Shown: piece after piece, positions 1 through 36,668 of the stretch
Position numbering within the stretch: position 1 is the first letter of the stretch
Layout of the letters: every line of letters begins with the position of its first letter
Source of the DNA: Candidatus Aenigmatarchaeota archaeon
Lineage (GTDB): Archaea; Aenigmatarchaeota; Aenigmatarchaeia; GW2011-AR5; JAGGXF01
Assembly (NCBI GenBank): GCA_021163205.1
Contig: JAGGXF010000016.1
Location: 1-36,668, forward strand
Length of the DNA stretch: 36,668 nt
Reading direction: 5' to 3'
The notes under the pieces: generated by a model
The model's database searches: none
The model's input: the letters and a program-made list of their open reading frames with translations, nothing else
Told to the model about the DNA's origin: nothing
Position numbers and translations under genes: made by a program

Positions 1-234
1 ATTTAATGCTTCTTTTCTGAAGAAGATCCATCTAAGAAGCCATGGAATCAATAAAGCAAAAAAGAGGATGATATTGAAGTAAAATAATACATAAGCCAGA
101 TTTTTCAGGAAAGGAATATATTGAGAATAGAATAAACTGGTCATAGCCAGTATTCCTGTTCCCATAACACTTGCGAACCAGGATGGCGTGAAGTTCTTAA
201 CGACTTGGCATTTACACTCTATATCTCTTAACAT
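1..234 (-). CDS. TDT/SLAC1-family transporter, N-terminal part (cut by window edge)
   Basis: The first 78 codons are present; the gene continues beyond base 1. After a short Cys-containing cytoplasmic start (residues 1-11) comes the segment VVKNFTPSWFASVMGTGILA, which resembles the first helix of the TDT family (TehA tellurite-resistance / Mae1 dicarboxylate / SLAC1 anion channel). A second hydrophobic helix follows at about residues 47-66. Family members are ten-helix membrane proteins that move anions, malate, sulfite or tellurite-related species; the substrate cannot be told here. A strong Shine-Dalgarno (GGAGGGGTG, 238-246 on the minus strand) supports this start, and the gene begins 17 bases after the arsR stop, so the two are probably one operon. 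Family call is from short N-terminal similarity only. Confidence 0.72.
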   Translation of the reverse strand, partial: MLRDIECKCQVVKNFTPSWFASVMGTGILAMTSLFYSQYIPFLKNLAYVLFYFNIILFFALLIPWLLRWIFFRKEALN

Positions 235-251
235 AACACCCCTCCGATATT

Positions 252-533
252 TTAGATCTTTTGATTATCTTGGTTTGCTCCCTTATTTAGTATTCTTAAT
301 ATTTCTCTAACTTTCTCGTTTGTTAGTCTATAATATATCTTTCTTCCTTCCCTTCTTGACTCAATAATCCCTAAACTTTCAAGCTTTGCTAATTGAATTG
401 AAACTGTTGATTGGGTTCTTTTTGTAAATGGGACTATTTCACAAACGCATTTTTCTCCATCCAGGAGAGATTCGATTATCTTTAATCTAGTCTCATCACA
501 TAATGCTTTGAATATTTTTGTCGATTCTCTCAT
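252..533 (-). CDS. arsR: ArsR-family winged-helix repressor with Cys-Val-Cys sensor motif
   Basis: A 93-residue winged-helix DNA-binding protein of the ArsR/SmtB family: the N-terminal helix reads STKIFKALCDETRLKIIESL, the recognition helix region is QSTVSIQLAKLESLGII, and the wing is SRREGRKIYYRL. Residues Cys29 and Cys31 sit in EKCVCEI, matching the ELCVCDL-type alpha-3 site by which classic ArsR proteins sense As(III)/Sb(III) or similar thiophilic ions; Cys12 is a possible third ligand. It is the first gene of a probable operon with a TDT-family transporter, so it likely represses that transporter. A TATA-like box lies about 25 bases ahead of the ATG, implying a leaderless message. The inducer is inferred from the motif, not shown. 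Confidence 0.87.
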   Translation of the reverse strand: MRESTKIFKALCDETRLKIIESLLDGEKCVCEIVPFTKRTQSTVSIQLAKLESLGIIESRREGRKIYYRLTNEKVREILRILNKGANQDNQKI

Positions 534-568
534 ATTGAAATATTGATAAATGTAAATATATATAAACT
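532..568 (-). promoter_or_regulatory. arsR promoter with possible operator overlapping the start codon
   Basis: On the minus strand an A/T-only TATA-like box (554-568, core TTTATATATATTT) lies about 25 bases before the arsR ATG, the archaeal leaderless spacing. A short inverted repeat, ATATT-GA-AATAT at 532-543, overlaps the start codon and is placed where a repressor could block transcription start. The arms are only 5 bp and A/T-rich, so operator status is a guess. Confidence 0.45.
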
Positions 569-630
569 TTATGCTTGTGTCAAGAAAAATACCAAAGACA
601 AAAAGCGGTGGCTTACGATAATTTTAGTTT

Positions 631-674
631 TTTTGGCGAGGGGCAGATTGAATATAAAGGAGCCCCGCCAAAAA
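631..674. other. GC-rich hairpin in the arsR-rps6e divergent region
   Basis: The left arm TTTTGGC(GA)GGGGC (631-644) pairs with GCCCCGCCAAAA (662-673): twelve base pairs with one 2-base bulge and a loop of about 17 bases. It is strikingly GC-rich against its surroundings. It ends a few bases before the rps6e TATA box, so it should lie upstream of the rps6e transcript. The T-run is on the 5' side and pairs with A's, so it is not a standard intrinsic terminator in either direction. It could be a small RNA, a protein-binding cruciform, or the end of an unseen transcript. Confidence 0.5.
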
Positions 675-677
675 CCC

Positions 678-751
678 TTTAAAAATCTTTCTGTTTATAT
701 TTAAGCATTACTGAAAACTCGGCTTGGACCTGCTGTTGAAAAGCAGCGGTC
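678..751 (+). promoter_or_regulatory. rps6e promoter and 5' leader hairpin
   Basis: TTTAAAAA at 678-685 is a good archaeal TATA box, predicting transcription start near 705-712 and a leader of about 60 bases, unusual in a window where most genes look leaderless. Within it GACCTGCT (727-734) pairs with AGCA-GC-GGTC (742-751), an 8-bp stem with a 2-base bulge and a 7-base loop, ending 11 bases before the Shine-Dalgarno. Ribosomal-protein autoregulation is a possible role; this is inference. Confidence 0.45.
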
Positions 752-772
752 GTGCAAAACTGAGGTGATTTG

Positions 773-1375
773 ATGGCTGTATTCAAGTTTGTTATTGGTT
801 CGAAGAAAGGAAAATGCTACCAACTGGAAAAAGAACAGAAAGAGTGTGAAGCTCTCTTTGGTAGGAAGATAGGAGATACGTTTTCTGCCGGCTTGCTCGG
901 ATTGGAAGGTTACGAACTCAAAATAACAGGCGGTTCTGACAAGGATGGATTTCCGATGAGGCCAGATGTCAATGGAATTGTTAGAAAGCGAATAATATTG
1001 ACGAAAGGAATAGGATTTTCAGGCAAGAAACGTGTCAGAAAAAAAATAGTCAAGATTAAAGGACTAAAAAGAAGAAAAATGATTCGAGGCAATACTATTG
1101 ATAAAGACATTGTACAGATAAATTGTGTAGTTGTTAAAGAAGGTGCGAAACCTCTTGAAGAGTTGCTTGGCTCTAAAACAAAGGAAAGTGAAACAAAAGC
1201 TGATGAAAAGAAAGAAGAAACTAAACCCGCAGAGAAGAAAGAAGAGAAGCCGATAGAAACGGAGAATAAAACGACAGGAGAAAAAAAGATAAAGGAAGAG
1301 GCAAAAGAAAAAACACCGAAAGAGGAAACTAAACAAGATAAAAAAGAGGATAAGAACACAAAAGAAAATAAATGA
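773..1375 (+). CDS. rps6e: 30S ribosomal protein S6e with long charged tail
   Basis: The first ~130 residues match archaeal/eukaryotic S6e: a beta-rich start (AVFKFVIGSKKGKCYQLE), the GGSDKDGFPMRPDV segment, and the basic GKKRVRKKIVKIKGLKRRK region that contacts rRNA. S6e is a small-subunit structural protein. Archaeal S6e proteins usually stop near 125-135 residues; this one is 200 residues because of a Lys/Glu/Thr-rich low-complexity tail from about residue 134. ATG 773 is preferred to the in-frame TTG at 770, because GAGGTGA (762-768) is spaced correctly for it. The stop codon overlaps the start region of aIF2 gamma, giving the S6e-aIF2 gamma order seen in many archaea. Confidence 0.95.
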   Translation: MAVFKFVIGSKKGKCYQLEKEQKECEALFGRKIGDTFSAGLLGLEGYELKITGGSDKDGFPMRPDVNGIVRKRIILTKGIGFSGKKRVRKKIVKIKGLKRRKMIRGNTIDKDIVQINCVVVKEGAKPLEELLGSKTKESETKADEKKEETKPAEKKEEKPIETENKTTGEKKIKEEAKEKTPKEETKQDKKEDKNTKENK

Positions 1376-1376
1376 G

Positions 1377-2630
1377 GTGATAATATTCGAAACTGATGAA
1401 AAAAACATTAACAAAGAGTCTGCTATAGATACACGGTTGATTCCAGAGATTAATATTGCTCTACTTGGCCACGTAGACCACGGAAAAACTACCCTTACAG
1501 AGGCACTGACAGGCAAATGGACAGATACCCATAGTGAAGAGCAGAAACGTGGTATCACTATACGTCTTGGGTATGCTGACACAACTTTTTATAAATGCAC
1601 GAAATGTGGCGCACTTGGCACAACAAAGAAATGCCAGAAGTGCTTTGCCGAGTGCGAACCAATTCGAACCGTTTCTTTTATCGACGCGCCTGGACATGAA
1701 ACATTAATGGCTACGGTGTTATCTGGTGCTGCCATGACAGATGCGGCACTGCTTCTAATAGCAGCCAATGAAAAATGTCCGCAACCACAGACAAGGGAAC
1801 ATCTCTTGGCACTAGATGTTATAGATATTAAGGATATAATCATAGTTCAGACGAAAATCGATCTGGTTACCCCGGAACAGGCAAAAAAAAATTATGAAGA
1901 GATTAAACAATTTGTTAAGGGGACCATTGCTGAAAATGCGCCAATAATTCCGATAAGTGCTCAGCAGAATATAAATATAGATGTTCTCATAGAAGAGATC
2001 TTAAAGATAAAAACTCCGGAGAGAGATACAAAAAGTGAACCTTTGATATATGTAGCAAGAACTTTCGATATAAATAAGCCGGGCGCCAAACCAAAAGAAC
2101 TCAGGGGTGGAGTGCTCGGAGGAACCTTGGTAAAAGGCGTGATAAAAAAAGGTGACGAAATAGAAATCAAACCCGGTGTGTATGTGGATGGGAAATATAA
2201 AGCAATAAAAACAAAAATCGTCGATATAAGACAAGCTGGATTTAGTCTTGATGTGGGAACACCCGGAGGATTGCTCGGAATAATGACAACACTTGACCCA
2301 AGCCTATGTCGAGCAGATTCACTATCTGGAAACATTGCTGGCAGAAATCTCCCAGAGACCAGGAACGAATTTAGAATGACTGCCAATTTGTTCGAAAGTG
2401 CCATTGGGACAAAAGAGAAACCAACGATAAAAACAGGAGATGTCCTTATGCTTACGATAGCGGTTACCAAGACAATCGGCACCGCTACAACAGTTCATAA
2501 AGAAGGAGAAAAATATATCGTAGAAATAAAATTGAAGCTTCCAGTGTGCTTGATAGAATCTTCAAAAATAGCCATATCAAAACAAGTTGGTGGAAGGTGG
2601 CACTTAATAGGTTGGGGTGTTGTAGAATAG
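1377..2630 (+). CDS. eif2g: Translation initiation factor aIF2 subunit gamma
   Basis: This is the GTP-binding subunit of aIF2, which carries Met-tRNAi to the small subunit. Seen in order: P-loop GHVDHGKT (residues ~32-39), switch I RGITIRLGYA, the zinc knuckle CTKC...CQKC that is typical of the gamma subunit, DAPGHE (G3), TKID (G4) and SAQ (G5), then domains II and III. The family core normally begins just before PEVNIG; here about 20 extra residues precede PEINIALLGH. The start is uncertain: the only in-frame candidates are GTG 1377, which lies inside the GAGGTGAT ribosome-binding sequence overlapping the S6e stop, and TTG 1437. There is no in-frame ATG before the P-loop. Co-transcribed with rps6e. 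Confidence 0.95.
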   Translation: MIIFETDEKNINKESAIDTRLIPEINIALLGHVDHGKTTLTEALTGKWTDTHSEEQKRGITIRLGYADTTFYKCTKCGALGTTKKCQKCFAECEPIRTVSFIDAPGHETLMATVLSGAAMTDAALLLIAANEKCPQPQTREHLLALDVIDIKDIIIVQTKIDLVTPEQAKKNYEEIKQFVKGTIAENAPIIPISAQQNINIDVLIEEILKIKTPERDTKSEPLIYVARTFDINKPGAKPKELRGGVLGGTLVKGVIKKGDEIEIKPGVYVDGKYKAIKTKIVDIRQAGFSLDVGTPGGLLGIMTTLDPSLCRADSLSGNIAGRNLPETRNEFRMTANLFESAIGTKEKPTIKTGDVLMLTIAVTKTIGTATTVHKEGEKYIVEIKLKLPVCLIESSKIAISKQVGGRWHLIGWGVVE

Positions 2631-2702
2631 ATATGTGATATTTTTATATCTTAATGATTAGACCTGATAAAACTTATTATTCTTAAACTGTTTTCTAAGT
2701 TT

Positions 2703-3785
2703 TTAGCCACTTTTTAAGTAATTCAGATAACCAGATATGAATTTAGTGTCACCGTATATTAATAGGACCAAGCCCGTCAACATAAGAAATCGGACAATTG
2801 AATTTCCTGCGCCAATGGCCAACAAGTCATTGTTCGCGATATAGAGGCCAATGCCCCATATGCTGTAAGATAGATATGTTCCCACCATCCCACGTGCAAA
2901 AAAGAAAAGCATCCCAAAAACTATTGTAGCTATCAAACCCCCAAGATACGTGATTGTTATCGCATTAGTTGGACACTTCAGCTCTGCGTGGGGAGTTGAC
3001 GACAAATCCAAAATTATTGCTTTTCCACCTTCGCAACCAGCGGCATGTCCAATAAGAACATGCCCTACCTCATGAACTGCGAGTGTTGCGATAATGATAG
3101 CTATGTTGACTGCAATGACATAAGCAATAAAGTATATGATAGTATGAGTTTTCTTTCTTTTTCCATCAATTCTAACCCCCGTTATCTCATGTGGTCTATC
3201 TCCGTATAACATTTCAAGTGCGAAAAATATTATTGATACAAATAGCATGCTGTTTGGAATGAACCAGTAGAGAATAATTCCAGGTTCGAATATAGAAAGC
3301 ATCAAATAGACAAATGAAAGAAAACTAAAAAAGAGCCCAAACATGCCCGCATTCTTGAGATATCTCTCGGAAAATGCGTAGAGAAGGAAAAAAATAACCG
3401 AGGTTATTATGTAAGAAATCATCATTGTAAATAAAATCAGCTGGTGAATTCCCATATCCAAAAAAATGAATGAGAGAACATAAAGGAATAGTAGAAAAAG
3501 AACTTCTTTTCTCTTGGTAAGCTTGTATCCAATATAACCCAGCACAAAAGAAATTATTCCTGTTCCAACTGCCTTTATCTCCAGAAAAGTACTAAAAGAA
3601 TCTGGCGTAGCAAACCATATAAAATTGATAAGAGAAAATGTGAGGAAAGTGGAAGCGAGCAAAAAGAAGGATGAACCTATCTTTTTCCAATCTTTGTTCT
3701 TCCATGCAAAATAAAAGCTGATAAAAGACGCCAAAGATAGCCCGAAATATATTGTTCCGTTTAGCCCATAAGTCAAAAATGTCAT
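2703..3785 (-). CDS. Polytopic membrane protein with zinc-protease HExxH motif (M50-like)
   Basis: A 360-residue protein with about nine to ten hydrophobic segments. HEVGH at residues 238-242 lies in a hydrophobic helix (NIAIIIATLAVHEVGHVLIGH), the arrangement of site-2-protease (M50) intramembrane metallopeptidases. A GG-containing loop (CEGGKAIILDL) follows, and a late segment NNDLLAIGAGNS is in the place where M50 enzymes carry their third ligand, although the standard LDGG-type motif is not evident. It may be a divergent regulated-proteolysis enzyme or a related non-peptidase. A TATA-like box at about 3813-3825 is suitably placed for a leaderless ATG at 3785. It is convergent with aIF2 gamma. 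Substrate unknown. Confidence 0.7.
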   Translation of the reverse strand: MTFLTYGLNGTIYFGLSLASFISFYFAWKNKDWKKIGSSFFLLASTFLTFSLINFIWFATPDSFSTFLEIKAVGTGIISFVLGYIGYKLTKRKEVLFLLFLYVLSFIFLDMGIHQLILFTMMISYIITSVIFFLLYAFSERYLKNAGMFGLFFSFLSFVYLMLSIFEPGIILYWFIPNSMLFVSIIFFALEMLYGDRPHEITGVRIDGKRKKTHTIIYFIAYVIAVNIAIIIATLAVHEVGHVLIGHAAGCEGGKAIILDLSSTPHAELKCPTNAITITYLGGLIATIVFGMLFFFARGMVGTYLSYSIWGIGLYIANNDLLAIGAGNSIVRFLMLTGLVLLIYGDTKFISGYLNYLKSG

Positions 3786-3984
3786 TATATATATAATTAT
3801 TTTTATTGCTTATATATTTTCTCTGATATGTTCTCTCTTTTAGTCTTTTCTTCAACAATGCAAGGTATGATGAAGAAAGAGCAAAAAATACACCGAATTC
3901 TCAATAACGTCAGAAGTTATACTCATAACATAATTTTGTATCCTTAGGTAGATGAAGTTCAAGAAGGGGTGTAGGTTATAAAAG

Positions 3985-4509
3985 CTACCTGTCATAAATT
4001 TCTTCAGGTTTGAACCATAGCGCGATTTCTCTTTCAGCCTCTTCTATGCTTTCAGATGCGTGGACAATATTATGAACAGTTCTCCCCTCTTTATTTGCCA
4101 CCACTATAGAATCGTTGCTCAGGTCACCTCGAATGGTTCCTGGCTCCGCCTTGCACGGGTCTGTGTAGCCAGATATCTGTCTCATTTTTTTAACTGCGTT
4201 CTCACCTTGTAGTACCATAGCGACAACGGGCCCAGATGTTATGTATTCCCGCAGCCACTGTATTATTTTCTTTCCTTGCTCAACTGGGTCAGCCGCTTCG
4301 TAGCCGTTTTCTATGCCTTTTTCTCCAAGTGCCTTTATCATCGAGTCTGGGTAATGTTGAGCAGCCAGTTCTTCACTAGCTTTCGTCATTTTCATGGCTA
4401 CTATCTTGAGGTCAGTATCCTCTATTCTTTTTATGACCTCGCCGATGATATTCCGCTTCACAGCATCTGGTTTTATCAAGACCAGTGTTCGTTCTTTTTC
4501 CATTTTCAT
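3985..4509 (-). CDS. ndk: Nucleoside diphosphate kinase
   Basis: It transfers the gamma phosphate between nucleoside triphosphates and diphosphates. The N-terminus ERTLVLIKPDAVKRNIIGEVIKRIED is family-typical, RQISGYTDPCKAEPGTIRGD is the nucleotide-binding loop, and NIVHASES contains the phospho-accepting histidine. About 174 residues, slightly longer than the usual ~150 because of a C-terminal extension (ALWFKPEEIYDR), common in archaeal NDKs. Start chosen at ATG 4509 (MKMEKERT): GAGG lies 8-12 bases upstream and TATA-like boxes are further up; a more upstream start would add residues unlike the family. Follows uS10 on the same strand after about 90 bases. Confidence 0.95.
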   Translation of the reverse strand: MKMEKERTLVLIKPDAVKRNIIGEVIKRIEDTDLKIVAMKMTKASEELAAQHYPDSMIKALGEKGIENGYEAADPVEQGKKIIQWLREYITSGPVVAMVLQGENAVKKMRQISGYTDPCKAEPGTIRGDLSNDSIVVANKEGRTVHNIVHASESIEEAEREIALWFKPEEIYDR

Positions 4510-4601
4510 CGCTCGTGTCCTCATTAGAATGGGGCGTTTAAGAATATAATACAAATATGTTATATTTAAAAGTTTTCAACCATTTCTAAATTTTCTGAAT
4601 T

Positions 4602-4928
4602 CTAGTCCGTTAGCTCTATCTCTATGTTAACATCACGCGGTATTGGAATTCTCGTTATTTGTCTCAATACACGCTCATTTGCGCCAATATCAAGAACACG
4701 TTTATGTATGCGCATTTCCCATTTTTCCCAATTCTTCCCTCCGCCCCCACGATGCATTCCGTCGCCACACGGGGTTTTCATCACGGGAATTCTTATTCGC
4801 TTTGTTGGCAAAGGAATTGGTCCGGACACAGCTACGCCTAGCTTTTCTGCCGTGTCCTTTATTTCGCTACAAATATCATCCAGCTGTTTCGGGTCCCTGC
4901 CTGTTAACTTTATTCTTGCCTTTTGCAT
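4602..4928 (-). CDS. rps10: 30S ribosomal protein uS10
   Basis: A 108-residue small-subunit head protein. The start MQKARIKLTGRDPKQLDDICSE and GPIPLPTKRIRIPVMKTPCGDG (with the exposed loop) are characteristic, as is the C-terminal IPRDVNIEIEL strand. ATG 4928 is the family-typical start; the GTG at 4946 that would lengthen it lies inside the GGTGAT sequence that probably serves as ribosome-binding site. In many archaea rps10 follows EF-1 alpha; here it stands alone, divergent from the methylthiotransferase and upstream of ndk. Confidence 0.95.
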   Translation of the reverse strand: MQKARIKLTGRDPKQLDDICSEIKDTAEKLGVAVSGPIPLPTKRIRIPVMKTPCGDGMHRGGGGKNWEKWEMRIHKRVLDIGANERVLRQITRIPIPRDVNIEIELTD

Positions 4929-5018
4929 AGGAAAAATAATCACCAATTAACTATAAAAATGTTTCTAATGGCGTTTTTTAGTTCGAAATGCCATTTTAAT
5001 TATTTTTTGACATAAATC

Positions 5019-6296
5019 ATGGTTATGAACGTTTGTATAGAAACATATGGGTGCTCTGCAAACCAAAGCGATAGTGAAATTATGGCTGGTCTGTTAACAC
5101 AGGCAGGTTTTGACATTGTGCATGACCCAGAACTAGCAGATATTATTATAATAAACACCTGCATAGTTAAAGGCACGACAGAACGAAGAGTCATATCAAA
5201 AATAAAAAAGATCGAAAAAAGCGAGAAAAAGCTCGTGGTCGCTGGTTGCATGCCAGAAGCCATGTACAAGCAACTACGAGAGATTACGAAAGTGCCTGCG
5301 GTTGGGCCTTATCAAATTAAAAAAATCGTTTCAATTGTAAAGGCAGCAATAGAAGGAAAACAAATAGAAGCGCTGGGTGGAAGATGTAACAAAACACTTC
5401 TGCCTAAAATCAGAAGGAATCCAGTCATTGACATCATTCAAATACAGCACGGTTGCCTTTCCGCCTGCTCTTTTTGCATAACGAGAAAGGCGCGCGGCTC
5501 ATTGCACTCGGAAAGTCCTGATAGTATAAGCAGGGAAGTTTTGCTTGCTCATAAGGCAGGTGTAAAAGAATTCTGGTTCACCGGTCAGGACACCGGTTGT
5601 TATGGCTTTGATATGAATACGAATCTGGCTGAGCTTATTAACAAAGTTACGACTAACGTAAAAGGAAAGTATTTTATCCGTCTTGGTATGATGAACCCGC
5701 AACACGCAAAACAGATTTTATCAGAACTTATAGAAGCATACAAGCACGATCAGGTTTTCAAGTTTCTACATATTCCTGTTCAGTCCGGCTCTAACAGGAT
5801 TCTCACAGATATGAGGCGTGGGCATGATGTGGAAGATTTTGTTAGTGCTGTTGAACAGTTCAGAAGAAACATACCAGGCATAACAATATGGACGGACATA
5901 ATTGTTGGGTACCCGGGAGAAACAGACAAAGATTTCCAGAAAACCATAGATTTGCTGAAAAAAATACAACCCGACTACACAAATATATCAAGGTTCACGA
6001 CAAGACCGGGGACAGAGGCAGCAAAAGAGAAACAACTACCCACAGAAATAAAGAAACAACGCAGCAGAGTCGCGAGCAAGATAGTCGACAAGATTTGTCT
6101 GCAACAAAACAAGAGATGGGTTGACTGGTCCGGCATTGCACTTGTAGATGAATACAATCGCGCAAAGCAAACATGGATCGCTAGGAACTACGCATACAAG
6201 CCTATTGTGTTAAAAGGTCAATATAGACTCGGCCAATTCGTGAAGGTCAAAATAAAAGAGGCGGCAACAACGCATCTTGTAGGTGTTGCCATCTAA
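5019..6296 (+). CDS. tRNA-t6A37 methylthiotransferase (e-MtaB/CDKAL1-type radical SAM)
   Basis: It converts t6A37 to ms2t6A37 in tRNAs reading ANN codons. Three domains are visible: UPF0004 N-terminus with three cluster cysteines (ETYGCSANQSDSE, NTCIVK, AGCMPE); radical SAM core with the CxxxCxxC motif CLSACSFC at about residues 146-153; and a C-terminal TRAM-like domain (from about 365, RYLG-like beta strands ending VKVKIKEAATTHLVGVAI). The short HPELAD-type region and the archaeal/eukaryotic style of the TRAM domain favour the e-MtaB/CDKAL1 branch over bacterial MiaB. ATG 5019 (or 5025) sits about 25 bases after a TATA-like stretch, so it is probably leaderless. 425 residues, normal length. 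Confidence 0.93.
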   Translation: MVMNVCIETYGCSANQSDSEIMAGLLTQAGFDIVHDPELADIIIINTCIVKGTTERRVISKIKKIEKSEKKLVVAGCMPEAMYKQLREITKVPAVGPYQIKKIVSIVKAAIEGKQIEALGGRCNKTLLPKIRRNPVIDIIQIQHGCLSACSFCITRKARGSLHSESPDSISREVLLAHKAGVKEFWFTGQDTGCYGFDMNTNLAELINKVTTNVKGKYFIRLGMMNPQHAKQILSELIEAYKHDQVFKFLHIPVQSGSNRILTDMRRGHDVEDFVSAVEQFRRNIPGITIWTDIIVGYPGETDKDFQKTIDLLKKIQPDYTNISRFTTRPGTEAAKEKQLPTEIKKQRSRVASKIVDKICLQQNKRWVDWSGIALVDEYNRAKQTWIARNYAYKPIVLKGQYRLGQFVKVKIKEAATTHLVGVAI

Positions 6297-6341
6297 TCTA
6301 CAATGAATTATAATCTATAGATAATTTACAAACCAATCCCT

Positions 6342-6728
6342 TTATAAGACAAGTCCGGCAACCCTGCTCACGATTCCTGAGTAGATTAGTATTTGATATA
6401 TCACAAATGCAACGATAGCAACTTTCATATTTGTAGTTGAATCTTTTCTCAGGAATATCTCGCCAAGAACAAACCAGACAAATAGAGGAACCAAAATAAA
6501 ACCGATGAAAGGGATGTATCTGGCAAGCAAAGCCTGCGCCAGCGGTGTGAGGAAGTATGTAAAAAAGGACATAACAAGAACTTCTTTGGCTTCCATCTCA
6601 TGAGCTATGATTGCATCAGACAAGACTATGGAAACGAATATTATGGTCGTGGAAATCAGGAGACTGACAACGCCTTCAATGGTTATCGGAACGAGCGAAA
6701 ATAATATAGATAGCCCCAATGCATTCAC
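6342..6728 (-). CDS. Small integral membrane protein of unknown function (four helices)
   Basis: A 128-residue protein with four predicted membrane helices (about residues 4-20, 24-40, 50-90 as a long hydrophobic region, and 103-125), charged residues limited to short loops (AHEMEAKE, RKDSTTNMK). The layout recalls Yip1-domain or YIP1-like small membrane proteins, but I see no defining motif. The GTG start overlaps the gatE stop (GTGA), so it is translationally coupled and is the last gene of the gatD operon. No function can be assigned. Confidence 0.7.
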   Translation of the reverse strand: MNALGLSILFSLVPITIEGVVSLLISTTIIFVSIVLSDAIIAHEMEAKEVLVMSFFTYFLTPLAQALLARYIPFIGFILVPLFVWFVLGEIFLRKDSTTNMKVAIVAFVIYQILIYSGIVSRVAGLVL

Positions 6729-8560
6729 CTTTGTCTTTTCATTCTTTTCAGTTCGGTATCGAGAAGTTTCATAACCTTTTTTCCGTCTGCACGCCCATTG
6801 ATTCTGGACATAATGATCCCCATCAGTTCTTTTTTACTTTTTTCTGGACTCATTTTTACTATGTTAGATATTATTTTTCTAATTTCTCCATCTGGTAAGA
6901 TTTCGAATTCCTTTATCACGTCTTGTATTTCACCAGGTTTTGCCTTCTCAATAATCTTTGGTATCGCTTCTTTCGATACTTTTCCTTTGGCAACAAACCT
7001 GAATAATTGCTTGTAGTCGTTATTTGTCATTTTAATTTTGACACCTTTTCTTTTCAGGTCTTTCAATATCGATGTGAGGGTTGTTGCAACAAGTTTTGGG
7101 TCTATTTTAATTTCGTTTATTATCTCTTCGAACAAGTCATAGTTTCGTGAGTGGACTATCTGCCTCGCCAATTCTGCTGGCATAACCTCGCTTAGTTCTT
7201 TTTCTCGTTCTAGGAGGGTTTTTGGTAATGATTGTCTAACGCCATCGAGAAACTCTTTCGTAATTTTTATCGGTGGTATGTCTGTTTCTGGGTACAACCT
7301 GGCAGCACCGGGCATCGGTCGCAGGAACCGTGTGTTCGTTCCGTCAGTTGCACGAACCTCCCTAGGAACGCCTTTTATTGCCTGTTCTGCCCGTAAAATG
7401 ACTCTCTCGAGCGCCTTTTTAGCTATTTCTGGCTGCGCAACAACCATAACAAATGCGTCCTTTTCTTCACAGTTCAAAGCCCTTGCTATTCTCTGTTTTT
7501 CCTCTTCTGTTATTCCATAAGCAGGCAACTCGTCAGAATGTATTATGCCAGAAACCCCTGCTGTCTTTGCATGGTCAGCAAATTCAGACCCAAGACGCCT
7601 GTTTGGCTGTATTTCCTTTCCAACAAGTCCGCCAAAACCAGGCAGGCGAACACCCAGTACTATTCCATTATTCATCGCTTTTTTTAGCAAATTTGACCGT
7701 GTGTGTTCAAGCTTTGAAGAAAGCACAACAAAATCACGTGGTATTTTTTTAATGCCACGCCTTTTCAGCTCATCACTTATTTCCAAGAGATTGAGCTGAC
7801 GAAGAATCTCGTTTTCTATTATCTTTGACATCGCCCGTAAATCTTGCACGTGCTTAAGTTCGACGCGCGCACCGTGCTTTATAGAAATATTAACATCCTG
7901 CCTTATGGTTCCTATGCCGCGCTTAACGTGGCATGACCTAAGAATCATTCCTATTTTTTTCGCCACGTCCGTGGCCTGTTCAGGACTGGTTATGCTGGCA
8001 TCTGTTGCTATTTCCACTTCTGGAATTCCAAGCCTGTCTAATCTGAATGTGACAGAGGATTCATCTTCACTTATGCGCCTTCCGGCATCTTCCTCCAGAT
8101 TTATGAATGGTATTCTGACAGAGTCGATAGCGCCGCCCTTTGCTATGAGCGCTGTGCGCTGAAAGCCGGACGTGTTTGAGCCGTCTATGACAGTCTTTCG
8201 CATGACCTGTATTTCGTCCACTGGTTTTGCGCCAAGGAGCATCGCAATTTGCATGGCTATTTTTAGCGCTTCCTTGTTCATCGTATGCGGTGGCTCTTCA
8301 TCTAGCTCCACCAGGCACGTGGAGTCAGAATAAGCTTCATAAACAAATATCTTCTGTCTTGATTCTTCATACTGAGCAGCTGTGTCCTTTTCTCCGGTTT
8401 CACCGACAACTGCGTGCAGTTTTCTTTTTATGAGTATATCCGGTTTGTCGTTGCGCAGCAGTGATGGACATTCGCAGAAAAGTTTACGTGTGTCCAATTG
8501 CTGATGTATTTCTATACCAACTTTAAGCCCTATTTTCTTATAATCTATTTTGTAGTCCAT
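6725..8560 (-). CDS. gatE: Glutamyl-tRNA(Gln) amidotransferase subunit E
   Basis: GatE is the archaea-specific subunit that binds Glu-tRNA(Gln), activates the glutamyl group with ATP and receives ammonia from GatD. The start KIGLKVGIEIHQQLDTRKLFCECPS, the TVIDGSNTSGFQRTALIA segment, and GIGTIRQDVNISI are the GatB/GatE cradle-domain signatures. An inserted AspRS-like (GAD) region follows around residues 280-400, and the C-terminal helical YqeY-like tail binds tRNA. 611 residues is family length. The start is preceded by GATGGT. It lies between the UPF0248 gene and the small membrane gene in one minus-strand operon with gatD. Confidence 0.97.
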   Translation of the reverse strand: MDYKIDYKKIGLKVGIEIHQQLDTRKLFCECPSLLRNDKPDILIKRKLHAVVGETGEKDTAAQYEESRQKIFVYEAYSDSTCLVELDEEPPHTMNKEALKIAMQIAMLLGAKPVDEIQVMRKTVIDGSNTSGFQRTALIAKGGAIDSVRIPFINLEEDAGRRISEDESSVTFRLDRLGIPEVEIATDASITSPEQATDVAKKIGMILRSCHVKRGIGTIRQDVNISIKHGARVELKHVQDLRAMSKIIENEILRQLNLLEISDELKRRGIKKIPRDFVVLSSKLEHTRSNLLKKAMNNGIVLGVRLPGFGGLVGKEIQPNRRLGSEFADHAKTAGVSGIIHSDELPAYGITEEEKQRIARALNCEEKDAFVMVVAQPEIAKKALERVILRAEQAIKGVPREVRATDGTNTRFLRPMPGAARLYPETDIPPIKITKEFLDGVRQSLPKTLLEREKELSEVMPAELARQIVHSRNYDLFEEIINEIKIDPKLVATTLTSILKDLKRKGVKIKMTNNDYKQLFRFVAKGKVSKEAIPKIIEKAKPGEIQDVIKEFEILPDGEIRKIISNIVKMSPEKSKKELMGIIMSRINGRADGKKVMKLLDTELKRMKRQR

Positions 8561-8590
8561 AATACCATCTTTTTCATAGCCACTTACGTT

Positions 8591-8800
8591 TTATCTATTC
8601 CAGACAATCTTATCATTCTTCTTTATGACTCTTATTCGGTGATATGGTATGTCGCTCTTCTCGAATTCTTTAAATTTTATGAATATTATTTTATTTTCAA
8701 TTCTATCCCAGTACCCAACGATGTAGTCTTCCATACACTCTGTTTTATCCCATTTTATTTTGTTTATGATTTCATTAACGGGTATCATATTATTTCCCAT
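8591..8800 (-). CDS. UPF0248/DUF504 protein (MJ1316-type RNA cyclic end recognition domain)
   Basis: A 69-residue protein matching the DUF504 family (now named the MJ1316 RNA cyclic group end recognition domain): VNEIINKIKWD at the start, a central YIVGYWDR segment and the terminal IPYHRIRVIKKNDKIVWNR, close to the usual IPWHRI...VWDR. The domain has been proposed from comparative genomics to bind RNA ends with 2',3'-cyclic phosphates, linking it to RNA repair or tRNA splicing. It lies between gatD and gatE (48 and 30 bases away), probably co-transcribed. ATG 8800 chosen; ATG 8788 is the alternative. Role in this operon is unknown. Confidence 0.85.
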   Translation of the reverse strand: MGNNMIPVNEIINKIKWDKTECMEDYIVGYWDRIENKIIFIKFKEFEKSDIPYHRIRVIKKNDKIVWNR

Positions 8801-8848
8801 TTCTTCACATTGCCATCAGCTTGTCCCGCTAATAGCTGATAATAATTG

Positions 8849-10192
8849 TCAGTAAAGGAATGCACGGAAATCTGTCGATTTTGTTATTTCGCCGGCAATG
8901 TTCGTAAGCATGATTTTTCTTACTTCATCTAGATCCTTTGTGTGTCCAAGCACCCAACCGAGTTTTACATATGCAACTTCAGGCAACATGTCCTCGCAGG
9001 GTATCGCGCCAGCTTCATGGTAAAGTATGCGGAGATTTGTATAAACATTAGGATTCACCCGACCATAGATGGTCTGCGAGGTTACTGCAACGGCGATACC
9101 ATTCCGAATGAGATTTTTTATCTTCGGTATCCATGTTTTTATGTTCTGTGTTGGAACATGACCAAGCCCCGTGCCCTCTATAACAATGCCACGATATTTC
9201 TTTGTCGCGAAATACTCGAGCACATCCGGGTCTGACCCAGGATATACTTTTAGTAGTGCTGTTTTTTCTTCGAATTTGGTGTCAGCTACCACCTTCTCGT
9301 CGTTGTTTCTTTTTTTATGGTTTTTATTGATTATTTCTATCCGGCCATCTGACCATATCTTAGCGAGGGGTAATTCATTTATTGGTCTGAATGCGTCCCT
9401 TCGTGATGTGTGCATCTTTCTTACTTTTGTTCCTCTGTTAAGCAAGCAATAATCATCACTGCTGGAGCCGTGCATGCATATACTAACCTCAGCAATATCA
9501 GATATGGCAGCATAAGCAGAACATATGAGATTCATTGTTGTGTCAGCAGAGCCGCGATCACTGCTTCGCTGCGCGCCCACGAGCACAACCGGCTTATATA
9601 GATTCTTGAGCATGAATGACAGGGCAGCAGCTGTGTAATGAAGTGTGTCTGTCCCATGCGTTACTATAACGCCATTGTCTCCGTTGTTCATATTTTTTGC
9701 CACGGCCTTTGCTATGACATACCAATCTTTTGGTTCCATATCTTCTGACGCCTTTCTGAACGGCGATTCAATGCTTCGGAGATTCACGATATTCGCCAGT
9801 TCTGGCGCTGATTGCAATATCTCGTCAGGATCCATAAGCATGTAAACGCCACCTGTCTTGTAATCAACGCGTGATGAAATTGTTCCACCCGTTGCCACCA
9901 GCGATATGGATGGTTTTTTCTTGTCAAAAGAAAGTTTGCTTATATTTTTTGCTTTTCCAAGGTTTGCTTTGCCACCAGCTACTTTCTTGATAGACATACC
10001 TCTTTTGTACCTCAGCCCAACGTTGTAACCGTTGTCCAGCTTAATTATCAGGCAGTTTTTATCTCCTATTTCAGGTCTCGGCATGAGCAGACCTTCATAG
10101 CTTTCATCAGTAAAAGAAACAACAATACGATCACCGACAGACGCACCAGATTTTTTTATCAAATCTTCCAGAACTTTCGAATATTCTGTCAT
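8849..10192 (-). CDS. gatD: Glutamyl-tRNA(Gln) amidotransferase subunit D
   Basis: GatD is an asparaginase-like glutaminase that releases ammonia for GatE. After an N-terminal beta-barrel domain (residues 1-~85, GDRIVVSFTDESYEGLLMPR), the asparaginase core shows ATGGTISS (nucleophile Thr about 101-104), VTHGTDTLHYTAAALSF with the second catalytic Thr-Asp pair, and GAQRSSDRGSADTTMNL, a GatD-typical sequence. C-terminal EGTGLGHVP is also family-standard. 447 residues, full length. First gene of the operon gatD, UPF0248, gatE, membrane protein. A GGTG-containing sequence lies just ahead of the ATG. Confidence 0.97.
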   Translation of the reverse strand: MTEYSKVLEDLIKKSGASVGDRIVVSFTDESYEGLLMPRPEIGDKNCLIIKLDNGYNVGLRYKRGMSIKKVAGGKANLGKAKNISKLSFDKKKPSISLVATGGTISSRVDYKTGGVYMLMDPDEILQSAPELANIVNLRSIESPFRKASEDMEPKDWYVIAKAVAKNMNNGDNGVIVTHGTDTLHYTAAALSFMLKNLYKPVVLVGAQRSSDRGSADTTMNLICSAYAAISDIAEVSICMHGSSSDDYCLLNRGTKVRKMHTSRRDAFRPINELPLAKIWSDGRIEIINKNHKKRNNDEKVVADTKFEEKTALLKVYPGSDPDVLEYFATKKYRGIVIEGTGLGHVPTQNIKTWIPKIKNLIRNGIAVAVTSQTIYGRVNPNVYTNLRILYHEAGAIPCEDMLPEVAYVKLGWVLGHTKDLDEVRKIMLTNIAGEITKSTDFRAFLY

Positions 10193-10213
10193 AATTACAC
10201 CGCCAGCCCAGAT

Positions 10214-10235
10214 ATAATTAATTATAATTAATTAT
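10214..10235. repeat. 22-base perfect A/T palindrome upstream of gatD
   Basis: Bases 10214-10235 form a perfect palindrome made of two overlapping copies of ATAATTAATTAT. It sits about 22 bases before the gatD start, where the TATA box is expected, so it may be the TATA element itself (readable both ways) or a regulator site. All-A/T palindromes arise easily by chance. Confidence 0.45.
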
Positions 10236-10282
10236 TTATTAGAATAGTTATTAAAACCACCACTGCTACATAAATATTCATA

Positions 10283-10930
10283 TCACTTTAAAACGTTCAA
10301 CAGAAATCGCAAGTCCTTCTTGACAAAAATTCTATCCGCACTTTCTATGATATATCTGTCTTTCGGATTAAAAGCTATGAACAAGCCCGCCCGCTCCCCC
10401 ATCGGCACGTCTATCACAGAATCGCCGACAACCGTCACATCGCCTCTCTGAAGGTCGTTCTCTGCCATAACCTGTTCAAGATATTTTGCCTTTGCATATC
10501 TGTCTATTTGCTCGATAATCTTTCCTGTGAAAACATTTCCCTTGGTTTCTAGAATAGTCCCACATTCTATATCTATGGGGAGTTTTTCCGCAAGTATGTC
10601 CACAACAAACTCTGGTGCCGTTGTGAAGACGCCAATAAAGTATCCCCTGTTCTTGAGTTCATTCAGTGTGTGCTCCGCACCTTCTGTAATTGGGAATGTT
10701 TGTACGATGCGTCTTGCCTGTTCAATGCGTTTTCCTTTGAGCATGTTGACGATTTCATCGAACCGCCATGAAGGTTCTTCTATCTTTTTGGAATACTCCA
10801 AATAAATCTTGCTAGCCTTTCTTACGTTACCCAACTGCATTGCCAAATTTTGCAATGCGCCTGTTCTCAGGTCTAGAAGAACGCCATCAAGGTCGAAAAC
10901 AACAAGTTTCTCTATTTTTGGCTCAAGCAT
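10283..10930 (-). CDS. HAD-superfamily phosphatase, SerB-like
   Basis: A 215-residue haloacid-dehalogenase phosphohydrolase. Motif I is DLDGVLLD (residues ~14-21), motif II is FTTAP, the motif III lysine is in YAKAKYLEQV, and motif IV is GDSVIDVPMGERAG. An alpha-helical cap lies between motifs I and II, as in phosphoserine phosphatase-like (SerB/MtnX-like) enzymes. The phosphorylated substrate cannot be read from sequence; phosphoserine is only one option, and the SerB cap residues are not clear. Divergent from dph6 across only 37 bases. Confidence 0.85.
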   Translation of the reverse strand: MLEPKIEKLVVFDLDGVLLDLRTGALQNLAMQLGNVRKASKIYLEYSKKIEEPSWRFDEIVNMLKGKRIEQARRIVQTFPITEGAEHTLNELKNRGYFIGVFTTAPEFVVDILAEKLPIDIECGTILETKGNVFTGKIIEQIDRYAKAKYLEQVMAENDLQRGDVTVVGDSVIDVPMGERAGLFIAFNPKDRYIIESADRIFVKKDLRFLLNVLK

Positions 10931-10967
10931 AAATCATTATTAAACGTTTCTGTATAAATTAATTTTT
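10931..10967. promoter_or_regulatory. Compact divergent promoter between HAD phosphatase and dph6
   Basis: Only 37 bases separate two divergent ATGs. TATTAAAC (10937-10944) is placed about 25 bases before the dph6 ATG, and TTAATTTATAC (minus strand, around 10948-10958) a little over 20 bases before the HAD ATG. Both messages would be leaderless and the two pre-initiation complexes would collide, suggesting mutually exclusive firing. Confidence 0.5.
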
Positions 10968-11702
10968 ATGAACATCCTAGCATTATTTTCAGGTGGTAAG
11001 GACTCAACATATGCTGCTTACCTTGCAAAGCAACAAAGGCACAATATAAAATACCTGGTATCGTTAATATCTGAAAATCCAGACTCTTACATGTTTCACA
11101 CACCGAACATAGAACTCACAGAAAAACAGGCAAAAGCCATGAATATACCTATCATAGTAAAAAATACGAAAGGCGAGAAGGAAAAAGAGCTAATGGACTT
11201 GGAGGCTGCAATCAAAGAAGCCATAGAAAGGGATTCTTCTATATCTGGTGTTGTTTGTGGTGCCATCGCCAGCAAATATCAGCAAACCCGTGTCGCTTCA
11301 ATTACTGAAAAGTTTGGTCTTACCCTGCTATCTCCGTTGTGGAACAAAGACCCGGAAGAACTGTTAAGGAGAATGCTATGCGCCGGATTCAATATTATGA
11401 TAACTGCTGTGTCAGCCGGGGGCCTTGATGAGTCATGGCTTGGTAGGATAATCGATGATAAGGTCATAAAAGATTTGATAAGACTGAACAAAAGATATGG
11501 TATTCATCTCGCCGCCGAAGGTGGAGAATATGAAACGCTTGTTTTAGACTGTCCGCTCTTCACAAAAAGAATAAAAATTATAGACAGCGAAAAAATATGG
11601 CATGGCGATAGCGGACGTTTGGTAATAAAAAGAGTTGAGCTGGAAGACAAATATGAAAATTATCCAAACAATTCTCTTGCGCACTCTTCAACCTTCTCAT
11701 AA
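10968..11702 (+). CDS. dph6: Diphthine--ammonia ligase (diphthamide synthesis)
   Basis: It performs the last step of diphthamide formation on EF-2, ATP-dependent amidation of diphthine. The PP-loop SGGKDS is at residues 8-13, the central region MFHTPNIELTEKQAKAMNIP is Dph6-typical, and HLAAEGGEYETLVLDCPLF is the family's signature C-terminal motif. 244 residues, typical archaeal length. The last 43 bases overlap the convergent end of the deaminase gene. Together with dph5 at 28800-29537, two diphthamide genes lie in this window although far apart. Confidence 0.95.
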   Translation: MNILALFSGGKDSTYAAYLAKQQRHNIKYLVSLISENPDSYMFHTPNIELTEKQAKAMNIPIIVKNTKGEKEKELMDLEAAIKEAIERDSSISGVVCGAIASKYQQTRVASITEKFGLTLLSPLWNKDPEELLRRMLCAGFNIMITAVSAGGLDESWLGRIIDDKVIKDLIRLNKRYGIHLAAEGGEYETLVLDCPLFTKRIKIIDSEKIWHGDSGRLVIKRVELEDKYENYPNNSLAHSSTFS

Positions 11703-12934
11703 ATCTCTTTTTCGTCAATTGTGAGAATTTTTTTGTTTTGCATTATCAATTTTCCGTCTATTATAACTGTATTGACTGCCAAGCTTGGCGTTGAATAGAC
11801 CAAATCTGATATAATTCGTTCTTTGTTGTGCAGTGGGCGTAGGACAGGGTTTTTCAAGTCAAGCAAAATTATGTCTGCGTTCTTGCCCTCTTCTATTGAG
11901 CCGCTGTTTACACCGAGTGCCTTTGCCCCGTTTAGCGTGGCGAGCATTATGGTGTCGGTGGCTTTTAAGGCTGTCGTGTCTTTTATTGAGATTTTTTGGA
12001 GAAGTGAGGCCACTTTCATCTCCTCAAACATGTCTAGGTTGTTATTTGATGCAGCCCCGTCTGTTCCGAGGCAGACCTGAACCTTCTTTTTCATCATTTC
12101 GAAAACAGGAGCTATGCCTGACGCAAGCTTCATATTAGAAATAGGATTGTAAACAACGGATACTCCATTTCTTGACAGTATTTTGATTTCGTTGTTGTTC
12201 AGCCAACAGCAATGAGCAGCAACAACCCTATCAGAAAGGAAGCCAATGTCATCAAGATACTCTGCAGGTCTTTTTTCATGTTCTCTTAGACAATCTTTCA
12301 CTTCTTTTTTCGTTTCTGAAAGATGAATATGTATCCTTCTGTCATATTTTTCAGCCAAGTCTTTTATTCGTAAGAGAAAGTCCTCAGAGCATGTATATAT
12401 TGCATGCGGTCCAAACATCCATTCTATTCTCGGCTTTCCAGACCATTCTTTCATTTCTGATACTGCTTCTTTGAGCCTTTCTCCACCTCTTCCATCCGTG
12501 TCCATCAAACCGCGAGACAGGACAGCTCGAATGCCCGTTTTTTCGACAGCTTTCGCAACCTCGCTCATAAAATAATACATGTCATTGAAGCATGTTGTCC
12601 CGCTCTTAATCATTTCGATAATAGCAAGCAACGAGCCCCAATAAATATCCTTTGGTTTAAGTTTCTCTTCTACGGGAAAAATCTTTTTTTCGAGCCATTC
12701 ATGAAGCGGAGTGTCGTCGCCATATCCCCTGAACAGTGTCATAGCAGCATGCGTGTGTGCATTAATAAGCCCCGGCATGATAATAGAACCAGAGCCATCT
12801 ATTACATCCCCGGTTTTATCCAGGTCTGCTGTCGAACTGGTAATAGAATCAATAATAGAATCTTCGATAACTATGCTCTTGTTTTTCTCAATACCCTTTG
12901 GCGTGACCACGAATCGAGCGTTTTTTATTAACAT
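11660..12934 (-). CDS. 5'-deoxyadenosine / S-adenosylhomocysteine deaminase-type amidohydrolase
   Basis: A metal-dependent amidohydrolase of the MtaD/DadD group that deaminates 5'-modified adenosines (SAH, MTA, 5'-deoxyadenosine). Metal ligands: HTHAAM (about residues 60-65), HIHLSE, AHCCWLN, and GTDGAASNNNLDMF with the final Asp. The TTCFNDMYYF and FGPHAIYTCSED segments are group-typical. 424 residues. Starts 21 bases after the mscS stop; a TATA-like ATATATAAAA box inside the last codons of mscS could give it its own leaderless transcript. Salvage of 5'-deoxyadenosine would fit the radical-SAM enzyme nearby; this is inference. Confidence 0.92.
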   Translation of the reverse strand: MLIKNARFVVTPKGIEKNKSIVIEDSIIDSITSSTADLDKTGDVIDGSGSIIMPGLINAHTHAAMTLFRGYGDDTPLHEWLEKKIFPVEEKLKPKDIYWGSLLAIIEMIKSGTTCFNDMYYFMSEVAKAVEKTGIRAVLSRGLMDTDGRGGERLKEAVSEMKEWSGKPRIEWMFGPHAIYTCSEDFLLRIKDLAEKYDRRIHIHLSETKKEVKDCLREHEKRPAEYLDDIGFLSDRVVAAHCCWLNNNEIKILSRNGVSVVYNPISNMKLASGIAPVFEMMKKKVQVCLGTDGAASNNNLDMFEEMKVASLLQKISIKDTTALKATDTIMLATLNGAKALGVNSGSIEEGKNADIILLDLKNPVLRPLHNKERIISDLVYSTPSLAVNTVIIDGKLIMQNKKILTIDEKEIYEKVEECARELFG

Positions 12935-12955
12935 GTTTAGCAGCTCTTTTTACAC

Positions 12956-13999
12956 CTATTTTTTTATATATATTGTCCGTGTTGGGAATGGTATCTCTAT
13001 TCCTTCTTTCGCGAGTCTTTTGTATATTGCCGTGTTGAGTTTGTCCTTTATCGAGAAAGTGCTTGGGCTCGGTGCCCAACAGACAAGAAGAAAGTTTAGC
13101 GATGATTCGCCCATTTCCTTGAAATAAACATTAGGTTCTGGTTCGTCCAACACATCTTTACATTTCTTTGCTTCATCAAGTATTATTTCTTTTACCTTGT
13201 CAACATCAGAACCGTACGCCACGCTTACCGTGATTTTTACCTTTGTTCTCGCTTCAGGCGCATTCCAGTTTATGACACGCGAGTTGGCTATGACAGAGTT
13301 GGGTATCGATAGCTCTGTGTTGTCAAATGTTTTTATTCTTGTTGTTCGCACACCAATTTTAAGGACATGTCCCTGCTCTCCTGACTCAAGTTGTATTCTG
13401 TCACCAATCCTGAACGGCTTGTCAAAGAATATGGACATGCCACCGAAGAAATTTGCTATTGTATCCTTAGCAGCAAAAGCGATTGCGAAGCCAGCTATTC
13501 CGGCTGATGCAAGCAGAGGTGTTATGTCTATATTCCAAATTCTCAGTATGAACATAATTCCGATAAAGTAAACGAATAGTTCGGATAGATTCTCCAAGAG
13601 TGGCAGGAGATGATCATCCAAATCAGATTCGGTGCGGTCAGCGATTTTTTTACCATAATTTTCTATGAAGAGTTTCACTATTTTGGCGGCTGTGAACGAC
13701 ACGATGATAATGAGGATCGTTAGTACGGTGTTGTCTACAATCGTTGCTATTGATAGTCCCAGACCAAGATATTTTATACATGTATAGATACCTGCCAGTA
13801 TTATCGTGTAGAATACGGGCTTCCTAAGCATCGCTGCGAGCTTGTCATCAAAGTCTGTCTTGGTGCGGGACGTTATTTTTGGTAAAAAGTTTTTGAACAG
13901 ATACGATACAACCTCAGCTAGGATAAAAGAAAAAATGAGAATCAGCAGTGCCGCCACATACGTGGACTCTGGCAAATACTGAAAAAACTGTTCAAGCAT
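12956..13999 (-). CDS. mscS: Small-conductance mechanosensitive channel (MscS family)
   Basis: A 347-residue inner-membrane channel that opens on osmotic downshock. Four to five hydrophobic segments in the first ~180 residues end in the pore helix (LLASAGIAGFAIAFAAKDTIANFFGGMSIFFDKPFRIGD), with the Gly/Ala pattern typical of MscS TM3. Then comes the beta domain (GQVLKIGVRTTRIKTFDNTELSIPNS) and a C-terminal cytoplasmic domain. A TTTAAAAAA box at about 14022-14034 is 25 bases ahead of the ATG, again leaderless. Shares the strand with the deaminase directly downstream. Confidence 0.94.
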   Translation of the reverse strand: MLEQFFQYLPESTYVAALLILIFSFILAEVVSYLFKNFLPKITSRTKTDFDDKLAAMLRKPVFYTIILAGIYTCIKYLGLGLSIATIVDNTVLTILIIIVSFTAAKIVKLFIENYGKKIADRTESDLDDHLLPLLENLSELFVYFIGIMFILRIWNIDITPLLASAGIAGFAIAFAAKDTIANFFGGMSIFFDKPFRIGDRIQLESGEQGHVLKIGVRTTRIKTFDNTELSIPNSVIANSRVINWNAPEARTKVKITVSVAYGSDVDKVKEIILDEAKKCKDVLDEPEPNVYFKEMGESSLNFLLVCWAPSPSTFSIKDKLNTAIYKRLAKEGIEIPFPTRTIYIKK

Positions 14000-14335
14000 A
14001 TCTAAAACTTGAATGAAAATTTTTTAAAGCTTGACATGCCCAACCGATGCATTTACTCTGATTCACGTCTGTGCATATTAATACTGATGTTGGACCAGCC
14101 GGGCTTATTGGTATATTTGCTCTGTTTTACGTGTGCTTCTTGCTCTGCCCCATATTCGCGTGACCTGTGCTTGACCGATGTATTTGTTCTTTTTACGGCT
14201 TCGCGAGTAGCCTCAAAGCAGAACAGCCAATTATCCGATATACTTGTCCTTTTTTCAGATGGGTTTATTTATTGCCTCGACGTCTTTGATCTTTCAGATA
14301 CTAAAATCCAATCTCCTGTGTGATGGCAGAACATT
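14000..14335. other. 336-base gap without a convincing gene, holding four degenerate repeats
   Basis: It contains the mscS promoter at its left end. A plus-strand reading frame through most of it (TTG start at 14009) is Cys/Ser/Leu-rich, lacks a ribosome-binding site and runs antisense to nothing conserved, so I do not call it. The notable content is the repeat set described separately. Confidence 0.6.
14041..14261. repeat. Four imperfect ~28-base repeats spaced 60-67 bases apart
   Basis: Copies start near 14041, 14107, 14173 and 14233. Each reads approximately CCGATRTATTTGYTCT followed by TTTTACG-like bases (anchors ATTTACTCTG 14051, ATTTGCTCTG 14115, ATTTGTTCT 14182, ACTTGTCCT 14242; spacings 64, 67 and 60). 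The stretches between them are 32-39 bases and unlike each other. The geometry resembles repeat-spacer DNA, but the copies are too divergent for an active CRISPR and no cas gene is present. Spacings are not all multiples of three, so a repeat protein is unlikely. Confidence 0.5.
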
Positions 14336-14527
14336 TTATTCCTTTTTTGTTTTCTCCAGCGTTATTGCGCTTACTGGGCAATTTTTAACACATTGCTCGC
14401 ATTCCGTGCACTTGTCGGGGTTTACAACATGCGATTTTCCTTCTCTAAGTTCGAAAACTCCGACAGGACAAACAGAAACGCAAGCACCGCATCCAATACA
14501 CTTATCATGGTCAACTTTTGGTGGCAT
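14336..14527 (-). CDS. Ferredoxin with two [4Fe-4S] clusters
   Basis: A 63-residue small electron carrier with two cluster motifs: CIGCGACVSVCP (about residues 10-21) and CTECEQCVKNCP (about 40-51). Each CxxCxxC plus a remote CP from the other half coordinates a 4Fe-4S cluster. Strong Shine-Dalgarno GGAGGTTGA precedes the ATG and a TATA-like box lies around 14557-14565. Monocistronic; its partner could be the radical-SAM enzyme or others in the cell. Confidence 0.96.
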   Translation of the reverse strand: MPPKVDHDKCIGCGACVSVCPVGVFELREGKSHVVNPDKCTECEQCVKNCPVSAITLEKTKKE

Positions 14528-14659
14528 TGTTCAACCTCCTGATAAACTGTTTAATGTTTTATAATTCTTTAATAATTCTTTAAGTTTGCTAATCATTTAA
14601 ATTTTTGATTTTAAATTAATTTTGCATGCCTATTAATAAACCTTTTTGTGTCGATTCTC

Positions 14660-15307
14660 ATGACGAAAGAAATAAAAACCATTATTAAGGAGATGAAGAG
14701 ACAGGTTGGCTCTACGACTGCTACTGTGCAACACGAAGACCCATTCCATGTTCTGATAGCGACTGTCCTCAGCCAGCGCACACGGGATGAAAATACAGAA
14801 AAAGCAGCAAAATCACTCTTTAAAAAATACAACACACCAAAAAAGCTGGCTGTCGCAAAAACAAATGACATTGAAAAGCTCATCAAGCCATCGGGCTTTT
14901 ACAAAGTAAAGGCGCAAAGAATCAAGAAGATAAGCAAGATTCTTCTAGAGAAGTACGGTGGCAAAGTCCCTCGGGATGTTGAAAGCCTGCTAAAGCTTCC
15001 GGGGATCGGCCGCAAAACAGCCAACTGTGTGCTTGTTTATGCTTTTGGAACACCGAGCATACCTGTTGATACCCATGTTCACAGGATTTCAAACAGGCTT
15101 GGTCTGGTCCAAACAAAAACACCTGCACAAACAGAGGCCGAACTCATAAGAGCCGTGCCGAAAAAATACTGGCTCATTATAAACGAGCTTATGGTAAAGT
15201 TTGGGCAACGTGTTTGCAAGCCCAGAAAACCTAGATGTGATATATGTAAGCTAAAAAAGATGTGCAGATATTATCACAACACACTAGAACATCACAGGGG
15301 TTTTTAA
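14660..15307 (+). CDS. nth: Endonuclease III (DNA glycosylase/AP lyase)
   Basis: A base-excision repair enzyme removing oxidised pyrimidines and cleaving AP sites. Seen: [14 protein letters not shown] near the substrate pocket, helix-hairpin-helix [18 protein letters not shown] with the catalytic lysine, [14 protein letters not shown] with the catalytic aspartate, and the C-terminal [4Fe-4S] loop C-x6-C-x2-C-x5-C at about residues 186-202. 215 residues. ATG 14660 chosen over GTG 14648 because TATTAATAAAC (14632-14642) lies about 23 bases before it. Confidence 0.96.
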
Positions 15308-15379
15308 AGATTTCTTGTTAGTTTCTTACTAATCAATAGTTACATTTTGATATGAATAGTTTATATTCATGGTGAGCAA

Positions 15380-15661
15380 ATGAGATGCAAGTGTGGTAAT
15401 AAATTGGATATAGTCATAGCAGCGCGCCTTCAGACAAAAGGTTGTTCCGTGTTAACAAGTTCTGTATGCGCTGTTGTAGTTAAATGCAACAAATGCGGAA
15501 GAGTGATGCAAGTCCCTCTGACGGTTGATGTCAGCAAGGAAACCCGGGCAAGACCGCAGCAATCAAAAACACGAAAACCAGAAAGCATAAAAACGCAAAA
15601 AAAGAATACAAAAAAGAGAAGAAAAAAAGCAATCGAACCCGAAATAAGATATATTGGTTGA
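15380..15661 (+). CDS. Small zinc-binding protein with basic tail, unknown function
   Basis: 93 residues. Cysteines at 3, 5, 30, 36 and 39 (RCKCGNK, VCAVVVKCNKCGRV) suggest one zinc ribbon whose first half has CxC rather than CxxC. After PLTVDV the chain becomes strongly basic (residues ~55-85: RARPQQSKTRKPES, KKNTKKRRKKA), likely a disordered nucleic-acid-binding tail. GGTGAG sits 8 bases before the ATG and a TTTATATT box is further up. I do not recognise the family. Confidence 0.75.
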   Translation: MRCKCGNKLDIVIAARLQTKGCSVLTSSVCAVVVKCNKCGRVMQVPLTVDVSKETRARPQQSKTRKPESIKTQKKNTKKRRKKAIEPEIRYIG

Positions 15662-15681
15662 TTTTTTGTGTCGGTTAATCT

Positions 15682-16167
15682 CTACCTGACAACGAAACCA
15701 AACTTCTCAAGCATTTCTCGCCTTTCTTTTTTCTGTTCGTCCGTTTCAATCTTTGTTGCCTTTTTTCCATCCACAATGCCGACAACAGACCTGCCAAGCT
15801 CCGTTTCCTTTATAATGACTTGTAATGGATTGGATGTCGCAACATAAATGCCAGCAACGCATGGGTGGCTTTTCAAGGCCTTCAGGACATGTATGGGATA
15901 AGCGCCTTTCATGTAAACTACGAAGACATGACCTGCGCCGATTTTAAGGCACGTTTCCGCAGCAAGCTTCTTTAGTTCTTCATTATTCCCATTAACGCGT
16001 GTGAGTTGTGGTTTTGCTTCGTTCATCGCAACGGCAAAGTCCATTTTCGGAACGGCCGCAAATAGGGCTCTATACAAGTCATCGACAGCAAATATAGAAA
16101 AATTACCCTGGCCTATTATTATTTCATATTCATTCGGATTATCCACATTTATTATTTCTTCTTTCAT
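15682..16167 (-). CDS. Adenosine-specific kinase family protein (PF04008-type)
   Basis: A 161-residue protein matching the archaeal/bacterial family described as adenosine-specific kinase: VDNPNEYEIIIGQGNFSIFAVDDLYRALFAAVPKM, then AAETCLKIGAGHVFVVYMKGAYPIHVLKALKSHP and IYVATSNPLQVIIKETELGRSVVGIVDG. The catalytic role comes from family annotation (a crystal structure with bound nucleoside), not from a known kinase motif here. GGTGGTG precedes the ATG. Last gene in a three-gene minus operon with ybjQ and a 2-TM protein; 31-base spacing. Confidence 0.85.
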   Translation of the reverse strand: MKEEIINVDNPNEYEIIIGQGNFSIFAVDDLYRALFAAVPKMDFAVAMNEAKPQLTRVNGNNEELKKLAAETCLKIGAGHVFVVYMKGAYPIHVLKALKSHPCVAGIYVATSNPLQVIIKETELGRSVVGIVDGKKATKIETDEQKKERREMLEKFGFVVR

Positions 16168-16198
16168 AACACCACCTGTCGAGAACTCTCCACAAACA

Positions 16199-16513
16199 CT
16201 ATTCTAGTTTGACAGCAGTCCCGTATGCAAGGAGTTCAGCAGCGCCAGTCATAACCTGTGATGTGGCGAAGCGCACATTAACGACAGCATCTGCGCCCAT
16301 CTTCTCCGCACTCTTTACCATACGTTGTAGCGCTATTTCTCTCGTTTCGCTAAGCATCTGTGTGTATTCAGTGAGTTCGCCGCCAACTACATTTCGAAGA
16401 CCAGCCATAATGTCCTTTCCAATGTGTTTTGCTCTGATTGCATTACCTTTAACAATCCCCAATGCTTTTGTGATTTTCTTTCCGGGAACGGTCTCTGTAT
16501 TGACGATTATCAT
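16199..16513 (-). CDS. YbjQ/UPF0145 family protein
   Basis: 104 residues with the conserved TTETVPGKKI-type start (here NTETVPGKKITKALGIVKGNAIRAKHIGKDIMAGLRNVVGGEL) and the C-terminal GADAVVNVRFATSQVMTGAAELLAYGTAV. The family was named heavy-metal-binding from predictions and forms homopentamers; its true role is unsettled. AGGAGGTG precedes the ATG. Sits 12 bases after a 2-TM protein and 31 before the adenosine-kinase-like gene, so the three probably form one operon. Confidence 0.92.
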   Translation of the reverse strand: MIIVNTETVPGKKITKALGIVKGNAIRAKHIGKDIMAGLRNVVGGELTEYTQMLSETREIALQRMVKSAEKMGADAVVNVRFATSQVMTGAAELLAYGTAVKLE

Positions 16514-16525
16514 TCATCGCACCTC

Positions 16526-16741
16526 CTAAACTTTATACTCTATGTCTTTTTCTTTCGGAGCCTTTCCTTTCTCAAGATAGAGCTTCACAAGTATCAATAA
16601 AATACCGAAGAACAGCATGACAAGACCCATCTTAATGAGCAATGGGACATCACTCTCTATGAAAGCCTTGTATATCGGATAAACCATCAATATCAGTAAA
16701 CCGCAAATTACAAGCCACGTGCCAATGTTTTTAACATCCAT
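16526..16741 (-). CDS. Two-helix small membrane protein, unknown
   Basis: 71 residues: helix 1 at about 7-27 (IGTWLVICGLLILMVYPIYKA), helix 2 at about 35-54 (LIKMGLVMLFFGILLILVKLY), then a charged tail GKAPKEKDIEYKV. Start preceded by GATGGT, with an ATTTTAATATC box 35-45 bases upstream. It heads the operon with ybjQ. It may anchor YbjQ at the membrane, but nothing in the sequence proves this. Confidence 0.75.
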   Translation of the reverse strand: MDVKNIGTWLVICGLLILMVYPIYKAFIESDVPLLIKMGLVMLFFGILLILVKLYLEKGKAPKEKDIEYKV

Positions 16742-17042
16742 GATACCATCTGTTAATATTCTTGAGTGAAGATATTAAAATCTAATTTTGGTTGCTCTGT
16801 AAACTTATTTATTCTATGGCAAGCAGCGGTATGTTCCCAGGCCCTCATTTAGATGCTTTAGAACATTTAGAAAAGTGTGATTAAGGCTCACCGACCTTGA
16901 TTTCTCTTCCATATAATCAGTCCAACCTCTAAAGGGCATCTGCGCCAATTAAACGCAAATCAGCCATTTCGCGGGCAAACAAAGCTATTAAAAACTTCTT
17001 ATTTAATGTAAATTAAACAACAAACTGAAACGGTAGGTAAAT
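16742..17042. other. 301-base gap: promoters plus a possible structured RNA or relic ORF
   Basis: The left end carries the promoter of the minus-strand 2-TM gene and the right end a TATTAAAAAC box (about 16986-16995) and GGTAGGT ribosome-binding sequence for the GTPase. The middle (16801-16980) is richer in G+C than the flanks. It has a plus-strand TATA-like sequence at 16803-16812 and a long-range pairing of GATGCTTTAG (16852-16861) with CTAAA-GG-GCATC (16929-16940). On the minus strand 16814-16939 is open for 41 codons with a protein-like composition (RGWTDYMEEKSRS, NVLKHLNEGLGTYR). Neither reading is proven. Confidence 0.4.
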
Positions 17043-17684
17043 ATGGTGGGGGGACCTCTTAAGAGATTGCACAATTGGTTAAAATCTCTGATTAGATCTA
17101 TTTTTAGAAGAAAAACGGAGGTTCGGCTGGGACTTTACGGACCGACAAATTCTGGTAAGACAACTCTCGCCAACAGAATATGCATGGACTGGATTGGAGA
17201 GAAGATGGGAAAAGTGTCGAGCATACCCCACGAAACACGGGAGATACAAGTAAAAGAAAAGGTTACGATAGAGAAGGGGAATAAAAAACTCGTCTTCAAG
17301 CTCGTTGATACACCAGGAATAGCTACAAAAATAGATTTTGAGGATTTTGTCAAAAGAGGCCTTAAAAAGAAGAAAGCTAAGCAACGTGCAAAAGAGGCAA
17401 CGAAGGGTGTGATAGAAGCCATAAAATGGCTAGACAAAATGGATGCCGTTCTCGTTGTTTTGGACGCTTCGAAAAATCCCATTGACCAAGTCAATGTTAC
17501 CATACTTGGCAACCTCGAGGCGCGTAACACACCTGTGTTGATAGTCGCCAATAAAATAGACTTAAAGCGTGCAAATGCGCAAAAGGTCAGAGAAGCATTT
17601 CCAAAATACAAAGTTATTGGCATAAGCGCTAAGAAGGGAAGCGGAATCAAAAACCTTTACAATGAGCTGTTTGAGTTGTTGTGA
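17043..17684 (+). CDS. Era-like GTPase of the archaeal GTPase-DUF2073-DUF2072 cluster
   Basis: A 213-residue P-loop GTPase. After a basic amphipathic N-terminus (residues 5-25, KRLHNWLKSLIRSIFRRK), possibly membrane- or RNA-binding, come G1 GPTNSGKTT (~33-41), G3 DTPGIA, G4 NKID and G5 ISAKKG. A Lys-rich insert (FVKRGLKKKKAKQRAKEATKG) follows switch II. It is translationally adjacent to DUF2073 (no gap) and a DUF2072 zinc ribbon follows 34 bases on. That trio is conserved in many Euryarchaeota; I recall the second and third proteins being labelled OapB/ArvB and OapC/ArvC, but the process they serve is not established. Confidence 0.88.
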   Translation: MVGGPLKRLHNWLKSLIRSIFRRKTEVRLGLYGPTNSGKTTLANRICMDWIGEKMGKVSSIPHETREIQVKEKVTIEKGNKKLVFKLVDTPGIATKIDFEDFVKRGLKKKKAKQRAKEATKGVIEAIKWLDKMDAVLVVLDASKNPIDQVNVTILGNLEARNTPVLIVANKIDLKRANAQKVREAFPKYKVIGISAKKGSGIKNLYNELFELL

Positions 17685-18050
17685 ATGGATGAGAAATTAA
17701 AAATAAAATTTATACCTTATGAGGTTTTGAAAAATAAAAGAACGAGAGATTTGATTAGCGACCTGAAAAAGAATACTATAATAATTGTTGACGCCAAATT
17801 AATGCCAAGAGAAGAAGCAAGATTAATAAGGGCTGCAATGAAAAAGATTTCTTCGAAGTTCAGTGGAATTGAATTAAATTCTCTTGAGCTTTCTGAGGTA
17901 AAAAAAGACAAAACATGGTCTGATGTCATAAAAGAGAAAATAATAGAAATAATACTTGGAAAGAAAAGAGGCATGACAATAATAGGGCCCGCAGACATAA
18001 TCAAGAAAATAGAGAAAGACCCTACAGATCTTTTATTATTTATGAAGTGA
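17685..18050 (+). CDS. DUF2073 (OapB/ArvB-type) protein, partner of the GTPase
   Basis: 121 residues, matching the archaeal DUF2073 family as remembered: KIKFIPYEVLKNKRTRDLISDLKKNTIIIVDAKLMPREEARLI, a central charged helix and the C-terminal KKRGMTIIGPADIIKKIEKDP segment. No enzymatic motif is visible; likely a small alpha/beta adaptor. The ATG follows the GTPase stop with no spacer (TGAATG), so the two should be made in fixed proportion. Family assignment is from pattern memory, supported by the neighbours. Confidence 0.82.
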   Translation: MDEKLKIKFIPYEVLKNKRTRDLISDLKKNTIIIVDAKLMPREEARLIRAAMKKISSKFSGIELNSLELSEVKKDKTWSDVIKEKIIEIILGKKRGMTIIGPADIIKKIEKDPTDLLLFMK

Positions 18051-18084
18051 TTGTTTTGGCAAGCGTTTTTTCTGGTGATTAAAA

Positions 18085-18468
18085 ATGCCTAACAGATGTA
18101 CAAGATGTGGAAAAATTTATCCTGATGACGCAGACCTCAGAAATGGATGTAGTGTGTGTGGTGGAAAATTCTTTATACATGTGAAAGAGGAGCAGCTAAA
18201 AGACACCGATGAGTTCATTCAACTAACGAAAAAGCAGATAGATGAAATCGAAAGCGATGTCAGAGACATTGTGGGCGAGGAAAATATAAGGCCGGATGAA
18301 TCTGTTGTTTTAGACTTAGAAGCAATTCGTGTAATAAAACCGGGAAAATATGAGATAGATCTGACAAATTTGTTTACCCAGCGACCGATAGTCATAAGAA
18401 TTGCGCCTGGAAAATATGAGATAGATCTGACAAGCATACAAAAATGCCCCGAGGAAAAAGAGAAGTAA
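18085..18468 (+). CDS. DUF2072 (OapC/ArvC-type) zinc-ribbon protein
   Basis: 127 residues. The N-terminal ribbon has C5-x2-C8 (NRCTRCGKIYPD) and C22-x2-C25 (GCSVCGGKFF). A helical linker with a DELIQLT-like stretch and an acidic region follow, and the C-terminus has two copies of PGKYEIDLT, 22 residues apart. The DNA of these copies is identical for 25 bases (18343-18367 and 18409-18433). GGTGATT precedes the ATG. Third gene of the GTPase operon. Function unknown; the ribbon suggests nucleic-acid or protein binding. Confidence 0.85.
   Translation: MPNRCTRCGKIYPDDADLRNGCSVCGGKFFIHVKEEQLKDTDEFIQLTKKQIDEIESDVRDIVGEENIRPDESVVLDLEAIRVIKPGKYEIDLTNLFTQRPIVIRIAPGKYEIDLTSIQKCPEEKEK
18343..18433 (+). 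repeat. Exact 25-bp direct repeat inside the DUF2072 gene
   Basis: Bases 18343-18367 recur without change at 18409-18433, offset by 66 bases (22 codons), each encoding GKYEIDLT. Flanking bases differ. Identical codons, including synonymous positions, point to recent internal duplication or gene conversion rather than old convergent strands. Confidence 0.85.
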
Positions 18469-18500
18469 CCCCATTAATGTGGTTCTGGTTTAGCAATTAG

Positions 18501-19508
18501 TTATTCTTTTTGTTTCTTATCTCGCTTTTTACTTATAATAAGCCCATTTCTGTCTATCTTCTTCGAGCGAATACGCGTTGAAGATATCGCAATTTTATCC
18601 TGAGCAGGTATTCTTTTTATCTTTATTATTTTTATTGGCTTTTTACCATTTTTTTTTCTCATCTCATTTATTTTCAGGGCGTTTGGATATGTCTCATCTG
18701 ACACAACTATAACTCCATTTGTTTCCAAGCTGATGCCAACCATATCATTCAGTACATAGAATGATGCTCTTTTCGCGAGGTTAAACTCTTTCAAGAAGTT
18801 CTGAACATTTGCTTTTCTTTCTGAAAAGTCCTGTCCGCGGTTTTGCTGTCTTTTCTTTCTAAGTTTTTCTTCGAAGAATTTTTTTGATGTTATTCCTATG
18901 CAAACTTTTTTTCCATGTTCAAATGCGGTGAGTAGTATGAATCTATGACCAGCGTGAAGTCGGTCCCAACTACCACCAATCATCACAAGAGGATGTTCTT
19001 CAACTTTGAGCAATTTTTTAATTTGCCTCTTCTTTTTTTCATTTACGGTAACAGCAACAACACCTCTTCCTCGCAATCCATAAAGAATAATACTGCCTTT
19101 CGGCGCGAAATAAGTCACCGGAGCGACTAGCAAATCTTCTTCACCGTACACAAATATCTTTACCGGAATTGTGTAAGAAAGAGCTTGCTTGATTGTCTGC
19201 CACGCATTTTTGGATATAACTCCTCTTGGGTTTTTTACGCGCAAAGCGATAAGTGCTTTCACTTTTTTTAAAGCTTCTTTGCTCAGTAATTTTCGCTTTG
19301 TCTTACCATCTATTATCATAATATCGGGTTGCAATTCTGTTTCAATGAGATTGATTGAAGAGATGTCACCGACCGTAATAATTTTTTTTGGATTTTTCTT
19401 CTTTATGTACCTGACAAGTTTATCGTGATTGACAAAGAGTCGGCCAAAGGGTTTTCTAAAGAATTCTAGATTTTTTTTTCTGAGTTCAAAGATATTCTTA
19501 ATGTTCAT
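18501..19508 (-). CDS. Fused GTP-dependent dephospho-CoA kinase (DUF359) and phosphopantetheine adenylyltransferase
   Basis: 335 residues with two CoA-synthesis enzymes in one chain. Residues ~1-160 match archaeal DUF359, shown in Thermococcus to phosphorylate dephospho-CoA with GTP: HDKLVRYIKKKNPKKIITVGDISS, PDIMIIDGKTKR, VKNPRGVIS, FVYGEEDLLVAPVTYFAPKG. Residues ~173-325 are a nucleotidyltransferase with GGSWDRLHAGHRFILL (HxGH at 185-188) and ISSTRIR, as in archaeal PPAT. The fused protein would run the last two steps in reverse domain order. Start: ATG 19508, because the TATA box (19534-19546) would otherwise lie directly on the upstream ATG 19532; from 19508 the leader is only a few bases. 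Confidence 0.92.
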   Translation of the reverse strand: MNIKNIFELRKKNLEFFRKPFGRLFVNHDKLVRYIKKKNPKKIITVGDISSINLIETELQPDIMIIDGKTKRKLLSKEALKKVKALIALRVKNPRGVISKNAWQTIKQALSYTIPVKIFVYGEEDLLVAPVTYFAPKGSIILYGLRGRGVVAVTVNEKKKRQIKKLLKVEEHPLVMIGGSWDRLHAGHRFILLTAFEHGKKVCIGITSKKFFEEKLRKKRQQNRGQDFSERKANVQNFLKEFNLAKRASFYVLNDMVGISLETNGVIVVSDETYPNALKINEMRKKNGKKPIKIIKIKRIPAQDKIAISSTRIRSKKIDRNGLIISKKRDKKQKE

Positions 19509-19657
19509 AACAATAAGAATTAGAGATGGCATGTTTTTATATTTACTGCAATGCCATTTACTAACAGATTTCTATTAACATTCAACATATAATGTAGACT
19601 CTATTATAATCTGGTTACCACGCGCGTTTCTCAGAAAATCAAAAAAGATTCAACATT

Positions 19658-20581
19658 CTAAAATAATTCCTTTCTCCAGAAAATGAGAACTCCAACTATT
19701 GAAAGAATTATGGACATTCCCATTACAATCTCAAAAGCATGTGGCGAATGTTGGAAAGGTAAAGGAAGATTCATCCCATAAATGCTTGCAACGAGCGTTG
19801 GTAGCATCAAAATAATTGTGATGGATGTTAAAAGTTTCATTACCATGTTGACGTTGTTTGATATGATTGAACCGAACGCTTCAGTCATTTCGTTAAGAAT
19901 GTTCCAGTACACATTTGTCATTTGTATTGCCTGCTTTGTTTCTTCCATCACGTCTTCGAGAAGTTCTTTGTCTTGATGAAATTTGGTAAAGACCTTATTT
20001 TTTGTCAATTTTTCGATTAAAATCTGATTTGATTTAAGTGATGTGGAGAAGTACACTAAGGATTTCTGGATATTCAAAAGTTTTATGAGCCCTTCGTTTT
20101 TCATATGTTTTTCCAGATTTTTTTGTCTAGAGTAAATTCTTTTATTGATATTCTTCAAATAGTTCAAATAGGTTTTTGCAGAAACCAGAAGAAGTTTTAA
20201 CGTGGTTTGTATTTTTTTAGATGTATATATTTTACTACGTTTCATCTTTTCTATTATATCATTTTCATAAAAGCATATTGTTATAAGATATTTTCTTGAA
20301 ATGATTATGCCCAGCGGAACCGTGGAGTATTCTAGTTCTGACCATTTTGGATTTTTTTGCGGCGTCCTCACAAGGATAAATATGAAATCTCTGTACTTTT
20401 CGGCATCAGGCACCTCTTCTATATCACTCAAAGATATAAAAATCTCATCAGGTATGGTTATGATTTTTTTTAGCCGTGCCAGTTCTTCCTCTGTCGGAGA
20501 AATAAGACTAATCCAACTACCTTCAACGGGATTTTTGATTTGTTTTAATCTTCCATCTATGGTCTTGAAAATTTCTATCAT
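19658..20581 (-). CDS. corA: CorA-family magnesium/divalent cation channel
   Basis: 307 residues. A soluble N-terminal domain (to ~245) with a long coiled helix is followed by two membrane helices. The signature YGMNLPL (GMN at 269-271) is at the end of the first, and the second helix is AFEIVMGMSIILSIVGVLIFW before a short basic tail. Forms a pentameric Mg2+ channel. TATA-like CTTAAATATTAG (20605-20616) lies at leaderless distance from the ATG. Neighbouring ion pump on the opposite strand is unrelated by operon. Confidence 0.94.
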   Translation of the reverse strand: MIEIFKTIDGRLKQIKNPVEGSWISLISPTEEELARLKKIITIPDEIFISLSDIEEVPDAEKYRDFIFILVRTPQKNPKWSELEYSTVPLGIIISRKYLITICFYENDIIEKMKRSKIYTSKKIQTTLKLLLVSAKTYLNYLKNINKRIYSRQKNLEKHMKNEGLIKLLNIQKSLVYFSTSLKSNQILIEKLTKNKVFTKFHQDKELLEDVMEETKQAIQMTNVYWNILNEMTEAFGSIISNNVNMVMKLLTSITIILMLPTLVASIYGMNLPLPFQHSPHAFEIVMGMSIILSIVGVLIFWRKELF

Positions 20582-20690
20582 ATTATATTAGTTTATTCGG
20601 CTAATATTTAAGTCTTTCTTTGTTTTTTAACTATAAAACAAAAGTCAATTAACCGAAAACTCTTTATTCATCTTTTGATAAGATTTATGC

Positions 20691-23402
20691 ATGGACTTGG
20701 AAATGAAACCGGACAAGGCGTGGCACGCGGTCAATATAAAAGATATTTTTAGCCAGCTCAAAACAGATGAGCATGGCCTCAGCAACACCGAAGCGAAGAG
20801 AAGGCTTCAAGTCTATGGCAGAAACGAGATTAAACGCATATCAAGAGAAACTCCATTAAAAATCTTTCTGGAACAGTTCAAGAGTTTTCTCATAATAATT
20901 CTTGTCATCGCCACTATTGTTTCTGCACTTATAGGCCAGACGCTAGACGCGGCAGTAATATTTGCAATAATAATCTTTAATGCGATACTCGGCTTCATAC
21001 AAGATTGGCGCGCAGAGAAAGCGATAGAAGCGCTAATGAAGATGCTTAGCCTAAAAGCTCGTGTGATTCGCGACGGAGAGGAAAAAGAGATAGACGCAAC
21101 AGAGCTCGTCCCGGGCGATATAATTATAGTTGAAGCAGGTGACAAGATTCCTGCCGATGCCGTGATAATAAAAGAAACTAATTTAATGGTAAACGAGGCG
21201 TCTCTTACCGGAGAGTCTGTTCCAGTAGAAAAATCTGTGAAAACGCTGGACTCGTCTGTGCCTTTGGCTGAGCGTACTAATATGCTATTTACAGGAACAG
21301 TCGTGACAAACGGATTTGCAAAGGCGGTTGTTGTTGAGACAGGAATGAACACCGAGATAGGAAGGCTTGCTAAAATGACGCAAACAATGGAGGTGGGTCA
21401 GACACCCCTTCAGAAAAGATTGGCGGTTCTAGGAAAGAAGCTGGGCATACTCTCTCTTGCTATTTGTGCTCTGGTTGCTATAATTGGTTTTCTACAGGGA
21501 AAGCCCGCCTTTGAGATGTTTATGACAGGTGTTAGTCTTGCTGTCGCTGCAATACCAGAAGGTTTGCCAGCTGTTGTTACTATATCACTCGCGCTCGGCG
21601 TGCGGACCATGGCTCGTCGTAAATCAATAATAAGAAAGCTGCCAGCCGTCGAAACGCTCGGTTCAACAACAGTTATATGCACTGACAAGACAGGAACCCT
21701 CACAAAGAACGAGATGACTGTGAGGGAAATTTTTGTTAATGGTAAAACGATAAAAGTTACAGGCCACGGCTATGAGCCATATGGCAGTTTTTCAGTCGAT
21801 GGTAAAGTTATCGAATCAGGCGCGACAGACCAGGCCTTGCGGCTGCTACTGAAAATAGGATTATTCTGTAATCACGCAATACTCGAGAGGCGTAACAAAT
21901 CTGGTAAAAGAAACGCCTGGAAGATTATAGGAGACCCAACAGAGGGTGCGCTTGTCGTTGCTGCAGCTAAAGCAGGAATAAAACGCGGCAAAAAGGCGTT
22001 GGAGCCTATTAGTGAGATATCATTCGATTCAAAGAGAAAAATGATGACAACTATACACATCAATGATAAAGGCGGGCTCGTTGCTTATACAAAAGGTGCT
22101 CCTGATGTTCTAATAAACAAATGCACAAGAATATACAAAAACGGCAAAGAAGTGAAACTAACAAAGAAGGATGTAAAGAGCATAGTTTCTGTATATCAGC
22201 ACATGGCTGGTAGGGCTCTCCGTGTTCTCGGGTTCGCTTATAGAAAAATACCAAAGAGAACAGAGATAAGCGAAAAGACAGTAGAAAGAGATATGGTCTT
22301 TGTTGGTTTGGCGGGAATGATTGATCCACCGCGCAAAGAAGTAAAAGATGCTGTAAAGGTTTGTAAAGAGGCAAAAATCAAGGTGATCATGGTTACAGGA
22401 GATCATCTTCTAACAGCAAAAAGTATCGGAAATGAAATAGGGTTGAGGGGCAAAGCCATTACGGGTGAGGAATTAGATAAGATGTCTGATGAACAACTGG
22501 AAAAAATAATAACAGATGTCGAGATTTTCGCGCGTGTTTCACCGCGTCACAAACTGAGAATAATTCAAGCGCTCAAGAATCGCGGAGAGATTGTTGCAAT
22601 GACTGGTGATGGTGTAAACGATGCACCAGCACTTAAAAAGGCAGACATAGGAGTTGCAATGGGCATAACTGGCACAGATGTTGCAAAGGAGTCATCAGAC
22701 GTGATACTACTTGATGATAACTTTGCTACAATTGTTTCGGCTGTCGAAGAAGGTAGAAGGATTTATGACAACATACAGAAATTCATTCGTTACCTACTCT
22801 CGTCAAACATGGGAGAGATACTTGCGATATTCATAGGCATTTTGTTGGGTTTGCCACTCATACTCATAGCTGTTCAAATATTGTGGATGAATCTTATTAC
22901 CGATGGAGTTTCTGCTTTGACGCTTGGAATGGAACCCGCGGCAAAGAATATAATGAAGAGGCGACCACGCGATCCGCACGCATCAATATTGTCGAGAAAT
23001 GTTTTTTTCGCTCTGCTTGGACTGGGAATTATAATAGCGGCGGGCACGGTTTTTATGTTTTATTCGGAGCTTTCCCGTGGCATTGCTTTATACAAGGCCA
23101 GAACTATGGCATTCACAACGATAGTCATGTTTGAGAAGTTTAATATATTCAACTTCAGGTCTTTCAAGGACCCTCTCTATAAGATTGGATTCTTTACGAA
23201 CAAATATCTTATAGGCGCTGTTTTATTAACTATTTTGATGCAAGTGGGAGTGGTTTATATACCATTTGCTCAGATGCTCTTCAAGACAGTACCATTGTCT
23301 GCTCTGGACTGGGTAGAAATAGCTCTCACATCCTGTACCGTGCTTGTTATAGGTGAGTTTTGGAAGTACGTGAATTACAAGAAAGACTCTGAGAACTTAT
23401 AG
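20691..23402 (+). CDS. P-type calcium-transporting ATPase (SERCA-like, type IIA)
   Basis: 903 residues, full length. N-terminal cation-ATPase domain (WHAVNIKDIFSQLKTDEHGLSNTEA), actuator TGES (SLTGESVPVE), M4 PEGLP motif (AVAAIPEGLPAVVT), phosphorylation site DKTGTLT with Asp at about residue 332, nucleotide-domain KGAPD, hinge TGDGVNDAPAL. The Ca2+ ligands of SERCA are matched: Glu in M4 PEGLP, Asn/Glu in M5 LLSSNMGEI, and Asn/Thr/Asp in M6 NLITDGVSAL. Pumps Ca2+ out of the cytoplasm using ATP. Start ATG 20691; ATG 20703 (MKPDK) is possible. Divergent from corA. Confidence 0.95.
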   Translation: MDLEMKPDKAWHAVNIKDIFSQLKTDEHGLSNTEAKRRLQVYGRNEIKRISRETPLKIFLEQFKSFLIIILVIATIVSALIGQTLDAAVIFAIIIFNAILGFIQDWRAEKAIEALMKMLSLKARVIRDGEEKEIDATELVPGDIIIVEAGDKIPADAVIIKETNLMVNEASLTGESVPVEKSVKTLDSSVPLAERTNMLFTGTVVTNGFAKAVVVETGMNTEIGRLAKMTQTMEVGQTPLQKRLAVLGKKLGILSLAICALVAIIGFLQGKPAFEMFMTGVSLAVAAIPEGLPAVVTISLALGVRTMARRKSIIRKLPAVETLGSTTVICTDKTGTLTKNEMTVREIFVNGKTIKVTGHGYEPYGSFSVDGKVIESGATDQALRLLLKIGLFCNHAILERRNKSGKRNAWKIIGDPTEGALVVAAAKAGIKRGKKALEPISEISFDSKRKMMTTIHINDKGGLVAYTKGAPDVLINKCTRIYKNGKEVKLTKKDVKSIVSVYQHMAGRALRVLGFAYRKIPKRTEISEKTVERDMVFVGLAGMIDPPRKEVKDAVKVCKEAKIKVIMVTGDHLLTAKSIGNEIGLRGKAITGEELDKMSDEQLEKIITDVEIFARVSPRHKLRIIQALKNRGEIVAMTGDGVNDAPALKKADIGVAMGITGTDVAKESSDVILLDDNFATIVSAVEEGRRIYDNIQKFIRYLLSSNMGEILAIFIGILLGLPLILIAVQILWMNLITDGVSALTLGMEPAAKNIMKRRPRDPHASILSRNVFFALLGLGIIIAAGTVFMFYSELSRGIALYKARTMAFTTIVMFEKFNIFNFRSFKDPLYKIGFFTNKYLIGAVLLTILMQVGVVYIPFAQMLFKTVPLSALDWVEIALTSCTVLVIGEFWKYVNYKKDSENL

Positions 23403-23510
23403 GCATGTGGTGACTATTTAAATACTTTTTTCTTTATAATTAACTATTATCTTACATAAAACTTTCGTACAGAGATTAGTTTGAGATTATAATTTTTATG
23501 GGGTGGGAAG

Positions 23511-24059
23511 ATGGCTACCAAGGTTAAAGTGACTATAGAGAATGTTGTGGCTTCTACCAATATCGAAAAGATTATTTCTCTTGACAAGCTTCTGACAATT
23601 CTCGAGGCCAGTGAATACGAGCCTGAGCAATTCCCAGGATTGGTTTATCGCCTGGACGATCCACACGTTGCAACGCTAATATTCAGGTCCGGTAAAATAA
23701 TCTGTGTTGGGGCGCGTTCCATACCCGACGCAAAACTAGCACTGAAAAGGGTTGTTAAAAAAATTAAGAAAAGTGGTATACGTGTCAATGAAAATAAGAT
23801 CAAGGTAAAGATAGAAAATATTGTCGTTTCTGTTGATCTCAAGAAGGAGCTTAACCTCGACATGCTGGCGTTTCGCCTTGAGTCAAGTGAATACGAGCCC
23901 GAGCAATTCCCAGGCCTTGTCTATAGGATATTTGAGCCAAAGGTCGCGTTTCTGCTTTTCAGTTCCGGACGTGTAATCTGCGCAGGAGCAAAGAGCTTGG
24001 CAGCAGTCAAAAAAGCTATAACAATTCTCCAGAAAAAGCTCAGGTCAATGAAAACTTGA
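23511..24059 (+). CDS. tbp: TATA-box-binding protein
   Basis: A 182-residue general transcription factor of two direct saddle repeats. Each contains the identical stirrup sequence EYEPEQFPGLVYR (residues ~34-46 and ~124-136) followed by VATLIFRSGKIICVGARS or VAFLLFSSGRVICAGAKS. It binds TATA boxes such as those noted throughout this window. GGGGTGG precedes the ATG and a TATTTAAATAC box is about 90 bases upstream. Single gene; the basic rather than acidic C-terminus (KKLRSMKT) differs from some euryarchaeal TBPs with acidic tails. Confidence 0.97.
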   Translation: MATKVKVTIENVVASTNIEKIISLDKLLTILEASEYEPEQFPGLVYRLDDPHVATLIFRSGKIICVGARSIPDAKLALKRVVKKIKKSGIRVNENKIKVKIENIVVSVDLKKELNLDMLAFRLESSEYEPEQFPGLVYRIFEPKVAFLLFSSGRVICAGAKSLAAVKKAITILQKKLRSMKT

Positions 24060-24399
24060 GCAGAATAAGAGAAAGACTCTTTTCCGTGATTCTACGTAAT
24101 CGGTTGCTTTTTTCAGTGCGATTTTTATTACACTTTTTCCTCCTCATCTTTGCTCATCAGGCTTTTTAGGAAATGTGCAAAATACGAGATAATTACACCC
24201 GTGATTTAAAAAGATTTCCCTGAGATTTGGGATAAACCTAAAAAGATATTCGTGCTATTAGATATTGGTTATTGACACTAGTTGGTAACCAGGTTGCAAG
24301 GGCATTGTTTATTCAATAGTTTTTGCTATCGTTTTACTATTTGGTGCTATGTTATACAAAACAGAATTATGAATACAATTGTATTTGATGGTGGCTGTT
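24060..24399. other. 340-base gap between tbp and mcm
   Basis: Contains T-rich terminator-like sequence at the left and the mcm promoter at the right. Short reading frames exist, e.g. a 25-codon minus-strand frame around 24141-24215 ending MSKDEEEKV without a usable start, but none is supportable. TGATGA and CTGA-like motifs on the minus strand around 24125-24165 do not make a proper C/D box RNA. Otherwise nothing seen. Confidence 0.6.
24084..24116 (+). terminator. Terminator-like hairpin and T-tract after tbp
   Basis: CC(GT)GATT (24084-24091) pairs with AATCGG (24098-24103), a 6-bp stem with a 2-base bulge and 6-base loop, followed by TTGCTTTTTT. A weaker hairpin AAGAG/CTCTT (24067-24081) precedes it. 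Archaeal termination relies mainly on the T-tract. Confidence 0.4.
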
Positions 24400-26403
24400 A
24401 TGGACATAAAAGCAAGGTTCGAAGAATTTTTGAAAAGCAACTATTATAACGAACTTCTTAAGTTATGCCAAGAGGGAAAAACATCTCTTGTTATCGATTT
24501 TTCCTTGCTCGACAGGTTCGACCCATTGATTGCTGACCAACTTCTTGAAGAACCAGAAAAGACATTCGAAGAATTTCAGGAGGCTGTCAAGAACATAGAC
24601 CTACCTGAGTATACAGAAATTAACATAAGAGTGAAAAATCTCCCAGAGAGAAGAAACATTCGAATCAGAAACCTAAGATCCAAACACATAGACAAATTGT
24701 ATTGTATAGACGGAATAGTAAAATCTGCGTCAGAAGTCAAGCCACAGATATATTCTACCGTCTATAAGTGTCCTGATTGTGGAGCATTAATAGAGGTCGA
24801 GCAGGTGGGAAAAATACTGAGGAAGCCAAACTTTTGTGAGTGTGGAAGAAAATCTGGTTTTGATCTTGTTGAGAAAAAGATGGTTGATATAAGGTGGCTT
24901 CGCATAAATGAGCCTTTCGAGATAACAACAGGCGAACGTCCGGGAGAGATAGCCGTTTTTCTGAAGGGTGACTTGACAACGCCAGAGATGCAACGCAAGA
25001 CAGACCCGGGAAACAGAATAAAAATAGTTGGCGTTGTGAAGGAGTTGCCCATAAAAATAGGAGGCAAGGAAGCAACCAAAAGGGATATTTATATAGATGT
25101 TAACTATGTAGAGCCATCTGATATAGAGTACGAAGAGCTCGAGATTACACCAGAAGATGAAAAGAAAATAAAAGAATTTGCATCTGACCCGATGATATTC
25201 GAGAAGCTCATGCACTCCATAGCACCGACCATCTATGGGTTTGACGAGATAAAAGAGGCAATTGTTCTCCAGATGTTCGGGGGCGTTCCCCATCAGATGC
25301 CAGATGGGACAAGGGTTAGAGGCAATATTCATATTCTCATAACAGGAGACCCCGGTACAGGGAAGAGTCAAATACTCAAACTGGTCAGTGATGTCATACC
25401 TCGTGGGAAATATGTTTCTGGTAAGGGGGTCACGGGCGCTGGCCTTACGGCAAGTGTCAGAAAAGAGGAAGAGCTAACCGGGGGTTGGGTTCTTGAGGCA
25501 GGAGCGCTCGTACTTGCGAACAAAGGACTGATAAGCATAGACGAATTCGATAAGATGAACAAGGATGACCAAATAGCCATGCATGAGGCAATGTCTTTGG
25601 AGACAATAAGTATAGCAAAGGCGAGTATCACAGCAACGCTCCCAAGTCAAACCGCTGTTCTTGCTGCAGCCAATCCCAAGTTTGGTCGGTTTGACCCAAT
25701 GCAACCAATAGTCAAACAGATTGATATTCCACAAACACTGATGAGTAGGTTTGACCTCAAATTCGCTCTCAGAGACAAACCTGACAGAGCAAAGGACAGA
25801 GAACTTGCCGAACATATACTTACATCTCGAATGTCTCCAGAAACAACAATACCCACAATTCCGGTACCATTTCTAAGAAAATACCTAGCGTATGCAAAAA
25901 TGAAGTGCACAAAAATACGCCTTACTGAAGAAGCTTCAAAAGTTCTTAGGGATTTTTACGTGGATATGAGAAACAGATACGCTGGAGAGGAGACAGCAAC
26001 AGTTCCCATAACACTAAGGCAATATGAGGCATTAATCCGAATGGCAGAGGCTTCTGCCAAGGTTAGACTTTCTGACCATGTGACTGTCGAGGATGCCCAA
26101 AGGGCTATCAAGATAATGAAGTTTTCGTTGAGACAATTAGGATATGAGCCAGAAACAGGGCGGATAGACATAGATCGCATAGAGTCCGGTATAACAACAA
26201 GCCAGAGAAATAAAATCAGAGCTGTGCTTGAAATTATCGATTCGCTTCATGAGGAAGGAAGAGGTGTTTCAATAGAAGATATTAAGGCAGAGGCATCAGA
26301 AAAGCATGGCATGTCAGACAGCGACGTCTTGGAGATTATTGATAGGCTCAAGAGGGACGGAACCGTATTCGAACCAAGATCGGGTTACATCAGAAAAGTC
26401 TGA
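24400..26403 (+). CDS. mcm: Replicative helicase MCM
   Basis: A 667-residue minichromosome maintenance AAA+ helicase, forming the ring that unwinds DNA at the fork. N-terminal OB region with zinc site (CPDCGALIE...FCECG, residues ~124-147); Walker A GDPGTGKS at about 316-323; Walker B SIDEFDKM; sensor 1 AAANP; arginine finger SRFD; C-terminal winged helix (VSIEDIKAEASEKHGMSDSDVLEIIDRLKRDGTVFEP). GGTGG 5-8 bases before ATG 24400 supports this start; ATG 24388 (four residues longer) and TTG 24379 are alternatives. Stands alone here, with RPA-like protein nearby. Confidence 0.96.
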   Translation: MDIKARFEEFLKSNYYNELLKLCQEGKTSLVIDFSLLDRFDPLIADQLLEEPEKTFEEFQEAVKNIDLPEYTEINIRVKNLPERRNIRIRNLRSKHIDKLYCIDGIVKSASEVKPQIYSTVYKCPDCGALIEVEQVGKILRKPNFCECGRKSGFDLVEKKMVDIRWLRINEPFEITTGERPGEIAVFLKGDLTTPEMQRKTDPGNRIKIVGVVKELPIKIGGKEATKRDIYIDVNYVEPSDIEYEELEITPEDEKKIKEFASDPMIFEKLMHSIAPTIYGFDEIKEAIVLQMFGGVPHQMPDGTRVRGNIHILITGDPGTGKSQILKLVSDVIPRGKYVSGKGVTGAGLTASVRKEEELTGGWVLEAGALVLANKGLISIDEFDKMNKDDQIAMHEAMSLETISIAKASITATLPSQTAVLAAANPKFGRFDPMQPIVKQIDIPQTLMSRFDLKFALRDKPDRAKDRELAEHILTSRMSPETTIPTIPVPFLRKYLAYAKMKCTKIRLTEEASKVLRDFYVDMRNRYAGEETATVPITLRQYEALIRMAEASAKVRLSDHVTVEDAQRAIKIMKFSLRQLGYEPETGRIDIDRIESGITTSQRNKIRAVLEIIDSLHEEGRGVSIEDIKAEASEKHGMSDSDVLEIIDRLKRDGTVFEPRSGYIRKV

Positions 26404-26414
26404 TTGCGCATGTC

Positions 26415-27116
26415 TTAATACGCGACAGATTTGACAGGCGGACGGTACACTATCTCATTATCTTCTTTTATTTTCCTTTTTAGATATTCAGACAGCTCTG
26501 CATAATCTTTTATTATTTTATCTGCCCATGTTTCATACTCTCTCAAATTATTTCTAATTTTTTCAATGGCGTATCTTGAGAATTTTTTCAGCATCTTTTC
26601 TTTTTCTCGCAGGTCTTTCGCTTTTTCTATATATTTGAGAAGATTGTTGATTATGAAATCCTTGTCTTTATATAAATTTCCATAGAAATCTTTTGCGAGA
26701 GATTCTATTTTATCTTTGCTTTTTTCCTTTCGTTTTTTGTTCGTATTCGGATCCAGCTCTTTATTTTTCCGCCCTTTAAGTTTTGATTTCTCATCCTCAA
26801 TAAATTTTATGTATCTATCTGGCCAGTTGTCTTGGTATTTGTCCATTAATTCTCTTTTTCTGGCTTCTAGCGACTCATCAATTTCTTCCCACTTTTTTAC
26901 TATTTCTGATTCTAAATATATTTCATATTTCTCAATCTCGGAGTTGTAACCTTTCAGAAAAGCTTTTAGAATGTTCAGCCTTGTTTGCCGCTCCTTTAAT
27001 TTATTCATTTCTTCTATCACAAAAAGATAATTTGCATCCTTGCCTTCCAGCTCTGACACAGCTGTTTCTATGCCACATTTTTCTATAAATAAAAGGTCGT
27101 CATCTTTTTCGCACAT
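26415..27116 (-). CDS. Charged coiled-coil protein of unknown function
   Basis: 233 residues, almost entirely predicted helix and rich in Lys/Glu. Heptad-like stretches occur at about 35-95 (VIEEMNKLKERQTRLNILKA) and 150-225 (LREKEKMLKKFSRYAIEKI). One Cys pair near the start (Cys2, Cys14) is not a zinc motif. No known domain recognised. It begins about 50 bases after the 84-residue gene on the same strand, so the two may be co-transcribed. Ends 12 bases from the convergent mcm stop. Codon use looks like its neighbours. Confidence 0.65.
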   Translation of the reverse strand: MCEKDDDLLFIEKCGIETAVSELEGKDANYLFVIEEMNKLKERQTRLNILKAFLKGYNSEIEKYEIYLESEIVKKWEEIDESLEARKRELMDKYQDNWPDRYIKFIEDEKSKLKGRKNKELDPNTNKKRKEKSKDKIESLAKDFYGNLYKDKDFIINNLLKYIEKAKDLREKEKMLKKFSRYAIEKIRNNLREYETWADKIIKDYAELSEYLKRKIKEDNEIVYRPPVKSVAY

Positions 27117-27168
27117 ATTGCATCTTGCAAAATTTTATGATTTTATAAGACAAACTTAAAAACGACAC

Positions 27169-27423
27169 TCAGGACAATCGTTTCATCATCTTATATTCTT
27201 TTATGACGAAACCCAGAAATTTGTTTCTTTCGGCAAGGTCTATTGCTATTTTGCTGGCAAGTGTAGGATTAGCTTTAAAGATTATTGAAAGTTGCCCTTT
27301 GATAAAATCGTAGAATTCGAGCGTCTCGCCCTTTAACATTTTTTTCATCTTTTTCTCACTCTTGTCAGTTATGCCAAGAATGTCATCATGAGCCAAATCG
27401 ACAAGCCTTTCCATGAAATCCAT
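27169..27423 (-). CDS. Small helical protein of unknown function
   Basis: 84 residues: DFMERLVDLAHDDILGITDKSEKKMKKML then a second helical half IIFKANPTLASKIAIDLAERNKFLGFVIKEYKMMKRL. No motif recognised. The ATG has a strong GGTGGTGAT ribosome-binding sequence, supporting it as a real gene. A TATA box on the minus strand (about 27480-27492) overlaps an inverted repeat, so it may be regulated. Likely first gene of a pair with the coiled-coil gene. Confidence 0.7.
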   Translation of the reverse strand: MDFMERLVDLAHDDILGITDKSEKKMKKMLKGETLEFYDFIKGQLSIIFKANPTLASKIAIDLAERNKFLGFVIKEYKMMKRLS

Positions 27424-27468
27424 CTAAATCACCACCCAATAGTAATAATTATAATCTCTCTGTTATAA

Positions 27469-27492
27469 ACTACTATATGGTAGTATATAAAG
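27469..27492 (-). promoter_or_regulatory. Promoter with inverted-repeat operator candidate
   Basis: ACTAC (27469-27473) and GTAGT (27480-27484) form an inverted repeat with a 6-base centre, abutting the minus-strand TATA sequence CTTTATATAC (27482-27492). The spacing places a bound dimer across the TATA/start region of the 84-residue gene. No regulator is encoded next to it. Confidence 0.45.
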
Positions 27493-27601
27493 CTTTCGGT
27501 CGGCTGAAAAATTATGGTATGACTAGCGACATAACTAAGAAAAGGTTGTTGAGAAGGGTTTTTGCGGTCTGTTTTAAAAAGATTTGCCGTTATTTATATT
27601 C

Positions 27602-28357
27602 ATGCCAGAGCAGAAACGATTGACAGCGGTAAAATGCACAATAAAGGACATGACGAGTGGACAGTATATAAAACAAGAGGGATTCAATCCAAACTATATT
27701 CTTACGATGCTTGGCAGAATGCTATCTCGTGTCAGGGTGCTTGGTTTTGTCGTGCACAAGTATCAGTCAGACAATAAGGAATACTCAGCGATAACCATAG
27801 ATGATGGAACAGACACCATAAGAGTAAAGGCGTTCAAGGGTATGCTAATATTTGACGGCGTGGAGGAAGGAGACCTCGTCGACGTCATTGGAAAGGTTAG
27901 GGAATGGAACGGAGAGATTTACATAATTCCAGAGATTGTTCATAAGGTGGATGACCTTAACTGGATTACCCTGAGGAAATTGGAGCTCAAAAAACAAGAG
28001 GAAGAAGACCGAGAAATTAAAAAGCTTGTCCTTGAAAAACAGAAAAGCACATCAGACCTTGATGAACTAAAACGACTGATGCAAGAGCGACATCATATAG
28101 AGCCAGAGCGCGTTGAGGCTATCATAGCATCAGAAGAGTTGGGAGAGGAAGAAGCAGAAAAACCAAAAGACACGGAAGAAAGCAAGAAAAAGATACTAGA
28201 AATTATCGAGAAGCTTGATAGCGGCGAAGGTGCAGACTATACGGACATCATAGAAGAATCTGGCTTGGATGAGCAGACCATAGACCCGATTATAAACGAG
28301 CTTCTGTCCGATGGTGTGTGCTTCGAGCCAAAGCCGGGAAGGATAAAGAAACTCTGA
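27602..28357 (+). CDS. RPA-like single-stranded DNA-binding protein (OB fold plus winged helix)
   Basis: 251 residues. The OB fold at about residues 35-115 shows RVLGFVVHKYQSDNKEYSAITIDDGTDTIRVKAF then GDLVDVIGKVREWNGEIYIIPEIVHKV. A charged coiled region (125-185) and a C-terminal winged-helix domain (ILEIIEKLDSGEGADYTDIIEESGLDEQTIDPIINELLSDG) match the RPA32/RPA-associated archaeal subunits. Binds ssDNA or partners in replication and repair. TTTTAAAA (about 27573-27580) is 22-29 bases ahead of ATG 27602, so leaderless there rather than at the longer TTG-type start. The helicase mcm is nearby. Confidence 0.88.
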   Translation: MPEQKRLTAVKCTIKDMTSGQYIKQEGFNPNYILTMLGRMLSRVRVLGFVVHKYQSDNKEYSAITIDDGTDTIRVKAFKGMLIFDGVEEGDLVDVIGKVREWNGEIYIIPEIVHKVDDLNWITLRKLELKKQEEEDREIKKLVLEKQKSTSDLDELKRLMQERHHIEPERVEAIIASEELGEEEAEKPKDTEESKKKILEIIEKLDSGEGADYTDIIEESGLDEQTIDPIINELLSDGVCFEPKPGRIKKL

Positions 28358-28404
28358 GAATCATTAGATACTGGTAAAATGATTAATCATTTAGGGGTGC
28401 TCAT

Positions 28405-28575
28405 ATGAGTATTCACGATTCACTTAAAACAGCACGTGGAGTTTATCGCACATTCATATGGCTTGTGCGGGAAGAGTGGCATGAGACAGACCACAAGCTT
28501 TTGAAAATCGTAAGCGGTATTATAAGCTTCGCAATTTCCGTGGCTTTCTGGTATTTTTTATTCAGGGGATTCTAG
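28405..28575 (+). CDS. 56-residue single-pass membrane protein
   Basis: Sequence starts MSIHDSLKTARGVYRTF and has one hydrophobic helix IVSGIISFAISVAFWYFL at about 36-53, with a short basic end. GGGGTGCTC-type sequence precedes the ATG. It lies just after the RPA-like gene and its last 18 bases overlap the convergent DUF357 gene. Below the usual size cut-off, so easily missed. No family recognised; membrane location is inferred from one helix. Confidence 0.6.
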   Translation: MSIHDSLKTARGVYRTFIWLVREEWHETDHKLLKIVSGIISFAISVAFWYFLFRGF

Positions 28576-28803
28576 CTTATCAAGTTCAAGTCCTATTTCT
28601 AGCCACGCCCAAGCCCATATAACAGCTTCAAAGGCGCGAACAAGGTCGCCTTTTTCAAGAAAATGCTTTGAATCGCTCACATAGGCGTTTATGTTCTTTA
28701 GGAAGTACTCGCCTTTTTCATCATGACTGCGCACATCCGAAAGCTTTTTTTCTATTTTTTCGAGCCATTTTTTTGTTTCTTTTTTCAGCTGTTCTTCTGT
28801 CAT
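28558..28803 (-). CDS. DUF357 family protein
   Basis: 81 residues; helical hairpin with the family pattern YFLKNINAYVSDSKHFLEKGDLVRAFEAVIWAWAWLEIGLEL. Archaeal DUF357 proteins are small, helical and of unknown role. ATG 28803 overlaps the dph5 stop as ATGA, so it is coupled to dph5; the GTG at 28812 is a longer alternative that lacks this logic. Being tied to a diphthamide methyltransferase suggests a translation-related role, as inference only. Confidence 0.85.
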   Translation of the reverse strand: MTEEQLKKETKKWLEKIEKKLSDVRSHDEKGEYFLKNINAYVSDSKHFLEKGDLVRAFEAVIWAWAWLEIGLELDKLESPE

Positions 28804-29537
28804 TCGGACCACATCTTGAGTGCTTCCTCCTCTTTGAAGTGTAGATTACCTGGAATGACTATACAGGCGGGTGTGTCGAAATCACCGCTGCATTTTATTA
28901 GGTTCTCTATTACGTCGCATCTAATCAACCGCTTTTCTGTTCCCAGACACGAACAAGCAATAATTTTTTTGTCATTCAACAGCTTTTTTTCATCGCTTTC
29001 TTTAATTATCTTGATCGCTTCTTTTATTGTCATGGGTTGTGGCTCGACATCGAGCAGCACTAGTGTATGCAGCCCATGTTCTAAGTTTTTATATATTTTA
29101 TCCATCCAGCTCACGGGTTTGTAATTCTCCCGCGGTCTTGGCAGCGAGACAGTTTCACCGAACTTGTATATTTGCAGGCCTGTTTCGGCAACCACAGAAA
29201 AAATGCTTGGTGCATGGATAATTTTTACTGGTAAATCGTCCTTTTTTGCGGAAAGAATGACTTCTATATGTGTTGTTGCTGTTAAGGGGTCTCCGGGAAC
29301 AAGTATGGTTACGCTTCGCTCTTTCGCCTCCTTCAGAATCTTTCTCACGCCTTCTTCCATGTCCTTTCTGTCCAAGGTTTCTATCTTTTTTCTCGTGAGC
29401 TTCTCGAGGTCTTCCTTGAAACCAAGCCATTTGCTTGTGTAGCTCTCGATGTAAACCTTCTGAGAGTTAACCATGGCTTCTATCGCCTTCAGTGAGAGAT
29501 CTTTTTCTTCCATTCCTATACCAACAAGATACAACAT
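28800..29537 (-). CDS. dph5: Diphthine synthase (diphthamide methyltransferase)
   Basis: A 245-residue SAM-dependent methyltransferase of the tetrapyrrole-methylase fold that trimethylates the EF-2 precursor histidine. Seen: LYLVGIGMEEKDLSLKAIEAM start, GDPLTATTHIEV (SAM-binding), HAPSIFSVVAETGLQIYKFGETVSLP and the C-terminal IVIPGNLHFKEEEAL. ATG 29537 preferred over GTG 29546. A TATA box TTTTTAAAATTTT (29562-29574) and an inverted repeat flank the start. DUF357 follows in ATGA overlap. Confidence 0.95.
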   Translation of the reverse strand: MLYLVGIGMEEKDLSLKAIEAMVNSQKVYIESYTSKWLGFKEDLEKLTRKKIETLDRKDMEEGVRKILKEAKERSVTILVPGDPLTATTHIEVILSAKKDDLPVKIIHAPSIFSVVAETGLQIYKFGETVSLPRPRENYKPVSWMDKIYKNLEHGLHTLVLLDVEPQPMTIKEAIKIIKESDEKKLLNDKKIIACSCLGTEKRLIRCDVIENLIKCSGDFDTPACIVIPGNLHFKEEEALKMWSE

Positions 29538-29538
29538 A

Positions 29539-29555
29539 ACTATCACTGAGATAGT
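29539..29555. promoter_or_regulatory. Inverted repeat at the dph5 transcription/translation start
   Basis: ACTATC-ACTGA-GATAGT spans 29539-29555, immediately before the dph5 ATG and just downstream of its TATA box. It would lie at the transcription start, so it could be a repressor site or fold back over the start codon. The arms are 6 bp; evidence is sequence only. Confidence 0.45.
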
Positions 29556-29596
29556 GTTGACAAAATTTTAAAAACGGCTAACAAATGTGTAGAAGG

Positions 29597-29675
29597 TGTA
29601 TATAAAGCTATTTTTCGTCAATCGTCGTATAAAAAACTTTTTATGTTAATTGGTCAGAATAACTTTTAGGTGATA
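29597..29675 (+). promoter_or_regulatory. Twin TATA boxes and ribosome-binding site of the 3-TM gene
   Basis: GTATATAAAGC (29597-29607) and GTATAAAAAAC (29626-29636) are both strong archaeal boxes. AGGTGAT (29669-29675) is an almost ideal ribosome-binding sequence 4 bases before ATG 29680. Together with the clear terminator they mark a well-expressed monocistronic unit. Confidence 0.6.
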
Positions 29676-29679
29676 ACCA

Positions 29680-29961
29680 ATGGTTTTTGAAGGATTAGTA
29701 GGATACGCAATCGCTGTCCTTTTCGGACTAGCGTTGGCAGAGTACACAAAGATCGTCAAGAAGAACGTTCAGAAACCGTTCTCATGGATGATGGGTGGCG
29801 CCATATTGATCTTGGTCGCTAACCTGTTCTCGCTAACATGGGGATGGACAATCTTCAACATAGCAACAATAGCGATTATCGGCGAAATAGTGGGTATACT
29901 TGGTTTCATTGCAGTGCTAGTAGGTGGCCTTTGGGCTGTCTATGAGCTGTTGTTTGGTTAA
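29680..29961 (+). CDS. Small 3-helix membrane protein, probably highly expressed
   Basis: 93 residues with three hydrophobic segments: about 5-22 (LVGYAIAVLFGLALAEYT), 36-55 (MMGGAILILVANLFSLTW), and 57-90 (IATIAIIGEIVGILGFIAVLVGGLWAVYELLF). The connecting loop is basic (KIVKKNVQKPFS). Unlike its neighbours it uses many C-ending codons, has two TATA boxes, a good ribosome-binding site and a hairpin terminator, all signs of high expression. I recognise no family; a structural membrane protein or small channel are both possible. Confidence 0.8.
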   Translation: MVFEGLVGYAIAVLFGLALAEYTKIVKKNVQKPFSWMMGGAILILVANLFSLTWGWTIFNIATIAIIGEIVGILGFIAVLVGGLWAVYELLFG

Positions 29962-29970
29962 AACTAAACT

Positions 29971-30018
29971 CTGCCGAGCTGCTTCGGCAGCTATTCTTTT
30001 TTCTTTTGTTTTTCATTA
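29971..30018 (+). terminator. Hairpin plus T-tract terminator
   Basis: CTGCCGA (29971-29977) pairs perfectly with TCGGCAG (29984-29990) around a 6-base loop, followed by a T-rich stretch (29993-30018). This is the clearest terminator in the window and ends the 3-TM gene's transcript; the convergent agmatinase gene stops 72 bases further on. Confidence 0.75.
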
Positions 30019-30089
30019 TCTTTACGTTGTAGCTATTCTCTGATTCTATGATATTCTAGAACTAGTGAGGCAACCGCAGAAACGAGATT

Positions 30090-30887
30090 TTATTCTTTTC
30101 GCTTGCTTAAAACCCTTTTTATAATCTGTGCCGCCAAAAACCCGGTGTTGCTGGGCAGCGAGCGGTCGGCTATTTCCACAATGTCCACGCTTTTTATATT
30201 GCCTATATTATATTTACAAATAGAGTCTATGATGGCGAAAACCTGCTCCGGCCGCAGCCCGCCAGGTTCTGGCAGGCCGGTTTTAACATAAGGTGGATCA
30301 AAAACATCCATGTCCACAGTCAGATGGATTGGTCCATTCAACTTCTGGATAGTCGTAATATCTTTGACTTGCTCGGCTCTAGACAAATCATCTTCTTTGG
30401 ACCATGAACGCACACCAAGTTGTATAATGCGAGAAATATTTGACGCGTGGTATGCCCATGTCACATGACTATGTTTCAGACCAAGAAACTCTGGTCGTAA
30501 ATCAGCATGTGCATCTAGTTGTACAATTGTCTTTGGCCGCAGTTCCTCAACTATAGGCAGACTTATCAGGTGTTCACCGCCGACGAAAATTAGAAATGCA
30601 TTAGGGTTGGTAGCTCTTATGTCTTTTATCGTGTCCCTCAGTCGTTCTGCTGTGAGCTCATAAGAACCAGGAACAACCTCAAGGTCACCAGCATCACATA
30701 TTTTTTGAAATACATTATTTTTGCCATCCCAATCCTCTATTAGTCTTAGTGATTCCCGGACAATCAAGGGTCCATATTGACTTGTTTCGCTCACTGATGT
30801 CGAGGAAAAAGGCACACCTAGGAAAACCACGTCCGCTTCCTCGATCGAATGGTTATAAGGCACGAATGTGTTTGTCGTATATAACAT
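30090..30887 (-). CDS. speB: Agmatinase / ureohydrolase-family enzyme
   Basis: 265 residues of the arginase/agmatinase fold with a binuclear Mn site: GGEH (residues 103-106), QLDAHADL (Asp125, His127, Asp129), SHVTWAYH, and TVDMDVFDPPYVKTGLPEPGG with the two terminal Asp ligands. Archaeal members of this length are usually agmatinases making putrescine plus urea; arginase or another guanidino substrate is possible. TATA-like TTATTAAAAG (30911-30921) precedes a leaderless ATG. Divergent from the YunG-like gene. Confidence 0.88.
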   Translation of the reverse strand: MLYTTNTFVPYNHSIEEADVVFLGVPFSSTSVSETSQYGPLIVRESLRLIEDWDGKNNVFQKICDAGDLEVVPGSYELTAERLRDTIKDIRATNPNAFLIFVGGEHLISLPIVEELRPKTIVQLDAHADLRPEFLGLKHSHVTWAYHASNISRIIQLGVRSWSKEDDLSRAEQVKDITTIQKLNGPIHLTVDMDVFDPPYVKTGLPEPGGLRPEQVFAIIDSICKYNIGNIKSVDIVEIADRSLPSNTGFLAAQIIKRVLSKRKE

Positions 30888-30961
30888 AGCTACACTACAC
30901 TCTGTGGCAAACTTTTAATAAATTATTGGACAATGACTTTAATTATACAAGGGATAATCCC

Positions 30962-31429
30962 ATGTATATTGATAAAACCATTGCGATACTCAAAAAAGCT
31001 TTAAAGTCATCCTGGTCAGATGAAACTGTTAATGAAAGGTTTGCTGGTTGCCCACCACCAGAGGGACAATGTGATGTAACTTCGTTAGTGGTGCAAGACT
31101 TTCTCGGTGGAAAAATCAAAAGATTGGATTTCTCCACTTATTTCTCAAAAGATGAGGTTCTGCATTATTTTAATGTGGTAAGCGATGGAACAAAAAATAA
31201 GGTTGTTGATCTAACTTTAAACCGTGGACCTCCTCTGGACGAGTCTTTTGGAAAAGAAATAGAAAGAAAATACATGTTTGACATCGGAACCATCAAAGAG
31301 AGGTATGAAATCCTTAGAGAAAATGTATATAACTTTTTTAAAAAAAAGAGATTGACTTTATGGGCATATTATTTTATTTGTGAAAAAACAGGGTACAACA
31401 AAGCTCTTGCACTTGATCTCTATCTCTAG
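30962..31429 (+). CDS. YunG-like protein with Cys-His(-Asp) arrangement
   Basis: 155 residues. It resembles Bacillus YunG as I remember it: LKSSWSDETVNERFAGCPPPEGQCDVTSLVVQDFLGGKIKRL, then HYFNVVSDGTKNKVVDLTLNRG. The Cys in GQC, the His in HYFN and the Asp in VDLT would form a papain-like active site, so a thiol hydrolase or an inactive relative is possible. ATG 30962 has a TATA-like box at about 30936-30945; TTG 30926 would add 12 residues. The family is mainly bacterial, so transfer is possible. Confidence 0.7.
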   Translation: MYIDKTIAILKKALKSSWSDETVNERFAGCPPPEGQCDVTSLVVQDFLGGKIKRLDFSTYFSKDEVLHYFNVVSDGTKNKVVDLTLNRGPPLDESFGKEIERKYMFDIGTIKERYEILRENVYNFFKKKRLTLWAYYFICEKTGYNKALALDLYL

Positions 31430-31452
31430 TAAGACTTTCAATGCCTGCTGTG

Positions 31453-32145
31453 TTACTCTCTGGTTAATCCTTTTTTACGTTCCTTTTTACGCTTGTACTC
31501 GCTTTTTAATATCTTCTTGAAGCGCGCGACGAGTTCGCTGCCAATCCCATGTACCTCTTTCAGTTCCTCGTCTGAAGCGGTAAAGACCTTTTCCGGCGTT
31601 TTCAGTTTTTCGAGCAGTCGACGCGCGAGTGTCGTGGACACAGACGGCAATCCGGCTACCAAGAATTCTTGTGCCTCTTCTAGCGTTCTAAATTTTCTCT
31701 TAACACGTATGCTAACTTCCCTCTTCTTTACCAGTTGCTCTCGCTTGGCTATCTGATACACGAGCCCCGCGGTTTCTTCAACATCTTTTGTCCATAAAAT
31801 CGGAATCTGGTAGTCTATTGCTATAGAACCGAGAGCACCCCTCAGCGCGTTCTTGGTTATGCGTTCATTGAATTTCTCACCTTCTAAAATCAAGATTGGC
31901 CGCTGCACCTGACGCAACGCGACTAGCTGATTGAATAACCTTCCATCAAGAATGCTCTGGACAAAATCAGCGGCAGTCTTTCTTTCAACAAGAACGCGGT
32001 CAGACAATACGAAATCGCCCACAGGCAGCTGCCTCTCCTCAATGACGCAGTCATAGTTGGCCAGGATTTGTTTGACAAGTCGTTCTCTGCTATCAAGAAT
32101 TATTTTGACCCTTTTCTGCTCTTCTTTCCCATCTCTTTTAGGCAT
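31453..32145 (-). CDS. XPF/ERCC4-type nuclease with HhH domain (nuclease half of Hef)
   Basis: 230 residues. The ERCC4 nuclease core has LDSRE (Asp18), PVGDFVLSD (Asp44) and VERKTAADFVQSI (Glu54-Arg-Lys...Asp60), the catalytic set that cuts branched DNA. A tandem helix-hairpin-helix domain follows (LVAGLPSVSTTLARRLLEK, ELKEVHGIGSELVARFKK), with a basic C-terminus. In Euryarchaeota these domains are normally the C-terminal half of the single protein Hef. Here a separate gene with its own GGAGTGA site starts 30 bases after the helicase stop. Confidence 0.92.
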   Translation of the reverse strand: MPKRDGKEEQKRVKIILDSRERLVKQILANYDCVIEERQLPVGDFVLSDRVLVERKTAADFVQSILDGRLFNQLVALRQVQRPILILEGEKFNERITKNALRGALGSIAIDYQIPILWTKDVEETAGLVYQIAKREQLVKKREVSIRVKRKFRTLEEAQEFLVAGLPSVSTTLARRLLEKLKTPEKVFTASDEELKEVHGIGSELVARFKKILKSEYKRKKERKKGLTRE

Positions 32146-32175
32146 TTATTTCACTCCAAAACTTAAGCAAATCGT

Positions 32176-33705
32176 TTAACTAAAATCTTTCAGCGTCTTT
32201 TCCTTCATCGAATAGAGAATCTTTTTCATTTTCTTTTCCTTGTGATGCGCGGACCAGTAATACGCTTCATCGCGCGTGTTTTTGGTTATGAATATGTAGA
32301 TACGGCCCATTTGTTCTCGTCCAACTCTGCCTCGCCTTTGAACAGTTCGGATTGCCGAAGGCACGGGTTCATAAAAAACAGCTGTTGTTGCGCTGCCGAG
32401 ATGTAGCCCTTCTTCACCTATACTTGTGCAAACAAGGCAGTTATAGAACCCCATGTCATACTCGTTTATAAGTCTAACTTGTTCTTTCTGATCTAACCCG
32501 CGAGAACCAGCCTGACCTATCAGGGCAACGGGCTTGCATCCTTTGACTTTTTTCAACTCCGCAATTATCTTATCTACGGTATCTCTGAATTGCGTGAATA
32601 TTATCAGCCGCGCATTCTCGTTGCGCTCGAATTCTTTTTCCACGATTTCACGCAGCTTGACCATTTTTGGATGCTCTTCCCCCTCTTCAATGAGTTCTTT
32701 GAGCAACCGCGCCGCGCTCTGAAAGTTTCTGTTCTCGATTAGTCTCGTCGCTGCTTTCGTATTACCCTTAACACCCTCGTTAACAATCTTGTCCATATAT
32801 CTTTTCACGCTGTATAGGCACTGCGTTTCCAGTAGCATGATGGCGTGGTCCACCTTCACGATTTCAGCTATCAATGACATTGCGGCAAAGCTTGAGCCGC
32901 TTTTACTGCGTGCCAGCTTTTTTTGAAGTTCTATGAGCTGGGATTTGGTGATGCGCGAAGAACGTATAATACTCCACTTCATTAGCATTTTTAGCTTTTC
33001 GTCCTTTATCGATTCGAGATATTTTTTTATGCTTTGCATCGGCTTTGTGAGCTCAACCTCAACCCATTCCGTCTTTATGGTTTTGATGTAGGGCGTGACA
33101 TCTTCATCATCCTTTGTTCTCACCTCAACATTCTTTATAAAAAGCGCCTTTTTCACCTGCTCTATCCTGTAGCGGTGGCCACCGGGTGACGCCGTAAGCG
33201 CCAGTATAAGAGGCTTTTCAGATTGCTGCATATATTTTTTTGCAACATAAGTGTATGCATAGTTTTTGACAGCTCGATGCGCCTCATCTACGATAAGTAA
33301 TGAGTATTCTTTCAGGTTCAGGACGCCCTTCTTTAAGTCATTCCGTATTGTTTGAGGCGTTGATATGACAATATCAGCCTTTTTGTAGAGCTCGCCGCGC
33401 TCGGCAGGCTTTATTTTTCCGGTTATGACTTTTATTTCATCAGGACCTATCTTGAGGAAACGCTCAAAGCTTTTTTTATGTTGATTCACGAGTGGCTTGG
33501 TCGGTGCCATGAACATAATCTTCTTATGCATGTCCTGCTCCAATCGGTAGGCGGCAACAAGCGCAGCTAAGGGTGTTTTACCCATACCTGTTGGCAGAAC
33601 CACGAGCATGTTGCCATCAAGTGCGCGCTTGGCTATGGCTTCCTGATACGCGCGCTTTTCCATGGTTTTCGGGTTTATCCAGCGATGCTCCACATACTCG
33701 GTCAT
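32176..33705 (-). CDS. Hef/FANCM-type SF2 helicase (helicase half of Hef)
   Basis: 509 residues, a complete superfamily 2 helicase. Motif I LPTGMGKT (37-44), Ia APTKPLVNQ, Ib TPQTIRNDL, II VDEAH (DEAH 140-143), III TASPGG, a helical insert of the Hef/FANCM kind (about 225-370), IV IFTQFRDTV, V TSIGEEGLHLG, VI QRRGRVGR. It remodels stalled forks and branched DNA. ATG 33705 has CTATATAATTTTT (about 33728-33740) at leaderless distance; the longer frame upstream is not supported. No linker to the nuclease remains. Confidence 0.93.
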   Translation of the reverse strand: MTEYVEHRWINPKTMEKRAYQEAIAKRALDGNMLVVLPTGMGKTPLAALVAAYRLEQDMHKKIMFMAPTKPLVNQHKKSFERFLKIGPDEIKVITGKIKPAERGELYKKADIVISTPQTIRNDLKKGVLNLKEYSLLIVDEAHRAVKNYAYTYVAKKYMQQSEKPLILALTASPGGHRYRIEQVKKALFIKNVEVRTKDDEDVTPYIKTIKTEWVEVELTKPMQSIKKYLESIKDEKLKMLMKWSIIRSSRITKSQLIELQKKLARSKSGSSFAAMSLIAEIVKVDHAIMLLETQCLYSVKRYMDKIVNEGVKGNTKAATRLIENRNFQSAARLLKELIEEGEEHPKMVKLREIVEKEFERNENARLIIFTQFRDTVDKIIAELKKVKGCKPVALIGQAGSRGLDQKEQVRLINEYDMGFYNCLVCTSIGEEGLHLGSATTAVFYEPVPSAIRTVQRRGRVGREQMGRIYIFITKNTRDEAYYWSAHHKEKKMKKILYSMKEKTLKDFS

Positions 33706-33809
33706 GATAATAACTTCGATGGAAAAAATTATATAGATGCGTACAAGCCCAGACTGAGTATGAGCGCAAACCGTAATCTTTAAATAGTAGCCACTACAAA
33801 ATAGTAAAT

Positions 33810-34037
33810 ATGAAGAGAAGAAAACCAAGACCTGGCCCTGGAGATATAACTCTTTTTGGAGACAATGTTAAGGGAAAAAGATTTACGCCTAGATTTCAGC
33901 AATATAATTTCTATGAAAATACTGGTAGAATAGACCCAGATTTAAGAGATACTGTAGCGGGAGTTTATTTAGAGAATACAGGAGGCCTAAATGTCGGTTA
34001 TGGTATGTATTTTCCCCACGACGAAGTTTATGTATAG
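33810..34037 (+). CDS. 75-residue orphan protein
   Basis: The sequence begins RRKPRPGPGDITLFGDN and is rich in Gly, Asn, Tyr and Pro with few hydrophobic residues (RFQQYNFYENTGRIDPDLRD, GGLNVGYGMYF). CTTTAAATAG at 33778-33787 lies 25 bases ahead of the ATG, so transcription is plausible. Its last 10 bases overlap the convergent methyltransferase gene. No homolog recognised; a short lineage-specific protein, or by chance an open frame. Confidence 0.55.
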   Translation: MKRRKPRPGPGDITLFGDNVKGKRFTPRFQQYNFYENTGRIDPDLRDTVAGVYLENTGGLNVGYGMYFPHDEVYV

Positions 34038-34996
34038 AGTCTGACAAACACCCTTCTCAGCGACTTGTGCACGCGCTGTTCTATTCTTGTATCTACGGCA
34101 AAGCCAAGCTTTCTCGCGTTTATTATGACGCTTCTTTCGAGCTTTTTTGGCACCGCGATTACAACACAACCGCCCGGTTTGAGAACGCTTTTCATGCTTC
34201 TGAGCGATTTGGTATACAATTCCTTCAGATTCTTGTTGAACAATGATGTGGAGATGCCATAGGGTGGGTCTGTGACTATGGCATCAAATTTTTTATGCCA
34301 TATGCTTTTCAGTTTGGTTGCATCGGCTTTTCTGAGAACAGCCTTCAAGCCGAAAAATGCAAGGTTCTTTTGCGCGCCCTTTACCATGTCTTCTGATATG
34401 TCAGAGCCGTAGCACCTGAGCCCCACCGTAGCAGCTTCTTTCAACAGCGCGCCTGTTCCGCAGAACGGGTCTAGAATCCTGCCCTTGGTTAAGCCAGTTA
34501 GGTTTATCATTGCCCGAGCAATACGCGGGTCCATTGTTATTGGCTTTTTGAACGGCATCTTTTTCAGCGACCCAATGAAGGACTTATCTATTTCGAAAAC
34601 GAGTCGCGTAACGATTACCCTTTTCTCGACCACGAAAACATTTATGACATTTTTTGGTTTACATAGATTCACCTTCCTGTCGCTCTGTCGCCAGACAGCG
34701 TCTATTATCTTTTTCTCTGCGGGCTTTTTGTCTCCCATGAATTTGACTCTCACAGCGATCGGCCCCTTGATTTTTTTCATTTTTTGGACCGCATCGAAAA
34801 AGTTCTTTTTATTTGCTTCCAGAAGAACCTCATGTACGCTGTGCGCCAGGCCAAGCCTGTAAAGATTTGAAACGTTTTTGACCTCAAAAAACATCAGATT
34901 GTTATCTACTTTTTTGACAGAGCCTTTCATGGCTTTTATCATTGATTCGGCTTCTGCTTTTGCCATTTCTGGTAGATAACCGGACAACACAATCAT
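34028..34996 (-). CDS. THUMP-domain tRNA (guanine10-N2) dimethyltransferase
   Basis: 322 residues. An N-terminal THUMP RNA-binding domain (about residues 1-150, IVLSGYLPEMAKAEAESMI) precedes a Rossmann methyltransferase with SAM motif DPFCGTGALLKEA (about 193-205), acidic DISEDM and catalytic TDPPYG of the N2-guanine/N6-adenine type. This fits archaeal Trm-G10 making m2(2)G10; the close relative Trm14 (m2G6) is the alternative. ATG 34996 chosen over GTG 35002. Divergent from the CCA enzyme, another tRNA gene. Confidence 0.9.
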   Translation of the reverse strand: MIVLSGYLPEMAKAEAESMIKAMKGSVKKVDNNLMFFEVKNVSNLYRLGLAHSVHEVLLEANKKNFFDAVQKMKKIKGPIAVRVKFMGDKKPAEKKIIDAVWRQSDRKVNLCKPKNVINVFVVEKRVIVTRLVFEIDKSFIGSLKKMPFKKPITMDPRIARAMINLTGLTKGRILDPFCGTGALLKEAATVGLRCYGSDISEDMVKGAQKNLAFFGLKAVLRKADATKLKSIWHKKFDAIVTDPPYGISTSLFNKNLKELYTKSLRSMKSVLKPGGCVVIAVPKKLERSVIINARKLGFAVDTRIEQRVHKSLRRVFVRLYT

Positions 34997-35049
34997 GTAC
35001 ACAAAAACACCTATAATTTATTTATACTATGAAGCGATAATTTTAAAAT

Positions 35050-36447
35050 ATGGGCAAGACACAACAAAGCAAGATAGCGCAAATAAAAGAGGATGTTCTT
35101 AAAAAAATCAAGCCATCGAAAAAGGACAGGGAGTTTCTGGACAGCTTCGTCAAAGAGCTTATCCGCGTTGCCAGGATAAAGGGGGAAGAGTTCGGCGCTG
35201 ATCCGTGCGTTGTCGGTTCGACAGGCAAACAGACCTGGCTCAAAGGAGACCATGACATAGATATGTTTATGATTTTTCCGCAGAGGTTGTCTCGCGAAGA
35301 TTTGGAAAAGCAGGGTATGGAAGTTGCAAAAAGAATTTCCAAACATTTCAAGGCAAAGACAATCATAAAATACGCGGAGCATCCATATGTTCAAGCCATA
35401 ACAAAATGGCGGGGACAGGAATTCAAGATTGATATTGTTCCGTGCTACAGGATGAAATCGGGAGAGAAAATCAGATCAGCTGTCGACCGTTCTCCTCTAC
35501 ATCTTACTTACATCTTAGAAAACCTCGAACCTACGCTTCGTGACGAGGTTCGCTTGCTCAAGCAGTTCTGTAAAGGAATTGGCATATATGGCAGCGACGT
35601 TAAAACAGAAGGAATATCAGGCTATATATGCGAGCTGCTCGTTATAAATTATGGGCATTTCGAAGATGTTCTAAAAGCAGTTGCAAAGTGGCAATATGGT
35701 CAGGTAATAGATCTGCGCACAAAGGCTGAAAAGCCGAAAAAGAAGTTCAGAAACCCACTCATTATCATAGACCCTGTCGACAGCGAGAGAAATGCAGCAG
35801 CAGCTCTAAGCACAAAAAATTTCATTCGTCTGATAGAGAGTGCAAAGGCGTTCATCAAAAATCCGAGTAAAAAATTCTTTTTCTCCAGACCAAAGCTGTT
35901 GAACAGCAGGGAGATAGCAAAGCTTCGTAAGAGGGAAACCAAGTTCTTGGGTATTGTTTTTGACAGGCCAGACATAATCGATGACATATTGTATCCGCAG
36001 ATGCGCAAAGCAAAGCGTATGTTCGCAAAGCTTTTGGAACGCAATGAGTTCCGCGTTTTGCGCGCTTTCGAGTGGTCGTCACAGACAAAGTCAGTTATAG
36101 TTTTTGAATTAGAAACATGGTTTTTGCCAGCAATCAAAAAAATGGTCGGTCCACCTGTTTATTCGAGAAAACATAGTCGCCAGTTCTTGGACAAGTATTC
36201 AAAGACAGCAATATTTGGGCCATATGTAGAAGACAATAGATGGGTAGCGGAAAAGAGGCGAGATTTCAGATCAGCCACAGACCTGCTCCGTGCTTTTCTA
36301 AAGCAAGACGACCTGAAAGAGAGAGGCGTGCCCGAAAACCTCGTCGCGCCGATGAAGAAGGCAAAGGTCTTCGAGCACGACGACATGTGGTTATTCATAA
36401 AGAAAGAAAAAAGCTTCTCGCAGCTTCTCAAGAGAGAATACTTTTAA
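35050..36447 (+). CDS. cca: Archaeal (class I) CCA-adding enzyme
   Basis: It builds or repairs the tRNA 3' CCA end without a template. 465 residues, full length for class I. The nucleotidyltransferase signature is GSTGKQTWLKGDHDID with carboxylates Asp69 and Asp71 and the third in FKIDIVPCY. Palm is followed by the neck/body and the C-terminal tail domains, RTFDRPDI-like FDRPDIIDDILYP and the typical EWSSQTKSVIVFELE. T-rich sequence 36479-36497 can terminate it. The rest of the window (36448-36668) shows no gene. Confidence 0.97.
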   Translation: MGKTQQSKIAQIKEDVLKKIKPSKKDREFLDSFVKELIRVARIKGEEFGADPCVVGSTGKQTWLKGDHDIDMFMIFPQRLSREDLEKQGMEVAKRISKHFKAKTIIKYAEHPYVQAITKWRGQEFKIDIVPCYRMKSGEKIRSAVDRSPLHLTYILENLEPTLRDEVRLLKQFCKGIGIYGSDVKTEGISGYICELLVINYGHFEDVLKAVAKWQYGQVIDLRTKAEKPKKKFRNPLIIIDPVDSERNAAAALSTKNFIRLIESAKAFIKNPSKKFFFSRPKLLNSREIAKLRKRETKFLGIVFDRPDIIDDILYPQMRKAKRMFAKLLERNEFRVLRAFEWSSQTKSVIVFELETWFLPAIKKMVGPPVYSRKHSRQFLDKYSKTAIFGPYVEDNRWVAEKRRDFRSATDLLRAFLKQDDLKERGVPENLVAPMKKAKVFEHDDMWLFIKKEKSFSQLLKREYF

Positions 36448-36668
36448 TCACTGAGACTTTCTAAAACAATTGAATATGTTTTCTTTTCTTTTTTATTTAA
36501 GGATATTTCCCAACTAAGTATGTCCAAGAAGAGGATAAGCGGGATAGTTAATTAAAGCAAAAAAATAAAAAGAAGGTCAAAACAGAAGCAGCATTCAATT
36601 TTAGAAAATCAAAAAAAATACTACAAAATTCTTGTAATTTATATTTCTTCAGTCTTCTAGTCATATCA

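Follow-up and report, generated by a model that had tools for sequence, protein, structure and literature searches.

In the phylum Aenigmatarchaeota, the helicase and nuclease modules of the archaeal fork-processing protein Hef are normally encoded by two separate genes. This two-gene form is a real, well-conserved, phylum-wide variant of a known enzyme, not a peculiarity of the genome in which it was noticed, and the phylum-wide split is most likely the result of gene fission. The genes that led to this observation lie in the window, that is, the whole 36,668-nucleotide stretch of aenigmatarchaeal DNA analysed here (Table 1).

Table 1. Coordinates of the Hef-related features in the window
Feature	Position	Strand	Remarks
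Hef/XPF-type ERCC4 nuclease gene	31453..32145	-	230 aa, ATG start; Hef model positions 564-780
Nuclease active-site motif GDFVLSDRVLVERKTAAD (GDXnERKX3D)	31966..32019	-	D44, E54, R55, K56, D60 invariant
Nuclease helix-hairpin-helix (HhH) DNA-binding region	31507..31656	-	HHH_2 and HHH_5 matches, each below cut-off alone
Hef-type SF2 helicase gene	32176..33705	-	509 aa, ATG start; Hef model positions 2-508
Helicase Walker A, LPTGMGKT	33574..33597	-	G42, K43 invariant
Helicase DEAH box	33277..33288	-	D140, E141 invariant
Helicase motif VI, QRRGRVGR	32317..32340	-	Q456, R457, G459, R460 invariant
PIP-box-like helicase C-terminal tail, EKTLKDFS-stop	32179..32202	-	degenerate: E replaces Q
Intergenic spacer, 30 bases	32146..32175	-	follows the helicase stop codon; sequence feature
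Shine-Dalgarno-like GGAGTGA in the spacer	32151-32157	-	before the nuclease ATG; sequence feature
TATA-like TATATAA	33729..33735	-	24-30 bases before the helicase ATG; sequence only

The earlier note had described the two Hef modules in this region as adjacent genes in the Hef order, 30 bases apart, with a GGAGTGA and an ATG belonging to the nuclease gene itself, and each of these particulars holds exactly once the minus strand is followed and the gap is counted from the helicase stop codon. The NCBIfam Hef model NF010337 (781 positions) matches the helicase with an E value of 7e-182 (606 bits) and the nuclease with an E value of 1e-69 (235 bits); the model is divided between positions 508 and 564, which places the break inside the Hef linker. 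The helicase additionally matches the DEAD, Helicase_C and helical-bundle Pfam families, and its AlphaFold model (mean pLDDT 91.5) has the helicase domain of Pyrococcus furiosus Hef as the best Foldseek match (1wp9, E 8e-46). The nuclease, the sole ERCC4 protein found by profile search in its genome (811 kb, 42 contigs), matches PF02732 (E 1e-29), and Foldseek comparison of its AlphaFold model (mean pLDDT 90.8) returned among the first matches the XPF of Aeropyrum pernix (2bhn, E 2e-18) and also the nuclease of P. furiosus Hef (1j24, E 1e-14), the PDB matches being 2bhn/1j22; the HhH region was matched to 1x2i (rmsd 0.8). Residues K43, D140, E141, Q456, R457 and R460 are invariant in an alignment of 33 helicases, as are D18, D44, E54, R55, K56 and D60 in an alignment of 32 nucleases, and both active sites are, as judged from the sequences, intact. 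The nuclease ends in KKERKKGLTRE and lacks a C-terminal PIP box. The TATATAA upstream of the helicase gene is a possible promoter of a two-gene transcript. The gene on the opposite strand that converges with the nuclease gene (30926-31429, plus strand) encodes a YunG-family protein (PF24585, E 9e-18).

Searches of 156 genomes of Aenigmatarchaeota, a phylum of the DPANN archaea, with the ERCC4 and Hef models detected an ERCC4 nuclease in 137, nearly always as a short open frame, and in none of the 137 was it fused to the helicase, fusion being judged from the open reading frames because the open-frame lengths of the Hef search can cross stop codons when both matches share a frame. Only two long ERCC4 frames were found, one of 811 aa that carries an intein (G006) and one of 528 aa with a helicase located approximately 2.9 kb away (G123). 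Using the Hef model, both proteins were identified in 132 of the 156 genomes. The helicase gene is followed by the nuclease gene within less than 5 kb in 77 of these 132: in 58 genomes from 37 genera and 17 families, the helicase domain is followed by the nuclease domain at a distance of no more than 400 bases, so that directly adjacent pairs, for which the earlier note had proposed a search, are widespread, and 400-5000 bases separate the two in the other 19. The reverse order, with the nuclease first, is found in 9 genomes, all from one family (f30), and in the remainder the genes are dispersed or lie on different contigs. Where the pair shares a contig, the genes are co-directional in 90 of 96 cases and the helicase is upstream in 81; altogether, order and adjacency are maintained across 20 families. 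In families f28-f32 the two genes are dispersed, indicating that tight coupling is not obligatory. The peculiarity that the earlier note implied for the window genome thus has to be abandoned under the refuting condition that the note itself had set: two genes are routine throughout Aenigmatarchaeota, and other lineages are split as well.

Outside the phylum, we examined 236 other archaeal genomes, in which single open reading frames of about 680-930 aa containing both domains are the commonest state among those read. Several lineages nevertheless have two genes, either dispersed (families f35, f37, f45, f60, f65, f72, f80 and f106) or adjacent or near each other (f81, f117, f85 and f46), and because several of these lineages are found elsewhere in the trees, they look like independent events. 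No ERCC4 nuclease was detected in six near-complete genomes that have the helicase (G196, G327, G344, G309, G175 and G256), and the helicase tails read in four of these (G196, G327, G344 and G309) finish in motifs resembling the PCNA-binding PIP box. The other split lineages resemble Aenigmatarchaeota in having two separate genes and, in many cases, a helicase with a terminal PIP-like motif, but differ in that the genes are mostly dispersed. In f60 (L206, L208, L210, L212), the Hef-type helicases are about 700 aa long and bear an unrelated C-terminal extension of about 180 aa that has no Pfam match; a separate, active-looking nuclease gene is also present. In the independently split genome G343 (f117, L235), full PIP-like sequences are located both at the C-terminus of the helicase (QQSRITDY) and at the N-terminus of the nuclease (QSTLTKY).

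Such motifs appear to mark the junction between the two modules. Fused Hefs contain a PIP-box-like motif in the linker that follows the helicase domain (e.g., QKTLDGF, QTTLGSF, QLSLESY), and split helicases end in similar sequences (e.g., QRDLEEF, QSELDEF, KETLKDW), usually 0-3 residues from the C-terminus. The strict motif, defined as Q-x-x-[LIMV]-x-x-[FYW], with chance occurrence estimated from 1000 shuffles, was found in 38 of 60 fused linkers (1.3 expected), in 20 of 80 aenigmatarchaeal helicase tails (0.7 expected), with families f25 and f26 among those that have it, and in 11 of 24 tails of other split helicases (0.3 expected). A loose version of the motif is present in 61 of the 80 aenigmatarchaeal tails, compared with 8.0 expected, and is missing from 19. 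None of the 1000 shuffles equalled any of the observed strict or loose counts, which are not independent given the relatedness of the sequences and yet cover many families. The tail of the window helicase, EKTLKDFS, is a degenerate example without the PIP glutamine and without the second aromatic residue; in the AlphaFold model, its final block has a low pLDDT of 56 and residues 505-508 form a short helix. PCNA itself is encoded in the window genome, and FEN1 of Aenigmatarchaeota carries a canonical C-terminal PIP box in at least 26 of 30 cases. The choice between W and F in the helicase tail did not significantly match that in the FEN1 PIP box of the same genome (p 0.49, n=12). Binding of Hef to PCNA has been reported for Thermococcus kodakarensis, Pyrococcus abyssi and Thermoplasma acidophilum, and the Hef of Haloferax volcanii has been reported to carry a PIP box (PMC7776575). 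The tail of the split helicases resembles a tag for docking onto the replication clamp.

Many nucleases of the phylum have a terminal motif as well. The N-terminal sequence M-x(0-2)-Q-x-[IL]-[LIF]-K-P is conserved in many aenigmatarchaeal families (e.g., L113, L116, L131, L134, L140), and a looser N-terminal pattern, Q-x(1,2)-[ILVM], is found in 59 of 90 nucleases, compared with 21 by shuffling; neither the window nuclease nor most other lineages have the Q-x-[IL]-[LIF]-K-P motif. It is tempting to view this motif as a second docking site left by a duplication-type fission, in which case the helicase would have kept the linker PIP motif at its C-terminus, the sliding clamp would replace the covalent linker of Hef and one PCNA trimer would reunite the two halves, but we regard this full version as speculative and rather improbable.

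A less demanding scheme, which we consider reasonably likely, is that the pair constitutes a two-subunit Hef that arose by fission after the PCNA-box-like motif and acts at replication forks, with the clamp partly standing in for the linker. Under this scheme, the two genes would be co-transcribed into a single mRNA in most members of the phylum; the helicase would remodel branched DNA and forks that have stalled; and the nuclease, which like XPF and Hef probably dimerizes, would cut these structures, much as the fused chain of Euryarchaeota does. The fission would date from the base of Aenigmatarchaeota or earlier and would have occurred in the linker just behind the PIP-like motif, so that the helicase would end with a predicted clamp-docking tail, and the shared PCNA ring together with co-expression may substitute for the lost covalent connection, the subunits meeting at the fork. 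Conceivably, the two proteins are instead functionally uncoupled neighbors, namely a fork helicase of the FANCM/Mph1 type and a stand-alone XPF nuclease like that of Crenarchaea, as might be suggested by f28-f32 and further split lineages, where the genes are dispersed, by the genomes with a helicase but without a detected ERCC4 nuclease (such as G196, G327 and G344) and by the fact that stand-alone XPF functions in Crenarchaea. The predominance of co-directional, helicase-first pairs, with direct adjacency in 58 genomes of 37 genera, argues against this possibility, and we judge it to be considerably less probable than the two-subunit Hef.

Whether the split is a fission or the ancestral unfused state had been left undecided in the earlier note. 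In the helicase tree, Aenigmatarchaeota and two long-branched split DPANN-like sequences fall within a clade of 46 rows, 19 of them fused (SH-aLRT 97), and across the strongly supported branches of this tree the fused state changes at least five times; a second tree, of 77 rows and slower to compute, recovered a comparable clade with support of 85/90. This nesting of split helicases among fused DPANN Hefs favors fission, which we accept as the probable origin of the split. The alternative is that Aenigmatarchaeota retain the original adjacent genes and that other archaea fused them, in which case the C-terminal clamp tail of the helicase would have become the linker motif upon fusion, a transition that is easily pictured because PIP boxes are usually C-terminal, as in FEN1. 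This possibility was rejected neither by the nuclease tree nor by the outgroup test. The nuclease tree, which includes crenarchaeal XPF, is poorly resolved, with few supported branches, and a topology in which the fused forms comprise a clade apart from Aenigmatarchaeota and crenarchaeal XPF was retained in the AU test (p-AU 0.74). With chicken LGP2 as the outgroup, the helicase tree was rooted within fused Hefs of euryarchaeal type, albeit through a very long branch, and an ancestral-unfused tree was likewise retained (p-AU 0.64). Moreover, in prokaryotes generally, fusion is reported to be more common than fission (PMC11237513). Nevertheless, an ancestral unfused state would account for the nesting among fused DPANN Hefs only if fusion happened independently several times or if the root lies on Aenigmatarchaeota, and the state found most often in the sampled genomes of other archaea is the fused one, so that we consider this history unlikely. 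Hence, the helicase tree tips the balance toward fission, and the other two lines of evidence are compatible with both histories.

The remaining explanation, a fused Hef disrupted by a sequencing or assembly error, might be invoked because both window genes are in one frame, but it is virtually excluded, in agreement with the earlier note, by two in-frame TAA codons between the genes (32178-32176 and 32148-32146), such that one misread stop is insufficient to join them, by the Shine-Dalgarno-like site and ATG of the nuclease gene, by the recurrence of the split and by the apparent purifying selection on both genes. The identical two-gene layout is present in the assembly of a same-genus relative (G080/JAOZPR010000002.1), with protein identity of 86% for the helicase and 84% for the nuclease; the dN/dS values against this relative, 0.045 and 0.054 for the two genes, were obtained with saturated dS and suggest purifying selection. 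Furthermore, 76 further near pairs read at the DNA level all consist of two open reading frames; the frame of one gene relative to the other varies, and small overlaps are frequent.

Compared with euryarchaeal Hef (P. furiosus, T. kodakarensis, H. volcanii), the pair shares the helicase and ERCC4-HhH modules, their order and catalytic motifs, and the PIP-like motif after the helicase domain, but consists of two polypeptides without the linker. Crenarchaeal XPF (A. pernix, Sulfolobus) is likewise a stand-alone nuclease that lacks a helicase and combines ERCC4 and HhH domains in about 220-230 aa, comparable to the 230 aa of the window protein. However, the Hef model gives the window nuclease a higher score (235 bits) than the XPF model does (118 bits), and a helicase partner is located upstream. 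In addition, the C-terminal PIP box is a defining trait of crenarchaeal stand-alone XPF, whereas the strict form of this motif was found at the C-terminus of only one of 80 aenigmatarchaeal nucleases. FANCM, FANCM-FAAP24 and XPF-ERCC1 have homologous folds, and eukaryotes similarly separate an active fork helicase from an active nuclease; FANCM, however, retains a C-terminal ERCC4-type domain that the aenigmatarchaeal helicase lacks.

Hef has been described in a review as a Euryarchaeota-specific, single-chain protein (PMC7776575), and the presence of two genes across a whole DPANN phylum corrects this picture on both counts. An ERCC4-like helicase has been noted in Nanoarchaeota (PMC3655853), Nitrosocaldaceae have been listed with a helicase entry and a separate nuclease entry (PMC7819960), and Hef is not mentioned in the main text of the 2024 archaeal fusion/fission screen (PMC11237513). 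We found no description of the aenigmatarchaeal pair in the openly accessible main texts searched. Both window halves miss the curated cut-offs of NF010337 (610 bits for Hef) and NF040956 (XPF), and only 85 of the 156 Aenigmatarchaeota genomes attain the Hef cut-off, so that automatic annotation may under-report the repair pair. Because the curated models miss the separated halves, this finding bears on the extensive lack of DNA-repair enzymes reported for DPANN (PMC8407392). The split also provides a natural experiment on the purpose of the Hef linker.

Finally, we noticed two features of individual aenigmatarchaeal loci. In family f2 (L068-L080), in those cases in which a gene intervenes between the helicase and the nuclease, it often resembles, by eye, a NUDIX hydrolase. 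The intein of G006 (L092:334-2766, minus strand), with splicing and LAGLIDADG domains, interrupts a stand-alone XPF-type nuclease within the ERKX3D active-site motif.
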